A DNA stretch of 64,000 nt, taken from positions 62,001-126,000 of the forward strand of contig NZ_QAYX01000021.1 in NCBI RefSeq assembly GCF_003054705.1, given 5' to 3'. Positions 1-64,000 of this stretch are shown here, one piece after another. The stretch comes from Opitutus sp. ER46 (GTDB lineage Bacteria; Verrucomicrobiota; Verrucomicrobiia; Opitutales; Opitutaceae). The position numbers and the translations under genes are program-made. Every line of letters begins with the position of its first letter. Position 1 is the stretch's first letter. The notes under the pieces are model-generated. The model was not told where the DNA came from. It saw nothing but the letters and a program-made list of their open reading frames with translations, and did not search any database.

Positions 1-123
1 GGCGCCGTGCCGAACGAGAAGATCACCTGGGGCAAGCTCGGCCAGCACACGCCGAAGTTCATCATCGAGAGCGATGCCACCATCGTGGCGCCGCTCGTGT
101 TCGGCTGGGTGCTGGGCCAGTAA
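1..123 (+). CDS. Deoxyhypusine synthase-like protein, C-terminal end (partial)
   Basis: Only the last 40 codons and the TAA stop lie inside the window; the frame is open from base 1. The residues include ITWGKLG followed by SDATIVAPLVFGWVLG, which match the end of the deoxyhypusine synthase family. In characterised family members the lysine of the WGK motif forms the covalent intermediate with the aminobutyl donor, and a 'DA(T/S)' plus hydrophobic helix closes the NAD site. Bacteria have no eIF5A to modify, so bacterial members are usually homospermidine synthase-like or of unknown substrate. The family call is from motif recognition on a short fragment; the rest of the gene is upstream of the window. 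Confidence 0.65.
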   Translation, partial: GAVPNEKITWGKLGQHTPKFIIESDATIVAPLVFGWVLGQ

Positions 124-147
124 GCGGCGCGGCTCTTTCCGGCAGAG

Positions 148-178
148 GCGAGCGCCCGGCGGTCACGTCGGCGCTCGC
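148..178 (+). terminator. Hairpin downstream of the DHS-like gene
   Basis: A perfect 9-bp inverted repeat, GCGAGCGCC (148-156) and GGCGCTCGC (170-178), has a 13-base loop and begins 25 bases after the stop codon. There is no T-run, so it may be a processing or Rho-type end and not a classic intrinsic terminator. Confidence 0.35.
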
Positions 179-335
179 GGCTGTTGGTGAGGAGACGTGA
201 ACGTGGGCGGAGTGACCGTGCGCGAGGGGGCTGGGGCCCCGCGCGAAGTCCGGAATTGCCGCCTACGTTGAAAGAGCCATCGTTCCCCGCATTGTAGATG
301 CTTCGCATCTGTCTCGCCGCCCGCTTCCATCCGCC

Positions 336-3300
336 ATGGTAGTGCCCAATTCAGCCGCCGCCGGATCGCGGGCGCCCTTCGCCAGCGCGCGCTCACTGCA
401 GCTCATTCCGTTGGTGATCCTGCTGCTGGGCCTGGCGGGATGTGCGGTCTTCTTCGTCCAGGCGCGGAATGAGATACTGCGGTCCGATGCGCAGGACTTC
501 GTCCGGCTGTCGGCGAACGCCGAGCAGGCCGTTCGGAGGCGGGTGGAAACGTACCTTGACGCGATGAACGCCGCCGCGGCGTTCTTGCGCGCGTCCACCA
601 CGGTGGAGCGCGCCGAGTGGCGTGAGTTTGTGGCGACGCTCGACCTGCCGAGCCGCTATCCCGGCATTCGCGGGCTCGTGGTGATCTACCCTGTGCCGGC
701 AGGCCAGACCGCAGCCTTTCGGCAGCGGGCGCAGGAGCTCGGGGCGCAGGAGCTGACGTTGCATGGGCTCGAGGGGCCGCTGGCGCCCAATGCGGACTAC
801 GCGATCATCACTTTCGCCGAGCCGGAGCAGTCGAACTACCGGATTCTGGGCCTGGACGTGTATTCCGAAGCGGACCGGCGGGAGGCGGCGCTGCGCGCGC
901 GCGATACGGGCCAGCCCTGCATGACGGCCCGGCTGCGCATGGCCAACGACGGTCTGAGGCGGTATGGCGCGGCACTGTACGTGCCGGTGTATCGAGCCGG
1001 GACGAACGCGCGTACCGTGGAGGAGCGGCGCGCCCTGCACGTGGGCTGGGTCGGGGCGCCGTTCATCGTCGAGGAGGTGTTCGAGGGCGCGCTCGCGCCG
1101 CGGGCGGGCAAGTTGCGACTGGAGTTTTTCGAAGGGAGCGGCCGGCAGCGCGAACGCCTCATCTATAGCTCCGACGAATCGTCCGGGCCGATCCAGGAGC
1201 CCGAGCGCGTGCAGTATATCGAACTCGCCGGGCAGCGTTTCACGATGGCCTGGGCACGGGGGCGCGAGTTCGTCGTCACCTCGCAGGCGCCGGTTTACTG
1301 GACCACGGCTGGCGCCGTCCTCGGCACGCTCCTGCTCACCGGCCTGCTCTGGAGCATCCAGAACACGGGCCGGCGCGCCCAGCGGTTGGCGGACAAGCTG
1401 ACGCAGGAGATGGCCCAGACGCAGCACGAGCTCGAGGCGGTGACCCGGCTGCAGCGCGGCGTGCTCGACGCCAGCGTGCACGCGATCATCGCGACGCGAC
1501 CGGACGGCGTGATCACCGTGTTCAACCTCGGCGCCGAGAGAATGCTTGGCCACCAGGAGGCGGAGGTGGTCGGGCGCGAACTGCCACTGCGGTTTCATGA
1601 TCCGGCGGAACTCTCCGCGCGGGCGGCGGAGCTGTCGGCCGCCACGGGGCGGACCGTTACTCCGGGCTTTGAGGTGTTCACGGTCGTGCCGGATCGCGGA
1701 CAGGTCGACGAGCGGGAGTGGACGTATGAGCGGAAAGACGGCGGGCACCTGCCCGTGCTGCTGAGCGTCACGGCGCAGCGGAACGCGGCGGGCGGAATCG
1801 CGGGCTATCTCTTCATCGCCCAGGACCTGACGCTGCGGAAGCAGGCCGAGGTGGCGTTGCGGCAGAGCGAAGAAAGGCTGAGCAGCGTGCTTGGGCACGC
1901 CGACTGTCTCGTGTGGGAGGCGACGGTGATGCTCAAGCCGGACGACTGGACCTGGCGGATGGTCGTGTATCCCTCGGCGCTCTATCGGAGGCTGCTGGGC
2001 AATCGGGAGGCGCGGCAGGAGGCCGGACTGTGGTACCATTTCAAGATTCCCGAGCAGGCCGAGATGAACCACCGCGCGCGGGCGGCGATGGAAGAAGGGC
2101 GGGAAGGCTACACGCAGGAATTCCGGTTGCTGGATGGCACGGAGACGGTGTGGCTGCGCGAAACGGTGGCGATCACGCGGGAGGGCCCGACCCAGTTCTG
2201 GCTGGTGGGTGTCGCGACAGATATCACCCAGGGAAAACGCGCCGAGGTCGCCCAGCGGGCGAGCGAGCAGCGGCTGGCGGATGTCTTCCGCTCGATGGCG
2301 GAGGGCGTGGTCGTGGTGGTGGAGGGCAAGGTGGTGGAGTGCAACACCGCGGCGCTGGAGATGCTGCAGCTGGAGCGCGAGCAGTTGATTGGTCGCAGCC
2401 TCATCGGTCCCGCGTGGCAGCTCCGCGGGGAGGATGGCATCGTGTTGCCGGAAAGTGAGTATCCATCGGCACGGGCGCGGCGCAGCGGCGAGCCGCAACG
2501 CGATGTGGTGCTGGCCCTGCGGACTTCGGGCCAAACGGAGCGGTGGCTGTCGGTGAACACCATGCCGGTGCGGGATGAGGACGGTGCGATGAGCGCAGTG
2601 GTGGTGAGCTTCATCGACATCACGCGGCGCAAACTGGCCGAGGCCGGGCTGGTCCAGAGCCAGCGGCTGCTGGAGACCGTGCTGGGCATCCTGCCCGGCA
2701 TGGTCGCGTACTGGGACGCCGGCCTGCTATGCCGGTTCTCGAATTCCGAGTACATCGACTGGTTCGGGCGGACGGCCGAGCAAATGCGGGGCATGCACAT
2801 GCGTGACCTGCTGGGCCCGGAACTCTTCGCCCTGAACGAACCCTACGTCCGCGAAGTGCTCGCCGGGAGGTCACAGCGCTTCGAGCGCACGCTCACGAAG
2901 CGGGATGGTACGGTGCGGCTCACGTGGGCGCAGTACATCCCGGATTTCGACGTCGACCAGGTGACGGTGCGCGGGTTCGTGGTGCTCGTATCGGATGTCA
3001 CCGAGATCAAGCAGCAGGAGGCGGCGCTGCGGGCGAGCGAGGCCAAGCTGCGGGAGTCGCTGCGCGAGGTGAACAACCTGAAACTGGCGCTCGACGAGCA
3101 TGCCATCGTCACGATGACGGACCCGCAGGGGGTGATCACGTATGCAAACGAGAAGTTCTGCCGGGTCACCCAGCAGTCGCTCGAGGAGGTGATCGGCCAA
3201 CCCTATGACGCGGTGGCGCCGGCGGTGGTGTCGATGGAGACCCATGCGGAGGTGCACAAGCTGGTTCAGCAGGGCCAGGTCTGGCATGGGGAGATCTGCC

Positions 3301-5399
3301 ATCGGCGGCAGGACGGGACGTGCTACTGGGTGGACGCGACGGTGGTGCCGATCCTGGGGGATGACCAGAAGCCGGTGCACTACATCACGGTGCGCACCGA
3401 CATCACGCCCCGGAAGAACCTGGAGCAGAGTCTGGCGGTGGCGCGGGATCAGGCCTTGGAGGCGTCGCGGCTGAAGTCGGAGTTCCTGGCGACGATGAGC
3501 CACGAGATCCGGACGCCGATGAATGCGATCATCGGCATGGCGGGGCTGCTGTCCGACACGGCCCTGAGCCCGGAGCAGGCCGACATGGTCCGGATCGTCT
3601 CCGGCGCGGCGGAGGGGCTGCTCGCGATCATCAATGACATCCTGGATTTTTCGCGCATCGAGGCGGGCCAGCTGCGGCTGGATGTCGGGGAATTTGACCT
3701 GGCGCGGGTCATTGAGGACACGGTGAAGCTGCTGGAGGCGCGGGCGCGGGAGAAGGGCATCGGGCTGCGGAGCGAGTTCGATCCGCCGCCGCCCGCGCGG
3801 CTCCTGGGGGATGCCGGGCGCGTCCGCCAGGTCCTGATGAACCTGCTGGGAAATGCGGTGAAGTTTACAGTGCAGGGCGAAGTGGTGGTGACCGGCACGG
3901 TGGTCAGCACGACGCCGGAGCGGGTGCGTGTGCGGGTGGCGGTGAAGGACACGGGCGTGGGGATCGCGCCGGAAGCGCGGGATCGGCTGTTCCGACCATT
4001 CGTCCAGGGGGACGGCAGCACGACGCGACGCTTTGGTGGCACGGGCCTGGGCCTGGCGATCACGCGGCAGCTCGTGGTGGCGATGGGCGGCACGATCGAT
4101 TTCGAGAGTGAGCCGGGCAAGGGCTCCACGTTCACCTTTGAGCTCGAATTCGGCGGTGGCGGCACGCTCGCGGCGGCGACGTCGGCGGCGCTGCCGCCCG
4201 GGAAGCGGGCGCTGGTCGTCGACGACAATGCGACGAACCGGGCGATCCTGGTGCGCCAGCTCGAGCACTGCGGGGTGGAAGCGGAAACCGTGGGCAACGG
4301 GGTGGCGGCGCTGGCGCGGCTGCGGGACCCGGCGGGGGCGCGCATCGACCTGCTGGTGCTCGACGTCGCGATGCCCGGGATGGACGGATGGCAGTTTGTC
4401 CGGATGCTCCGGGCAGATGCCGCGCTGGCGACGGTGCCGGTGGTGCTGCTTTCGTCGGACGATGCGGTCGATCCAGGGGAGGCGAAGGCGTTGCAGGTGG
4501 TGTCCTGGGCGCGGAAGCCGGTGACCGAGGAGGCGCTAGGACGCTGCGTGGCGCGGGCGCTGGCGGACCGGACGCCGGTGGCGGCGGAGGCCCGGCCGGC
4601 GCCGGCGGTGGCGAGCCCGCGCCCGCGGCGGCTGAAGGTCCTGCTGGTGGAGGACAACCTCGCGAACCAGCAGGTGGCCTCGCTGCTCCTAGTGAAACTG
4701 GGGCACGACGTGCAGATCGCGGGCGACGGACACCAGGCGCTCGAGCGGTTGGCGGACGGTGAGTTCGATGTGGTGCTGATGGATTGCCAGATGCCGGAGC
4801 TCGACGGCTACGAAACCACGCGGTGGATCCGGCACGGGCAGTTGCCGGGGATTGATCCGAAGATTCCGATCCTCGCGGTGACGGCGTACGCGCGGCCGGA
4901 GGACCGGAGGCGCTGCGTCGAGGCGGGAATGGACGGTTATCTTTCGAAGCCCGTGCGTTTCGACGAGCTGAGGACGGCGCTTGATGCCATCGCGGGCGGG
5001 GAGCCGGCGGGGAATGCAGCGAGGGAGGAAGGACGCGCGGACAATCCGGAGGTGATTGACGAGGTGGCCTACGAGACGACGCGGGCGCTGCCCGGCACCA
5101 CCGGGGAGTCGCTCCTGCCGGAGGTGATCGCGCTCTACCTGGGCGAGGAGCCGGCGCGGCTGGACCGGCTGGCCAAGCTCGTGGCGGACCGCGCGGCGAA
5201 GGAAGTGGCGGCGGAGGCGCACAGCTTTGGTGGCGGGGCGGTGGTGTTTGGCGGCATCGGCGTGCGCCGGGCGTCGCTCGAACTCGAGGCGGCGGCGCGG
5301 GCCGAAGACTGGGGACAGGCCGAGGACCGGCTTGCCAGGCTGAATGCGGCGGCGGAGCAGCTGCGGGCGGCGCTGCGCCAGCGCGGACTGGCCACCTGA
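336..5399 (+). CDS. Hybrid sensor histidine kinase (CHASE-PAS5-HisKA-HATPase-REC-REC-Hpt)
   Basis: A 1687-residue membrane sensor with an internal phosphorelay. A first membrane helix lies at about residues 20-43. It is followed by a periplasmic CHASE-type domain (about 45-300, with [16 protein letters not shown]) and a second helix at about 320-340. Five PAS-like modules begin near residues 375, 513, 645, 776 and 917, most ending in the PAC-type 'DIT..K' linker. The HisKA motif [12 protein letters not shown] puts the phospho-histidine at H1056. The HATPase domain has an N-box NLLGNAVKF (about 1169), DTGVGIAPE, and GTGLGLAIT (about 1235). Two receiver domains have predicted phospho-aspartates D1343 ([11 protein letters not shown]) and D1483 ([11 protein letters not shown]). 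The C-terminal Hpt domain has its histidine at H1629, in [11 protein letters not shown], where most Hpt domains read AHSLKGS. The gene starts a plus-strand run that includes a response regulator at 7716, a plausible partner. The ligand is unknown; CHASE domains bind small molecules outside the membrane. Confidence 0.93.
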
Positions 5400-5455
5400 A
5401 GTCCGGCGCCGGCGGCGCTTTGTCTTCCGGGGAAAGCTGGGTTTGCTGCGCGACC

Positions 5456-7642
5456 ATGCCGAATGCGCTCGCCCAGGAAAAATCGCCCTACCTTCTCCAG
5501 CACGCGGACAATCCCGTGGCCTGGCTGCCCTGGGGGGAGACGGCGTGGGCGAAGGCGCGGGCGGAGCAGAAGCCGATCTTTCTGAGCATCGGCTACTCGA
5601 CCTGTCACTGGTGCCACGTGATGGCGCACGAGTCGTTTGAGCACCCGGAGATCGCGGCGCTGCTGAACGCGCACTACGTGCCGGTGAAGGTGGACCGCGA
5701 GGAGCGGCCGGACGTGGACCGGGTTTACATGGCGTATGTGCAGGCGATGACAGGGCATGGTGGCTGGCCGCTGAACGCGTGGCTGACGCCGGACCTGAAG
5801 CCGTTTTATGGCGGCACGTATTTTCCGCCGGAGGACCGGCCTGGGCGGCCGGGATTCCCCGCGGTGCTCGGAGCGATCGCCCACGCGTGGGAGAACGAAC
5901 GCGACAAGCTGATGGCGGAAGGCGAGCGGGTGATCGAGGCGCTGCGCGGGCATTTCGCGGGTGAAGCGGAAGGTGGTGTCGGCGAAGCGGGAAGTCCGCC
6001 TGCGGGCGGCGGGCTGGTGGAGGCGGCGAGCCGGGCTTTCGAGGACGGCTTCAAGCACTACTACGAAGGCTTCGATCCCACCCATGCGGGCTTCGGTGGC
6101 GCGCCGAAGTTCCCGCGGGCGGCGAATCTCACCTTCCTGTTGCGCGTGGCCGCGCTGCAGGGCGGCGACACCGAACTGGGACGCGAGGCGGTGATGATGG
6201 TGGCGGCGACGCTGCAGGCGATGGCGCGCGGCGGCCTGCACGATCACGTCGGCGGCGGGTTCCACCGCTACTCGGTCGATGACCGCTGGTTCGTGCCGCA
6301 CTTTGAGAAGATGCTCTATGACCAGGCGCAGATCGCCGTGAACTGCCTGGAGGCGGGCCAGGCGACGGGTGACGAGCGCTTTGCCTGGCTGGCGCGGGAC
6401 GTCCTCGATTACGTGCGGCGCGACCTGGCGGACCCGGCGGGCGGCTACTACACGGCCGAGGATGCCGACAGCCTGCTGGCGGCGGACCGGCCCGAGCACG
6501 CGGAGGGGGCGTATTACGTTTGGTCGTACGCGGACTTCCAGGCCGCGCTGGGCGACGATGCCGGCTGGGTCGCGGCGCATTTTGGGGTGAAGGAGGGCGG
6601 CAACGTGCCGGCGGAGTACGACCCGCACGGGGAGTTGCAGGGGAAGAACATCCTCGCGCAGCAGCGCCCGCTCACGGAGACCGCGGCCGCGGCGAAGCTT
6701 GACCCGGCCGAGGCCAACGACCGGTTGCTGACGGCGCTGGCCCGTCTGCGGGCGGCGCGGGCCGCGCGGCCACGGCCGCACCGCGACGACAAGATCGTGA
6801 CCGCGAACAACGGGCTCATGATCTCGGCGCTGGCGCGCGCGCACCAGGTGCTCGGCGGTCGGCCCGAGGCGGGAACGGAGGCGGAGGAGTATCTCCTGGC
6901 GGCGGTGCGAGCGGCGGAGTTTGTGCGCCGCGAGCTGGCGGACGAGACGGGGGGCCGGCTGTGGCGCAGCTGGCGGCAGGGGCGGTCGAACATCCCCGGT
7001 TTCGCCGAGGACTACGCGTTCCTGATCCAAGGGCTGCTGGACCTCTACGAGGCCGGCTTCGATCTGCGTTGGCTGCAGTGGGCGGAGCAGTTGCAGGGCA
7101 CGATGGACGCCCAGTTCTGGGATGACCAGGCGGGCGGGTATTTCAACTCCGCGGCCGACGATCCGAGCCTCGTGCTGCGGCTGAAGGAGGATTACGACGG
7201 CGCGGAGCCGGCGCCGAGCAGCGTGGCGGCGCTCAATCTATTCCGGCTGGCGGCGATGCTGAACCGGGAGGAGTTGCGCGCCCAGGGGCGGCGCACCCTC
7301 GAGGCATTCCGGGCGCGCTGGACCCGCGCGCCACACGCGCTGCCGCAGATGATGAGCGCGCTGGAGCTCGCTTTGGAGCCGCCGCGGCATGGGGTGATTG
7401 CCGGGGATCCGGCGACCCCGGAATTCCGGCGTTTGGTGTCGGTTTTGCACGAAAAACTCGGGCCGCGCCGCGTGCTGCTGGCGGCAACCGGGGGAGAATC
7501 CCAGGCCTGGCTCGCGCAACGTTCGCCCTGGCTGAAGGAAATGATCGCCGTCGACGGCCGGCCAACGGTGTACCTGTGTGAGGAGTTTACCTGCCGCGCT
7601 CCAGTGTCTGATCCCGGTGTACTCCGGCAGCAGCTGGGGTGA
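5456..7642 (+). CDS. DUF255 / YyaL-type thioredoxin-domain protein
   Basis: The 728-residue product begins [20 protein letters not shown], the standard opening of the DUF255 family (bacterial YyaL, animal SPATA20). An N-terminal thioredoxin-like domain carries [14 protein letters not shown], with the CxxC pair at C50 and C53. The rest of the protein is an (alpha/alpha)6-barrel region resembling N-acylglucosamine 2-epimerase or six-hairpin glycosidases (for example [20 protein letters not shown]). The biochemical role of the family is not established. The ATG at 5456 is chosen because family homology begins there; an in-frame TTG at 5420 would add only 12 unlike residues. It lies 56 bases after the hybrid kinase and probably shares its transcript, though nothing in the sequence ties its function to signalling. 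Confidence 0.88.
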
Positions 7643-7715
7643 AGACGGGGATTGCTGTTGCCTGCCCGCGGGTGAGCCGGCACACCCGGGGACCGCATTT
7701 TCCCCGCGGTCCCAC

Positions 7716-8318
7716 GTGAAAATCCTCGCCGTAGAAGATGATGCTGTCGCCCGGGCGGTCCTCCGCCAGGCCCTCCGTCGCCTGGGACACGACGTGATCG
7801 AGGCGCATGACGGCGATGCGGCGTGGAATCTCCTGAACGACGACGTGGTGCGGGTCGTCGTGAGCGACTGGGTGATGCCGCGGGCCGACGGGCTGGAGTT
7901 GTGCCGGCGGATCCGGGAGCGCACCGGCGTGGAGTACATCTACTTCATCCTGCTGACCGGACTGGATGCCACGAATGACAACCAGCGGACGGCGGCGGAC
8001 GCCGGGGTCGACGATTTTCTGACGAAGCCGCTGAATGTGGCGGAACTCTGGACGCGGCTGCGGGTGGCGGAGCGTATCCTGCGTTACACGACGCAGGTGC
8101 GGCAGCTCGAGCAGATGCTGCCGATCTGTTCCTACTGTAAGAAGATCCGCGACGATCAGAACTACTGGCAGCAGATCGAGGGCTACATCAGCGAGCGGAC
8201 CGGCAGTGATTTCAGCCACTCGGTGTGCCCGGACTGCTACGAGCGCGTGGTGATTCCGGAGATTGACCGGATGAAGGAGGAGTTCCCACGCTCGGTGCCC
8301 CATGTTGAACGAAGATAG
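7716..8318 (+). CDS. Response regulator with C-terminal Cys4 motif
   Basis: A 200-residue protein whose first 120 residues are a CheY-like receiver: acidic pair EDD at residues 7-9, predicted phospho-aspartate D51 (VVSDWVMPRADG) and conserved K104 (FLTKPLN). A short coiled linker (RILRYTTQVRQLEQM) leads to a C-terminal segment with C138-x2-C141 (LPICSYCKKIRDDQNYWQQI) and C171-x2-C174 (CPDCYE). The segment recurs at the ends of bacterial PAS/receiver proteins and looks like a small metal-binding knuckle. There is no HTH or known enzymatic output domain. A GTG start at 7716 is used because homology begins at KILAVEDD; the upstream extension is compositionally unlike a receiver. It lies 73 bases after the DUF255 gene and overlaps slyX by 17 bases. 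The large hybrid kinase upstream is the likely phosphodonor (inference). Confidence 0.85.
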   Translation: MKILAVEDDAVARAVLRQALRRLGHDVIEAHDGDAAWNLLNDDVVRVVVSDWVMPRADGLELCRRIRERTGVEYIYFILLTGLDATNDNQRTAADAGVDDFLTKPLNVAELWTRLRVAERILRYTTQVRQLEQMLPICSYCKKIRDDQNYWQQIEGYISERTGSDFSHSVCPDCYERVVIPEIDRMKEEFPRSVPHVERR

Positions 8319-8502
8319 TCGCCGGCTGGAGGAGAAGATCGCCTACCTTGAGCGGCATGTGACCGAGCAGGACAAGGCGATGTTCGAGATGGCGGAGGAC
8401 ATCGCGAAGCTTCGGCGCGAGCTGAAGCAACTGCGCGAGCAGCCGAGCAGCCGCAGCGGAGCGGACGAAGACCTCCCCGACGAACGTCCGCCGCACTACT
8501 GA
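8302..8502 (+). CDS. slyX: SlyX family protein
   Basis: A 66-residue acidic protein, almost entirely one heptad-repeat helix (RLEEKIAYLERHVTEQDKAM), with the charged coiled-coil region and C-terminal PPHY that are typical of SlyX. SlyX proteins are small cytoplasmic coiled-coil proteins of unknown function, first noted next to slyD. Its ATG lies inside the end of the response-regulator gene (17-base overlap), suggesting translational coupling. The convergent gene on the other strand ends only 11 bases away. Confidence 0.88.
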   Translation: MLNEDSRRLEEKIAYLERHVTEQDKAMFEMAEDIAKLRRELKQLREQPSSRSGADEDLPDERPPHY

Positions 8503-8513
8503 GGTTATTCGCG

Positions 8514-10364
8514 CTAGAACGTGGCGGTGACCTCGTGCTGGTGGCCGGGGTCGATGGCGAGTTCGCCGAGGGCGCTGCACTCCTGTTCGTCGTTCTTGTA
8601 CAGCTTGCAGCGGATCGGGCCGCTGGCGTCGCTGGTTTCCCAGCGCCACTTGCCGATGGAGATGAACTGGAGCGGCACGCCCTTTTCCCAGCTCAGGCCC
8701 GGGCCTTCGCCGCGGACAAACAGCCGGTTGCCGATGCCGATGTAGGCGGTGACGACGAGGCGCGTGGCGCCGTCGGAGGTCAGCACGCGTTCGACGACGC
8801 CGGCGGGCTCGCCATTGGCGTCGCCCATGTCGCCGAGATCGAGGCCGAGACCGGGTTGGTCGTCGTCGACGCGGCGCGAGGCGCGCTTCCGCGCCGGCTT
8901 CGGAAGTTCGGGCGCCGCCGAGGGAGCGGGGACCGCGGTGGGCTCGGGCGTCGGAGCCGCGACGGAAACGGGCTCAACGGCCGGCTCCGAGGCAGCGGAA
9001 GCGACGGGCACGGGGGCCGGCGCGGAAGAGGGGGGCTCGACGGGAGTCACGGTCGGGGCCGGGGTGTCGGCGACAGCCGCCGGCGTGGGCTGAGGCTCAA
9101 GGCGGGGTGACTCGCTCGGGGCGGATGCGGCGGTGGGCTCCGACGGGGCGGACGCGGTGGTTTCGGGGGCCGGGGTGGTGACGGCGTCGGCGGGGGTTGC
9201 CGGTTCGGTCGAAGCGGGCGCGGTCTCAGTCGGAGCAGGCGCTTCGGTCGTCGCGGTGGGTGAAATCACGGGTGCGACGGGCGCCGGCTCCTCGCGGCGC
9301 TTGCGCGAACGCTTAGCGGGGGCAGGAGCCGGGGCTGGCGTGGCTTCGACCGGTATGGAGGGCGACGACTCAGCACCCGACGAGCTGGGCATCGGGCTGA
9401 CGGCTTCGGCGGCGCTCGGCGTCGAAATGGGTTCAGCGGGCGAGGGAGTGGACGCACTCGGCTCGGAGGCGGGCGCCGTAGGGGCCGGGGCGGCGACTGC
9501 AGTCGCGGTCGTCGGGAGGGACGCTGCCGGGGCGGTGGCGAGTGAGGTCACGGCGGCCTGCAAGGCGACTATCTTGCCGTCGAGCTGCTGGCTGAGCTCG
9601 GTGAGCCGGACGAAGGAAGCGTCAAACTGGGTGGCGAGGCTGGAGATTGCCGCGATGCGGGCGGTCTCGATGGCCTGGAGGCTGGCGGCGGTCGACTGGC
9701 TGATCTCGCGGTTGGCCTGGCCCTGGGTGTCAGTGAGCGCCTGGCTTGCGGCGGCCTGGGCTTGGGCGACGGCGGCGGTGGTGCCGGTGGCGAGCTTGGC
9801 CAGGGCCTCGGTGGCGCCCTTGAGATGCTGCTGGGTGGCGGCTTCGAGTTTGGCCAACTCGGCGGTGGTCTTGGCGATGCGATCGGCGGTCGACTGCAGG
9901 CGTTCGCTTTCGCTCGAGCGAAGCTCCTCGAGCTCCTTTTCCAATTCCTCTTTTTCGACGTCACCGGCGTTGGCGAGCTGGGCCTGGAACTCGGCGATCT
10001 TCTCCTGCAGCTTGTGCGGCAGCTGTTCGGCGGCCTTGAGGTTCTTCTGCGCGACCTCGGCGATCTCGTGCAGGCCATTGGCCGCGATGCTGATCTGCTC
10101 GGCTGAGTTCGAGACCGTGCGGGCAAGGGCTTCGAGCGCCCGCTGGCGGTCGTCGAGCATCTCGTTCTTCTGGCGCTCGTAGAAAATGATCAGCGGCACA
10201 AGGCCGATGACGGCGCCACCGATGATGCAGGCCACCACGGCGAACATCGCCGGTTCGGACAGCGGGCGCGGGCTCGTGTAGGCGATGTAGCCGGCGGCTG
10301 CGAGGAACGCGACGTCGGTGACGAGATAGATCCAGAGCGGCAGTTTCGGAGCGGGGGAGGTCAT
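8514..10364 (-). CDS. Membrane-anchored coiled-coil protein with Ala/Pro-rich spacer, function unknown
   Basis: A 616-residue protein. Two hydrophobic helices lie at about residues 12-29 and 38-60 (WIYLVTDVAFLAAAGYIAY; AMFAVVACIIGGAVIGLVPL). A long alanine/glutamate-rich coiled coil follows (about 65-290), starting RQKNEMLDDRQRALEAL. A low-complexity stretch of about 220 residues rich in Ala, Pro, Ser, Glu and Thr comes next. The last 90 residues are a compact folded-looking domain (RLFVRGEGPGLSWEKG, GKWRWETSDASGPIRCKLY). The end domain's G-PGLSW motif suggests a conserved beta-rich domain, but I cannot name it. The coiled coil resembles structural or methyl-accepting-like scaffolds; no signalling motif is present. 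The ATG at 10364 (MTSPAPKLPLW) is preferred over an upstream extension of arginine-rich residues. It converges on slyX with an 11-base gap. Confidence 0.8.
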   Translation of the reverse strand: MTSPAPKLPLWIYLVTDVAFLAAAGYIAYTSPRPLSEPAMFAVVACIIGGAVIGLVPLIIFYERQKNEMLDDRQRALEALARTVSNSAEQISIAANGLHEIAEVAQKNLKAAEQLPHKLQEKIAEFQAQLANAGDVEKEELEKELEELRSSESERLQSTADRIAKTTAELAKLEAATQQHLKGATEALAKLATGTTAAVAQAQAAASQALTDTQGQANREISQSTAASLQAIETARIAAISSLATQFDASFVRLTELSQQLDGKIVALQAAVTSLATAPAASLPTTATAVAAPAPTAPASEPSASTPSPAEPISTPSAAEAVSPMPSSSGAESSPSIPVEATPAPAPAPAKRSRKRREEPAPVAPVISPTATTEAPAPTETAPASTEPATPADAVTTPAPETTASAPSEPTAASAPSESPRLEPQPTPAAVADTPAPTVTPVEPPSSAPAPVPVASAASEPAVEPVSVAAPTPEPTAVPAPSAAPELPKPARKRASRRVDDDQPGLGLDLGDMGDANGEPAGVVERVLTSDGATRLVVTAYIGIGNRLFVRGEGPGLSWEKGVPLQFISIGKWRWETSDASGPIRCKLYKNDEQECSALGELAIDPGHQHEVTATF

Positions 10365-10530
10365 TGGCTTCGTCCCGCGTCCGCGTCGGGCTCTGGGGCC
10401 GGTCCTTCCGATGGGCAAATCCCACGCGAACAGGTACTGGCGACAGAAGCGGCGCGACCGACGGGTGCGGAATGTTTCTGCGCGTCGCGTTGGCGCGGCT
10501 CAAGGACAAAGGCGAGGCCGGGCTGGGCGC

Positions 10531-10905
10531 TCAGCGCAGGTGTCGCCACCAGAGCATGGCGCACAGGGCGAACAGGAGGCCGATGCGGATGGCGCCCTCG
10601 AGCGTGAGAATGACGAGAATCCACTTGAGCGGGGCGCCGCGGCGGATGGCGAAGCCGAGCATCGACACGGCCAGGAGCGCGATACCCTGGCTCCGGCCGG
10701 TGCGGGTGAAAAGGAGCAATGCCATCCAGGCCCAGTAGACGAAGAGCGTGGTGGACCAGAAGAACGCGGTGACCTCGCGGAGCCCGAGCGTGCGCGGATC
10801 GGCGCCCCGGGCGATTTGTTTCAACCCCAGGTAGCGTTCGCTGATGACGAGCTGCCACACCTCAAACAGGAGGAAGAGCGGGGCGAGGAACGTCAGCAGG
10901 TCCAC
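10531..10905 (-). CDS. Small integral membrane protein, unknown function
   Basis: A 124-residue protein with about four hydrophobic segments (FLAPLFLLFEVWQLVI, FFWSTTLFVYWAWMALLLF, GIALLAVSMLGFAI, IGLLFALCAMLWW). It begins with a GTG codon and has no clear Shine-Dalgarno sequence. No family motif was recognised. It lies 166 bases upstream of the coiled-coil membrane protein on the same strand, so co-transcription is possible. The reading frame is supported by its consistent membrane-helix pattern and ordinary codon use. Confidence 0.65.
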   Translation of the reverse strand: MDLLTFLAPLFLLFEVWQLVISERYLGLKQIARGADPRTLGLREVTAFFWSTTLFVYWAWMALLLFTRTGRSQGIALLAVSMLGFAIRRGAPLKWILVILTLEGAIRIGLLFALCAMLWWRHLR

Positions 10906-11050
10906 GGACGGAAGGAACGCGCTTCGGCGGGCGGAGGCAAGGCGGTGGGCGGGCGACCGGGCGGCCGGCCTCGATTTGGCGCATTGGTTTTACCGATTAC
11001 CCGGCGAGGGCCGCCTGGGTGTAGCGTGCCGGCGTTCAACCCATGGCAAC

Positions 11051-11614
11051 ATGAAGACAATCCTCGGAACCATGCTCCTTGCCGGGATGCTTGCATCCCT
11101 TCTCCCAACGTCGACGACGGCCGCGGAAGCCTGCGCTGCGCCCGCGATGGAAAAAGTCGGCGTGTACGATTCTCGCGTGCTGGCCTACGCCCATTTCTGG
11201 AACCCGGAGACCACGCGCGCACGAAATGAGCTGGTCCGGTCGGCCCGCCAAGCCCGGAAGGATGGCAACGACGCGGAGTATCAGAATCTCCACGACAGGA
11301 TCGAGCAGCTGGACCGGCGCAATCACCTCCAGGTGTTCAGCACGGAGTCGGTGGCGGAGCTGCTGGCGGCAATCGCGCCGCGGCTGGAGTCGCTGCAGCG
11401 CGAACTCGGGGTGGTGCGGTTGGTGTCGCGTTGGGACGAAGCCGCGCTCGCGGCGGTGCCGGAGACGGCGCGGGTGGATGTGACGGACCGGCTGGCGGCG
11501 GAGTTCCTGCCGGCACCGACGGACCGGCAGCGCGAAATCATGGCGCAAATGAAGGAGAAGGCGCCGTTGCCGCTGCCGGTGGCGCGGATGATGGCCGCGG
11601 CGAACAAGCTCTAG
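11051..11614 (+). CDS. Secreted OmpH-like hypothetical protein
   Basis: A 187-residue protein with a clear signal peptide (MKTILGTMLLAGMLASLLP, probable cleavage after TTAA near residue 25). The mature part begins MEKVGVYDSRVLAYAHF and then becomes a charged helical region (RNELVRSARQARKDGNDAEY) followed by VAELLAAIAPRLESLQREL. The 'VGVYDSR' strand followed by long helices recalls the Skp/OmpH chaperone fold, but similarity is weak and no function is claimed. It stands alone on the plus strand with a strong double hairpin at its 3' end. Confidence 0.7.
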   Translation: MKTILGTMLLAGMLASLLPTSTTAAEACAAPAMEKVGVYDSRVLAYAHFWNPETTRARNELVRSARQARKDGNDAEYQNLHDRIEQLDRRNHLQVFSTESVAELLAAIAPRLESLQRELGVVRLVSRWDEAALAAVPETARVDVTDRLAAEFLPAPTDRQREIMAQMKEKAPLPLPVARMMAAANKL

Positions 11615-11668
11615 CAGCCTGTCGGACTTTGTCCGCAGGCTGCTTATCAAAATGGCTGCGCCATTTTG
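11614..11668 (+). terminator. Two consecutive perfect hairpins
   Basis: The first hairpin (11614-11643) pairs GCAGCCTG..CGGAC with GTCCG..CAGGCTGC around a TTT loop with one bulged T; it starts within the TAG stop codon. The second (11648-11668) pairs CAAAATGGC with GCCATTTTG around TGC and is followed by GTT. The symmetric arms could end transcription from both this gene and the opposing AraC gene. The paired structures also look like an interspersed palindromic element. Confidence 0.6.
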
Positions 11669-11806
11669 GTTGAGGTGAAGGAGCGCGGAGTCGGATGGGA
11701 GCTTTTTGGGGAAAAGGGGCGGTGTTTTGTCATGCCAATCAGCCAAGTAGGCCGTCGATACGTCTGCGGCGAAAATGGCGCAAGCGAGGCGGGGGAAGCC
11801 CGGGGG

Positions 11807-12670
11807 CTACGCGCTCATGCTGCGCTCGGTGGGGCGCGCGGAGAACTCGCGGACTGGCGCGTAGCCGTCGGGCATGGCGTGGTCGAACTTGGCGATGAGC
11901 CGCTTGCGCCAATGCGTCGGCGTGAAGGCGTGGGCGCGCTTGTACTCGCGGCAGAGGTGGCTGGCGCTGACGAAGCCGCACTGCCGGGCGATGGCGTCGA
12001 GCTTGTACGCGGAGCTGCTCATCAACTCGTTGGCGCGCTCGAGCTGCAGACGTTGGAAGGCGGTCTTGGGGCTGGTGCGGCGGACCTGCCAGAAGAGCCG
12101 GCGCAGGTGGCTGGGCGAGACGTGAACGGCGTCGGCCACTTCGCGCACGGCCGGGTTGCGGCTCATGTGTTCGGTGTACCAGGAGATCGCGCTCTCGACC
12201 TTGAAGTTGGCCAGATCGGGCAACGCAGGTGTCTGGCTGGTGGCGAAATCGGCGAGCACGATCGTCGCGAGATCCATCAGCCGTGCCTGGAAGAACAGTG
12301 GGCTGAGGAGGCTGGGATTGACGAAGTGCGGCTCGAGCTCGGCGGCGATCTGCCGGACGCGCTCGATTTCGGCGGGGGTGAGCTCCTTGGCGAACCAGCC
12401 GCGCTCGCGGACGATCTCATCGAGCGGGTACGGCACGCTGCTGAAGTGCAGGGCGATGCGGTGGAACGAACGGTGGTCATCGCCCCAACCGTGGGAGCAG
12501 CCCGGGGCGAAGACCCACAGCGTCTTTTCGGTGAGGAGGGGGGCCTCGCCGTCGCGGAAGATCGGGCCGCAGCGGCCGCGGATCACGGCATAGAACTCCC
12601 AGTTTGTTCGGGTGTTGCAGCGGATCCATTCCTTCCAACGGATGCGACCGTTCGCGAAGTAGCGCAGCAT
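11807..12670 (-). CDS. AraC family transcriptional regulator
   Basis: A 287-residue regulator. The N-terminal half is a cupin-like sensing domain (WEFYAVIRGRCGPIF, LWVFAPGCSHGW). The C-terminal ~100 residues contain two HTH motifs of the AraC/XylS type (VREVADAVHVSPSHLRRLF and LDAIARQCGFVSASHLCREY, then FTPTHWRKR). The ATG at 12670 is preferred because the 16 residues upstream of it would start at a TTG and are unlike the family. It lies downstream of, and on the same strand as, the TonB receptor at 12816, but an intrinsic terminator separates them, so it probably has its own promoter in 12671-12743. Regulation of the receptor is plausible from proximity only. Confidence 0.88.
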   Translation of the reverse strand: MLRYFANGRIRWKEWIRCNTRTNWEFYAVIRGRCGPIFRDGEAPLLTEKTLWVFAPGCSHGWGDDHRSFHRIALHFSSVPYPLDEIVRERGWFAKELTPAEIERVRQIAAELEPHFVNPSLLSPLFFQARLMDLATIVLADFATSQTPALPDLANFKVESAISWYTEHMSRNPAVREVADAVHVSPSHLRRLFWQVRRTSPKTAFQRLQLERANELMSSSAYKLDAIARQCGFVSASHLCREYKRAHAFTPTHWRKRLIAKFDHAMPDGYAPVREFSARPTERSMSA

Positions 12671-12743
12671 GGGGAGAGGGGTGAGAGCGGACGTTGTGCG
12701 ATATGGGGGACCCCACAACTGGAATGCTGCCGGCCAGTCCGAC

Positions 12744-12783
12744 CAAAAAGAAGGCGCGGCCGCGGAGGACCGCGACCGCGCCT
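12744..12783 (-). terminator. Intrinsic terminator of the TonB receptor gene
   Basis: Read on the minus strand, a 14-bp stem (12770-12783 with 12752-12765, one G-U pair) closes on a four-base loop and is followed by TTCTTTTTG (12744-12751). It starts 33 bases after the receptor stop codon and separates it from the AraC gene. Confidence 0.85.
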
Positions 12784-12815
12784 GTAACCAGGCCGGCGAA
12801 CCCGAGGGACCGGAC

Positions 12816-15230
12816 CTAGAACTTGTAGGTGAAGGACGTCTTCCAGTTGCGCGGCGTGCCGACCACGACGGACGTGCGGCTGCCGGCGGCCTGGATGTAA
12901 TCCTCGTCGAGGACGTTGTTGACCATGAGCGCGACGCTCCAGTTCTTGGCGCGGTAGCTGATACCCGCGTTCACGAGCGTGCGGCCCTTGACCCAGAAGG
13001 AAGGCTGGTTGGCGACGAAGGTGCCGTTCGGCAGCGGACGGGTCGTGGTGTAACCGGTAGCATTTTCACCGGCGACGTCATCCTTGTAGTCGACGCCGAC
13101 GTTCACGCCGAAGCCGTTGAGCGCGCCGGAGGTAAACTTGTAGTCGGCGAATGCGCCCCAGCTCCGATCGGGCACGCCGCGGAGGCGGACGTCGGTGACC
13201 GGCTGGCGGATCTTCATCGTGGTGAGATTGGCCACGAGGGTGAGGTTCTTGTTCACCGACCACGTGCCTTCGAACTCCCAACCCTTGGACTTGAGGTTCA
13301 TGTAGAGCGCCTGCGGGAGGGCGGCCGCCTCGGCCAGCTTGCCGGCCGCGACGAGCGCGTAGTACTCACTGTTCGTCACTGCGTAGTTCTGTTGCTCGAT
13401 ATCGAAATGCGCGATCGAGCCGGTGAGCTTGCCATCGAAGAAGTCGGTCTTGACGCCGAACTCCTTCTGGCCACCGCGAGCGAGCTTGGCGGTCGGATCG
13501 GTGACGCCGGCGTTCAAGGAACCCGGGAGCGAACCGCCGGTGGTGTTGCGGCTGTAGAATACGGACACCTGCTTGATCGGCTTCACGACGACGCCGAAGG
13601 AGGTGGCGTTCGTGGTGAGGTTGTAGTCCGGCGAAGTCGGCAGCGAGGCCAGGATCGCGGAGCCGTTGGTGTCGGTGCGGCTAAGGGAGCCGAAGAAGCG
13701 CGAGACGCCGCCCGAAAGCTGGATCCGATTCTTCCAGAAGCCCAGGGTCTCATAGGAGAAGACCTGGAGGTCGTTCTGCAGGCCGGTGCGGTCGGTGCCG
13801 CGGTTGTCGGTCGTCAGGCCCGGCAGGATGGCGTTGAAGCTGTAGGGCGGGTAGGTGATCGAACCCAGGTTGTTATTCGGCACGTTGGGCCGTGCAACGG
13901 GCACCCAGGAACGGTAGCGAACCTTCGAGGTATTCGCGGCGAAGCCGGCGATGGTGGTGGACTTGACCCAGGGCCACTCGAACGCCGCGGCGTAGTCGTT
14001 CTTGACGTGCGCCTCGGTGTACTCGAGGTCCACCTTGCCGTTGTTGCGGGTGTAGAACCAGGTCGAGGGATCGGTGATCGGAGCGGCGGAGCCGACGAGA
14101 GTGACGGTGCCGTCCGCATTGTAGGCGGAGGTGTTCCAGTTCACACCCGGCTCGTACATGCCGGTGAAGGGGTTGCGGCTGCCGCCGCCGGCGCCGCCCA
14201 CGGCGGCACTGGTGCCGCCGACGTCGATGCGGCGGATGTGGTCGGCCATGACGAAGAGGCGGGAGGTGATGTGCGAGGACAGCGTCGAAAGGAGCTCGGC
14301 GCTGATGCGCTGGGTCTTGCGGCGACGACGGTCGATCTCGTTGCCGAACTGGAAGTCCCGGGGTAGTCCGCGGGCGATGGTGGCGTAGTCATTGCTGCCG
14401 ACGCTCGGATCCAGCGGCAGGCCGCCGAGGTTGGTCTCGCGGTTGAGGACGAAGTCGGCCTTGAGCGTGAGCTTGTGCGCCGGCCCGAGCTTGAACGAGA
14501 AGGACGGGGAGATCTCGTAGCCGTTACGTACCTGGCCATTGATGTAGTAGTCGGTCTTCCAGAAGGCCGCGATCAGGCGCGCGCTGATGCCGTATTTCTT
14601 CGAGAGGACACGGTCCACGTCGATGCTGACGGCGTTGGTCGCGTACTGGGCGATTTCAACGGTCAGCGAATTCTGGTTCGTGCCGGACGGCGCCTTGGTG
14701 ATCGGGTTCATCACGCCACCGGGGCTGCCGCCGGGGACGAGGATGGCGTTGGGGCCTTTGATGACCTCGATGCGCTCAATGTTGTACGGCATCTGGGACA
14801 TGCTGTAGCCGTCCGCGCCGGAGATGTTGGTGCCGTCGACGAACTCGGCGGACACGGTGAAGCCGCGGATGGTGTAGCGGTCGCCGCCGAACGGGAGGGT
14901 ATTCTCCTGCACGGGCGTGACGTACTTCGCGACGTCGAGCATGCGCATGCCCTGGGTGTCCTGGATCAGCTCCTTGGGCACGACCGAGAGGGTCTGCGGG
15001 ATGTCGAGGATGGGCATCGCGATACGGGAGGCGGAGAGCGCCTGCCGCGCCTGGTACGGATTGGATTTGCTCTCCGTGACCGTGAACTTGGGCAGCTCGA
15101 CGACGTTCTCGTCGGTGGGTGGCTGCTCCTCGGCCTGCGCCCACGCGGCGGCGGGGAGGGCGAGAGCGGCGAGAGCGGTGGCGGCCACCAACCCTCGGAC
15201 GGTATGAATCGAATGCAGTGCGGTTGTCAT
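12816..15230 (-). CDS. TonB-dependent siderophore-type receptor
   Basis: An 804-residue outer-membrane gated transporter. It has a signal peptide ending near AAAWA-QAEE, then an energy-coupling segment VVELPKFTVTES. The plug domain contains ILDIPQTLSVVPKELI, RYTIRGF, and ERIEVIKGPNAILVP with GGVMNPITK. The rest is a long beta-barrel ending in an aromatic residue (TSFTYKF). 'DIPQ(S/T)(L/V)SVV' with 'IRGF' is the usual signature of ferrisiderophore receptors such as FhuA/FcuA, so a ferric-siderophore-like substrate is likely but not certain; Opitutaceae also use many such receptors for other ligands. The ATG at 15230 is the only start that gives a proper signal peptide. No TonB/ExbB genes are nearby. 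Confidence 0.9.
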   Translation of the reverse strand: MTTALHSIHTVRGLVAATALAALALPAAAWAQAEEQPPTDENVVELPKFTVTESKSNPYQARQALSASRIAMPILDIPQTLSVVPKELIQDTQGMRMLDVAKYVTPVQENTLPFGGDRYTIRGFTVSAEFVDGTNISGADGYSMSQMPYNIERIEVIKGPNAILVPGGSPGGVMNPITKAPSGTNQNSLTVEIAQYATNAVSIDVDRVLSKKYGISARLIAAFWKTDYYINGQVRNGYEISPSFSFKLGPAHKLTLKADFVLNRETNLGGLPLDPSVGSNDYATIARGLPRDFQFGNEIDRRRRKTQRISAELLSTLSSHITSRLFVMADHIRRIDVGGTSAAVGGAGGGSRNPFTGMYEPGVNWNTSAYNADGTVTLVGSAAPITDPSTWFYTRNNGKVDLEYTEAHVKNDYAAAFEWPWVKSTTIAGFAANTSKVRYRSWVPVARPNVPNNNLGSITYPPYSFNAILPGLTTDNRGTDRTGLQNDLQVFSYETLGFWKNRIQLSGGVSRFFGSLSRTDTNGSAILASLPTSPDYNLTTNATSFGVVVKPIKQVSVFYSRNTTGGSLPGSLNAGVTDPTAKLARGGQKEFGVKTDFFDGKLTGSIAHFDIEQQNYAVTNSEYYALVAAGKLAEAAALPQALYMNLKSKGWEFEGTWSVNKNLTLVANLTTMKIRQPVTDVRLRGVPDRSWGAFADYKFTSGALNGFGVNVGVDYKDDVAGENATGYTTTRPLPNGTFVANQPSFWVKGRTLVNAGISYRAKNWSVALMVNNVLDEDYIQAAGSRTSVVVGTPRNWKTSFTYKF

Positions 15231-15495
15231 GGTTTGGGTGAGGCGTCCGCTCCGGACGGGACAACCTGAGCCGGTGCAACCCGGATTCGATCGGTGGCCG
15301 GACGCGAGGTACGGCCGGGACGAAGGGCGGGACGCGCTAGGGTTCGGGGTGTCGGGGTGGTCAGGAATCGCTCGCCTTGCGTTCGCTACGACATGCCGGG
15401 TGCAGAGGAGGTAAAGGCGGGGCGGCGCTCAGAAAATTGCACAGAACGCTCCTCCGTCCGAATTGGGCCGCGGTGGGCGCGAGCGACCGGAGTGA
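15231..15495. other. Intergenic region between receptor and EamA gene
   Basis: 265 bases holding the promoter of the TonB receptor (transcribed leftwards) and the 3' end of the EamA gene. No convincing promoter hexamers, repeats or hairpins were found. Confidence 0.4.
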
Positions 15496-16377
15496 TCAGC
15501 GGGCCAGGATGAGGCCGGTGACGCCGACGACGGCGAGAACCGCCCCGGCGTAGTATGGCGCGCGCGGGCGGCTGCCCTCGAGCCACGCGGCGAACGGTAT
15601 CGTGAGCAGGGGCGCGGCGGCGACGATCGGCTGCACGATGCCGGCCGGCGTGGTGCGCAGAGCCCACTGAAAACAAGTCACGCCGAGCACGGGCCCGGTG
15701 AGCGCGTTGGCGGCAACCCACGGCGTGGCGGACGAAGCGGCGGGCGGGGTCGGCGTCCGCCGCCGCAGCAGCCAGCACATCGTGACGGCGGCAACGCCGA
15801 GTCCGCCCAGGGCACGCAGGTACGCCGCCGTGCCGGGGTCGGTGAGCACGTGGTGCGTGGCGGCGACGGCGAACGCCTTGCGGCTGATGACCACGCCGAC
15901 GCCCTGTCCGAGGGCGGAGACGAGCGCCCACGCGACGCCGGCGGTCCACTCCCGGGGAGAGCGCCGAGGGAGGCTGCGCGGGAGGAGTCCGAGGGCGACG
16001 CCGAGGAGGGTGAGGGCGGCACAGGCGAGCTGGACGGCGGTGAGGCCGGTGCCGAGCCAGAGCCACTCGACGCCCGCGGCGACCACGGCGGAGACGCACT
16101 GGACGATGAGCGTGGAGAGGTTGGAGCCGAGGCGCGGGAGCGACTGGAACATCGCGACTCCGCCAACGCCGAAGCCGGCGATGCCGCCAAAGACGAACCA
16201 GCCCACGGCGGGGCCGTGCAGCCCGCGGCCGGCGAAATGCGCCCAGGCGCCGAGCAGGGAGGTGGCGACCAGGAGCCGCCAGAAGTTCGCGCGCAGGCTG
16301 CCGAGCAGGCGAGCCGCCCGATGGGCAAACACGGGGGTAAGCGCGAAAAGGAAAGTTGTGGCGAGGGCGCCGAGCAT
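15496..16377 (-). CDS. EamA (DMT superfamily) transporter
   Basis: A 293-residue protein with ten predicted membrane helices arranged as two EamA halves. The first begins MLGALATTFLFALTPVFAHR; the second contains GVAWALVSALGQGVGVVISR and ends PIVAAAPLLTIPFAAWLEG, GAVLAVVGVTGLILAR. The duplicated fold and the short conserved 'TPAGIVQPIVAAAPLLTIP' helix are typical of drug/metabolite exporters of this family. Substrate cannot be assigned. Its start is 88 bases from the end of the TonB receptor gene at 16465 on the same strand, so the two may be co-transcribed. Confidence 0.87.
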   Translation of the reverse strand: MLGALATTFLFALTPVFAHRAARLLGSLRANFWRLLVATSLLGAWAHFAGRGLHGPAVGWFVFGGIAGFGVGGVAMFQSLPRLGSNLSTLIVQCVSAVVAAGVEWLWLGTGLTAVQLACAALTLLGVALGLLPRSLPRRSPREWTAGVAWALVSALGQGVGVVISRKAFAVAATHHVLTDPGTAAYLRALGGLGVAAVTMCWLLRRRTPTPPAASSATPWVAANALTGPVLGVTCFQWALRTTPAGIVQPIVAAAPLLTIPFAAWLEGSRPRAPYYAGAVLAVVGVTGLILAR

Positions 16378-16464
16378 GGCGGGGGGCGGGGTGAGGCGAG
16401 CGTGGAACCGGTGGGTGAAGTCGTCCAGCGTGCCGCGCGTCGGGCGAACGCGCCGCCGCCGTGT

Positions 16465-18555
16465 TCACCAAGCGAGCTTCACGGCGAGCCATGGAGCGCG
16501 GCCGGGACTGGGCACGCGCTCGCCGGGCTGGAGGGACCCGCTCGCCGGCCGGGACGGCGACACCGGTGGGGAGAGATACTCGGTGTAGTTGCGATCGAAA
16601 AGGTTCTCGATCCCGGCGCTGACGCTCACGGTGTCGGTCAGCGAAAGACCCACGCGCAGGTGCCAGACGGAGAAGCCGGCGGTGGTTCCGAACAACGGGT
16701 TGTCGAGGGGGGCGGGGTTGGTGCGCGCGCCGGCAAGACGCGCGCCAAAGTCGAGCGCGCTGAGGTGCTGGCGCAGGCGGCCAGCGTAGCGAACGGCGGC
16801 GGAGGCCTCCCAGGGCGGGAGGTCGGGCAAGCCGGTGCCGGTGGCGCGGAGCCAGCCGGTGGCGCGCGCCAAGGTCAGTGGGATGCTCCAGCCGTCGGCG
16901 GGGCGCCAGGTGGCGCTGAGTTCGCCGCCGCAGAACGCGGCATCGGCGTTGCGATAGCCAAACACGACGACGCGGCTGGCGGTGGTGCCGATGGGGCGGC
17001 GCTGGATGAAGGCGTCGATTTGATACGCGTAGGCCGCGGCCTCGACCAGCAGCCAGGGCGTGCGCCAGGTCGCGCCGGTTTCAAGGGCGAGCTTGCGCTC
17101 GGCGGCGAGCGCGGGGTTGCCGAGCTCGAAGGCGTTGCCCCCGCGGCCATCGCCGCCGAGGGCGTTCAGAAACGCGCGGTAGCGCTCCGTGGCGGCGGCG
17201 GGTTGGGCGCTGAGCCCGGCGCCCAGGAAGGCGGAGAACGGGGAGCTGGGTTGCCAGCGCAGGAGGAGATTGGCGGCGCCGACGGCGTCATGGCGTGAGA
17301 CCCTGGCGGCGGCCGGCCCATTGTAGGCGATGAATTGCTCCCGCACCGACCGGCCGAGCGCGGGCTGGTCGGCCGCGCGCGCGTCACTGCGCAGGGCGTC
17401 GCCGCGCGCACCGGCGCGAAGCGACCAGCCGGGGGCGAGATCGCCATTCCACTCCGCGTATAAGCCGAGTTGGGACGTGATGACGTCGGGCCAGATGTGA
17501 TCACGGCCGGCACTGGTGGTGCGGATGGCGCGGCGCTGGTGCCACGAGGCATCGGCGCCGACCACCAGCGTGGCGGTCGGCGCGGGGTGCCAGGTGGAGG
17601 CAAGCCCGGCCCCGGCGGAGCGGGCGACGCTTTGCGAGAAGATGAGCGGGGAGGCCGGCCGGGCGGCGTTGGTGAGGTAGGGATCGGCGGAGGCGTACCC
17701 GATCCGCCATGACACGGCCTGGAGCGACGCCGGGGCGAGCGTGGTCCAGCGGTCGCGCAAGGCCACGACGAGCGTGTCGGTATCGCGAACGTCGAGCGGC
17801 AGCGCGAGCGTGTCCTGCCGGAGCAGCCGCCGATGGGTCACTTCGAGGCGGGCGTCGTGTTGGGCGTGCTGCCAGCCGAGTGCGACGGAGCCGCCGTGGT
17901 CCTCGTAACGAGCGGCGACGTCGCGACCTCCGCCGATGTAGTTGCCGAGCCGGTGCTGGAACAACGAGGCGTCGACGTACGCAGTGTCGTGTCGGGCGCT
18001 GACGCTGGCGACCGTGCTGAAGCCAGCGCGGCCGGCGTCGTAGCTGGACGTGAGCGAGGCGGAGTTGGCCGTCACGGTGGCCGCGCGTGATCCGCCGTGC
18101 AGGACGATGCGGCCGCCGGTGGGGACGGGACCGAGGGTGACGGACGGGAGCGCCTTGCTCACGGTGATCGCGGCGGCGGCGGTTGGGCCGAGCAGGGCGA
18201 TGGGAGCGCCGGTGCGGTCGGGGGAGGCGTTGAGGAGCGGGAGACCGTCGAAGCTGGTGGCGATGCGATCGAAACTGAAACCGCGGATGCCGGGCTCGAG
18301 CGCATCGGCGCCGCGGGCTTGGCCGAACACGCCCGGCAGGGCGAGGAGATCGGCGGCGAGGTTGGGGCTGGGCGCGCGCAGGCCCTCGCGGGGTACAGGG
18401 AGCTCGAGCTGACCGACGCGCTCGCCCGGCACGAGAAACTCAGGGAGGCGTGTCGGAGTATCGCTGCTGGACGTGGACTGGCCGCCGCGGGTGGTGGCCG
18501 CGAGGAGGGCGAGGGTGGCGGCGAGCGGGAGGAGGCGACGCGTCAGGCAGGCCAT
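16465..18555 (-). CDS. TonB-dependent receptor (possibly metal/copper type)
   Basis: A 696-residue outer-membrane receptor with an N-terminal signal peptide (RRLLPLAATLALLAA), a short energy-coupling region (TRLPEFLVPGERVGQLELPV), a plug domain (LLALPGVFGQARGADALEPG, IRGFSFDRIATSFDGLPL), and a barrel. The barrel includes AFELGNPALAAERKLALETG and IENLFDRNYTEYLSPP and ends in tryptophan (LAVKLAW). The plug and barrel motifs resemble the OprC/NosA copper-receptor branch more than siderophore receptors, but this is a weak inference. The upstream region carries three tandem 21-bp repeats, suggesting specific transcriptional control. The EamA gene lies 87 bases downstream. Confidence 0.85.
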   Translation of the reverse strand: MACLTRRLLPLAATLALLAATTRGGQSTSSSDTPTRLPEFLVPGERVGQLELPVPREGLRAPSPNLAADLLALPGVFGQARGADALEPGIRGFSFDRIATSFDGLPLLNASPDRTGAPIALLGPTAAAAITVSKALPSVTLGPVPTGGRIVLHGGSRAATVTANSASLTSSYDAGRAGFSTVASVSARHDTAYVDASLFQHRLGNYIGGGRDVAARYEDHGGSVALGWQHAQHDARLEVTHRRLLRQDTLALPLDVRDTDTLVVALRDRWTTLAPASLQAVSWRIGYASADPYLTNAARPASPLIFSQSVARSAGAGLASTWHPAPTATLVVGADASWHQRRAIRTTSAGRDHIWPDVITSQLGLYAEWNGDLAPGWSLRAGARGDALRSDARAADQPALGRSVREQFIAYNGPAAARVSRHDAVGAANLLLRWQPSSPFSAFLGAGLSAQPAAATERYRAFLNALGGDGRGGNAFELGNPALAAERKLALETGATWRTPWLLVEAAAYAYQIDAFIQRRPIGTTASRVVVFGYRNADAAFCGGELSATWRPADGWSIPLTLARATGWLRATGTGLPDLPPWEASAAVRYAGRLRQHLSALDFGARLAGARTNPAPLDNPLFGTTAGFSVWHLRVGLSLTDTVSVSAGIENLFDRNYTEYLSPPVSPSRPASGSLQPGERVPSPGRAPWLAVKLAW

Positions 18556-18597
18556 GGGGCGGGCGTGCGTGGAGGAAAGGCGAGGCAGGGTGGGACG

Positions 18598-18660
18598 AGT
18601 ATCCGGACATTATTTCCAAGTATCCGGACATTATTCCGGAGTATCTGGACATTATCCCGG
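18598..18660. repeat. Three tandem 21-bp direct repeats, probable operator array
   Basis: Three head-to-tail copies start at 18598, 18619 and 18640, each beginning AGTATC(C/T)GGACATTAT. Copies 1 and 2 are identical over their first 17 bases; copy 3 differs at one base there. The spacing of exactly 21 bp (two helical turns) places each copy on the same face of the DNA, as for cooperative protein binding. They end 43 bp upstream of the TonB receptor start codon, so a repressor or activator of that gene is the simplest reading. Confidence 0.8.
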
Positions 18661-18787
18661 TACTGATTGCCGTTGTGGTGGTTATAATTGTTGGCCTCGT
18701 TGCCTCTGTGTCCTGGGGGGTGGTGGTGAGGAGGGCGCAGACGGGAAGATGAGAGAAAGAGTAGGAGTAAGAGAAAGATATCCCGGG

Positions 18788-18808
18788 CCGGCGCCGAAAC
18801 GGCGCCGG
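18788..18808 (-). terminator. Hairpin downstream of hydA
   Basis: A perfect 9-bp inverted repeat CCGGCGCCG / CGGCGCCGG has a 3-base loop, 88 bases beyond the hydA stop. No strong T-run follows on the minus strand, so this is a possible terminator of the hyd operon. Confidence 0.4.
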
Positions 18809-18895
18809 GGGTTGCATCCCACGTTCAGTTTTCGCGCAGCGAAGACTACGAGAACCGGGGGATGGCTGTCGCCCCCCCGGTTGGTTCGAGGAGGG

Positions 18896-20641
18896 CTATC
18901 GCTTGTAAACCGGGCGGGCGGTGTAGCGGGTGTGGAGGAGCTCGTGGGCGCGCTGGCCGAGCGGTTTGCCGAGGAACTCCTGATACAGGCGGATGACCTC
19001 CGGGTTCTCGTGGGAGAAGCGGATCGAGCAGTCGCGGTCATCCTGATACAGCCCGGCGGTGCGCAGCTTCCGGCGTTCGTTGTCGACGCCGTACGGCTGG
19101 CCGCCGCCGCCGATGCAGCCGCCGGGGCAGGCCATCACCTCGATGAAGTGGTAGGGCGTTTCGCGGCCGGCGTTGCGCGCCTCGCGCACGCGATCGAGCA
19201 CCTGCTCGACGTTGGCGAGCCCGTGGGCAACGGCGACGCGGATCGGGGCGCCGCCGACTACGACGGTGCCTTCCTTCACGCCCTGGAGCCCGCGGATCGA
19301 CTCGAGCTCGACCTTTTCGAGCTTCTTGCCGGTGGCGTAGAAGTAGGCCGTGCGGACCGCGGCCTCCATGACGCCGCCGGTGGCGCCGAAGATCGTGCCG
19401 GCGCCGGAGTAGTCGCCGAGGATGGAATCGGCGGCGCCGTCGGCCAGCTGGAGGAACTCGATGCCCGACTGCTTGAGCATGCGGGCGAGCTCGCGGGTGG
19501 TGAGGGCGACGTCGACGTCCTTGTGGCCGGAGGCGTACATCTCCTCGGTCCGTGACAGCTCATACTTCTTGGCGGTGCACGGCATGATGGAGACGACGTA
19601 CATCTTCGCCGGGTCGATCCCGAGTTTCTTCGCGTAGTAGGTCTTGGCGAGGACGCCGAGCATCTGCTGGGGCGACTTGGCGGTGGAGAAGTTGTCGATG
19701 AAGTCGTAGTGGCGCTTCTCCATGAAGTCGGTCCACGACGGGCAGCACGACGTGATGAGCGGCAACTGGCCGCGTTTGTGGACGAAGCGTTCGATGAACT
19801 CGCTGGCCTCCTCGACGATGGTGACGTCGGCGGAGAAGTTCGTGTCGAACACGGCCTTGAAGCCGAGGCGCCGGAGGCCGGCGTAGAGCTTCTTGGTGAG
19901 GTTGGTGCCGGGCGGGAGCCCGAAGGCTTCGCCGACGGTGACGCGGACCGACGGGGCGATCTGGACGACGCAGACCTTGTCGGGGTCGTGGAGGGCACGC
20001 CAGACCTCGGCGGTCTCGTCGTTTTCGACGATGGCGCCGGTGGGGCAGTGGGCGGAGCACTGGCCGCATTTCACGCAGGGGGATTCGGCGAGGGTGATGT
20101 CACCGGCCGGCGCCATGCGGGTGTTGATGCCGCGCTCGAGAAACGACAGGGCCCAGACGTTCTGCATCTCCTGGCAGACCTGGATGCAGCGGCCGCATTT
20201 GATGCACTTCTGGAACTCGAGGATGATCGAGCCGGTGGAGCGGTCGGGCGGCGTGTCCTTCACGTACCGCTTGATGGACTCCATCGGGATATTGAAGTCG
20301 GCGGCGAGGGACTGGAGCTCGCATTCGCCGTTGCGGCCGCAGGTGAGGCACGCCTGGGGGTGGTTGGACAGGATGAGCTCGAGCGTGGAGCGGCGGACGT
20401 CGACGATCTCGCGGTCGTGCGTCGTGATCTCCATGCCGTTTTCGAGCGGGGTGCAGCAGGCGCGGATGAGTTTGTTGCCGCCCTTGTTGCGGACGATGCA
20501 GATCCCGCAGGCGGCGGTGGCGAGCAGGTCCTTGTGCTTGCAGAGGGTGGGGATCTTGACCTGCACCTGGCGGGCGGCGTCGAGAATGCTGGTGCCCTCG
20601 GGGACCTCGACTTCGATCTGGTTGATGCGGGCTTTGATCAT
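18896..20641 (-). CDS. hydA: [FeFe]-hydrogenase catalytic subunit HydA
   Basis: A 581-residue enzyme that reversibly reduces protons to H2. An N-terminal [2Fe-2S] domain (C34, C45, C48, C62 or C63) is followed by the His-Cys3 cluster motif H94-C98-C101-C107. Two [4Fe-4S] clusters come next (C146/149/152/156 and C189/192/195/199). The H-cluster domain has all three signatures: TSCCPSW (C299, C300), MPCTAKKYE (C355), and EVMACPGGCIGGGGQP (C505, C509). C299 is the conserved proton-relay cysteine. This is the clostridial CpI-like modular layout with no C-terminal extension. Its ATG overlaps the hydB stop by four bases (ATGA), so the subunits are translated together. Redox partners are NAD(H) through HydBC and perhaps ferredoxin. 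The HydEFG maturases are not in the window. Confidence 0.95.
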   Translation of the reverse strand: MIKARINQIEVEVPEGTSILDAARQVQVKIPTLCKHKDLLATAACGICIVRNKGGNKLIRACCTPLENGMEITTHDREIVDVRRSTLELILSNHPQACLTCGRNGECELQSLAADFNIPMESIKRYVKDTPPDRSTGSIILEFQKCIKCGRCIQVCQEMQNVWALSFLERGINTRMAPAGDITLAESPCVKCGQCSAHCPTGAIVENDETAEVWRALHDPDKVCVVQIAPSVRVTVGEAFGLPPGTNLTKKLYAGLRRLGFKAVFDTNFSADVTIVEEASEFIERFVHKRGQLPLITSCCPSWTDFMEKRHYDFIDNFSTAKSPQQMLGVLAKTYYAKKLGIDPAKMYVVSIMPCTAKKYELSRTEEMYASGHKDVDVALTTRELARMLKQSGIEFLQLADGAADSILGDYSGAGTIFGATGGVMEAAVRTAYFYATGKKLEKVELESIRGLQGVKEGTVVVGGAPIRVAVAHGLANVEQVLDRVREARNAGRETPYHFIEVMACPGGCIGGGGQPYGVDNERRKLRTAGLYQDDRDCSIRFSHENPEVIRLYQEFLGKPLGQRAHELLHTRYTARPVYKR

Positions 20642-22662
20642 GGCTTGGACCCTCCTTTCGCGGCGAGTTCAGTGGGGAGCGGCGCGATCATGGGGGGCGC
20701 CGAGGGAGGAGGTGGAACCGCAGCGCCGCCGCCGCGGCTCATCTTGCGGGCGTAGCTCGGGCCGCCCTCGATGAACGCCTGATACTCTTCTCCGAAGTAG
20801 CGGAGCGTGGAGAGGACCGGGTTGGGGGCGGTCTGGCCGAGGCCGCAGAGGGAGGCGCGCTGCATGGCGACGCAGATGCGGTGGATGAGCGGGATGTCGT
20901 CGGCGGTGCCGCGGCCGCGGGAGATGCGGTCGAGAATCTGGAGCAGCTGGTAGCCGCCGATGCGGCACGGCGCGCATTTGCCGCAGGACTCGTCGACGCA
21001 GAACTTGAGGTAGAACTTGGCCACCTCGACCATGGAGTCGGACTTGTCCATGACCAGCATGCCGCCGGAGCCCATGATGGACCCGAGCTGCTGGAGGGAT
21101 TCGTAGCTGACGGGTGTCTTGAGGTGTTTGACCGGGATGACGCCGCCGGACGGACCGCCGGTCTGGACGGCCTTGATTTCCTTCCCGTCGAAGACCCCGC
21201 CGCAGACGTCGTAGATGATCTCATGCAATGTGGTGCCCATGGGCACCTCCACGAGCTGGGCATTGCGGACCTTGCCGGTGACGGCGAAGACCTTGGTGCC
21301 CTTGGAAGTGTCCGTGCCGAAGCCGGCGTACCAGGCGCCGCCGCGGATGAGGATGGCCGGAACGCTGGCGAGGGTTTCGACGTTGTTGATGGCGGTGGGC
21401 ATCTGCCACAGCCCGCGTACGGACGGGTAGGGCGGCCGGGGCGTGGGACTGCCGCGGCGGCCCTCGATCGAGGCGATGAGGGCGGTTTCCTCGCCGCAGA
21501 CGAAGGCGCCGGCGCCGAGCCGGATCTTCGCGTTGAAGGAGAAACCGCTGCCGAGGATGTTTTCCCCGAGCAGGCCGCGTTCGCGGGCCTGGGCGATCGC
21601 GTGCTCGACGCGTTCGACGGCCTTGGGGTACTCGGCGCGGATGTAGAAGTAACCCTTGCTGGAGCCCATCGCGTAGGCCGCGATGATCATGCCCTCGAGC
21701 ACGGCGTGCGGATCACTCTCGAGCACGCTGCGGTCCATGAACGCGCCGGGATCGCCTTCGTCGCCGTTGCAGATGACGTAGCGCTGGGGCGAAGGCTGGG
21801 CGCGGGTGAGCTGCCACTTCATCCACGTGGGGAAGCCGGCGCCGCCGCGGCCGCGCAGGGCGCTGGCCTTCATCTCGGCGATGACCTGCTCCGGGGTGAG
21901 CTCAAACAAGGCGCGGCGGAGCCCTTGGTAGCCCTGCATGCGCTGGAGATAATCATCGAGACTCTCGGGATCGACGTCGCCGCAGTGGCGCAGGACGACG
22001 CGGACCTGCCGGTCCGAGGTCTTCCAGAGCAAGTCCTCGACGACGCGGCCGCCCTCGACCGACTCGCTGACGATGCGTGGGATGTCGTGGGCGAGGACGT
22101 TGGCGTAGGTGACGCCGCTGGGCAGCAACTGCACCACGGCGCCTTCGTCGTAGATGCCGATATCGAGCACGCGGACGACCGGGATGCGATCACTGAGGCC
22201 GCGGCGCTTGAGTTCCTCGACGAACGAGAACTGCAGGAACGGCGTCTTGGCCGCGCCCTCCGCACCGGTGTCGCGGACGAGCAGGTGGGTGACGGGAGCG
22301 GTGAGGGTGAGGCTGCGCTGGCGCGGGGCGACGATGTGGTCGTCGACGAGGCGGTGCCCAACGAGGTGCTGATCCGCGATTCGAAGGGCGGCTTCAGGGG
22401 TGACGTGGCCGTAGTGGATGCGGGGCAGGCCGGCGGCCTGGACCTCGATCACGGGATCAGCGAAAGAGTAGCCGACGGAGCCGGCGCGCAGGATGGGGGC
22501 GCTGAGATGGCGCTCCTCGACGTGCTGGCAGAGGGCTTCGTAGACGGCCTGGGCGCCGGCGGCGATGCCGCCGGTGTCGAGCTGGACGCGGATCCACTCG
22601 GGCGGATCGGAGACGGGCGTCCGGGCCAGGTGCTCGAGGTCGGCGCGGGTCAGCGGGTTCAT
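20638..22662 (-). CDS. hydB: NuoF-like hydrogenase subunit HydB with degenerate N-terminal domains
   Basis: A 674-residue flavoprotein subunit that should oxidise or reduce NAD(H). From about residue 268 it is a standard NuoF core: GRGGAGFPTWMKW (FMN loop), NGDEGDPGAFMDR, LGAGAFVCGEETALI (dinucleotide region), and the [4Fe-4S] motif ESCGKCAPCRIGG with a later LCGLGQ cysteine. The first 215 residues form two successive thioredoxin-like domains (about 24-110 and 117-213). In both, every position where HydB proteins carry the [2Fe-2S] cysteines is another residue (for example RAGSVGYS and VRVLDIGIY, where families read R-T-G-C-H-G-F-C). The protein ends in a Pro/Gly/Ala-rich tail with no 2[4Fe-4S] ferredoxin domain. 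The start ATG at 22662 has a strong ribosome-binding site (GGAGGTG) and overlaps the hydC stop (ATGA). Confidence 0.92.
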   Translation of the reverse strand: MNPLTRADLEHLARTPVSDPPEWIRVQLDTGGIAAGAQAVYEALCQHVEERHLSAPILRAGSVGYSFADPVIEVQAAGLPRIHYGHVTPEAALRIADQHLVGHRLVDDHIVAPRQRSLTLTAPVTHLLVRDTGAEGAAKTPFLQFSFVEELKRRGLSDRIPVVRVLDIGIYDEGAVVQLLPSGVTYANVLAHDIPRIVSESVEGGRVVEDLLWKTSDRQVRVVLRHCGDVDPESLDDYLQRMQGYQGLRRALFELTPEQVIAEMKASALRGRGGAGFPTWMKWQLTRAQPSPQRYVICNGDEGDPGAFMDRSVLESDPHAVLEGMIIAAYAMGSSKGYFYIRAEYPKAVERVEHAIAQARERGLLGENILGSGFSFNAKIRLGAGAFVCGEETALIASIEGRRGSPTPRPPYPSVRGLWQMPTAINNVETLASVPAILIRGGAWYAGFGTDTSKGTKVFAVTGKVRNAQLVEVPMGTTLHEIIYDVCGGVFDGKEIKAVQTGGPSGGVIPVKHLKTPVSYESLQQLGSIMGSGGMLVMDKSDSMVEVAKFYLKFCVDESCGKCAPCRIGGYQLLQILDRISRGRGTADDIPLIHRICVAMQRASLCGLGQTAPNPVLSTLRYFGEEYQAFIEGGPSYARKMSRGGGAAVPPPPSAPPMIAPLPTELAAKGGSKP

Positions 22663-23342
22663 TTCTTCACCTCCGTTTTCTTGGCGCGGACGGTGGCGAT
22701 GTGGCCGGCGATGTCGGCCGGCTTGGCATGTCCGCAGGTCTTGCCGTCGACGACCATGGCCGGGGCCATGCCGCAGCAGCCGATACAGCGGACAACATCG
22801 AGGTGGATCTGGCGGTCGGCGGTGGTCTGGCCCTCGGCGACGCCCAGCTGCGTGCGCAGCTCGTTGAGCAGGTCGGTGGAGCCCTTCAGGTAGCACGCGG
22901 TGCCATTGCACACGGTGATGTTGTGAGCACCCGGGGGCTGCAGTTTGAAGTAGTGGTAGAAGGTGATGACCTCGTAGATGCGGGCCAGCTTCACCCCGAG
23001 CTCGCGGGCGAGCTCCATCGCGACCTCACGCGGCACGTAGCCGTGCTGATTCTGGATCGCGTGCAGAATCATGATCAGATTGCCCTCTTCGTCGCGCCAC
23101 CGGGCGACGTGGTTCTGGACGTCGCGGCGAATCGTGGTGTCGAGTTTGGACTGAATCCGCCGCAGGCGCTCGAGTTTCACCTCGACCATGCGGGAGATCT
23201 CGTCGGAGACCTCGCGGGGAATGAATCCGTGTTTCTGAACGAGTTGATCGAGGAGATCGATCAACGCGGCTTCGTCGCGTTTCACCAGATCGGGTTCGGC
23301 GCTGCTCTCCGCGAATCTGGGGTGTGATGCGGTGGGGTTCAT
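22659..23342 (-). CDS. hydC: NuoE-like hydrogenase subunit HydC with duplicated helical domain
   Basis: A 227-residue electron-transfer subunit. The C-terminal thioredoxin-like domain holds the [2Fe-2S] ligands C145 and C150 (VCNGTACYLKG) and C186 and C190 (RCIGCCGMAPAM). Upstream, NuoE proteins have one helical bundle with a 'HGY(I/V)P.E' motif. Here it occurs twice, at about residues 26-60 (QKHGFIPREVSDEI) and 88-122 (NQHGYVPREVAMELARELG), which explains why the protein exceeds the usual 150-170 residues. It is the first gene of hydCBA, and the promoter should lie in 23343-23529, shared with the divergent kinase gene. Confidence 0.92.
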   Translation of the reverse strand: MNPTASHPRFAESSAEPDLVKRDEAALIDLLDQLVQKHGFIPREVSDEISRMVEVKLERLRRIQSKLDTTIRRDVQNHVARWRDEEGNLIMILHAIQNQHGYVPREVAMELARELGVKLARIYEVITFYHYFKLQPPGAHNITVCNGTACYLKGSTDLLNELRTQLGVAEGQTTADRQIHLDVVRCIGCCGMAPAMVVDGKTCGHAKPADIAGHIATVRAKKTEVKK

Positions 23343-23529
23343 GACCGAAAACGGTGACAGGGTGGACCGGGGGCAAAAGGTTAGCCACTCGCAACGGCCC
23401 GGCGGACGAAGTGTTAGGGGAGATAATCTTTAGGATGATAGCCTTGCATCCGGCGGCGGCTGAAATTGTCCCACGTAAACAGAAAATGCGCATTGCGCGC
23501 CGCCGGGCGGGCCGGCAGGTAAACGGAGC
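23343..23529. promoter_or_regulatory. Divergent promoter region, hydCBA / sensor kinase
   Basis: 187 bases separate the divergent hydC and kinase genes and must hold both promoters. An AT-rich core (GGAGATAATCTTTAGGATGATAG, 23416-23438, split here only for reference) lies mid-way. No FNR-type TTGAT-N4-ATCAA or Rex-type palindrome was found by eye. Confidence 0.4.
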
Positions 23530-24969
23530 ATGAACGCGGCCCACGAGCGGAACCGGATCTGGAAGGTGGTGACGGGCTGGTGGGGGCGACGGACGCTGCG
23601 TTTTCGCCTGGCGCTTTGGTATGCGGCCGGCGGGACGGTGCTGCTGACGCTGTTCAGCGTGACGCTGTATCTCTTTGTGAGCGCGCGGATGGCGACACCG
23701 CTGGACGGTGAACTCCGGCGCGATTTGGGCATCATCCAGCAGCGGCTCAGCGTGAGCACGGACGGACGCCTCTGGTGGGCGGGCCGGCCCTTGCCGGAGC
23801 GCGGGGCATGGGGGACGCAGAATCCGTGGTTTGAGCTGTGGGATGATGAGAGCCGGCTGGTCACGCGCATGTGGCCGTTCACGGACAACCGCGTGGAGCA
23901 GATGCCCGCGGCGCCGGTGCGCGGACGGGAGACGATCTCGGTGTTCAACGTCGCGCAGGACCTGCGGCTGCGCGTGCTGTCGGTGCCCTACACCGGGCCG
24001 GGGGGCGACACGTCGTGGATGATCCGTGTGATGCGCGTGCACGAACCGGCGGCGGATGCGCTCGGGGCGCTGCGGTTGATCATCCTGGTGGCGCTGCCTG
24101 TCGTCGTGGCGCTGCTGGTGATCGGCGGCTATGTGCTGACGCGCCGCTGGCTCGCGCCGTTGAACGAGATGGTGGCGGAGGCGAACCGGATCACGGCGGA
24201 CAACCTCGGGCGGCGGCTGCCGACGCCGAACCCGAATGATGAGCTCGGCCGGCTGGCCCGGGTTTTCAACGAGACGCTGGACCGGCTGGAGGCCTCGTTC
24301 ACGGCGCTGGATCGTTTTGTGACGGATGCCTCACACGAGCTGCGCACCCCGCTGACGACGCTGCGGAGCGTGGGGGAAGTCGGCCTGCGGCGCGGCCGGT
24401 CGGTCGAGGAGTATCGCGAGATCATCGGGAGCATGCTCGAGGAGGCGCAGCGGCTGCAGGTGCTGATCGAGCGCCTGCTGGAGCTGGCGAGCGCCGAAGG
24501 CGGAGCCGCGGTGCCGCATCCGGCGGAGGTCCGCGTCGACCAGGTGGTGGCGGCCAGCGTGACGGAGCTTGGGATCCTGGCGGAGGCGAAACGGCAGCAG
24601 CTGCTCGTGGAGGCGGCGCCCTGTGCGGCGGTGACGGACGCGGTCCTGCTGCGGCAGGCGCTGCAGAACCTCATCGACAACGCGATCAAGTACAGCGCGG
24701 AAGGTGCGACGGTGACCGTGCGGGTGCAGGACCGGGAGACCGAGGTGCGGATCTCGGTGCAGGACGAGGGTCCGGGCATCAGCGAGGCCCATCGATGCCA
24801 TCTCACGGAACGCTTTTTCCGGCCGGACCGTTCGCGGGGGCGCGATCGGGGCGGCTTTGGCCTGGGGCTCTCGATCACGAAGGCCTACATGCGCGCGTTG
24901 CGGGGCGCGCTGGATTACGAGCCGGTGCAGCCGCACGGCAGCATTTTCCATCTCACGCTGCCGAAATGA
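23530..24969 (+). CDS. Sensor histidine kinase (HAMP-HisKA-HATPase)
   Basis: A 479-residue membrane kinase of the EnvZ/CusS-like architecture. One helix lies at about residues 24-48, a periplasmic domain of about 130 residues follows, then a second helix at about 180-203 (ILVALPVVVALLVIGGYVLT). A HAMP domain (LAPLNEMVAEANRI), HisKA with H269 (DASHELRTPLTTLRS), N-box NLIDNAIKYS, DEGPGI and GGFGLGLSIT complete it. A ribosome-binding-like GGAGC precedes the ATG. No response regulator gene is adjacent, which is unusual for this class. The divergent neighbour is the hydrogenase operon, but regulation of it is only suggested by position. Confidence 0.93.
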   Translation: MNAAHERNRIWKVVTGWWGRRTLRFRLALWYAAGGTVLLTLFSVTLYLFVSARMATPLDGELRRDLGIIQQRLSVSTDGRLWWAGRPLPERGAWGTQNPWFELWDDESRLVTRMWPFTDNRVEQMPAAPVRGRETISVFNVAQDLRLRVLSVPYTGPGGDTSWMIRVMRVHEPAADALGALRLIILVALPVVVALLVIGGYVLTRRWLAPLNEMVAEANRITADNLGRRLPTPNPNDELGRLARVFNETLDRLEASFTALDRFVTDASHELRTPLTTLRSVGEVGLRRGRSVEEYREIIGSMLEEAQRLQVLIERLLELASAEGGAAVPHPAEVRVDQVVAASVTELGILAEAKRQQLLVEAAPCAAVTDAVLLRQALQNLIDNAIKYSAEGATVTVRVQDRETEVRISVQDEGPGISEAHRCHLTERFFRPDRSRGRDRGGFGLGLSITKAYMRALRGALDYEPVQPHGSIFHLTLPK

Positions 24970-24985
24970 GAGTCCAGGCGACGGG

Positions 24986-26263
24986 CTACTGGCCCTTGGG
25001 CCGGAACCGCCGGATTTCGATGTTGGGCAGGTCGGCGTAAAACGCCTGCACGTCCGAGAGCGGCGAGATGATCCACGGGATGGAGAAGGCGGCGCCGTTC
25101 TTGGTGAAGACGAGGTCGTCGGCGAGGTAGACGCACGAATGGATGACGACGGAGTCGGGCCGGACGAACATGATCAGGTCGCCGAGCCGGGGTTCGCCAT
25201 AGACCGGGTAGTACTGGTCGAGGATCGTCTGGCGCACCACGTCGATGTCGGCGAAGCGTTCGTCGGGGTCGGCGTTGGCGAAGTTCAGCGACGTCCAGTG
25301 ACAGTCGTGGTTGGCGTCGGCGGGGCGGTCGGAAGGGAGCGGGTAGGTGTAGACGTGCTGGCGGGCGAAGCGGGGGAGCAGGTGAACGATGTCGATGGAA
25401 CCGCCCTGCGGGCGGCGGGCGAGGGACTGGAGCAGCGGGGTGAGATCCTTGCTCCGGCCGCCCCGGCCCCAGTACTCGGCGATGGCGCTGACATCCTGGC
25501 CGGGGAGAATGCGGAGCTGGACCATGAGGGCGGACTTGCGCGCGAGGGTCTTGATGTAACGGGTGCGTTGGGCGGCCGAGGTGAGCATCGGCAGCACGAT
25601 GCGGTCGTCGGCGAAGCACATCACGTTGCCGCGCGAGTAGAAGAGCTGCTGGGTGAGCGTCACGACGGACTCGGGCAGTTCCGCCTGATCCAGCCAATGT
25701 GGGGCATCCTGGATGCGCAGCCGGAAGGGGTTGGCTTGGGAAAAGTTTTCCGGCCACTGCGCGAGAACGGCGTAGAGGTGGGCGCGGCTGTCGGGGGAGA
25801 GGCCGATGATGAAGTCGGCCTCGGGGTGCAGCAGAATGCCCTCGGGGTGGCTTTCGCGATGGGTGGGGGCGGTGAGAAACTCGCGCTGGGCGGAGGTCAG
25901 GTGGGCGGCGTCGGCGAGGGTGGCGAGCATCGCGTCCGAATAGCCCTTGAACAGCCACGGGCGGATGCCGTCCTGGGCGGCGTCGTCGGCGACGAACTCC
26001 TCCGGCGGCTCGAGCAGGATGCGCGCGTACTCAAGCTGCCCCCACGGGCCGGGGTGGCCGGCCTGGACATCGCCACTGGCGGCGGGCGCGGTGGCGACCG
26101 GAGGTGAGGCCGGGGCGGTGGCGTGACGCGCGCGGCCGTGCAGGATCCACCCGGCGAGCAGGATCCAGGGGGCAAGCAGGAGCAGGCTGAGTATCCAGAG
26201 ACCGGATCGCGAGAGGTGAAACTGGACACTGCGATCGGCGGGCATGTTGGTGCTCAAGAGCAT
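24986..26263 (-). CDS. Membrane-anchored protein, putative NlpC/P60-like cysteine peptidase
   Basis: A 425-residue protein with one N-terminal membrane helix (LWILSLLLLAPWILLAGWIL) followed by a Pro/Ala-rich linker and a large extracytoplasmic region. No named family was recognised outright. Near the C-terminus NHDCHWTSLNF is followed about 80 residues later by RLGDLIMF and HSCVYLADDLVFTKNG. This order (Cys on a helix start, then 'GD(L/I)' strand, then a His in 'H-x-x-(V/I)Y') matches the NlpC/P60 catalytic layout, so peptidoglycan or peptide cleavage is a reasonable inference. Two in-frame ATGs (26263 and 26245) are possible and neither has a clear ribosome site. It is convergent with the kinase gene, with 16 bases between stops. 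Confidence 0.7.
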   Translation of the reverse strand: MLLSTNMPADRSVQFHLSRSGLWILSLLLLAPWILLAGWILHGRARHATAPASPPVATAPAASGDVQAGHPGPWGQLEYARILLEPPEEFVADDAAQDGIRPWLFKGYSDAMLATLADAAHLTSAQREFLTAPTHRESHPEGILLHPEADFIIGLSPDSRAHLYAVLAQWPENFSQANPFRLRIQDAPHWLDQAELPESVVTLTQQLFYSRGNVMCFADDRIVLPMLTSAAQRTRYIKTLARKSALMVQLRILPGQDVSAIAEYWGRGGRSKDLTPLLQSLARRPQGGSIDIVHLLPRFARQHVYTYPLPSDRPADANHDCHWTSLNFANADPDERFADIDVVRQTILDQYYPVYGEPRLGDLIMFVRPDSVVIHSCVYLADDLVFTKNGAAFSIPWIISPLSDVQAFYADLPNIEIRRFRPKGQ

Positions 26264-26327
26264 GCGGCGGGGGCGGGGCTGCCAAGCGTGAAACCCGCGG
26301 GATGGGAGGTGGAACACTACGCATGCG

Positions 26328-26364
26328 CGCAAACAAAGAGGCCACGGCGATCCGCCGTGGCCTC
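26328..26364 (-). terminator. Intrinsic terminator of hppA
   Basis: A perfect 12-bp stem (26338-26349 with 26353-26364, GAGGCCACGGCG arms) with a three-base loop is followed on the minus strand by TTTGTTTG. It lies about 42 bases past the hppA stop. Confidence 0.85.
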
Positions 26365-26405
26365 CCCGCAACCGGCAGGGGGATCCGGTCGCGCTGGTGT
26401 GGGGT

Positions 26406-28898
<2,493 letters not shown>

Positions 28899-29165
28899 AG
28901 GAGGGAAAGCAAATTTCCGGTTGTGGGCCGGATACCCGCCACAGGCGCGGGTAAGGGGGTGACCCCTTTCTGGCGATGCTCGCGCGACGCGGCCAGCTTT
29001 TAGTGGCGCGCGGGGGCGCGGGAAACCCCGAGTCCTTGGTAGGGATTGCGTTGATGCGGAAGATCGGGCGGCGGTTGCCGCGGGGCGGGCGGCATGCATC
29101 CGCGGCGTCACGACGGCGCGGGTCCGCGATGGATACGGTCGGCCGGCGGCCGACGGCGGCGAACC
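28899..29165. other. Intergenic region upstream of hppA
   Basis: 267 bases between the PEP-CTERM surface protein and hppA, both on the minus strand. It contains a short AAGGGG/CCCCTT hairpin (28953-28968) that could end the upstream transcript. No clear promoter hexamers or coding potential were seen. Confidence 0.4.
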
Positions 29166-32100
29166 TCAGGAGGCGGCCGGGGTGGCGGCGCGACGGCGCC
29201 GATAGCGATGCCAGCCGAGGAGGGCGCCGCACGCGCTGAGGAGGATCGCGCCGTACGTGCCGGGCTCGGGGGTCGGACGGATTTCGTGGTCAAACCAGCC
29301 CGGCCAGGTGTTGTCGACCCAGGTGGTGGTGTTGCCGTTGCCGCCGATCGGATTGGGGAAGGTGATCTGGTCGAGGGGGGAGCCACCGTTCTGGTCCTGC
29401 CCGCCGAGCGTGCCATTGTTGATCGTGCTCAGCACGTACCAGATCGTGCTCTGGGAGGCGTTGTTCGCGGTGCTGACCCAATTGACGACCTGGATCTTGG
29501 CGTTGGGGTTTTGGATGTCCAACACCCCGGAGGTGAGGGTGGTGCCGCCGGAGCCGCCGAAATCCAGGATCGTGTCGCCGGTGATGATGATCTTGCCCAC
29601 GGTCACATTGCTCCCGCCCAGGTACACGGTGACAGGGGCGCTGTTGTCGCCCGCGCTGCCGCCCGCGAGGACCAGGGTGAGGTTGGAGGCGTTGATGCTG
29701 CCGTTGAAGGTGAGCGAACTGTCACCGCTGATCTGCAGGGTGCCGGCGCTGGCGGAGTTGATCGTGTTGTTGTTGAACACGGCATCGCCGGTGACGTTCA
29801 CGGTGCCGCCGCTGGCGATGAGCAGGGAGGTGCCGCTGGCCGCGGTGAAGTTGCCCGTGTTGAGCGTGCCGCCGGTGACGCTGATCTGGCCCTGATTGAG
29901 GGCGACGGTGCCGATCGAGCCGCCGCCGCCGAGTGTCAGGATGCCGTTGGTGCCGCTGACCGCGCCGCCGTTCTTCACCAGGTTCACCTCGTTGATGGCG
30001 CCGGAAATCTGCATGCCGCCGTTCTGGGTGGCGGTGCCAACGGTGAGCGTGCTGCTGCCGTTGCCGGTGAGGCTGCCGCCGATCGTCAGCCGCGTGCCGG
30101 TGTCGGCCGTGAGGAGCGAGGAGGATGCGAGGGAGACCGACCCGTTGAAGAGGTTGGCGCCGGCGGTATTGCGGAGGGCACCGGCGCCGCCGAAGCCCTG
30201 GCCGTTGAGGACGACGGTGCTGTTGACGGTCGCGAGGTTGCCGCCGGCTCCGGTGTTGTCGAAGGCGAGGGTCGCGCCGTTGTCGACGATCACGGTGTTA
30301 TTGGTGCCGAGGGCGGTGTTGCTGCGGGCGCTCAGGACGCCGCCCTGGACGCTGACGTTGCCGCTGAAGGCATTGCCGCCCGAGAGAATGAGGGTGCCGT
30401 TGTCCTGTTTGGTGATGCCGGTCACGCCGGTGCCGATGTCGCCACTGACCGTAACCGTGCCCGCGCCGCCGGTCTGGAGGCTGCCGCCCGAGCTCGAGTT
30501 CATGTTGCCCGACAACGTGAGGGAGGTGCCGGCGTCCGCGGCGATGCGGGCGTTGGTGGTGGAAAGGACGGTCGAGCCGGTGATGGTGTTGTTGCCGGCA
30601 ACGTTGTGGAGGGCGCCGGCGCCGTTGTAGCCGGTGCCGGAAAGGGTGAAGCGTTCGGCAATGGTGAGGTCGCCGTTGGTGGCGTTGCTGAGCTCGACGG
30701 TGCTGCCGGCGTTCACATAGGTGCGGCCCAGGTTGGAGCCGAGCGCCTTGTTGTGCTGCACGCTGACCACGCCATCCATAATCGAGAGCGCGCCGGTGAA
30801 GCTGCTGTTCCCCGTCAGGAGCAGGGTGCCGGATCCGTATTTGTCGATCTGGCCGTAACCGCTGAGTGCGGCGGACACCGTCAGGTCGTACTGGGCCGCG
30901 CTCGAGTCGTTGACCGTGAAGAAGTGAGTGCCGGAAGTCAGGACCACGTTGCCGCCGATCGTCGCGCCGTTCGGATTGTTCGTGGCGTCGTAGGTGACGT
31001 CGTGGCCCAGCGTGAGGGTGCCGGTTCCCATCGTGATCGCCGCGGTGGAGCCGGCGGCGCCGCCACCCATGATGATGTCACCCTGCGAGGTGGCGCTGTA
31101 ATTCCCGAGCGCGAGGGTGCCGGAATAGATCGTGATCAGCGAATCGGTGTTGCGCGTGGGCAGGGCGTTGGAGGCGCCGAGGGCGAGGGTGCCGGTGCTG
31201 GAGCCGCCGGCCGTGCCGATGGTGGTGTTGCCGTAGTAGTAGTTACCCGAGTTCGCGAGAATGACCGTGCCGTTGCCCGTCTGGGCAACGTTGAGGGGGT
31301 AGGTAAAGTTCAGCGTGTCGTTGATCTTGCCCGTGACGTTGATCGTGGCCCCGCTGGCCGCGTCGAATGTGAGGGTCGTGCTGGCGGTGGTCGTGCTCGC
31401 CAGGTCGATGCCGCCCGACAGGTTGAGCGTGCCGCTCTGGGCCCCGATCGTCGTGTCGGCGTAGATCAGAATGTCGCCGGTCTGCGTGTTGGTGCCGGAG
31501 ACGTTGTACAGGGCGCCGTTTCCGCTCACGCCCGAGCCCGAAAGGTCGAGCGCGGCGGCGTTGGTGATGCCGCCCATGAGGCCAAGGGAGGCGTTCGGGC
31601 TCACCGTCACGGTGGCGCTGCTGGACCCGAGGGCGGAGCTGTTGGCGGCGATGAGAGTGCCGCCGACGACGTTCATGGCGCCGTCGAAGGACGAACTGGC
31701 GCCGGAGAGAGTGAGCGTGCCGGTCCCGGCCTTGGTGATACTGGTGGCGGTATCGCCGGTGAAGACACCCTTGTATTCGGTGATCGCGGACGAATTGACC
31801 GTGAGGTCGTGGGCGCTGCCGAGAGCGATGGTGCCGCCGTTGCCGCTGAGCGAGCCGACGGTCTGCGCGGCGTTGTTGAGGTTCAACGTGCCGCCGTTGA
31901 CGACCAGGCTGCTGGTGGCGGCGGCCAGCGATGCGCTGGCGTCGACGGTGAGGGTGCCTTCGCTGAGCGTGGTGGTCCCCGTATAGGAGTTGTTGCCGGC
32001 AAGGACCCAGAGTCCCGTGCCGGTCTTGGTCAGGCTCGTCTTGCCGGAGGAAGGATCACCGATCGCGCCCGAGACCGTGTTGAGGGCGGTGCTGGTGCCC

Positions 32101-34730
32101 GTGAGGGTGAGGGTGCGGTCACCGGTTCCCGTCACCTGGATCGTGCCGGCGAGTTGGAGGGCACCGGAGCCAGTGGAGGCAAGCGTCGCGCCCGCGGGGC
32201 CGAGCCGGAACGTGCGGTTGGTGTATCCGGTGCTGGCGCCGGTGTACTGCAGCGTGCCACCGTCGATCGTCAGGGTGTTGCTGGCGCTGCCGAGGGATCC
32301 GATCGAAGCGACGGAAAGCGTGCCGGCCGTGACGCTCGTGCCGCCGGTGTAGGTGTTGCTGCCGGAGAGGGTGAGAACACCGGTGCCGGTCTTGGCGATC
32401 GAACCGCCGCCGCCAATGTTGCCACTGGCGGTCATGGCGCCCGAACTCGAGACATCGAACGACAGCGTCGTGTTGGTCGTGACGTTGGCGTTGCCCGAGA
32501 GGGCGAGTGAACCCGTGTTGGCGACGATGGTGGCGTTGCCGGAGGTGGTGAGGGCGGCGGACACGGTGCTGGTGCCTCCGGCGTTGTAGAGGGCGCCACT
32601 GCCGCTCACACCGGTACCGGCCAGGGTGAGGTTGCCGACGCTGAGGGCGGAGCCGTTCACGCCGACCGCGGCGCCGGAGGAGACGGTGGCGCGGGCGCTG
32701 GTCCCGCCAAGGGCCCCGGCGCTGGTGGCAAGCAAGGTGCCCGCGGTGATGTTGATGTTGCCGGCGAAGGACGAACTGGCGCCCGAGAGTGTCAGGGCGC
32801 CGGTGCCGGTCTTGGTAAAGGACGTGGTACTGTCTCCAGTGAATGCACCGGCGAAGGTACTGCTACCGGTTCCGCCGGCGGTCAGACCGATGCCCGAGCC
32901 GAGCGCGATGGTGCCGCCACCACCCGATAGGGAGCCAACGGTCTGGTTGGAGAGAAGACCGAGCGTGCCGCCGTTGACCACGAGATTGCCCGAGGTCGCG
33001 CCCAGCTTGCCGGTCGCGGTGACAATAAGGTTGCCGGCGGAGACGGTGGTGCCGCCGGTGTAGTCATTTGCGGCGGTGAGATAGGTCGTGCCGCTGCCCG
33101 TGTTGGCGATGCCGAGCGAAGCGCTCGTGAGGGAGTCCGAGATCACGCCGCTCGCGGTGATCACGCTGCCGGTCGCGGCGTTCAGCGCCAGCGTGCTGCC
33201 GCTGGTGACGGTGCTGGCGAGATTGACGGTGTTGCCGAGGGTGAGGTTGCCGGCGGTGCTTCCGATGGTGGTGTCACCCAGCAGGGAGATCTTCCCGACG
33301 ATGTTGTTGCCGCTCACGTTGTAGAGCGCGCCGCTGCCGCTGCCTGAGCCGGCGAGCACGATGCTGCCGGCGGCAAGGTTGATGCCGCCGGAAACGCCGA
33401 GGGCGCCGGAGGAGGAGACATTGGTCGTTGCGCTGCTGCCCCCAAGGGCGCCCGCGCTCGAGGCGATCACGGTGCCGCCGGTGATGTTGACGTTGCCCGC
33501 GTAGGAGGAGCTGGTACCGGAGAGGGTGAGGGTACCGGAGCCGGTCTTGTTGAGGGATGAACCGCTGGTGCCGGTAAGGTTGCCGGCGAAGGTGTTGGTC
33601 GCAGTCGAGTTGACGGTCAGTGCCGTGGACGAGCCGAGGGCGAGGTTACCCCCGGTTCCCGACAGGGCGGCGACCGTCTGGGCGGCGTTGTTCAGGGTAA
33701 CGGTGCCCCCGTTAATCACCAGGCTGCTCGTGGCGGCGCCGAGACTTCCCGTGGTGGCGATCGTGAGGCTTCCGGCCGAAACGGTTGTGGTGCCGGTCTG
33801 GGAGTTGGTGCCGCTGAGCGTCAGGCTGCCCGTGCCGGACTTGGTGAGCGAACCGGCGCCGCTGATGTTTCCGGCGTACGACGCGGTGGTGGAGGAGTTG
33901 ACGGTCAGGACGTGTCCGCTCCCGAGCACGATATTGCCGCCAGTGCCGCTGAGGGCGCTCACGGTTTGCGCGGCGTTGTTGAGCGAGAGGGTGCCGCCAT
34001 TGACCGCGAGGCTGTTGGTTGCCGCGCCCAGCGTTCCGGTGGAACTGACGACGAGATTGCCCGAAGTAACGGTGGTGGTGCCGGAGTAGGTGTTGGCACC
34101 GCTGAGGGTCCAGGTGTTGGTTCCGGTCTTGTTGAGGCTGCCGCTTCCCGTGATGGCGGAGGTGACTCCGTAGGCCCCGGTACCGTTGCCGGTCAACCCG
34201 AGGGTAAATCCGTTCAGGGCGACGTTGCCGGCGATCGTAAGGCTCCCCGCGTTGCCCTGGAAGCTGGTGGCGGCGCCAAGGCGCAGGCTGAGCCGGTTGT
34301 TGCCCACGGTGTTTGAGAACGTGCTGTTTCCAACGATCCCGTAGCTTCCGAGGGTCAGTATCCGGTTGCTGGTGGCAGTAATCGAGTAGGCGCCCGTGGC
34401 TCCATTTCGAAATTCCAGCCCGGAAATGCTGCGATTCTGGTCGACCGTCACCGTTGCGCCCGTCCCCCGGAAGGAGGCAAAGTTGGTCGTGATCGAATTC
34501 GCAGGTACGGTGTTGCCGCTCCAATTGGAGGCCTTCGTCCAGTTGCCTGTCTTCGTGGTGTTGCCCCAGTAGACCGCGGTTTGCGCAAAGGCCGACGATC
34601 CGAACACACTCGCGATCGCCACGCCGAGGCCACTGACGAGCAGGGTTGCCAGGCTATGGGTACGGAACAGCCGCGAAAGCGCCGGCTTTCGAGTCGAAGC
34701 GCGGGCAGGGACTATCGGAGTGCGCGGCAT
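29166..34730 (-). CDS. Giant autotransporter-strand-repeat surface protein with PEP-CTERM tail
   Basis: An 1854-residue exported protein with an extended signal sequence (signal core SLATLLVSGLGVAIAS, cleavage near SSAFA-QT). It is made almost wholly of beta-helix repeats of the 'autotransporter-associated beta strand' type. About eleven copies follow the pattern SLTKTGTG.LTLSG.NTYTG.T, for example KTGTNTWTLSGANTYSGTTT and KTGTGVLTLSGSNTYTGGTS. It ends in PTPEPGTYGAILLSACGALL plus an Arg-rich tail, a PEP-CTERM sorting signal processed by exosortase systems. There is no C-terminal autotransporter barrel. The codon pattern leaves long false open frames on the opposite strand. Repeats of this type build extracellular beta-solenoids; adhesion or extracellular matrix is the probable role. 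A divergent gene starts 231 bases away and shares candidate operators. Confidence 0.9.
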   Translation of the reverse strand: MPRTPIVPARASTRKPALSRLFRTHSLATLLVSGLGVAIASVFGSSAFAQTAVYWGNTTKTGNWTKASNWSGNTVPANSITTNFASFRGTGATVTVDQNRSISGLEFRNGATGAYSITATSNRILTLGSYGIVGNSTFSNTVGNNRLSLRLGAATSFQGNAGSLTIAGNVALNGFTLGLTGNGTGAYGVTSAITGSGSLNKTGTNTWTLSGANTYSGTTTVTSGNLVVSSTGTLGAATNSLAVNGGTLSLNNAAQTVSALSGTGGNIVLGSGHVLTVNSSTTASYAGNISGAGSLTKSGTGSLTLSGTNSQTGTTTVSAGSLTIATTGSLGAATSSLVINGGTVTLNNAAQTVAALSGTGGNLALGSSTALTVNSTATNTFAGNLTGTSGSSLNKTGSGTLTLSGTSSSYAGNVNITGGTVIASSAGALGGSSATTNVSSSGALGVSGGINLAAGSIVLAGSGSGSGALYNVSGNNIVGKISLLGDTTIGSTAGNLTLGNTVNLASTVTSGSTLALNAATGSVITASGVISDSLTSASLGIANTGSGTTYLTAANDYTGGTTVSAGNLIVTATGKLGATSGNLVVNGGTLGLLSNQTVGSLSGGGGTIALGSGIGLTAGGTGSSTFAGAFTGDSTTSFTKTGTGALTLSGASSSFAGNINITAGTLLATSAGALGGTSARATVSSGAAVGVNGSALSVGNLTLAGTGVSGSGALYNAGGTSTVSAALTTSGNATIVANTGSLALSGNANVTTNTTLSFDVSSSGAMTASGNIGGGGSIAKTGTGVLTLSGSNTYTGGTSVTAGTLSVASIGSLGSASNTLTIDGGTLQYTGASTGYTNRTFRLGPAGATLASTGSGALQLAGTIQVTGTGDRTLTLTGTSTALNTVSGAIGDPSSGKTSLTKTGTGLWVLAGNNSYTGTTTLSEGTLTVDASASLAAATSSLVVNGGTLNLNNAAQTVGSLSGNGGTIALGSAHDLTVNSSAITEYKGVFTGDTATSITKAGTGTLTLSGASSSFDGAMNVVGGTLIAANSSALGSSSATVTVSPNASLGLMGGITNAAALDLSGSGVSGNGALYNVSGTNTQTGDILIYADTTIGAQSGTLNLSGGIDLASTTTASTTLTFDAASGATINVTGKINDTLNFTYPLNVAQTGNGTVILANSGNYYYGNTTIGTAGGSSTGTLALGASNALPTRNTDSLITIYSGTLALGNYSATSQGDIIMGGGAAGSTAAITMGTGTLTLGHDVTYDATNNPNGATIGGNVVLTSGTHFFTVNDSSAAQYDLTVSAALSGYGQIDKYGSGTLLLTGNSSFTGALSIMDGVVSVQHNKALGSNLGRTYVNAGSTVELSNATNGDLTIAERFTLSGTGYNGAGALHNVAGNNTITGSTVLSTTNARIAADAGTSLTLSGNMNSSSGGSLQTGGAGTVTVSGDIGTGVTGITKQDNGTLILSGGNAFSGNVSVQGGVLSARSNTALGTNNTVIVDNGATLAFDNTGAGGNLATVNSTVVLNGQGFGGAGALRNTAGANLFNGSVSLASSSLLTADTGTRLTIGGSLTGNGSSTLTVGTATQNGGMQISGAINEVNLVKNGGAVSGTNGILTLGGGGSIGTVALNQGQISVTGGTLNTGNFTAASGTSLLIASGGTVNVTGDAVFNNNTINSASAGTLQISGDSSLTFNGSINASNLTLVLAGGSAGDNSAPVTVYLGGSNVTVGKIIITGDTILDFGGSGGTTLTSGVLDIQNPNAKIQVVNWVSTANNASQSTIWYVLSTINNGTLGGQDQNGGSPLDQITFPNPIGGNGNTTTWVDNTWPGWFDHEIRPTPEPGTYGAILLSACGALLGWHRYRRRRAATPAAS

Positions 34731-34787
34731 GTCAGCGGGAGAGTCTCACCTTCATCGGTCCGGCGCCCAGGGTCAACGATCAAATTA

Positions 34788-34803
34788 GGGTGTACCCCCT
34801 AGG
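34788..34803. promoter_or_regulatory. GTAC-centred palindromic site 1
   Basis: GGGTGTACCCCCTAGG is nearly symmetric about GTAC (GGG-N-GTAC-N-CCC). It lies 58 bases upstream of the PEP-CTERM gene, in the divergent intergenic region. A second related site (GTACCTAGG) is about 100 bases further on. Confidence 0.45.
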
Positions 34804-34888
34804 CTGCCTGGGTGACAAACAGCTGCATTTACCTCTGAAGCGCGGGGGAAACTCCCGATCTTTGCCCAAAAAAGGGGTGGACTTTCTG

Positions 34889-34903
34889 GGGGGATGTACC
34901 TAG
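34889..34903. promoter_or_regulatory. GTAC-centred site 2
   Basis: GGGGATGTACCTAGG shares GTAC followed by CTAGG with the site at 34788 and lies 58 bases before the ATG of the Ig-repeat gene. The pair is a candidate for common control of both divergent surface genes. Confidence 0.4.
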
Positions 34904-34961
34904 GCCGGTTGCGGATCACTTCCTTTAACCCGTTCCCAACGGTTCTTTTCGGAGCACTCTC

Positions 34962-37481
34962 ATGAACACGATCGCCCTACTCGCCGGACGGCTTCCTCGA
35001 TGGATGCTGGTTGTTTGCGCATTTGCATCATTGGCGGCGGCATCGCTGCGAGCCACGGATGATGCTGGCCTGGTGATCTATCGCAACGGTGATCTGGCAA
35101 GCTATGGCGTCGCGGGAGTGCCGCCGGTCACGGGGACATTTACCTTGAGCATCACCGCCCCGAAGGGTCCCGATTATACCGGGGGCAAGACGGTGACGCT
35201 GACGAACACGGTCCTGACGAGTCCCGTGGTTGAGAACGAGGTGGCTTTGGGCTATGTCACCTTTGGCGCTCCAACCCTTACCTTTACGGCGGCGGGAGAG
35301 ACCAAGAGTGTGGAGGTGACGGTTACGATCCCCAAGGAGGCTTTGGACAATGAAATCACCTCCGGGACCTATTCCTACGCGGTTTCGACGACCGGCTGGG
35401 GGAGTGGGGTTTTGCCTGGGTCATTCCGGATTGATGCCGCCGTGGATGCGACTCTGCCGGAGGACGGTTTCAAGCCAGTGGTGAGCATCTCGACGCCGGC
35501 GGACGGCAGTTCCTACACGCTGGCTTCGGGGTCGATGACCATCCCCTTCGCCTTCTCTGTCATCGTGAATGAAGGCCGGCCCATGGTCGAAGCGGTCAGC
35601 GCTTCGTTTGGGCCGCAGGACGGTGACGCGGCTTCGATGCTGCCCGTGGCCCTCACGTCTGAAGGCGTGGGTACCGCTGCGGTGACCGCCTCGGGCAACA
35701 TCACGGTTACCAAAGCGGGGACGTACACCTTGCTGGTGACGGGCACGAACTCGATCGGGACGGCCTACGCCAGCGCGCACTACACGTTTACGGTGGGGGA
35801 GACGACCCCGCCGACCGTCACGATCAGCAGCCCGGCGGAAAACTCGAACTACACCTACCGCACGGGCCAAGCACCGGTCGAGGTACCGCTCGCCTTTGTG
35901 GGCAGCAGCGCCATCACCACCATCACGAACCTGACCGTGACCGACAATGGGGTGGCGTTGACCTATCTGCCGACCGGCCTCGGCACCGCTACGGCGGCGG
36001 GCAATGTCACGCTGCGTTACTCCACCGCCGGGACCCATGAGATCGTCGTGACCGCGACCGATGCCAACGGGAAGACCGCGACGGCGACGACCCATTTCAC
36101 GGTCAATGTGGTGGCGCCGACGCCGACCGTGGCGATCAGCACGCCGTTGAATGGGGCGACGCTGACGCTGCCGACAGGCTTCACCACCCTGGATGTCGAC
36201 TACGCGTTCGCGGCGGCGTCGAACAATGGATTTGTGGTGGATGCCGTGACGGCGGTGTTGGGCACGACGACGCTGAGCCCGACGCTGGTGAATCCTGGTA
36301 CGGCGGCCGTAACTGGATCCGGCACCCTCACGAACCTCCCGTCCGGCAGCTACACCCTCACGGTCACCGCCAAAAGCGCGGGGATCACGGTGACCGACAC
36401 GGTCAGCTTCACGATTGTGCCGGCGACGACGTTGCCGCCCAAGGTGGTGATCAACTCCCCGGCTGACGGTGCCGTCTTCTATCGCATGCCCTGTGGACCG
36501 GCGGCGAGCGTGCCGCTGAGCTTCACTGGCACCAGCCGGACCACGGGTGCGGTGATCACCGGCCTGACTGCCACCCTGGACGGGTCGCCGGTCACAATTC
36601 AGAAAGCGAATCTTGGCACGGCCTCCGCAACCGGTACGGCGACGTTGAGCGTCTGCTCGACCGGAACGCACACGGTGGTTGTCACGGCAACGGACATCTA
36701 CGGGACGGCCACGGCGACACACACGTTCAAGGTCGACGTCACCTGGCCGCGTACGCTCGTCGGTGAGGTCTTCTTTGATGTGGACCGGGACGGACGAGAC
36801 GACTGTGCCGACTTTGGGCTGAGCTGCGTGACGGTCACGCTGCTCAACGCGAGCAATCAGGTGGTCGATACCACCAAGACCGGCTGCAATGGCGTCTACG
36901 CCTTTGTCGATCTGGTGCCTGGCCTCTACACGGTCGTTGCCACCGCCCCTGAGGGCATGTCGTTGACGACGTGCAGCCCCCTGAAAGTGCGGGTCGACTG
37001 CTGGCTCGAAGTCGCGCCGGACATCGGTTTCGGACTCGATTTTGCGAAGATCAAGGGGATGACGGCGGACGGCAACACGATCGGTTTCTGGAAGAACAAC
37101 CTCCAGAAGGCGGATGCCTGCCGCACGAATGGCACGCAGGTTTCGCGGACGGACCTGCTCAGGTACACCTGCCGCATCGAGGATTTTGCGTTCTGGCCGT
37201 TCGATTGCCTCTCGCTGTCCACCGCGACTTCCATTCTGAGCAAGTCTTCATCCCGTCCGGCGGATCTCCTGGCCAAGCAGTTGCTTGCTTCGGAGTACAA
37301 CTATCAGAACGGCGCGTACCTGAACGGGAATGCGCAGCTGACCTTCGCGTTCCTGTATTGGGGCGAGTACGTGCTGACCAACGCCAACTGCTATTCGAGC
37401 ACGTATGTGCTCTGGGCAAAGGACTGGTTCGATGCCTACAACAATTCCCATGGCGGCGCGGTGAACGGCCCGTCGTCCTGA
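34962..37481 (+). CDS. Secreted Ig-like repeat protein with SdrD-type B domain and Cys-rich end
   Basis: An 839-residue exported protein. The signal peptide core is WMLVVCAFASLAAASLRA. Four Ig-like modules follow, each opening with a similar strand: KPVVSISTPADGSSYTL, PPTVTISSPAENSNYTY, PTVAISTPLNGATLTLP, PKVVINSPADGAVFYR. A prealbumin-like SdrD_B module comes next (GEVFFDVDRDGRDD, NGVYAFVDLVPGLYTVV). The last ~140 residues are cysteine-rich with TIGFWKNN, a motif often found after SdrD-type domains. There is no sortase, PEP-CTERM or barrel anchor. A ribosome-binding GGAG precedes the ATG by nine bases. It is divergent from the giant repeat protein, ends in a strong terminator and is probably monocistronic. 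A structural or adhesive extracellular role is likely. Confidence 0.85.
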   Translation: MNTIALLAGRLPRWMLVVCAFASLAAASLRATDDAGLVIYRNGDLASYGVAGVPPVTGTFTLSITAPKGPDYTGGKTVTLTNTVLTSPVVENEVALGYVTFGAPTLTFTAAGETKSVEVTVTIPKEALDNEITSGTYSYAVSTTGWGSGVLPGSFRIDAAVDATLPEDGFKPVVSISTPADGSSYTLASGSMTIPFAFSVIVNEGRPMVEAVSASFGPQDGDAASMLPVALTSEGVGTAAVTASGNITVTKAGTYTLLVTGTNSIGTAYASAHYTFTVGETTPPTVTISSPAENSNYTYRTGQAPVEVPLAFVGSSAITTITNLTVTDNGVALTYLPTGLGTATAAGNVTLRYSTAGTHEIVVTATDANGKTATATTHFTVNVVAPTPTVAISTPLNGATLTLPTGFTTLDVDYAFAAASNNGFVVDAVTAVLGTTTLSPTLVNPGTAAVTGSGTLTNLPSGSYTLTVTAKSAGITVTDTVSFTIVPATTLPPKVVINSPADGAVFYRMPCGPAASVPLSFTGTSRTTGAVITGLTATLDGSPVTIQKANLGTASATGTATLSVCSTGTHTVVVTATDIYGTATATHTFKVDVTWPRTLVGEVFFDVDRDGRDDCADFGLSCVTVTLLNASNQVVDTTKTGCNGVYAFVDLVPGLYTVVATAPEGMSLTTCSPLKVRVDCWLEVAPDIGFGLDFAKIKGMTADGNTIGFWKNNLQKADACRTNGTQVSRTDLLRYTCRIEDFAFWPFDCLSLSTATSILSKSSSRPADLLAKQLLASEYNYQNGAYLNGNAQLTFAFLYWGEYVLTNANCYSSTYVLWAKDWFDAYNNSHGGAVNGPSS

Positions 37482-37515
37482 TCACGACTCCATGAACGGG
37501 GCGTAATCCCCCCTG

Positions 37516-37546
37516 AGGCCGGGCTTGGTATCGCCCGGCCTTTTTT
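37516..37546 (+). terminator. Intrinsic terminator of the Ig-repeat gene
   Basis: A perfect 9-bp stem AGGCCGGGC / GCCCGGCCT (37516-37524, 37533-37541) with an 8-base loop and six T residues, 34 bases after the stop codon. Confidence 0.93.
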
Positions 37547-37710
37547 GCGCCTGCCGGCGGCGACACGCGCCGGCGCGTGTCGCCCAAGGGGGCCAAGACC
37601 GCCGCGCGGCTGCCCTGGGGCGGGCGGTTGGGCGGACGGGCACTCCGCCGGGCGCGGCGCAAAACCGCGGCCAAATGGATTGGCGCCAGTTGGCGGCGAA
37701 AGGCGTTGGG

Positions 37711-37796
37711 TGGTGCCCGGAGCGGGGATCGAACCCGCACTTCCTTGCGGAAATCGGATTTTAAGTCCGATGCGTCTACCATTCCGCCATCCGGGC
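37711..37796 (-). tRNA. tRNA-Leu (anticodon UAA)
   Basis: Read on the minus strand, 86 bases including an encoded CCA (37711-37713). The acceptor stem GCCCGGA / TCCGGGC, D-arm GCGGAATGGTAGACGC, anticodon stem-loop CGGACTTAAAATCCG (anticodon TAA), long type-II variable arm (TTTCCGCAAGGAAG) and T-arm GCGGGTTCGATCCCCGC are all present. The discriminator base is A, as in Leu tRNAs. Confidence 0.96.
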
Positions 37797-38076
37797 AATT
37801 GCGCAGCACCGTGACACAATTTGAGGCGGGGGCGAGCCAGTATCGGGAGAGGGCGGCGCCGGGCCCACCATGGAGCGGCAGCGGTGTCGGCGCGGGTATC
37901 AGGCGACAAAAAGTGGCGCATTTCGTTCGCACCCAGGCTCCTCGTTTTTTGACCGTATCTCGCCCAATTCGGGGCAGAATTAGAATTCCCACCAGTGCTA
38001 TCACATTCCGGCCAAACTGCTCGTTTCTTGCTGTTCCGCATTGCTCGGCTAATGGCGCAGTCTATCCACTGGCACG
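37797..38076. other. Upstream region of the PocR-AraC gene
   Basis: 280 bases between the tRNA and the regulator, containing the promoters of both divergent units. A TTGACC hexamer occurs at 37949-37954 but its spacing to the nearest -10-like sequence is too long. No repeats or hairpins of note were found. Confidence 0.35.
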
Positions 38077-38991
38077 ATGGATTCTCGTGAACCTTCAGCT
38101 CAGCAGAGCCGCGCGCTGGTCGCGCAGTTGAAGCGTTCCCAGATCTTTCGGGATTATGAGCAGGCGTTTCGCGATACCACGGGCCTGCCGATCGCGCTTC
38201 GTCCCATCGAGGCGTTCGACCTGCCGCATCACGGTGACCCGAAGGAGAATCCTTTCTGTGCTTTGATGGCGGGGAGCAATCACTCCTGCGCTGCCTGCCT
38301 GCAGCTGCAGAAGAAGGTTGAGGAGGAGGCACGGCTCGCGCCGCGGACGCTGAAATGCTTCGCCGGCATGTGTGACTCCGCCGTGCCCGTGCGGGTGGGG
38401 GAGAACCTCATCGCGTTCCTCCAGACCGGCCAGATCATGGTCCAGTCGCCCACCAAGCCGCAGTTTGATCGCGCTGCGCGGCAGTTGTTGAAGTGGGGCA
38501 CCGAGATTGATGTCACCCGTCTCGAGGAGGCCTATTTCCAGACGCGGGTCATCACCAAGAAGCAGTACGAGTCGATCCTGCGGCTGCTGACCATTTTCGC
38601 CCAGCACCTCTCCACGCTGAGCAATGAGCTGATGGTAAAAGAGGCCGCGGCGGAATCGCCGCCGGTGGCGAAGGCGCGGCTCTTCATTGCGGAGCACCAT
38701 GCGGAGGAGCTGTCCCTCGCGCAAGTGGCGCAGTCGGTGAACATGAGCGCCTTCTATTTCTGCAAGATGTTCAAGAAGGCGACCGGGATGACCTTCACGG
38801 ACTACCTGGCGCGGGTGCGGGTCGAGAAGGTTAAGAATCTCCTCTTGAACCCGCACAAGCGCGTGAGCGAAGCGGCCTACGAAGCCGGTTTTCAGTCATT
38901 GTCGCAGTTCAATCGCGTGTTCCGGCGCATTGCCGGCGAGTCGCCCTCCGCCTTCCGCGACCGGCTGCACGGCGCAGCGGCCAAGCCTTAG
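38077..38991 (+). CDS. AraC family regulator with PocR sensory domain
   Basis: A 304-residue cytoplasmic regulator. The N-terminal ~180 residues match the PocR ligand-sensing domain: cysteine cluster HSCAACLQLQKK, then LKCFAGMCDSAVPVRVGEN and LIAFLQTGQIM. PocR domains are thought to bind small hydrophobic or diol-type ligands. The C-terminal ~100 residues are a two-HTH AraC domain (LSLAQVAQSVNMSAFYFCKM and VSEAAYEAGFQSLSQFNRVF). No propanediol- or cobalamin-related genes are in the window, so the target is unknown. Its stop codon overlaps the convergent gene's stop by four bases. Confidence 0.9.
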   Translation: MDSREPSAQQSRALVAQLKRSQIFRDYEQAFRDTTGLPIALRPIEAFDLPHHGDPKENPFCALMAGSNHSCAACLQLQKKVEEEARLAPRTLKCFAGMCDSAVPVRVGENLIAFLQTGQIMVQSPTKPQFDRAARQLLKWGTEIDVTRLEEAYFQTRVITKKQYESILRLLTIFAQHLSTLSNELMVKEAAAESPPVAKARLFIAEHHAEELSLAQVAQSVNMSAFYFCKMFKKATGMTFTDYLARVRVEKVKNLLLNPHKRVSEAAYEAGFQSLSQFNRVFRRIAGESPSAFRDRLHGAAAKP

Positions 38992-39467
38992 GACGCGGCG
39001 ACCGAGGCAACCGCGCCGTCGGCGCGGGCCTCGCGGAACTGGCACACCGAGCAGAATGCCTCGATCTCACGGCGGGCGATCTCGCGCACGGTGAGTTTCA
39101 ATTCGGCAAAAGCATCGTCCCGCTGCACCGGATCAAGATCGGACGCGCTGGCCTGCTCCAGGATGAGGGCCTCCTCGATGGCCTGTTCGCCGGCGGCGAA
39201 ATAGGCGAGCAGGGGGTTGCGCCCGCACGGGCAGTCCGCCTTGAGCGTTTGGGCGTCGCAGCCGCGGCCATTGCGCCGCCGGTTGGTCGAGCCATGCAGC
39301 GAACGCAGGGTTGCGAAACACTCGTCGAGGGTCCAATCGATCATGAACACCAACGCGTCGGGGTTCGCCAGCGGCGTGTTGACCTTCTCGATACGCAGCA
39401 GCGCTTCCCATCGCGCGTGAATCTCCGCACGCCGGGCTCGTAGTGCGCGCACGAGTTCGTCCTGCAT
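38988..39467 (-). CDS. Hypothetical helical protein with Cys pairs
   Basis: A 159-residue cytoplasmic protein, mostly helical (MQDELVRALRARRAEIHARW; AFAELKLTVREIARREIEAF), with a central cysteine group CDAQTLKADCPCGRNPLL and a final pair FCSVCQF. The spacing suggests metal or redox binding, but no family was recognised. The ATG at 39467 is preferred; an upstream extension would be low-complexity. It is convergent with the PocR-AraC gene (stops overlap) and divergent from the cbb3 operon. A link to either is speculative. Confidence 0.65.
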   Translation of the reverse strand: MQDELVRALRARRAEIHARWEALLRIEKVNTPLANPDALVFMIDWTLDECFATLRSLHGSTNRRRNGRGCDAQTLKADCPCGRNPLLAYFAAGEQAIEEALILEQASASDLDPVQRDDAFAELKLTVREIARREIEAFCSVCQFREARADGAVASVAAS

Positions 39468-39800
39468 GGAGACATTATGCTCGCCGCCTATGGCAGTCGC
39501 TCCGCGGAGATTGCCCAAGCGTGCGCATCCCTTGACTGCGCGCATCTTGGCAGCGCCAAGATATGCACAGCCCTTGGCAACCCCTGCGGAGTGAGGGGGT
39601 AAGGCTTGGGCCATAGTTGCGCCTCCTACACCCACCCACATGACCACCACCGCCCTACTTGGCCGGCGGGTGTCGCGTATCCGCGAACCCGAGCCGGGCC
39701 TGGTTCCGCCGCTCCCGCTGGCTGCCGCCGTTGCCCCGTGACGTTGCCGCTGCAGTCACATTGGCGAGCGTCAATTTCTCCTTCCAATCCCCTTTCCACC
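39468..39800. other. 333-bp region upstream of the cbb3 oxidase operon
   Basis: It contains the promoters of the divergent hypothetical gene and the oxidase operon. A TTGACT hexamer (39532-39537) and a perfect 8-bp palindrome (39544-39562) are the only notable elements. There is no FNR box of the TTGAT-N4-ATCAA type. A 33-codon frame at 39640 was considered and rejected as a gene. Confidence 0.45.
39544..39562. promoter_or_regulatory. Perfect palindrome upstream of the cbb3 operon
   Basis: ATCTTGGC-AGC-GCCAAGAT is a perfect 8-bp inverted repeat with a three-base centre, immediately after a TTGACT hexamer and about 240 bases before the first gene. It could be an operator or a hairpin in a leader transcript. 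Confidence 0.4.
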
Positions 39801-40010
39801 ATGCCCGTTGTTCCTCTCACCCTCACCATCAGCCTGTGTCTGGTGTTCACTTTCATTGTCTTCTTTCTGCGCGAGCACGCGCGCGGCCGCATGAGCAGTG
39901 CGGAACGCGACTCGCTCCTGCCCTTGGCGGAGGAGGGACGCCGCGTGGGCGGCGCCGCTTCCGTCCGGACCACGTCGTCCTCGCGTGAGGACGGCCCGGG
40001 TCGGGCCTGA
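39801..40010 (+). CDS. Small single-span protein heading the cbb3 operon (CcoS-like)
   Basis: A 69-residue protein with one membrane helix (VPLTLTISLCLVFTFIVFFL) and a basic/acidic cytoplasmic tail (REHARGRMSSAERDSLLPLA). Size, topology and position at the head of the cbb3 cluster resemble CcoS, a small assembly factor of cbb3 oxidases, but its sequence is not conserved enough to be sure. It ends 37 bases before the ccoNO start. Confidence 0.6.
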   Translation: MPVVPLTLTISLCLVFTFIVFFLREHARGRMSSAERDSLLPLAEEGRRVGGAASVRTTSSSREDGPGRA

Positions 40011-40047
40011 ACCGTTTCGCTCCGGCTTACACTCCTGCGCTCTCCCC

Positions 40048-42420
40048 ATGTCCGCTTCATCCGCTCCCACCCTGACTCCCGCCCCCGTCACCCTCGAGTT
40101 TAACGACCGCATTGTCCGCCAGTTCGTCATCGCCACGATCGTGTGGGCGGTGGTCGGCATGCTGGCCGGCGTCTTCATCGCCTCACAGCTGAACTTCTGG
40201 CAGCTGAACTTCGAGACCTCGTGGCTGACGTTCGGCCGGCTGCGCCCGCTGCACACGAACGCGGTCATCTTCGCCTTTGTCGGCAACATGATGTTTGCCG
40301 GCATCTATTATTCCACCCAGCGACTGGTGAAGGCGCGGCTGGCGAGCGACTTCCTGTCGCAGCTGCACTTCTGGGGCTGGCAGGCGATCATCGTGGCGGC
40401 GGCGATCACGCTGCCGCTCGGCCTCACGCGCGGCAAGGAGTACGCCGAACTCATCTGGCCCATCAACATCGCGGTTGCGTTCATCTGGGTCGTATTCGCG
40501 GTGAACTTCTTCTGGACGCTGGCCCGCCGCCGCGAGCCGAGCCTGTACGTCGCGCTTTGGTTCTACATCGCGACGATCATCACGGTGGCGATGCTGTACA
40601 TCGTCAACCACCTCTCCATCCCGACGAGCCTGCTGCACAGCTATCCCGTCTTCGGCGGCGTGCAGGATGCGTTGGTCCAGTGGTGGTATGGACACAACGC
40701 CGTGGCGTTCTTCCTGACCACCCCGATCCTTGGCATCATGTACTACTATGTGCCGAAGGCGGCGGAGCGCCCGGTGTATTCCTACCGGCTCTCGGTGGTG
40801 CATTTCTGGTCCCTCGTCTTTGTCTATATCTGGGCGGGCCCGCACCATCTGCTGAATACGGCGCTCCCCGGCTGGCTGCAGACCCTCGGCATGACGTTTT
40901 CGCTGATGCTGTGGGCGCCGTCCTGGGGTGGCATGCTCAACGGCCTGCTCACGCTGCGCGGTGCCTGGCACAAGGTCATGGCCGATCCCGTGCTCAAGTT
41001 CTTCGCGGCCGGCGTCACTTTCTACGGCATGGCGACCTTCGAGGGGCCATTGCTCGCGATTCGTTCGGTGAATGCGCTCGGCCACTACACGGACTGGGTC
41101 ATTGGCCACGTCCACGCCGGTGCGCTCGGCTGGAACGGGTTCATGGCGGCCGGCATGATCTATTGGCTCGTGCCGCGCCTGTGGAACCGGCCGCTGCACT
41201 CGGTCGCGCTGGCGAACGTCCATTTCTGGATCGGGCTCGTCGGCATCCTGCTCTACGTCGCGGCCATGTGGACCAGCGGCATCACGCAGGGGCTGATGCT
41301 TGGCGCCACCGCCGAGCAGGGCACGATTCTCGCGTATCCCAACTTCATGGATACGCTCGCGACGATCAAACCGATGATGCTGATGCGGGTGGTCGGCGGC
41401 GGGCTCTACCTGACCGGTTTCCTCCTGCTGGCCTACAACGTCTGGCGTTCGGTGCGCGGCGCCCAGGTCGTGAACGGCACGATCGCGGTGTACGCCGACG
41501 ACGAGCCGGCGGCCGGGCGGGGGGAGCGACTGGGCCTGTTTGGCACGGTCTTCAATCCCCCCGTCATGTTCTCCGTGCTGGGCGTCGGGTTCGCCTGCGT
41601 CTGGATGTTCGGGGGCGACGTCCTCGGCACCATCGGCCTGGTGGGCCTCGTGCTGTGCGTCGTGCTCTGTTACGCGCATTTCGAGTCGCGCGGCAAGGCG
41701 TGGGCCGGTTGGTACGACCGGCTGCTGGTCAACGCCGCGCCCTTCACGATCCTGACCTTCATCGCCGTCTTTGCCGGCGGCGCCATCCAGATCATCCCGA
41801 CGGTGCTTGCGCACAAGGCCGCCAACGTGGAGGACCGGCGGCAGATCCCGTATTCGCCGCTGGCGCTCGCCGGTCGCGACATCTACGTCCGCGAGGGCTG
41901 CTACGTGTGTCACTCGCAGATGGTCCGCACCCTCGTGCCGGACGTGCTGCGCTATGGCCGGGCCGGCGAAAAGTTCGACTATTCGCGGCTCGGTGAGTCG
42001 ATCTACGACCATCCCTACCAGTGGGGCTCGAAGCGCACGGGGCCCGATCTGGCGCACGTGGGCGGCAAGTACACCAACATCTGGCATTTCCAGCACATGG
42101 AGAATCCGCGCATGACGCCGGGCTCGATCATGCCGCCGTACCCGTGGCTGTATCAGCAGGACACGGACGTTGCCGCGCTCACGAGCAAGCTCGCCGTCCA
42201 GCGCAAGCTCGGTGTGCCCTATCGCCCGATGACGCCGGCGGAGATCCAGACCGACGTCGCCCGCGAGGCGAAGGCCATCGCGGCCGACCTGCGCGCGGCC
42301 GGGGCCTACATCGCGCCGGAAAAGGAAATCGTCGCGCTGATCGCGTACCTCCAGCACCTGGGCAAGTACGAGAAGGTCGCCCCGGCCGAGGGCGGCGAGC
42401 GCAGGTCGGCGAACCGCTGA
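40048..42420 (+). CDS. ccoNO: Fused cbb3-type cytochrome oxidase subunits I and II (CcoN-CcoO)
   Basis: A 790-residue fusion. The first ~480 residues are the twelve-helix CcoN core with heme and copper ligands: LHTNAVIF (low-spin heme b), WWYGHNAVAFF and GPHHLLNT (CuB histidines), and GHVHAGALGWNGF (heme b3 and b). After a short linker and two more helices, the C-terminal CcoO part anchors one c-type heme, C618-x2-C621-H622 (GCYVCHSQM), with MPPYPWL methionine candidates and the CcoO motif YGRAGE..YDHPYQWGSKRTG. It reduces O2 to water at high affinity in the cytoplasmic membrane. The ATG at 40048 gives an MSASSAPTLTP tail typical of CcoN. It is the second gene of an eight-gene operon. Confidence 0.95.
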   Translation: MSASSAPTLTPAPVTLEFNDRIVRQFVIATIVWAVVGMLAGVFIASQLNFWQLNFETSWLTFGRLRPLHTNAVIFAFVGNMMFAGIYYSTQRLVKARLASDFLSQLHFWGWQAIIVAAAITLPLGLTRGKEYAELIWPINIAVAFIWVVFAVNFFWTLARRREPSLYVALWFYIATIITVAMLYIVNHLSIPTSLLHSYPVFGGVQDALVQWWYGHNAVAFFLTTPILGIMYYYVPKAAERPVYSYRLSVVHFWSLVFVYIWAGPHHLLNTALPGWLQTLGMTFSLMLWAPSWGGMLNGLLTLRGAWHKVMADPVLKFFAAGVTFYGMATFEGPLLAIRSVNALGHYTDWVIGHVHAGALGWNGFMAAGMIYWLVPRLWNRPLHSVALANVHFWIGLVGILLYVAAMWTSGITQGLMLGATAEQGTILAYPNFMDTLATIKPMMLMRVVGGGLYLTGFLLLAYNVWRSVRGAQVVNGTIAVYADDEPAAGRGERLGLFGTVFNPPVMFSVLGVGFACVWMFGGDVLGTIGLVGLVLCVVLCYAHFESRGKAWAGWYDRLLVNAAPFTILTFIAVFAGGAIQIIPTVLAHKAANVEDRRQIPYSPLALAGRDIYVREGCYVCHSQMVRTLVPDVLRYGRAGEKFDYSRLGESIYDHPYQWGSKRTGPDLAHVGGKYTNIWHFQHMENPRMTPGSIMPPYPWLYQQDTDVAALTSKLAVQRKLGVPYRPMTPAEIQTDVAREAKAIAADLRAAGAYIAPEKEIVALIAYLQHLGKYEKVAPAEGGERRSANR

Positions 42421-42452
42421 ACGAACCCCGTAGCCCGAATTCTCTTCCGCCC

Positions 42453-42656
42453 ATGTTTCGTCGTCTCGTCTTCGAGGATGCGGCCGCGATCTTCACCATC
42501 GCCGCGTTCATCACCGCCGTGTCGTTCTTCGTCACCATCTCCTGGCGCGCCCTGCGGATGAAACGTCCGCAGGTCGAGCGCCTGGAGAACCTGCCCTTTG
42601 CCACGCCCACACCTTCCGCCCATGACGCCCAGCCAACCTCCGACTCCGCCTCCTGA
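42453..42656 (+). CDS. CcoQ-like small subunit
   Basis: A 67-residue protein with one membrane helix (IFTIAAFITAVSFFVTISW) and a short cytoplasmic tail (RALRMKRPQVERLENL). Position between ccoNO and ccoP, topology and length match subunit IV (CcoQ) of cbb3 oxidases, which stabilises the complex. Its end overlaps the start of ccoP by 35 bases. Confidence 0.75.
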   Translation: MFRRLVFEDAAAIFTIAAFITAVSFFVTISWRALRMKRPQVERLENLPFATPTPSAHDAQPTSDSAS

Positions 42657-43230
42657 AGACGCCGTCCGCCCGCACGTCTACGACGGCATCCAGGAATACG
42701 ACAAGCGCCTCCCCAACTGGTGGCTCTACACCTTGTACATCATGATCGTCTTCTGGGTGGGCTACTGGGCCTACTACGAATGGTTCCGCGCGGGGCCGAC
42801 CGACGTTCAGGGCGTGGAGCTCGCGCTCACCCGCATTGAGACCCAGAAGCTGGCGAGCAACACGAAGCTGGATGACGCGACGCTGTGGCAGATGAGTCGC
42901 ACCCCGGCCTTCGTTGAGGCCGGCAGGGCGACTTTTGCCGCCAACTGTGTCGCGTGTCATCTTCCCAGCCTGCGCGGCAAGTCCGAAAACCCGTCGGCGA
43001 TCGGGCCGGATCTCACGGATCAGATCTGGATCCATGGCGGCAAGCCCACCGAGGTGCATGCGCTCATCACGCAGGGCGTTCTGGCCAAGGGCATGCCCAC
43101 GTGGGGCCCCGTCCTGGGCCAGAAGAAGATCAGCGAGGTGGTCGCGTATGTGCTCAGCAAGCACCACGAGGGTGAGCCCATCACCATTGATCCCGCCGCG
43201 CCCGCCACCCCGGCGGCTGCGACGCCGTAA
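42622..43230 (+). CDS. ccoP: cbb3 oxidase subunit CcoP with a single heme c
   Basis: A 202-residue protein. An N-terminal FixP-like segment with one membrane helix (WWLYTLYIMIVFWVGYWAYY) follows YDGIQEYDKRLPNWW. The single cytochrome c domain binds heme at C109-x2-C112-H113 (NCVACH); GPDLTDQIWIHGG and GMPTWGPVLG supply the axial-methionine region. Classical CcoP is about 300 residues with two CxxCH hemes; this short form has one. It shuttles electrons from cytochromes to the CcoNO core. Confidence 0.92.
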   Translation: MTPSQPPTPPPEDAVRPHVYDGIQEYDKRLPNWWLYTLYIMIVFWVGYWAYYEWFRAGPTDVQGVELALTRIETQKLASNTKLDDATLWQMSRTPAFVEAGRATFAANCVACHLPSLRGKSENPSAIGPDLTDQIWIHGGKPTEVHALITQGVLAKGMPTWGPVLGQKKISEVVAYVLSKHHEGEPITIDPAAPATPAAATP

Positions 43231-43251
43231 CCCCTCCAGCCCGGGTCACCC

Positions 43252-44679
43252 ATGGCCGCAATGCACCTCGAACGTCCGACGCGTGATACCGTCACGACCA
43301 TCCGGTCGGACGGTTCGCGTTCGTTCCTGTATCCGGCCGACACGAAAGGGCGGTTCACCCGCTGGCGGCGGGGCTCCGCGCTCGCGTTGATCGCGTTCTA
43401 CCTCGCGCTGCCGTGGGTGAAGATCAACGGGTACCCCGCGGCTTTCCTCGATATCGCGGACCGACGTTTCCACCTGTTCGGCCTGACGCTGGCCGCGCAG
43501 GACATGTGGCTCCTGTTTTTCGTGATCACGGGAGTGGGATTCACCCTGTTTTTCGTCACGGCGCTGCTCGGCCGCATCTGGTGTGGCTGGGCCTGCCCCC
43601 ACACCGTGTTCCTGGACCACGTGTACCGCCGCATCGAGCGATGGATCGACGGCGATGCACTCAAGCGCCGCGCGCTGCACGCGGCGCCACTTTCCGCCGG
43701 GAAGATCGTGCGCCGCGTGGTGAAGCACACGCTCTATGTGCTGGTGTCGGCGGCGATCATGCACCTGTTCCTCGCCTACTTTGTCTCGCTGCCGGAGGTC
43801 TGGAGCATGATGCGCACGGCGCCGAGTGAGCACTGGGGGGCGTTTGGCTTCATGGCCGTGTCGACGGGCATCCTGTATTTCAACTTCGGCTGGTTCCGGG
43901 AGCAGCTGTGCATCGTCATCTGCCCCTATGGCCGGCTGCAATCGGTGCTGATCGATGATCACACGATGGCGATTGGCTACGACAGTCAGCGCGGCGAGCC
44001 GCGGGGGCGGGCGGGAACCACCCGGGGCGATTGCGTGGATTGTGCGCGCTGTGTGCAGGTCTGCCCGACCGGCATCGATATCCGACAGGGGCTGCAGATG
44101 GAGTGCATCGGTTGCACCGCCTGCATCGACGCCTGTGATGATGTGATGCGTCGGCTCAACCGCCCCACCGGTCTCGTGCGTTACGATTCTCCGGCTGGTT
44201 TTGCCGGGCAGAAGACGCGCTGGCTGCGACCCCGGACGCTGTTGTACATGCTGTTGCTGCTGGTGGGAGCCGCGGTGGCGACCTGGGCGATTTCGACCGT
44301 GAAGCCGGCGAGCTTCGGGGTGACGCGCATGGTGGGCACCCCTTACATCGTGGACGACGCGGCCGTGCGGAATCAGTTCATGGTTCGCATCGTGAACAAG
44401 CGGAATGTGCCGGCGACCTTCCGCGTGTCCGTTGACGGTGCGCCGGCTGGTTCGCGCTCACTAGGTCTCGGTGATCCCGTTGTGCTCGGTCCGATGGAGG
44501 AGGCGGTTCGGCCATTGATTCTGATGCAGGAGCGCGCGACCTACACCGGACCTTTCCGGTTCAGCGTGCGGATGGACGACGCGGAGAGAACGTTCCAACT
44601 GGAGCGTGAGGTCCGGTTCCTCGGCCCCGAGGCGCGATTGCTGCGCGCCGAAGAGGAGGAGCATCGTGCGCGACGCTGA
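43252..44679 (+). CDS. ccoG: cbb3 oxidase accessory ferredoxin CcoG
   Basis: A 475-residue membrane ferredoxin (RdxA/FixG family). About five helices form the N-terminal part (including LLFFVITGVGFTLFFVTALL). Two [4Fe-4S] motifs follow (CVDCARCVQVCPTG and CIGCTACIDACDDV), then a sixth helix and a C-terminal Ig-like domain (FMVRIVNKRNVPATFRVSVD). CcoG reduces copper for delivery to cbb3 oxidase in other bacteria. It begins 21 bases after ccoP. Confidence 0.95.
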   Translation: MAAMHLERPTRDTVTTIRSDGSRSFLYPADTKGRFTRWRRGSALALIAFYLALPWVKINGYPAAFLDIADRRFHLFGLTLAAQDMWLLFFVITGVGFTLFFVTALLGRIWCGWACPHTVFLDHVYRRIERWIDGDALKRRALHAAPLSAGKIVRRVVKHTLYVLVSAAIMHLFLAYFVSLPEVWSMMRTAPSEHWGAFGFMAVSTGILYFNFGWFREQLCIVICPYGRLQSVLIDDHTMAIGYDSQRGEPRGRAGTTRGDCVDCARCVQVCPTGIDIRQGLQMECIGCTACIDACDDVMRRLNRPTGLVRYDSPAGFAGQKTRWLRPRTLLYMLLLLVGAAVATWAISTVKPASFGVTRMVGTPYIVDDAAVRNQFMVRIVNKRNVPATFRVSVDGAPAGSRSLGLGDPVVLGPMEEAVRPLILMQERATYTGPFRFSVRMDDAERTFQLEREVRFLGPEARLLRAEEEEHRARR

Positions 44680-44851
44680 CGCGGTCCTGACCGAGCCGGT
44701 GCGGCGGCCGCGGACCTCCCGACTTTGGTGGTGGGTCGGGCTGGCCTTTGCCCTGCAACTGGCCGCATGGACGGCCTGGCTGATTTTGGCGGCGAAGAAT
44801 CCGGTGGCGGAGGTGCCCCTCGCGACCCCTTCCGCCCCCACGCAGCGATGA
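44666..44851 (+). CDS. Small membrane protein in the FixH (CcoH) position
   Basis: A 61-residue protein with one membrane helix (LWWWVGLAFALQLAAWTAWL) and GTG start preceded by AGGAGG at six bases. It overlaps ccoG by 14 bases and the next gene by ATGA, exactly where fixH/ccoH usually lies, but is shorter than FixH (about 150 residues) and lacks its periplasmic domain. It is probably an assembly protein of the oxidase. Confidence 0.65.
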   Translation: MRDADAVLTEPVRRPRTSRLWWWVGLAFALQLAAWTAWLILAAKNPVAEVPLATPSAPTQR

Positions 44852-45561
44852 TGGAACTTGCGTCAGTCAATTCCCCTTCGGCTGCCTTTGTGGCCGGACT
44901 GGTGACGAGCCTGCACTGTCTCGGCATGTGCGGTCCGCTCGCGTGCTCGCTCGCCACGCGGCAGGGTCCAGCGGGAACGGGCGCCGTCGGCGATGCCCAG
45001 ACGATCAACACCGTATATCACGGCACCCGCCTGGTGGGTTATACTGCGCTCGGCGCGATTGGCGGTGCGCTGGGCCAGGCGCCGCTGACCTGGTTTTCCC
45101 AGTCCAGCTTGAGGTGGCTGCCGTGGGTCCTGGTCCTCTTCTTTGTGGCCCTCGCGTTTCGTTGGGATCGCTTTCTGCCGCGGCTACCCGCGCTCGGCCG
45201 GCTCATCTGGTCGCTCCAGGCGTGGGCGCGCCAACGGTCGCCCGTGAGTGCGGCGGCGGCGCTCGGGATCGCGACGCCACTGCTCCCCTGCGGACCGCTG
45301 TACTTCGTGGTCACGTTGGCGCTCCTGTCCGGTTCTGCGGTGCGGGGCGCCTCGTTCCTGCTCGCGTTCGGGCTGGGCACCGTCCCGCTGCTGTGGCTCG
45401 CGCAAACCCAGGTGCACTGGATCCGGCGGAAGCTTTCGCCCGTCTGGCTGGAACGCCTGCGCATGGTGCTCGCGCTGGCGGCGGCGCTGATGATCGCGTG
45501 GCGCCTGCGGGCCACGCTGGGGCTCGCGGGACCGGATCCCGCGACGTTCTGCTGTCACTGA
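44848..45561 (+). CDS. TauE/SafE-type membrane protein of the cbb3 cluster
   Basis: A 237-residue membrane protein with six or seven helices, carrying SLHCLGMCGPLA near the N-terminus and GIATPLLPCGPLYFVV in the middle, the paired 'H-C-x-G-M-C-G-P' and 'L-P-C-G-P' motifs of the DsbD/CcoI-associated 'sulfite exporter TauE/SafE' family (YncA-like, DUF-type in cbb3 clusters). These proteins are thought to move copper or reductant for oxidase assembly. Its ATG overlaps the preceding stop (ATGA). It ends 71 bases before the copper ATPase. Confidence 0.85.
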   Translation: MMELASVNSPSAAFVAGLVTSLHCLGMCGPLACSLATRQGPAGTGAVGDAQTINTVYHGTRLVGYTALGAIGGALGQAPLTWFSQSSLRWLPWVLVLFFVALAFRWDRFLPRLPALGRLIWSLQAWARQRSPVSAAAALGIATPLLPCGPLYFVVTLALLSGSAVRGASFLLAFGLGTVPLLWLAQTQVHWIRRKLSPVWLERLRMVLALAAALMIAWRLRATLGLAGPDPATFCCH

Positions 45562-45632
45562 ACCGCATGCGGTCCGTAAGCCTCCTCCCCGTCCCGGGTC
45601 CGGCCAGCGCCTGATCCCGGTGTTCCGACGCC

Positions 45633-48026
45633 ATGCCCGCCATTTCGCCCGACCCAGTTGATCGCGCCGCCGCCGCGGAAAAATCGCCGCGGCCGGTCTG
45701 CCGGCATTGCGGCGCGACCCTGATCGATGCGCGCATGGTGGAGTCGGGCTTCTGCTGCGCCGGCTGCCGGTACGTCTTTCGCCTCGTGCAGGAGCAGGGG
45801 CTCGGGACGTATTATGAGATCAAGGACGACGTGACGGCCCCGGCGGACGCCGCCGTGTTTCAGCCGCGCGACTACACGTGGCTGGAAGCGGCCCAACGCG
45901 AGGCGGAGGCGTCGCCGCGCATCCCGGAGCTGGTGGTGAACGTGCAGGGCCTTTCGTGCGCCGCCTGCGTGTGGCTGATCGAGCGCGTCTTTCAGCAGCA
46001 GCCCGGAGGCCGGGACATCCTGGTGAATGCGCCCTACGGCACGATGCGGCTGCGGTGGGTGCGCGGCGTATTCTCGGCGGCGGAGTTCGCGCGCCGGCTG
46101 CAGACGTTCGGCTATGTGGTCGGGCCGATGACGGGGGGCGGCGACGATTCCGAACTGCGCGGGCTCGTGCGGCGGATCGGTCTGTGCGCGGCGTTCGCCA
46201 TGAACGTCATGCTTTACGCGCTGCCGGCGTACTTCGGGATGGAACCGTCGTACGAATGGGCCGGGCTTTTCTCGGTGCTGGCGTTCGCTTTCGGCACGCT
46301 GAGTTTCCTGGTGGGCGGAACCTACTTTCTGGGGCGGGCGTGGCACGCGTTGCGGGCGCGGGCGATGCACATCGACCTGCCGATCGCGCTGGGCGTCCTC
46401 GGGGCGTACGCCGGATCGGTGTACGGCTGGTTCGCTGGCGCCGAACGGTTCGTGTACTTCGACTTCGTCGCGACCTTCATCCTGCTGATGCTCGTGGGGC
46501 GGTGGGCGCAGACGGCGGCGGTGGAGCGTAACCGTCGGCGGCTGCTGAACCAGCAGCCCACGCTCCCGCCGGTCCGGCTGGCGACCGGCGAGACCGTGCC
46601 GCCCGCCGCGCTGGAGGCGGGGCGGGAGATCGTGTTGCTTTCGGGACAAGCGTTGCCCGTCGAGTCACGGCTCGAAAGCGCGGCCGCCCTGTTTTCGCTC
46701 AGCTCCATCAACGGCGAATCGGAGGCGCGTGAGTTTCGCCGCGGCCAGCGTGTTCCCGCCGGGGCGATCTCCGTGGCGCGAGGAGAGTTGCGGCTGACGA
46801 CGCTCCAGGGCTGGAGCGAGTCCCTGCTGGCGGAGCTTTTGCGGCCGGCGGAGCGTCCCGGGGAACGGGCTGATTTGCTGGAGCGCATCGTGCAAGGCTA
46901 CATCATCGGTATCCTGTTGGTCGCGACGCTGGCGGGCGTGGGGTGGTGGCTGGCAACCCAGGATGCGCTCCGGACGGGGGCGGTGGTCACGGCGGTGCTG
47001 GTGGTCTCGTGCCCTTGCGCGATCGGGCTGGCCTTCCCGCTGGCCGACGAGATCGCGACGGTGGCCCTGCGCCGGCGCGGCGTGTTTGTGCGCGAGAGTG
47101 ATCTTTGGCTGAAGCTGGCGCGCGTGCGGCGGGTCGTTTTCGACAAGACAGGTACGCTGACGCTGGAGACGCCCACGCTGCTGAATCCGGAGAGCGTGCG
47201 GAGCCTGGAGCCCGGGGCCCGCTCGGCGTTGCTCGCGCTGGTGTGGGACAACGCGCATCCCGTCAGCGAGTGCCTGCGTGAGGAGCTGCTGGCCACGGGG
47301 GCGGTTGAGCCGCTCGCGGGTGAGTTGCGCGAGACGATCGGGGCGGGCGTGGAAATCGAAGGCTGGTCATTGGGTCGGCCGGGGTGGCGGGCCCCCGCCG
47401 GAGTGGACGCGGCGGCGCAGGAAGGTGCGGTCGACACGGTGCTGGCCCGCGACGGCACGCGGGTGGCGAGCTTCCACTTTGCGGACCGGCCGCGCGCGGA
47501 CGCGGTGCGTGAGATCGAGGCGCTGCAGGCGCGCGGGTTGCCGGTCTACATGCTCAGCGGCGACCGCGAGGAGAAGGTGCAGGCGCTGGCGCGCGAGCTT
47601 GGGCTGCCCGCGGCACAGGCGGTGGGGTCGGCATCACCGCGCGAGAAGGCGGCGTGGGTCGCGGCGAACGGCGCGGCCGAAATGCTGCTGCTGGGCGATG
47701 GCGCCAATGACAGTCTCGCGTTCGATGCCGCGCTGTGTCGCGGCACGCCGGTGATCCACCGCGGGGTCCTCGAGCAGAAGGCTGATTTCTACTATCTCGG
47801 CCGAGGCATCGCCGGCATTCGCGCCTTGTTTGAGGTCGATGCGGTGCGCCGGCGCACCCATCGCGTCATTCTCGTGTTCTCGGTGGCGTATAACGCGCTG
47901 GCCGTGGGCCTGGCCGTCGCCGGGCAGATGAATCCGCTGCTGGCGGCGGCGCTGATGCCGCTGAACTCGCTGCTCACGTTGGCCTTGGTTACGGGCGGCA
48001 TGCGGCCGACGCTGCGGCGCGGCTGA
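45633..48026 (+). CDS. ccoI: Copper-exporting P-type ATPase of cbb3 assembly (CcoI/FixI)
   Basis: A 797-residue P1B-ATPase that supplies copper to cbb3 oxidase. The N-terminal zinc-finger-like segment has CRHCGATL and FCCAGCRYVF. A heavy-metal-associated domain with LSCAACVWL follows. The membrane CPC motif is VSCPCAIGLAFPLA. Catalytic phosphorylation occurs at D of FDKTGTLTLE, and the ATP-binding domain carries DNAHPVSECL and GDGANDSLAF. The actuator loop reads SSINGESEA, where most P1B-ATPases read TGES. It is the last gene of the operon. Confidence 0.94.
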   Translation: MPAISPDPVDRAAAAEKSPRPVCRHCGATLIDARMVESGFCCAGCRYVFRLVQEQGLGTYYEIKDDVTAPADAAVFQPRDYTWLEAAQREAEASPRIPELVVNVQGLSCAACVWLIERVFQQQPGGRDILVNAPYGTMRLRWVRGVFSAAEFARRLQTFGYVVGPMTGGGDDSELRGLVRRIGLCAAFAMNVMLYALPAYFGMEPSYEWAGLFSVLAFAFGTLSFLVGGTYFLGRAWHALRARAMHIDLPIALGVLGAYAGSVYGWFAGAERFVYFDFVATFILLMLVGRWAQTAAVERNRRRLLNQQPTLPPVRLATGETVPPAALEAGREIVLLSGQALPVESRLESAAALFSLSSINGESEAREFRRGQRVPAGAISVARGELRLTTLQGWSESLLAELLRPAERPGERADLLERIVQGYIIGILLVATLAGVGWWLATQDALRTGAVVTAVLVVSCPCAIGLAFPLADEIATVALRRRGVFVRESDLWLKLARVRRVVFDKTGTLTLETPTLLNPESVRSLEPGARSALLALVWDNAHPVSECLREELLATGAVEPLAGELRETIGAGVEIEGWSLGRPGWRAPAGVDAAAQEGAVDTVLARDGTRVASFHFADRPRADAVREIEALQARGLPVYMLSGDREEKVQALARELGLPAAQAVGSASPREKAAWVAANGAAEMLLLGDGANDSLAFDAALCRGTPVIHRGVLEQKADFYYLGRGIAGIRALFEVDAVRRRTHRVILVFSVAYNALAVGLAVAGQMNPLLAAALMPLNSLLTLALVTGGMRPTLRRG

Positions 48027-48082
48027 TCGGGATCGAAGGACGGCAATGGCTGGTCGCATGTGCGGCGGCCTCCGGTCGGGCC

Positions 48083-48115
48083 AAAAAAACGGGCGTGAGC
48101 CCACGCCCACGCCCG
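48083..48115 (-). terminator. Intrinsic terminator of the universal stress gene
   Basis: On the minus strand an 8-bp stem CGGGCGTG / CACGCCCG (48108-48115, 48090-48097) with a ten-base loop is followed by seven T residues. It follows the usp stop by 22 bases and may also serve the convergent ccoI transcript in part. Confidence 0.85.
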
Positions 48116-48137
48116 GTGTTCCCACATACCCAAAGTC

Positions 48138-48596
48138 TTAGTTGGTCGCTTCGCGTTTTTGCCGCGGTGACGGCATGATTACGACGGGGCAGGGCGCGCG
48201 GAACAGAATGCCGTGCGTGGTGCTGCCAACGAGGAGGTCGTAGAGAGCGGTGTGACCATGCGAGCCCATCACGATATAGTCGGCCGAAAGTTTTTTCGCC
48301 TGCTCGAGGATGTGTTGGACGGGCGCGCCGTTGAGTTGGATCCCCTCTGCGGGAACGCCCTGCTGCTGCAGGGATTCTTCGAGGCGGGCGAGGTTTCGAG
48401 CCGCGGACTTTTCACCGGCGGCGGTGACCTCAGCCACATCTTCGATCAAGGGGGCATACTCACTGGTGATCACCGGCGGCTGGATGACCGACAAAAGAAC
48501 AACTCGACCTTTCATCGCTTGGGCCAGCCGGGCCGCTTCGGCAACCACCACATCGGTAGCGCCTGAGAAATCGACTGGGGCAAGGATCGTTTTCAA
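48138..48596 (-). CDS. Universal stress protein (UspA family)
   Basis: A 152-residue cytoplasmic protein of the UspA fold. It starts (L/M)KTILAPVDFSGATDVVV and ends with the ATP-binding motif GSHGHTALYDLLVGSTTHGI (G-x2-G-x9-G-S/T). The start codon is TTG at 48596, because homology begins there and no nearby ATG preserves the first strand. Usp proteins bind ATP and protect during starvation or oxidative stress; this one is monocistronic. Confidence 0.9.
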   Translation of the reverse strand: MKTILAPVDFSGATDVVVAEAARLAQAMKGRVVLLSVIQPPVITSEYAPLIEDVAEVTAAGEKSAARNLARLEESLQQQGVPAEGIQLNGAPVQHILEQAKKLSADYIVMGSHGHTALYDLLVGSTTHGILFRAPCPVVIMPSPRQKREATN

Positions 48597-48760
48597 CTGG
48601 AGAAGTTAGCAGCACGGATTCACCGCGGCTATGCAGCGATTGGCAGGCATTATGCGGTTTTTGACCGTGTTTTGCATGTTTCTCGCGCCCACGGCCATGG
48701 GTTTGACGGGCGTGCAAATGGGTCTTGCGGGATCGAAGGCGTCGAAACACGTTGCGCCCG

Positions 48761-49348
48761 GTGAAAATTGGATTCCTTGGCGGGAGCTTCGATCCCGTGC
48801 ATTTCGGGCACTTGCTCGCCGCGCAGGACGCCTTCGAGCAGCATCATCTTGATCGCCTGGTCTTCGTGCCGGCCGCGCAGGCGCCGCTGAAGCCGAATGA
48901 CGTGCAATCGACGGCCGCGGACCGCCTGGCGATGCTGCGGGCGTCAATTGAGTGGGACAAACGCTTCGAGATCTCCGACCTGGAGCTGCGGCGGGGCGGG
49001 GTGAGCTACACGATCGATTCAGCGCGGTACTTTCGCGCGCAGTATCCCCAAGACCAGCTGTACTGGATCGTCGGCGGCGACCAGTTGCCGCGTCTCCACC
49101 TTTGGAAGGACATCCAGGAGCTGGTGCGCCTCGTCGATTTCATCTTCCTCGAGCGGCCTGGCTACCCCGTGAAGGCGCAGCCTGACATCCCGGGCCTGAA
49201 ACTGCACCGTTGCGACGGGCACTTGCTCGGCGTCAGCTCCACGGAGTTGCGGGATCGGACTCGCCGCGGCCTGTCGCTCGACTATTTTGTGCCCCACAAG
49301 GCCATTATCTACATCGAGGAAAAGACACTTTATCGCGACGCAACATGA
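48761..49348 (+). CDS. nadD: Nicotinate-nucleotide adenylyltransferase NadD
   Basis: A 195-residue enzyme that makes nicotinate adenine dinucleotide from NaMN and ATP in NAD synthesis. The nucleotidyltransferase signature is IGFLGGSFDPVHFGHLLAAQ near the start, with the second motif VSSTELRDRTRRGLSLDYFV near the end. A GTG start at 48761 precedes KIGFLGG directly. The ATG of rsfS overlaps its stop by four bases (ATGA), a conserved pairing in bacteria. Confidence 0.95.
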   Translation: MKIGFLGGSFDPVHFGHLLAAQDAFEQHHLDRLVFVPAAQAPLKPNDVQSTAADRLAMLRASIEWDKRFEISDLELRRGGVSYTIDSARYFRAQYPQDQLYWIVGGDQLPRLHLWKDIQELVRLVDFIFLERPGYPVKAQPDIPGLKLHRCDGHLLGVSSTELRDRTRRGLSLDYFVPHKAIIYIEEKTLYRDAT

Positions 49349-49815
49349 CTAAATTGACGAAGACGGCGGGACTCGAGTTGGTGAAACTCTGTATCCGGGC
49401 GCTGGACGACAAAAAGGCGGAGAACCTCAAGGTTTTCGACGTTAGTGCCCAGTCGTCGATCACCGACTACCTGTTGCTCGCGACCGCGACCTCCGAGCCC
49501 CACTTGCGCGCGCTCCGCATCGAAATCGAAAAGGCCCTGGATGCGACGGGTTCCCGGATCGTGGGCATCGAGATGGCGCAGGAAAGCGGCTGGGTCGTCA
49601 TCGATGCCTTCGACGTGATGATCCACCTGTTCCTCGCGCAGGTACGCGAGCATTACAGCCTGGAGCGGCTTTGGAGCGATGCGACGGAGCTCTCCCTGCC
49701 GCGCTTGCTCGCCAAGCCGGAGCCACGCAAGGCGACGAAACGGGCGACGGCCGCGGGCAAACCTGCGGCCGGCAAAGCCCGGAAGCCGGTGTCGCGGCGG
49801 AAACCGCGCGGCTGA
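49345..49815 (+). CDS. rsfS: Ribosome silencing factor RsfS
   Basis: A 156-residue protein of the Iojap/RsfS family (KVFDVSAQSSITDYLLLATA; GIEMAQESGWVVIDAFDVMI), which binds ribosomal protein L14 and blocks subunit joining in starvation. A basic Ala/Lys-rich C-terminal tail of about 35 residues is extra to the usual length of about 120. It is translationally coupled to nadD. Confidence 0.94.
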   Translation: MTKLTKTAGLELVKLCIRALDDKKAENLKVFDVSAQSSITDYLLLATATSEPHLRALRIEIEKALDATGSRIVGIEMAQESGWVVIDAFDVMIHLFLAQVREHYSLERLWSDATELSLPRLLAKPEPRKATKRATAAGKPAAGKARKPVSRRKPRG

Positions 49816-49845
49816 TCGGCGCGCTCCCCAGCGTGCATTGACAAA

Positions 49846-49857
49846 TTTTTGCACTTG
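49846..49857 (+). promoter_or_regulatory. TTTTTGCRCTTG box upstream of pilin 1
   Basis: TTTTTGCACTTG lies 47 bases upstream of the palindrome in the pilin 1 promoter; the same box occurs 48 bases upstream of the palindrome of pilin 2 (50487-50498, TTTTTGCGCTTG). The conserved spacing suggests a second regulatory element. Confidence 0.5.
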
Positions 49858-49890
49858 TTCGGGCTGGCCGAACGGTCAGCCTTAGCCCCA

Positions 49891-49915
49891 CTGCTCACCC
49901 ATGAGCGTATATAAT
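49891..49915 (+). promoter_or_regulatory. Pilin 1 promoter: GCTCA-N4-TGAGC palindrome and TATAAT
   Basis: The palindrome GCTCA-CCCA-TGAGC (49893-49906) is followed after three bases by TATAAT (49910-49915). No -35 hexamer of the TTGACA type is present at the correct spacing, which fits a promoter activated by a protein bound to the palindrome. The same arrangement occurs at pilin 2. The start of transcription would lie near 49922, about 18 bases before the pilin ATG. Confidence 0.75.
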
Positions 49916-49939
49916 CCAAAGTCATAACTCAGAGGTACC

Positions 49940-50290
49940 ATGAAGAAATCCAACCAAGGCTTCACGCTCGTCGAAATCATGATCGTGGTCGTCATCATCG
50001 GCCTGCTGGCGGCGATGGCCATTCCGGCGTTCCAGAAGGTGCGTGCGAGCTCGCAGGACAAGGCGGTCTTGAACAACCTCCGTCAGCTGAGCTCGGCGGC
50101 CGACCAGTACTTCCTGGAAAAGGGCGCCACCCAGGTGGCGACCAACGTGCTCGTGGGCACTGACACCACCCAGTACATCAAGGCCATCCAGACGGTCGCC
50201 GCGGAGACCTATTCCTCCCCGATCGTGCAGGGCGCGGGCCTCACGGCCAGTGGCGTTGCCGCCTCGCGTACCGTCACGTATTCGAACTGA
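49940..50290 (+). CDS. Type IV pilin-like protein 1
   Basis: A 116-residue prepilin. The leader MKKSNQG is followed by the cleavage/methylation motif G-FTLVEIMIVVVIIGLLAA, so prepilin peptidase should cut after G7 and leave a 109-residue pilin with conserved E5. The rest of the protein is a short helix (SSQDKAVLNNLRQLSSAADQ) and a small C-terminal domain without cysteines. A GAGGT ribosome site lies four bases before ATG. It is nearly identical to the protein at 50587. Its own promoter and terminator indicate strong independent expression. The assembly machinery is not in the window. Confidence 0.93.
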   Translation: MKKSNQGFTLVEIMIVVVIIGLLAAMAIPAFQKVRASSQDKAVLNNLRQLSSAADQYFLEKGATQVATNVLVGTDTTQYIKAIQTVAAETYSSPIVQGAGLTASGVAASRTVTYSN

Positions 50291-50319
50291 TTCGGATCGG
50301 ACATACGCTGGTCGCTTTC

Positions 50320-50346
50320 AGCCGCCCCGTCCGTGGGGCGGCTTTT
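50320..50346 (+). terminator. Terminator of pilin 1
   Basis: A perfect 9-bp stem AGCCGCCCC / GGGGCGGCT with a six-base loop and TTTT, about 29 bases after the stop codon. Confidence 0.9.
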
Positions 50347-50486
50347 CTGTGTCCTCATGAGCGGGCTGCGCGGCTTCGTTGATGTCCTGAATGGGCGGCG
50401 CCGCATACCTCGGTTGCAGGCAACGGCCCTAGCCACTGGGAGTTCCATGCGGTTGCGTTAACCGCAATCCGCCCGTTGTTTACAGG

Positions 50487-50498
50487 TTTTTGCGCTTG
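50487..50498 (+). promoter_or_regulatory. TTTTTGCRCTTG box upstream of pilin 2
   Basis: The TTTTTGCGCTTG copy of the element at 49846, 48 bases before the palindrome of pilin 2. Confidence 0.5.
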
Positions 50499-50532
50499 CT
50501 GATAAGCGTGATTTCGCCAGTCTTTGCCGTTA

Positions 50533-50557
50533 CTGCTCACCCCTGAGCGTGTATCAT
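50533..50557 (+). promoter_or_regulatory. Pilin 2 promoter: GCTCA-N4-TGAGC palindrome and TATCAT
   Basis: GCTCA-CCCC-TGAGC (50535-50548) is followed after three bases by TATCAT (50552-50557), matching the pilin 1 promoter in sequence and spacing except for three bases. Confidence 0.72.
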
Positions 50558-50586
50558 TATCAATAAGATCCGTTAGGTGCCTACCC

Positions 50587-50937
<351 letters not shown>

Positions 50938-50966
50938 GGTTCGGCGCATCCCGCGCATTCGTTCTC

Positions 50967-50997
50967 AAGCCGTCCAGCTCTATGGACGGCTTTTTTT
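50967..50997 (+). terminator. Terminator of pilin 2
   Basis: A perfect 9-bp stem AAGCCGTCC / GGACGGCTT with an eight-base loop and seven T residues, 30 bases after the stop. Confidence 0.93.
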
Positions 50998-51066
50998 GTG
51001 TAGATGTGGTTACGTGCCGTGGCGTTCGTCCACGGCCGTCGTACGTTCACATCCCCTCCTCCTTCC

Positions 51067-51426
51067 ATGCCGCAACCTCATATGCATCGGAAAGGCTTCA
51101 CCCTGGTGGAAATCATGATCGTGGTCGTCATCATCGGCCTTCTCGCCGCGATGGCGATTCCCGCGTTCCAGAAGGTTCGCGCCAGTTCCCAGGGCAAAGC
51201 CGTTTTGAATAATCTGCGTCAGCTCAGTTCGGCCGCCGACCAGTACTTCCTGGAACACGGCGTGACTCATGTTGAAACCAACGTGCTCGTGGGCAGCAAC
51301 AGCACCCAGTATATCCGCAACCTTGAGACGGTCGCGGGCGAAACCTACGCCACTCCCATTCTCCAGGGCGGCGGCCTCACGGCCTCCGGCGTGGCCAACT
51401 CCCGCACCGTCACGTTCGCCAACTGA
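51067..51426 (+). CDS. Type IV pilin-like protein 3 (divergent)
   Basis: A 119-residue prepilin with the same processed core (G-FTLVEIMIVVVIIGLLAA) but a diverged second half (HVETNVLVGSNSTQYIRNLE; TVTFAN). The leader is MPQPHMHRKG if the ATG at 51067 is used or MHRKG from 51082; neither has a clear ribosome site. No copy of the GCTCA palindrome precedes it, so it is controlled differently from pilins 1 and 2. It may be a minor pilin or a variant subunit. Confidence 0.88.
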   Translation: MPQPHMHRKGFTLVEIMIVVVIIGLLAAMAIPAFQKVRASSQGKAVLNNLRQLSSAADQYFLEHGVTHVETNVLVGSNSTQYIRNLETVAGETYATPILQGGGLTASGVANSRTVTFAN

Positions 51427-51449
51427 GTTTCGTTTCGCCAAAGCTAGCC

Positions 51450-51480
51450 GGGCCGTCCATGTGTCCGTGGACGGCCCTTT
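51450..51480 (+). terminator. Terminator of pilin 3
   Basis: A perfect 10-bp stem GGGCCGTCCA / TGGACGGCCC with an eight-base loop and a short T-run. It ends just before the ATG of the glycosyltransferase-like gene at 51485, so read-through or a promoter beyond it is needed. Confidence 0.75.
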
Positions 51481-51484
51481 CTGC

Positions 51485-53371
51485 ATGTCACTGCTTCGCA
51501 TCCTGGTTCGTGACCGCCGGGTCTGGCTCCTGGCTCTTCTCGCCGGACTGACGCTCGTGGTCAGCCGGTACTCGCTTCCTCCCGACGCTGCGGTCAAGAC
51601 CGTGGTCAAGGGTGGCTACTGGGCGCTTCTGGTCGTACTGGGGTACTTCGGCTTCGCGCTCGCGCGCGTGATCCGCGAGACGTGGCGGGAGCGCCGCTGG
51701 GGCCGGGTTGATGCGGCGGTGCTCGCGATGATCCTGGCGGCGGGGAGCGTCCTGCTCGCCCACGAGCGCTATGGCTACAAGATCCTGGCCGACGAACTGC
51801 TCCTCGCCGGCACCTCCATGGGCATGCACTACGAGCGCGACGTCGCGTATCCCGTGCGGGGCACGGATGTGCAGGGCCCCTTCCAGATCACCCAGAACGT
51901 CATCGACAAGCGGCCGTTCTTCTATCCGTTCCTCGTCGCCCTTGCCCACGACCTCACGGGGTACCGCCCGGCGAACGCGTTCTACGTGAACACGGCGCTG
52001 GGGTTCGTTTTCCTGGGGCTGGTCTTTGTCCTCGGCTGGCGCATTGCCCGTTCGCGCTGGGCGGGCGCGTTTTTGGTTCTGCTCTTTGCCGGGCTGCCGC
52101 TGCTGTCGCAGCAGATGAAGGGCGGCGGTTTCGACCTCCTCAACCTCGTGATGCTGACGGTCGTCCTGCTGCTCGCGATCCGGTACGCCGAGCGGCGGGA
52201 CGTGGTCACCCTCGAGGCCCTCGGCGCCGCCGCCGTCCTGCTGGCGTTCACGCGTTACGAGTCGGTGCTGGTGCTCCTGCCCGTCGCAACCCTCGTGGGC
52301 TGGGGCTGGTGGCGCGACCAGCGCGTCGTGCTGACGGCGCCGCTCATGGTCGCGCCGGTCTTCCTGCTCTTTCCGCTCCTGCAGAACCGGGTGTTCAGCC
52401 TGAATGCCGGGGCCTGGGAACTCGCGAGCCGGCCAGGCTCGGACGTTCCGTTCGCGCTGCACTATGTGCCCGACAATCTTGGCCACGCGCTCGCGTTCTT
52501 CTTCGACACCACCGGCTATCAGCCCAACTCGCCGCTGTTCGCGCTGATTGGCCTGCTCGCGATCGCCTTCTTTCTGCTGTGGATCGTGCGGAGCCTGCGC
52601 ACGCCGATGACCACGCCACCCGCTGAGGTTGCGGTCGCCGTGGTGGGCTGTGGCCTGCTGGGGCTGGCCGTGCTGCTCATGCTGTATTTCTGGGGCCAGT
52701 TCGATCATCCGGTCATTCATCGCCTGAGTCTCCCGGTTCATTTGCTCATGGCTGTGGCCATCGCGGCGGTGGGGGCCTCGCTCACCCGGAGCCCACGCTG
52801 GTGGCAGGCCGGCTGCGCCGTCGCCGTGATCGGGCTCGTGGTCTACAGTCTGCCGGTCATGGCGCGACGCGCCTATGCCGCGAATTACTCGCCGGCGCTC
52901 GAGATGGAATGGCGGACCGAGTTCCTGCGTCGCTTCCCCGAGCGCGATTACCTGTTTCTCGACAACGACTCCGTTTTCTGGATCACGCACCGCGTCGCGG
53001 CCACGCCGGCAGTCCAGGCCCGCGAGCGCAAGGAGGGGCTGATCTATCATCTGCGGAATGGCACCTTCTCGGCGATGTATGTAATGCAGCACTACCGGAT
53101 CGATCCGGAGACGGGCACCCGCCGCCTGGAGCCCACGGATGACGTGGGGCCGGATTTCGAACTGGAGCCCGTCTGGGAGCGGCGCATCCAGACGCTGTTC
53201 ATCGGTCGCATCAGCCGGGTCAAAGCGATCCGCCAGGACGGCCGGGAGGCGGCCCGGGCGGGGCTGGCCGTCACGCCACCGGGCACGGCGGCGCCGGCGA
53301 CGCGTTCGGCCGAGGAGTGGGAGGCGGCGAAGAAGGCCTATGTTGACCACTGGCTGAAGCAGTTGCCGTGA
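51485..53371 (+). CDS. Polytopic glycosyltransferase-like membrane protein A (GT-C type)
   Basis: A 628-residue protein with about eleven membrane helices and an extracytoplasmic C-terminal domain. After two helices the first large loop contains YGYKILADELLLAGTSMGMH, VIDKRPFFYPFLVALAHDLT and GYRPANAF. The acidic 'ADE' followed by a conserved loop resembles GT-C enzymes (Pmt/ArnT), which transfer sugars from polyprenyl-phosphate carriers outside the cytoplasm. It is a tandem paralogue of the next gene. It begins just after the terminator of pilin 3 and its stop overlaps the next gene by GTGA. Confidence 0.82.
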   Translation: MSLLRILVRDRRVWLLALLAGLTLVVSRYSLPPDAAVKTVVKGGYWALLVVLGYFGFALARVIRETWRERRWGRVDAAVLAMILAAGSVLLAHERYGYKILADELLLAGTSMGMHYERDVAYPVRGTDVQGPFQITQNVIDKRPFFYPFLVALAHDLTGYRPANAFYVNTALGFVFLGLVFVLGWRIARSRWAGAFLVLLFAGLPLLSQQMKGGGFDLLNLVMLTVVLLLAIRYAERRDVVTLEALGAAAVLLAFTRYESVLVLLPVATLVGWGWWRDQRVVLTAPLMVAPVFLLFPLLQNRVFSLNAGAWELASRPGSDVPFALHYVPDNLGHALAFFFDTTGYQPNSPLFALIGLLAIAFFLLWIVRSLRTPMTTPPAEVAVAVVGCGLLGLAVLLMLYFWGQFDHPVIHRLSLPVHLLMAVAIAAVGASLTRSPRWWQAGCAVAVIGLVVYSLPVMARRAYAANYSPALEMEWRTEFLRRFPERDYLFLDNDSVFWITHRVAATPAVQARERKEGLIYHLRNGTFSAMYVMQHYRIDPETGTRRLEPTDDVGPDFELEPVWERRIQTLFIGRISRVKAIRQDGREAARAGLAVTPPGTAAPATRSAEEWEAAKKAYVDHWLKQLP

Positions 53372-55212
53372 GCGTGCGCGATATCAGGGCCCGCCTGCGC
53401 ACCCGCCGGATCCCGGTCCGGCTGTTGCTCTTTGGTGTCGTTGCGGTCGCCGCGTTCTGGCTCGGTTTCCTGGCCTTTGGCGTCACGCGGTCACGGATCC
53501 TCGTCCAGCGGTACGGCTACTACGGCATCACGCTGACCTTTGCCTGGGCGCTCTTCGCCGGCTGGCGGGTGCTGCCGGCGTGGCGCGACTCGATCCGCGC
53601 CCTCACGCGGCGCGAGCGCTGGCAGGCGGTCGCGGTCGTCGCCGCGGCCACGGTGGTCGCGTTTGCGACGGCGCCGCTCAACTACCGCATCCTGTACGAC
53701 GAGATGGTCCTGCAGGCGACTGCGTCGAACCTGCACCTCTACCGCGAGGTGAGCACGGTGATGCGCGCCTACCCGGTCGATGGCGTGTTCGTGCCGTTGG
53801 ATTCGTACCTCGACAAGCGGCCCTACTTCTACGCGTACCTCGTTTCTCTGCTGCACGACTTCACCGGCTATCGGGAAGCAAACGGCTTTGCGCTCAACCT
53901 GGCGCTGTTTCCCGTGGTCCTCGCCCAGCTCTACCTGCTCGCCCGGCGGCTGGCCCGCCATGGCGCCGCCATTGCGGCCGTCCTGGCACTCGGCACCTTT
54001 TCCGCGCTGGTGCAGTCGGCCAACGGCGCGGGCATGGAGATGCTGAATCTTGCCATGCTCCTCGGCGTGATGCAGCTGGCGGTGTTGTACCTTGATGCGC
54101 CGGACGAGCGGCGACTTGCCGCGCTCGTGCTCGGCGCCGTGCTGCTGGCACAGGCGCGCTATGAATCCGCGCTCTTTGTCGCGCCGGTGGCGCTGGTCGC
54201 GCTCGAGGGCTGGCGTCGCGCCGGGCGGATCATCCTGCCGGTCGCGGGGATTGCCGCTCCCGCGTTGCTGGTGCCCTACGCCATCCACAACACGTACCTC
54301 TCCGGCACGCCCCTGCTGTGGGAGTTGAAGGACAACGCGCAAACCCGCTTCGATGCGGCGCACCTCGGGCCGAATCTCGAACACGCGGTGCGTTACCTGT
54401 TCAACCTCGGGTCCGGTCTGACCAACTCGGTTTGGCTGTCGGCCGCCGGCCTCGTGGCGCTCGGCTACGGCGTCGCGCAACTCTGGCGCGGGTGGCGGGG
54501 GTGGCGCACGGCGCCGTCCTATGCTCCGGTGCTCCTGACCTTCGGCACCGCCATCGTCGGCAACCTCGCGCTCCTGATGTTCTATTACTGGGGCCAGCTG
54601 GATGATCCGACGGTGACGCGGCTCATCCTGCCGTTCGCCCTGCTGCTCGCGCTCTGCGTTGGCTATGCGGTTCATTCCCTGGATTCGCCCCCGCGGCGGC
54701 TGGCGTGGGTCGCGGCGGGTGGGGCGGTGCTCGCGTACCTGTGGACGGGCGTGATCGCGAACGAGCAGCACATCCGCCTCAACACCCTCGAGGATGAAAT
54801 CCAATGGGAGCGTCGGTTCGTCGCGGCCTTGCCGCCCGGCGACCGGCTGATCCTCACCAACAAGTCCTCGCTGCCCTGGATGCTCGCGCGCGTGCCGACC
54901 ATCGGCATCGATCACGCCCGGCGGCGCGTGGACGCGCTCCGCTATCAGTTCCGGGACCCGACCTTCCGCGAAATGCTGGTTTTCCAGCGCTACCGCCCCA
55001 CGTCGGCCAAGGGCGAGTTCCAGCTCGATCCGGCCGACCGGCTGCCAGACTGGTTCGTCCTGGAGCCGATCGCCGAACGCCGCTTCGGCACCCGGCTCGA
55101 CCGCGTCAGCCGCCTGGTGGAGATCCGGTCGGATCCCGCTTCGCCGCCGGCGCCCGCTCCTGGGGCGTCCGCCCCGTCGGCGTCCACCGCCTCCCCTTCG
55201 CCGTCCGCATGA
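53368..55212 (+). CDS. Polytopic glycosyltransferase-like membrane protein B (GT-C type)
   Basis: A 614-residue polytopic protein with a GTG start that overlaps the previous stop (GTGA). The same loop as in protein A appears as LNYRILYDEMVLQATASNLH and LDKRPYFYAYLVSLLHDFTG, with the acidic 'YDE' pair and matching membrane topology, so A and B arose by duplication. The C-terminus is a Pro/Ala-rich tail. A sugar-transfer role outside the cytoplasm is inferred from the GT-C layout. Confidence 0.82.
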   Translation: MSVRDIRARLRTRRIPVRLLLFGVVAVAAFWLGFLAFGVTRSRILVQRYGYYGITLTFAWALFAGWRVLPAWRDSIRALTRRERWQAVAVVAAATVVAFATAPLNYRILYDEMVLQATASNLHLYREVSTVMRAYPVDGVFVPLDSYLDKRPYFYAYLVSLLHDFTGYREANGFALNLALFPVVLAQLYLLARRLARHGAAIAAVLALGTFSALVQSANGAGMEMLNLAMLLGVMQLAVLYLDAPDERRLAALVLGAVLLAQARYESALFVAPVALVALEGWRRAGRIILPVAGIAAPALLVPYAIHNTYLSGTPLLWELKDNAQTRFDAAHLGPNLEHAVRYLFNLGSGLTNSVWLSAAGLVALGYGVAQLWRGWRGWRTAPSYAPVLLTFGTAIVGNLALLMFYYWGQLDDPTVTRLILPFALLLALCVGYAVHSLDSPPRRLAWVAAGGAVLAYLWTGVIANEQHIRLNTLEDEIQWERRFVAALPPGDRLILTNKSSLPWMLARVPTIGIDHARRRVDALRYQFRDPTFREMLVFQRYRPTSAKGEFQLDPADRLPDWFVLEPIAERRFGTRLDRVSRLVEIRSDPASPPAPAPGASAPSASTASPSPSA

Positions 55213-56450
55213 ACCCTGAGTTCCGATGGCAGGTCCGATGGAGTGTCCTCTGCGGCGTGGCCGCATTGGTCATCCTGCTCGCGGCCTTCGTCTATCCTCC
55301 GCTCTGGGGCGCCTTCGGGGTGTTCGCCTTTCGTCCCTATTTTGCCGATACGGTGGCGATCCTGGCCGCCGGCCAGGCGCAGCAGGCGGGGCTCGATATC
55401 TACCTGCCCAACCCCTTCGACCCTTTTGGTCGGCCGCATGTGTACGGTCCAGGGTGGCTCGTCACCGGCCCGCTGGGGCTGACGGTCGGCGACGCCTCGT
55501 GGTTGGGCGGAATCCTCGTGTTGGCCTTTGTGATCGCCGCGGTGGCGGTGCTGGCGCCGCGGTGTGGGCGTGACGCGGGCCTTGCGTTGCTCGCGCTGTG
55601 CTCGCCGCCGCTGATGCTTGGGATGCACCGGGCGAACAACGATCTCGTGGTGTTCCTGCTGCTGGCGATGGGGGCGTGGCTGCTCGGCCGTTCGCGCTGG
55701 TTGGCCGCGGCCGGCGGAGCGCTGCTCGGTCTCGCGGCCACGTTGAAGCTCTATCCGTTCGTCGCGTTGCCGGCCGTCTGGTTGCGGCCAGGCCGGTGGC
55801 GCCAGCGACTCGGCGTCACGACGCTCCTGATCGCGGGGTGTCTCGGCATCGTCTGGTGGTGGCGGGCCGACTTCATCCAGGCACTGCGGATCGCGCCGCG
55901 CCCGATGACGGTCTTCGCCTACGGGTGGAAGGTTTCGGCTCTGACGCTGGCCGCGCCACCGGCGAATGCCCAGGTGGTGGCCGGCTGGTTGCTCGGTGGG
56001 CTGGCGGTGTTGCTGGCGTTGAGGCGCGAGGCCCGGGCGCTGGGGCTGAGTGTGCCGGAGCACGGGTTTACCGGGTTGGCCTTCGTCACCTGCGCCACGA
56101 GCTGGATCTTCTGCTTCTTCGCCAACTCCAACTATCCCTATCGTGCCTTGCTGCTGATCGGAGCCATGAGGCTCTGGCTCGCTACCGACGCGACCACCCC
56201 GACCGGACGGCTGGGACGGCGGCAAATGGCTCTGTGGCTGCTGGCCTTGTGGCTGAGCGTGCCGAAGCACTTCCTCGCCTCGGCGCCGAACCTGGCGTAC
56301 CGCCCCTCGGGCATCGATGCGCCCTGGCCGTGGCTCAAGTTCGTCTGCGGCCTGGAGCAGGGCCTCATGGTGGCGCTGACCCTCGCGCTGCTGGTCAGCG
56401 TGCTGGGGGTTTGGTGGCGGCGGGTGCGACAGGCGTCCCGGGAATCATGA
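55209..56450 (+). CDS. GT87-like membrane mannosyltransferase family protein (DUF2029)
   Basis: A 413-residue protein with about ten helices. PFGRPHVYGPGWLV in the first large loop and MHRANNDLVVFLLLAMGAWL match the GT87/DUF2029 family, which includes polyprenyl-phosphate-mannose-dependent mannosyltransferases of the PimE type. LGLAATLKLYPFVALPAVWL is the conserved 'K-x-Y-P' helix of the family. Its ATG overlaps the preceding stop (ATGA). Confidence 0.85.
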   Translation: MNPEFRWQVRWSVLCGVAALVILLAAFVYPPLWGAFGVFAFRPYFADTVAILAAGQAQQAGLDIYLPNPFDPFGRPHVYGPGWLVTGPLGLTVGDASWLGGILVLAFVIAAVAVLAPRCGRDAGLALLALCSPPLMLGMHRANNDLVVFLLLAMGAWLLGRSRWLAAAGGALLGLAATLKLYPFVALPAVWLRPGRWRQRLGVTTLLIAGCLGIVWWWRADFIQALRIAPRPMTVFAYGWKVSALTLAAPPANAQVVAGWLLGGLAVLLALRREARALGLSVPEHGFTGLAFVTCATSWIFCFFANSNYPYRALLLIGAMRLWLATDATTPTGRLGRRQMALWLLALWLSVPKHFLASAPNLAYRPSGIDAPWPWLKFVCGLEQGLMVALTLALLVSVLGVWWRRVRQASRES

Positions 56451-58762
56451 ACGGGCCGGCCCAGACCTGGGGGCTGCTGCCGCTGGTCGTGTTCGCCGCG
56501 ATCTTCCTGCAACTGCGCCTGGCGGGAGAGGGCGGCGTGCGCGCCGCGCTGCGCGGCGCAACGCTGTGGGCGGCGTTGGTGTGGGTGCTCACCCATGCGC
56601 TCGGGGTCTTTGGGCTGCTGCATCCTGGACCACTACGCGTGGCTTGGATGGTCCTGGCGGCCACGAGTATCGGCGGCGTCGCCTTCAGCTTTCGCCGCCG
56701 CGGAGCACGAGGGCTGGGTGCAAGACCGGGGGCCGATGTCGTCCTGGCCTACGCGTTGGCCACGGGATTCCTGCTGCTGGCCTTCGCGGCGGCGGTGTTG
56801 TCACCGCCCCTGACCGTCGACGTCCTGAATTACCACGGTCCGCGGCAACTGCTGTGGCTGCAGCAGGGAAGCCTGGCGCACTTTCTGACCACGAATGACC
56901 GGGCGCTCATGATGCCGCCGCTCGCCGAGGTGATCGGGGTGCAGTTTCTCGGTCTGACCGGCGACGATTGCTGGGCGAATCTTCCCCAATGGTTCGCCTA
57001 TGCGCTCCTGCCGCTCGCGATGGTCGGCATCCTGCGCTCCCTGCACGCGTCGCGCATCGCAGTCGCGCTTGGGGTGTTGATCGTGATGAGCCTGCCGATG
57101 GCCTATCACGAGGCCGCCAACGGCAAGAACGATCTCCAACTGGCGCTCTGGACCTTGATCCTGGTGCATGAGGTGGTGCTGGCCCGAGCCGCTCCCGGTC
57201 GCATTGGGCGGTGCGAGGCCGTGGTCGCGGGGCTGGTCGTTGCGGCGGCGCTGCTCACGAAGAGCACGGCGTTCCTGGTCCTGCCGCCGCTGCTGGTCGT
57301 CGTCTTGCTCGCCTGGTGGCGGCGAGACCGCGCCCGCGCGCCGCGAATGGTCCTGGCGGCGTTGCTGGTCGCTGGCGGGCTGACGGCGCCGCTATTCGCG
57401 CGGAATCTCGCCTGGTACGGGACGCCGCTCGGGGTTCATCGGTCGGACGAGGGCGGGCAACAGGCGAACGCCGCGTTCGGTCCCGCCATTCTCGCCTCCA
57501 ATGTCCTGCGCCAGACCACGCTGCACCTGGCCGGGCCGGACCCCGCGTGGAACCAGCGCCTCGAGCGGGCCGTCCGCGCGGCGCATCAATGGCTCGGCGT
57601 CTCCGCGGACGACCCGCGAACCACGCTTTGGGTCGGTCGTTACTCGGTTACGTACGGCGCCGGTTCCGAGAGCAAGTCGGGTGCGCCGGCTCATTTGGTG
57701 CTGGTGCTGCTGGCCGTGGGCGTCGTCCTGGGCCGGCGTTCGCTCCGTTCCTGGCGGTGGCTGGCGTGGTCGACCCTGGCCATGGCGCTGCTGTTCACGG
57801 CGGTGCTGAAGTGGCAGCCCTGGGGCGCGCGCCTGCAGCTCCCGATTTTTGTCGCGGGCTCGCTCCTGGTCCCGGTGGTCGTTGAGGCGTGTTCGATCAC
57901 CGGCCGCCGTTGGGCCGCGGGGATCGTTGCCGTGCTCGTGTTAACCGCCTGGTGGCCATCGCGTGAAATGGCAGAGCGGCCGCTCTGGACCGCGCCCACG
58001 CTCTGGCAGGTGCCGCGGGACACCAACCGTTACCGGTATTTTCCGGCCCTGCGGGTGCGCGACATGGGGCTCGTGGGCCTGCTGCGCGAGAGCGGGGCGC
58101 GCGACGTCGCCATCTCCTCCGTGCATGATATGCCCTACAATCTCATGCGCGCTCTGCAGCAGACCGTTCCGGGAGTGCACTTCTATGGCGCCCCGGTGTC
58201 CGCCATCCCGGCCCTGCCGGATGCACTGGTGGTGCTGGAGCTGCACAAACCGCTTCCGCTGTATCATGTCTTTCCTGACGGCACGCGTTTCCGGCTCGTC
58301 GGTGAGGGCGCGACCGACGGTTTGTACCTCCCGGAGGCACGCGTGCGGGCGCTGGGCTGGGCACACAGGCTGCCGGCCTTTGGTGGGTGGACGATGAGCG
58401 AGCACTTTGATCTGAAGATCGAAGGCGGCGCGCTGCGGGAGACGCCGGTGATGTGGCGGGAGTTGACGCGGCCCCGGGCGAAGCTGTGGTTTCGCGGGTG
58501 GTCCACCGCCATGCGGCTGCGGGCGGCGTTTGATTCCTGGGGCCGGCAGGAGGTGCGGCTGAACGTACGCCTCAACGGGGTCGATCTGGCGACCGTGACC
58601 GTGCCGGTGGGCGCGCGGCGGCAAACGCTGGATTTGCCCATGGTCGTCCAGGCAACGGGGAATGAGCTCGAGCTCAGCGTGACCGGCGGGCCGCCCGATG
58701 CCGTCCGCTTCACGCAGCTCGTCGTGGTCGACGGCGACGCTACCGATCCTGCCGCTCGCTGA
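56447..58762 (+). CDS. Polytopic glycosyltransferase-like membrane protein D
   Basis: A 771-residue protein with about twelve membrane helices and a large C-terminal extracytoplasmic region with a beta-sandwich-like end (WGRQEVRLNVRLNGVDLATV). The first loop VDVLNYHGPRQLLWLQQGSL and the later HEAANGKNDLQLALW are typical of GT-C enzymes or O-antigen-ligase-like membrane proteins. The ATG overlaps the previous stop (ATGA), making four genes (51485-58762) one translationally coupled block. It overlaps the convergent gene's end by 23 bases. Confidence 0.8.
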   Translation: MNGPAQTWGLLPLVVFAAIFLQLRLAGEGGVRAALRGATLWAALVWVLTHALGVFGLLHPGPLRVAWMVLAATSIGGVAFSFRRRGARGLGARPGADVVLAYALATGFLLLAFAAAVLSPPLTVDVLNYHGPRQLLWLQQGSLAHFLTTNDRALMMPPLAEVIGVQFLGLTGDDCWANLPQWFAYALLPLAMVGILRSLHASRIAVALGVLIVMSLPMAYHEAANGKNDLQLALWTLILVHEVVLARAAPGRIGRCEAVVAGLVVAAALLTKSTAFLVLPPLLVVVLLAWWRRDRARAPRMVLAALLVAGGLTAPLFARNLAWYGTPLGVHRSDEGGQQANAAFGPAILASNVLRQTTLHLAGPDPAWNQRLERAVRAAHQWLGVSADDPRTTLWVGRYSVTYGAGSESKSGAPAHLVLVLLAVGVVLGRRSLRSWRWLAWSTLAMALLFTAVLKWQPWGARLQLPIFVAGSLLVPVVVEACSITGRRWAAGIVAVLVLTAWWPSREMAERPLWTAPTLWQVPRDTNRYRYFPALRVRDMGLVGLLRESGARDVAISSVHDMPYNLMRALQQTVPGVHFYGAPVSAIPALPDALVVLELHKPLPLYHVFPDGTRFRLVGEGATDGLYLPEARVRALGWAHRLPAFGGWTMSEHFDLKIEGGALRETPVMWRELTRPRAKLWFRGWSTAMRLRAAFDSWGRQEVRLNVRLNGVDLATVTVPVGARRQTLDLPMVVQATGNELELSVTGGPPDAVRFTQLVVVDGDATDPAAR

Positions 58763-60785
58763 CGGCGGCTTCGATCGCTGCGCGCCAGCGGGCAAAGTCA
58801 CCGGTGGCGGCCTGGATGTCCGTCGCCGTGAGCCGGTAGATCAGGATGGAATGGCCGATCTGGGCGTCGGGTGCGCGCGCCCGCAGCAAATGGCAAAGGC
58901 GGGCGAACCGCAGCAGTTCGAAATCGTCGAGCACGCGGGCCCAGTTGAGCTTCGGCAAGGCGGCGGCCCAGGCCGGGCGGCGGTCCGGATGCTGGGAGTA
59001 GTCGAGCAACGCCGGTTCCAGCGGGCGCAGCCGCTGGTACGCGTTTTCCTGGGCGGTGGCCCAAGGTCCGCGCAGCGGACTGTACACGTGCTGGAGGGCG
59101 GTCGCGCTGATCGCATAGATGCCAGGTTCCAGGGCGACGAGCGGCTGTTCGATCTTGAAGCCGTTGATCATGACCAGCCGGCGGGCGTGCAGGCCGTAGT
59201 AATTCGGTTCGCCGGTGCCGAAGTAGGAGAGAAACCACGGCTCGCCCGGTCGGCGGTGCTGCTCGAGCCAGGCCTTCAGGCCCGGCAGGTCCTGCCCCCA
59301 GTCAAGCGAGCTGTCCACCAGGTGCCGATACGCCGTCGCGGGCCCGCCGGAGAGCGGGTTGAAGTAGGCGAGGAAGTGGGGGTAGGCGCGGGCGGCCTCG
59401 ACGGCCTGGGCGCCGCCAAGGGCGAGCGCGAGCCAGGCGAGCGGCATCCGCCAGGAGCGCACCCCGGTGACGATCGCGCCGGCGGCGATGAAGAGCACGG
59501 GGTACGTCGGGATGATGTGGCGGTGTCCGATGTTGAGCCGGCTCGTGAGCGAGAAGGCCCAGTACACCACGAACAGCACGATGAGCGGCAGCACCCGGGT
59601 GAGGTCCGCGCGCACCCGGGTGGAGTCGCGCCGCCAGCGGCCGAGGACGACGATGCCGGCGGTTCCCATCGCCAGCAGCACCGGCACCGTGGTCTTGAGC
59701 GCGAACGTCCAGGGGAAGAACAGGCGCCACCCCGTGAGGCTGTACTCGCCATTGAGGAACGCGCTCCGAGTCTGCGCCGACTCGATGACGTAGGAGTAGC
59801 CGTAGAGGAAGGCCTCCGGCAGGGCGTGCAGCCGGGCGAGGAGGCCAACGACGTCGGCCTGCCAGCCGATCGCGGCGGCGATGAGCTCCCAGCGGCGGAT
59901 GAACTGGGTGAGCCCGGGCAACTCGGGATTCGCCGCGCTGTAGCGGAAGCCGTAGAACGTCCAGATCACGAGCAGCGCCGTCGCGGCGTGCACGAAACCC
60001 GAGGCGAGCAGCGCCGTGAGCCGGGCCCCGCGGCCGGCGAAGGTGCGCGCACCGAAGGCCAGCGGCGCGGGCGACCCCAGGCGCGCCAACGCGAGCAGCC
60101 CGAGCATCGGGAGCAGGAGGACGGCTGAGAATTTCGCGACACACGCGAGGCCGAAGGTGAGGGCGCTGATCGCGCCCCAGCGCCATCGCCCGTCGTGCAG
60201 GTGCCGCCAGTAGGCGCCGACGCTGGCGAGGAAGAAAAAGCCCATGCAGACGTCGGAGGTGGCGAGGGCCCCGTGGGCCAGGAACGTCGGGCTGAAGGCG
60301 AACAGCGCCAGGGACAGCAGCGCGCCGCCGGAGCCGAACAGGCGCCGGGACCAGACGAAGACCAGCAGGCCGGTGGCCACGCTGAACAGGGCGATCATCG
60401 CCCGTGCCGCCAGCAACCGCGGGAAATGGTCCTCGCCCGTTTCATAGAAGAACTGATGACCCAGGACCCACGCATCGCTCGTATGCCAGCAGTCCTGCTC
60501 GAGCGCGGGAAACGTGGCCCCCTGGAGATACGTGGGCAGGGCCGCCCAGCGCTGGGGCAGGATGCCGTTCTCCGGATGCAGCCGGTAGTCGTTGAACTCC
60601 CAATACGCGTAGCCCCCGGTCAGGTGCACGAGCTCGTCGGAGGTCGTGCTCTCGTGCCGCTTGCTGCCGACGGCGAGGAGGAAATGGGCCGCCAGGAGCA
60701 GGACCACGAGCAGCGGCACGAGGGCGGCGGAACGGGCCCGTGGTGCCGGCGGCGGGAGGGGAGCGGCCACACGCTCAGGGCTCAT
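58740..60785 (-). CDS. Phospholipid-carrier-dependent glycosyltransferase (PMT_2/GT39-like)
   Basis: A 681-residue polytopic protein. After the first helix it reads STTSDELVHLTGGYAYWEF, with the acidic DE pair that acts as catalytic base in PMT/ArnT enzymes. ALATSDVCMGFFFLASVGAY, NIGHRHIIPTYPVLFIAAGA and SLDWGQDLPGLKAWLEQH are further marks of the PMT_2 family. It would transfer a sugar from a lipid carrier to protein or glycan outside the cytoplasm. Its start overlaps the upstream GT2 gene by 11 bases, so the pair is coupled, with the GT2 gene making the lipid-linked donor. Confidence 0.88.
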   Translation of the reverse strand: MSPERVAAPLPPPAPRARSAALVPLLVVLLLAAHFLLAVGSKRHESTTSDELVHLTGGYAYWEFNDYRLHPENGILPQRWAALPTYLQGATFPALEQDCWHTSDAWVLGHQFFYETGEDHFPRLLAARAMIALFSVATGLLVFVWSRRLFGSGGALLSLALFAFSPTFLAHGALATSDVCMGFFFLASVGAYWRHLHDGRWRWGAISALTFGLACVAKFSAVLLLPMLGLLALARLGSPAPLAFGARTFAGRGARLTALLASGFVHAATALLVIWTFYGFRYSAANPELPGLTQFIRRWELIAAAIGWQADVVGLLARLHALPEAFLYGYSYVIESAQTRSAFLNGEYSLTGWRLFFPWTFALKTTVPVLLAMGTAGIVVLGRWRRDSTRVRADLTRVLPLIVLFVVYWAFSLTSRLNIGHRHIIPTYPVLFIAAGAIVTGVRSWRMPLAWLALALGGAQAVEAARAYPHFLAYFNPLSGGPATAYRHLVDSSLDWGQDLPGLKAWLEQHRRPGEPWFLSYFGTGEPNYYGLHARRLVMINGFKIEQPLVALEPGIYAISATALQHVYSPLRGPWATAQENAYQRLRPLEPALLDYSQHPDRRPAWAAALPKLNWARVLDDFELLRFARLCHLLRARAPDAQIGHSILIYRLTATDIQAATGDFARWRAAIEAAVSERQDR

Positions 60786-61737
60786 GCCGGGAGCGGGCGG
60801 GCGACCGGGGCTTCACGACATAGAGCGGCCGCTGCTTCACTTCGTCGTAGATCCGGCCGAGGTATTCGCCCAGGATGCCGATGCCGATCAGCTGGATGCC
60901 GCCAAGGAAGAGCGTGAGGGTGACCAGCGTGGTGAAGCCCGTGCTCGCGGTTTCGATTCCCAGCAGGCGCTTGCAGACGAAGAACAGGCCGAGCGCGAAG
61001 CCGCAGGAACTGATGAAGATGCCGGCGTAAGTCAGCAGGCGGAGCGGCAGTCGCGAGAAGCTGAAAATCGCATCGAGCGCGTAGCGCATCAGCCCCGCAA
61101 ACGTCTGCGTGGGTTTGCCCGCGGCGCGATCCTGCCGGTCGTACAGCACCTCGGCGGTTTCGAAACCCACCCAGGCCCGCAGGCCCGGGAAGAAGCGATG
61201 CCGCTCCGGCAGGCGGTTGTACGCGCCGAGTGCGGCGCGGCCCAGCAGCCCGAACGTGCCGGTGTTGCGCGGCACCGGCAGGTCGGAAAGCCGCTGGAAC
61301 ATCCGGTGAAACAGATCGAAGCCGAGACGGCGCACCCCGTGTTCCTGGCGCGAACGCCGGACCGCGAGCACGACGTCGGCGCCTCCCTGCCAGCGAGCGA
61401 GCAGCTCGGGAATCAGTTCCGGCGGGTCCTGCAGATCGGCATCCATCGTGACCACCGCATCGGCGTCGCCCGCTTCGGCAATGCCCGCCGCGAGCGCGGG
61501 CTGGTGACCGAAGTTGCGCGAGAGCTCGACGACCGTGAGGCGGGCGTCGCCGGCGGCCGCCGCCTTGAGCAGCGTCACGGAGCGGTCCCGGCTGCCGTCG
61601 TTCACGAAGACCGCGCGCCAGGTTGCGCCGGGGGTTCCCGTCATCACCGCATCGAGTCGACGCAGGAGTTCCGGGAGCACCGGCTCCTCATTGAAGACGG
61701 GAATGACGATCGCGACGGTCGGCAGAGGGTCAGCCAT
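60775..61737 (-). CDS. Polyprenyl-phosphate glycosyltransferase, GT2 family (DPM1/GtrB-like)
   Basis: A 320-residue enzyme. The cytoplasmic GT-A domain has IPVFNEEPVLPELLRRLDAV, VFVNDGSRD and the metal-binding DXD in VTMDADLQDPPELIPELLAR. Two C-terminal helices (LLTYAGIFISSCGFALGLFF and a second) are as in GtrB, ArnC and DPMS, which attach a sugar to a polyprenyl phosphate. The downstream overlapping PMT_2-type enzyme is the natural user of the product. Confidence 0.93.
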   Translation of the reverse strand: MADPLPTVAIVIPVFNEEPVLPELLRRLDAVMTGTPGATWRAVFVNDGSRDRSVTLLKAAAAGDARLTVVELSRNFGHQPALAAGIAEAGDADAVVTMDADLQDPPELIPELLARWQGGADVVLAVRRSRQEHGVRRLGFDLFHRMFQRLSDLPVPRNTGTFGLLGRAALGAYNRLPERHRFFPGLRAWVGFETAEVLYDRQDRAAGKPTQTFAGLMRYALDAIFSFSRLPLRLLTYAGIFISSCGFALGLFFVCKRLLGIETASTGFTTLVTLTLFLGGIQLIGIGILGEYLGRIYDEVKQRPLYVVKPRSPARSRHEP

Positions 61738-61767
61738 GATCGAGGCTCGGGAACGGGTGGGGAGGTT

Positions 61768-63486
61768 TCAGCAGGACGACGGGGCGGAATCCCGGCGAAC
61801 TTGGAAAATGGCCCACAGGAGACACAACGCGAGCCACAAGCCGACGAGCGGAAGCAGGTGGGCGACCGGGTCGGCGAAGAATGCGAGATGGTACTTCACT
61901 TTGTCGCGCAGGTTGGCGGAGGCGACGGGGCCGAGGCTGCGGACATATCCCACTGCGCCGGCGCCCGGAGCGACCCAGCCGGCCATGGCCCAGGACTGCA
62001 GCGCGAAGTGGAGCGCGATGCCGAGGGTGAAATCCACCGCGGCGAGGATGGCCCACACCCGACGGATCGGGCCCTCCAGCGCCGGCAACAGGGTGGCGAT
62101 GCGGGCGAGGGCCAGGATGACGAGTGGTTGCAGGCAGATGTGCGTGAGACCCCATTGATCGCGTGGCGTGTGCACGAGAATGCCGCCAACGATGGCGAGG
62201 GGAATCGCCGTGATGTAAAAGCGGCGCGAATCAGGCGCCGCGGCCCGGCGCCGCCCGCGCGCCGCGACGATGGCGAGCACGAACAAGCCGCTGGCGCCGA
62301 CGGCGAGCGGGAGGTTCACCTGATAGACGTTGAAGGCGACATCGCGCGCGCGGCCGAGGCGGCTCGTTTGCACGATGAGGCGGTCTTGGGGTTCTCCGCG
62401 CAGGGGAAAAGGCACCAGCGTGTCGCGCAGGTTTAGCAGGGGCACCAGGATGCGTTGGGCCGGCGACTGTTCGGACCACGCCCCGGCGGTGGTGGTGCTG
62501 CCGACGGTAGTGCGGCTGCCGAAGTGGCCGATCGACCAGGCGAGCCACACGCTCGTCACAACCAGCAGCAGCGCGGCGGCGACGGTGACCTCGCGCCAGA
62601 ACGCGAAGCGCCGCCAGGCGTTGACCCGCCCGCAAAGGTAACCGGCGCCGATGGCGATGATCCATGGGCCGGCGGAGTAGTGGCTCAGCAACCCGAATCC
62701 CAGGCAGAGCCCAACCATGGGGCCGAGCGCGCTGGGTGCGGCGTCATCCAGGGCGGCGAGGGTGGCGGCAAAACCCGTCAGCACGAAGAAAGCGGTGGGC
62801 AGCTTCGTCCAGGCGAACGTCAGGTTTTGCGCCACCATCGGGCTAAGCATGAGCAGCAGGAGAACCCACGCGCCGGTGGTGGCCGCCGGTCGCCAGCGTC
62901 GGGCCAGCATGACCGCAGGGAGGAGCACGATCGAACTCCAGAGCGTGACGAACACCTGGTAGTCCGAGAAGGTACGGGCGGTCCCCTCGAGCCAGAGGGC
63001 GACGACGACATTCACCAGGGGCGGACGTGCCGTCAGCCCGTACAGGTAGCCAAAGACGGTGTCCAGCGGCCGGCGCTCGAGGAAAAACTGCGTGCGCTGC
63101 CAGTGTTCGAGCCAGTCGACCGCCCAGCCGCCGCCGGAGTAACTGACCACGAGGGCGAGCAGGCCCAGGCTCCAGGCGGCGAAGACGAGCCAGAGCAGGA
63201 GAAAGTGCCTCACCTCCGGAGTCGTCAGCAGCTCGAGGGCGGCGTGGCGGCGCGCCAGCCCGATGCCCGCGACCAGGACGACGGCGATTCCGCCGCCGAG
63301 CGGGTTGCTGCCGCCGGCGGCGAAAACGCCGAACGCGAGCAGGAACTGCAGCCCCAGGGAGCAGACGATGCCGAGGGCGAGCCGCAGGAGGGGCTCGCCC
63401 GCGTGGCGGGGGGCGAGCGCCGAACCGAGGCCAAACGTTGCGACGGCGAAGATTGCGAGGTCACGCAGCGTTTGGACGAGCAACAT
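61768..63486 (-). CDS. Polytopic glycosyltransferase-like membrane protein E
   Basis: A 572-residue membrane protein with about twelve helices. YSGGGWAVDWLEHWQRTQFF followed by LDTVFGYLYGLTARPPLVNV is the first-loop layout of GT-C enzymes with an acidic residue; SHYSAGPWIIAIGAGYLC is a later loop. No named family was recognised. It lies 30 bases upstream of the GT2 gene on the same strand and is probably in its operon. Confidence 0.78.
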   Translation of the reverse strand: MLLVQTLRDLAIFAVATFGLGSALAPRHAGEPLLRLALGIVCSLGLQFLLAFGVFAAGGSNPLGGGIAVVLVAGIGLARRHAALELLTTPEVRHFLLLWLVFAAWSLGLLALVVSYSGGGWAVDWLEHWQRTQFFLERRPLDTVFGYLYGLTARPPLVNVVVALWLEGTARTFSDYQVFVTLWSSIVLLPAVMLARRWRPAATTGAWVLLLLMLSPMVAQNLTFAWTKLPTAFFVLTGFAATLAALDDAAPSALGPMVGLCLGFGLLSHYSAGPWIIAIGAGYLCGRVNAWRRFAFWREVTVAAALLLVVTSVWLAWSIGHFGSRTTVGSTTTAGAWSEQSPAQRILVPLLNLRDTLVPFPLRGEPQDRLIVQTSRLGRARDVAFNVYQVNLPLAVGASGLFVLAIVAARGRRRAAAPDSRRFYITAIPLAIVGGILVHTPRDQWGLTHICLQPLVILALARIATLLPALEGPIRRVWAILAAVDFTLGIALHFALQSWAMAGWVAPGAGAVGYVRSLGPVASANLRDKVKYHLAFFADPVAHLLPLVGLWLALCLLWAIFQVRRDSAPSSC

Positions 63487-63566
63487 GGCGCGGGAGTTCT
63501 AGCGCGATCCGGCCGGGAAACACGTGAATTCTCGTCCCGAGCCTATTTCGGGGCACAGGCCCCCGG

Positions 63567-63633
63567 CCGAGATAACACGCCAAATCTGGCGTGTTATCGC
63601 CGATAACTCGCCAGATTTGGCGTGTTATCTCGG
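63567..63633. repeat. 67-bp nested palindrome
   Basis: Two perfect 25-base arms (63567-63591 and 63609-63633) flank a 17-base centre, itself a GTTATC-GCC-GATAAC palindrome. Each arm contains, with its neighbouring bases, a 12-bp palindrome GATAACACGCCA / TGGCGTGTTATC. It is AT-richer than the surroundings and could fold as one cruciform or as two adjacent hairpins. Confidence 0.9.
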
Positions 63634-63716
63634 TATGGCGCCCCGGGTCGCGGTCGAACGAACGGTGCGGCGAACGGAGGCCGCGCCAGGGCGGGCGGGG
63701 GGCGGAGCGAAGGCGC

Positions 63717-63838
63717 GGCCGGACGGAGGATAGGGCCGGGCGGAACGGCGCGGCGAGACGGCAACGCGTGGCCGAGTGGAAAGGGACGGCCAAATGGAAG
63801 GCGCGGCCGACCGGAGGATGCGGCCTAACGGAAGGACG
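63717..63838. repeat. Seven-unit 17/18-bp degenerate tandem repeat
   Basis: Units start at 63717, 63734, 63752, 63770, 63788, 63805 and 63822. Each has the form GGCC-N4-GGA followed by six or seven variable purine-rich bases (the third unit is degenerate: GGCG-N4-GGC). The array stops six bases before the stop codon of the partial gene. Confidence 0.75.
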
Positions 63839-63844
63839 CGGTCG

Positions 63845-64000
63845 TTACCGGAGGATGTTGTATTTGAAGATGGCCCACAGCGCGCGGAAGCCGTCGCGCC
63901 AGCCGATCTTCTTTCCCTCGGAATAGGTGCGGCCGTAGTAGCTGATGCCGACCTCGTAGATGGCGACGTTGAGCTTCGCCACCTTGGCGGTGATCTCGGG
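63845..64000 (-). CDS. Glycosyltransferase family 2, C-terminal end (partial)
   Basis: The last 51 codons and TAA of a minus-strand gene whose 5' part is beyond the window. Residues include EITAKVAKLNVAIYEVGISY and YYGRTYSEGKKIGWRDGFRA, ending FKYNILR. 'EV(G/P)ISY.GRT..EGKKI.W.DG..A' is the conserved end of GT2 enzymes of the DPM1/WcaA-like group, which make polyprenyl-linked sugars or extend surface glycans. Confidence 0.88.
   Translation of the reverse strand, partial: PEITAKVAKLNVAIYEVGISYYGRTYSEGKKIGWRDGFRALWAIFKYNILR

Follow-up and report, generated by a model that had tools for sequence, protein, structure and literature searches.

Three 21-bp repeats beside a TonB receptor gene of Opitutus sp. 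ER46 belong to a dispersed, evenly spaced family of intergenic elements

Three near-identical 21-bp direct repeats stand immediately upstream of a gene for a TonB-dependent receptor in Opitutus sp. ER46, which raises the question of whether they serve this gene or are part of something that concerns the whole chromosome. In bacteria, dispersed repeats are commonly regarded as selfish DNA or relics, and it is an old question whether any of them function at the scale of the chromosome. The stretch of DNA analysed here, hereafter the window, comprises 64,000 nucleotides (contig NZ_QAYX01000021.1, positions 62,001 to 126,000). In a preliminary description of this window, the repeats had been interpreted as an array for the cooperative binding of a regulator of the receptor gene. 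The repeats themselves are real: Tandem Repeats Finder reports a period of 21, 3.0 copies, 86% matches and a score of 93 at 18597-18660, and the start-to-start distance of the three units, read from the sequence, is exactly 21 bp. They also adjoin the start of the receptor gene as described, the ATG of this minus-strand gene being located 43 bp to the left of the array, and they are far above chance, since the genome has 33 matches to the two-unit pattern, of which two overlap within one copy, and 0 to its reversed control. The array is, however, not the complete feature. It is only the left half of a non-coding element of about 120 bp, ending at ~18717 in the window (Table 1), which forms a dispersed family in Opitutus sp. 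ER46; the 3' end of a hydrogenase-like gene is located ~180 bp to the right of the element.

Table 1. Coordinates in the window of the element copy, its parts and the two neighbouring genes.
Feature	Position	Strand	Remark
Whole element copy (array, spacer, core, tail)	18597..18717	+	At least 87 such copies genome-wide
Unit 1, GTATCCGGACATTAT	18599..18613	+	Sequence reading
Unit 2, GTATCCGGACATTAT	18620..18634	+	Sequence reading
Unit 3, core-proximal, GTATCTGGACATTAT	18641..18655	+	T in CTGG typical of the last unit
Spacer, 28 nt, semi-variable	18656..18683	+	Same length in 78/86 assembled copies
Core ATAATTG	18684..18690	+	Present in 83/86 assembled copies
Conserved tail, family consensus CAGCCCTCGTCCCCTCG..TCCTGG	18691..18717	+	Family alignment
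TonB-dependent receptor gene (context only)	16465..18555	-	PF00593 3.3e-26, PF07715 8.4e-6
[FeFe]-hydrogenase catalytic-subunit-like gene (context only)	18896..20641	-	PF02906 3.8e-90

The size of the family was determined in the genome of the strain itself, which comprises 5.71 Mb in 25 contigs. One protein of this genome, membrane pyrophosphatase-like and 830 aa long, agrees with a probable placement in the Opitutaceae: among the matches listed, its nearest named records are MAGs of Opitutaceae, Opitutae and other Verrucomicrobiota, with identities of up to 86%. When 401 bp around the array were compared with this genome, 42 matches were found. Apart from the query, these were 39 across the array, many of which extend ~60 bp to the right of it, and two short ones farther right. 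The composite pattern GGACATTAT-N28-ATAATTG has 70 exact places in the genome, and its reversed control has 0. The window copy was also recovered by a profile search (18620-18716, E 2.9e-23). Furthermore, a sequence profile built from 42 copies gave 111 genome matches, and these were counted as 87 loci, a lower bound with 150 of the 913 profile candidates scored. Copies with spacers of 26-28 nt only were admitted to the set assembled with flanks, which holds 86 copies; the 87th locus, L123, whose spacer exceeds this range (29 nt by hand count), is therefore absent from it.

Each element consists of one to four units of GTATCYGGACATTAT ~21 bp apart, a 28-nt spacer, the core ATAATTG and a conserved tail of ~27 nt. 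By the strict unit pattern, 47 of the 86 copies contain three units, 31 contain two, six contain one and two contain four; with mismatches allowed, the numbers of copies with three, two, one and four units are 58, 22, 5 and 1, respectively. Neighbouring units are 21 bp apart in 76 cases, 22 bp in 23, 20 bp in 13 and 23 bp in 13, and the remaining spacings are 11, 19, 32 or 43 bp (six cases together). The spacer is 28 nt long in 78 copies and 26 nt in the other eight; in six of these eight the last two units are 23 bp apart, so that the distance of the outer unit to the core is kept. The core reads ATAATTG in 83 of the 86 copies and the last unit reads GTATCYGGACATTAT in 80; the invariance of both in an alignment of 43 copies is by construction, because the pattern by which those copies were selected contained them. 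In the same alignment, the last unit contains CTGG in 42/43 copies, and the unit before it has C at that position (CCGG) in 31/43. Together with its preceding base, the core forms TATAAT, a -10-like hexamer. The spacer has conserved positions (CCCG.WAGT..YTG, RG, TW) amid nearly random ones, and the conservation of the tail fades at ~+33 from the core. The only inverted sequence noticed in the element is ATTAT-N28-ATAAT. Spacer positions 5 and 26 of 28, which are 21 nt apart, covary (C-G, T-A/G, G-T), being complementary in 75% of 68 copies versus 54% expected, with no helix predicted.

Some copies also carry a hairpin beside the first unit (15 of 86) or from ~30 nt after the core (11 of 86), as compared with 6 and 1, respectively, in control windows. 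Left hairpins of the type CTTTTGTTTTCGCC..GGCGAAAACAAAAG are located 1-5 nt before the first unit at loci L015, L037, L039, L087, L097, L100 and L112, and right hairpins start 30-32 nt after the core at L016, L017, L019, L057, L108 and L113. Their stems vary among copies with the pairing kept, and these flanking hairpins are possibly optional end modules.

The copies are intergenic, with only one of the 86 inside a called gene. Of the 84 copies classified by their neighbours (two were omitted as edge cases), 35 lie between convergent genes, 38 between tandem genes and 11 between divergent genes, as compared with 14, 41 and 22 for other gaps of at least 60 bp at the same loci (Fisher P 0.002 for the convergent excess and 0.019 for the divergent class); these context classes are approximate because the genes were called with a custom hexamer model for which 20 ORFs of the window served as training set. 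The facing gene end is at most 100 bp from the copy for 41 of 108 3' ends versus 5 of 60 5' ends (P 2e-5). The elements have no preferred orientation, the tandem pairs being split into 19 and 19, and the window copy is an exception to the 3'-end bias, as the nearest gene start is only 43 bp away.

The copies are also spaced more evenly along the contigs than random placement would give. The coefficient of variation of the gaps is 0.665 versus 0.977 for random placement (P 5e-5, 20,000 simulations), no gap among the 86 positions is shorter than 7 kb where 8.7 would be expected, and 11 are shorter than 20 kb versus 22.2 expected; for these tests, only one was kept of two copies on contig C22 that are 1.8 kb apart and belong to a segmental duplication. 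The same result was obtained with a strict set of 69 copies and with a null model of discrete candidate sites (P for the strict-set coefficient of variation 0.001 and 0.0035). Close pairs are most clearly depleted below 5 kb (0 versus 6.0 expected), and up to 40 kb the depletion is weaker and not significant bin by bin. The largest copy-free gap within a contig is 186 kb, and among neighbour pairs closer than 20 kb, 8/11 have the same orientation and 3/11 the opposite one.

Two lines of evidence bear on how the copies have evolved. From the 78 copies with a 28-nt spacer, 1,500 pairs were sampled. Their mismatch was 0.161 in the 52 conserved columns, compared with 0.667 in the 33 variable ones and 0.719 in the flanks; since conservation in these very copies had served to sort the columns, the first value is low by construction, and the informative figure of this comparison is the 0.667 of the variable columns. 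Variable positions of the spacer and of the tail are uncorrelated (Mantel r 0.001, with 249 of 500 permutations as high or higher), and the nearest-neighbour distance is slightly below that of shuffled copies (6.88 versus 7.93). Variable positions that are nearly saturated and uncorrelated in this way imply that most copies have lost their shared history wherever they were free to change, with the conserved columns kept. The second line comes from L097 and L112, a segmental duplication that includes the flanks. The flanks of this pair differ at 66 of 388 aligned positions, the variable columns at 7 of 33 and the conserved columns at 2 of 52 (one-sided Fisher 0.006 versus the flanks and 0.016 versus the variable columns). 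These comparisons suggest purifying selection on single copies, the duplication test resting on L097/L112 alone, where gene conversion might also account for the sparing. On the other hand, a few pairs, among them L003/L058 (129 bp, 94%) and L009/L037 (111 bp, 95%), have the element in common, with the variable parts identical or nearly so, while their flanks differ, so that copying of the element has happened.

Beyond this genome the element was not found. The preliminary description had proposed conservation in relatives as a check, and the profile search found the element in none of the 26 other genomes of the genus; the receptor gene itself has a weak match only (28-33% identity) in 3 of these 26. 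A search of 272 other genomes of the order also gave none, with stricter filters and 15 candidates scored per genome, filters that recover only 18 matches in the strain's own genome. An exact two-unit pattern was absent from a contig collection of 84,980 species, an exact pattern was likewise absent from viral contigs, and 72,556 plasmid records gave no match; each of these three collections may lack records of the strain itself or of near relatives. A plasmid or viral origin was rejected on the last two results. In addition, de novo repeat scans of 400 kb each of the relatives G008 (best 30 of 128 peaks) and G023 (all 6 peaks) returned other dispersed repeats and not this architecture; the same scan of 400 kb of the strain's own genome flagged all 6 elements there.

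The reading that we prefer, with somewhat less than even confidence, is that the element is a dispersed binding array for a putative chromosome-organising protein. Phased units of flexible count, together with a rigid distance from the last unit to the core, suggest cooperative binding with a fixed contact at the core: a sequence-specific protein would occupy the units cooperatively along a single helix face, and the same putative protein would make a fixed contact at the core, set by that rigid distance. The random direction, the 3'-end bias, the signs of selection and the even spacing in turn suggest a role for the whole chromosome, and the spread-out sites would then act in domain organisation, topology, anchoring, segregation or coupling to division, and not as switches of adjacent genes. 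With ~87 copies evenly scattered, a chromosome-wide landmark is likelier than the switch of one transport gene. Of the preliminary interpretation, the cooperative binding array is retained as a plausible part, as helically phased, near-identical units would fit it, but its dedication to the TonB receptor is not. The copies also have the wide, non-random chromosomal distribution that would be expected of a site system like those of Noc, SlmA or MatP.

Several observations speak against a chromosome-organising role. No counterpart was found in the 26 genomes of the genus or the 272 of the order, though one would expect a generally important system to be present in relatives; the element can be copied, as the pairs above illustrate, and its nearest-neighbour distances are below those of shuffled copies; there is no large copy-free stretch, unlike in terminus-avoiding or terminus-specific systems; and even spacing might also result from insertion immunity or from the loss of close pairs. 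A further claim would be that the 87 or more arrays are under selection and serve, at their even spacing, as chromosome marks for a putative DNA-binding protein not yet described. They would then form a new site-specific chromosome-organising system, based on phased direct repeats at a fixed distance from a core, and this system would have arisen or been replaced within this Opitutaceae lineage; we regard this claim as rather doubtful. The family nevertheless combines three signs of function, namely conserved columns beside near-saturated ones, a site spared in a diverged duplication and over-even spacing, and with the three together its function becomes testable.

The main rival to a chromosome-organising array, possible though in our estimation somewhat unlikely, is an old mobile, non-autonomous repeat (MITE-, BOX- or BrickBuilt-like) whose units would be bound by a transposase or a copying machinery, with insertion immunity producing the even spacing and the purging of promoter insertions producing the 3' bias. 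If the even spacing does reflect insertion immunity, a very small element would have left a clear trace of such immunity in the genome. A mobile origin is consistent with the intergenic, 3'-biased and orientation-neutral placement, with the pairs that have the element alone in common, with the subfamily of eight copies that have a 26-nt spacer (six with the last units 23 bp apart), with the confinement to one species in the searches of 26 and 272 genomes and 84,980 species, and with the hairpin modules that exactly abut some copies. Target-site duplications, however, did not exceed chance: a 3-mer excess (9/86) was lost when the scan (k = 3-7) was permuted, as 5 of 60 permuted pairings reached the observed maximum. 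No partner transposase carrying the units was found either, since among the 212 single units in the genome the first 100 listed all lie inside elements by eye. Moreover, the variable columns are nearly saturated without linkage between spacer and tail, and in a duplication that extends into the flanks the conserved columns were spared, which would not be expected of neutral, dead copies.

One particular form of mobility, an origin from REP sequences and their RAYT transposases, was suggested by a single locus and rejected. Of the 13 Y1_Tnp matches in the genome, only one (L063, which coincides with L044) has the element within the fetched flanks of ~1.5 kb. At this locus (2131-4501 and 4747-5724 of L044, on contig C22), a 1.29-kb Y1-transposase unit, with several further genome copies of ~90-96% identity, interrupts the tail of an element copy, and it is located between 544-bp direct duplications beside an array of 15 CRISPR-like repeats. 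The transposase unit thus sits inside the tail of the copy between duplications, and the other fetched Y1_Tnp loci have no element within ~1.5 kb.

It is improbable that the element is a promoter with activator boxes, i.e. phased sites at a rigid distance from a TATAAT, serving a large regulon or small RNAs. Activator-dependent promoters have a rigid distance from box to core and looser spacing among the boxes, and the element agrees with them in that its ATAAT core is rigidly placed after the last unit (28 nt in 78/86), with looser spacing between the units. Its direction with respect to the neighbours is random, however, without a consistent direction towards a transcribed gene (tandem 19 versus 19, divergent 11/84), and a co-directed gene is located downstream of only 30/84 copies. 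There is also no recognisable -35 consensus at the expected place, judged by the composition of the spacer; the conserved sequence ends at ~+33 without a conserved structure; and terminators are not in excess downstream (4/86 on the plus strand and 8/86 on the minus strand, with 7 and 5 upstream).

A neutral dispersed repeat, without present function and conserved through shared origin or gene conversion, has even less to recommend it and is already disfavoured. Dispersed low-complexity and palindromic repeats do occur in this genome and in its relatives, but the conserved and the near-saturated columns differ sharply within the same copies, and the spacing is even. Least probable of all is a cooperative operator of the adjacent receptor gene: the phased repeats are located 43 bp upstream of its start, but they belong to one of at least 87 copies chromosome-wide, the window copy is among the few near a 5' end (5/60 within 100 bp), and when other transport genes were considered, as had been proposed, a copy within ~1 kb upstream was found for only 1 of 69 Plug-domain genes, the window's own, with 1.16 expected by chance, so that together with the 3'-end bias the local-operator reading loses its basis. 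The element may have a side effect on the adjacent receptor gene.

Other candidates were rejected on more direct grounds. An RNA element is contradicted by the Rfam search of 18300-19000, which gave no hit with E up to 1, by RNAalifold, which gave no consensus structure for 43 copies on either strand and hence no conserved palindrome of the REP type, and by the terminator counts above; somewhat better folding of single copies points the other way (array region -100..-40, mean z -1.22 versus mononucleotide shuffles, 19/86 below -2), perhaps because TCCGGA is self-complementary. A coding repeat was considered, as 21 bp equal seven codons and one frame gives a hydrophobic peptide, but in 19 of 78 copies the most open frame has a TAA within the spacer. 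A CRISPR array would have many identical repeats with unique spacers, versus one to four units with gaps of mostly 6 nt here.

The element is a member of a broad kind, the interspersed intergenic direct-repeat elements, as it has many copies (87 loci), nearly all outside called genes. The family itself was not found described in the open-access literature searched, which, with the empty Rfam result, agrees with the preliminary remark that the array matched no recognised regulator site. BOX and RUP of Streptococcus pneumoniae are likewise intergenic and modular, their internal modules varying in number, and BOX forms stable RNA stem-loops, unlike the element here, which has no consensus fold. 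The iteron arrays found at plasmid origins and the TnsB arrays at the ends of Tn7 consist of 21-22-bp direct repeats on one helix face beside a fixed sequence. The element likewise has phased direct repeats of ~21 bp next to a fixed sequence, but it occurs in at least 87 chromosomal copies and no linked replication or transposition gene was seen beyond the one Y1 locus. The sites of Noc and SlmA are single short sequences, unlike the phased multi-unit arrays here, which also leave no free stretch longer than 186 kb within a contig. As far as the available parts of the sources go, both systems are similar to the element in having scattered specific sites read by one protein, which is only putative here, and SlmA sites are denser near the origin (PMC4331003, PMC4117426). 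Likewise, REPs are described as palindromes of 20-40 bp, and the element resembles REP, BIME and REPIN sequences in its many intergenic copies per genome, but differs from them in being a direct-repeat array without a consensus hairpin, according to the portion of the source at hand (PMC3733652).

The nearest described elements that we met are STAR and BrickBuilt, neither of which is the same by sequence or unit length in those parts of the two descriptions that were available: the unit here is GTATCYGGACATTAT with a 21-bp period, as compared with the 14-bp unit of STAR and the 23-nt unit of BrickBuilt. BrickBuilt, a MITE of Porphyromonas gingivalis, has 23-nt tandem direct repeats in a longer intergenic element, and it resembles the family here in its direct repeats of about two helical turns, its leader and tail, its restriction to a species and its variable number of repeats (PMC4596501, in part). 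It differs in copy number, with 19 copies in one strain versus at least 87 here, and has properties of its own: its terminal inverted repeats resemble those of the IS5 family, and it is stated to have promoter activity, with transcription in both directions, while no even spacing is described in the same part of that source (PMC4596501). STAR of Staphylococcus aureus similarly consists of interspersed intergenic direct repeats that are abundant in only some species of a genus, and it has been argued to be under purifying selection with its function unknown; its sequence is unrelated, with a GC-rich unit of 14 bp and units that are separated by 40 bp or more of recurring sequence, as given in the accessible part of the description (PMC3532100).

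Several other repeats were noticed in the course of these searches. The surroundings of the array had been described as otherwise free of repeats, which did not hold: at ~18752-18845 of the window, to the right of the element, a purine-rich stretch GGCGCCGAAACGGCGCC is followed by a palindromic stretch TTTTCGCGCAGCGAA, and sequences resembling both are present elsewhere in the genome. The relative G008, of the same genus, has its own dispersed repeat of ~160 bp, which contains CAACTCTCAACT / AGTTGAGAGTTGAG arrays in inverted arrangement and has AACCGTTCGGTT at its centre (contig C20, 64546, 71350, 339207, 357121 and 383774). Another repeat type, degenerate CTCCGGCTTC / TCTGACCTC arrays, is located in the strain's own genome on contig C25 (6630, 192098 and 275343). 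GTTTTCG..CGAAAAC palindromes, of which the genome has 93, are an independent dispersed palindrome family; many of those listed are located every few kb on C9, C13 and the first 50 kb of C18. Finally, the palindrome GATAACACGCCAAATCTGGCGTGTTATC, in tandem at 63571-63629 of the window, is another dispersed palindrome, and a near-identical one is found in the left flank of the element copy L105.
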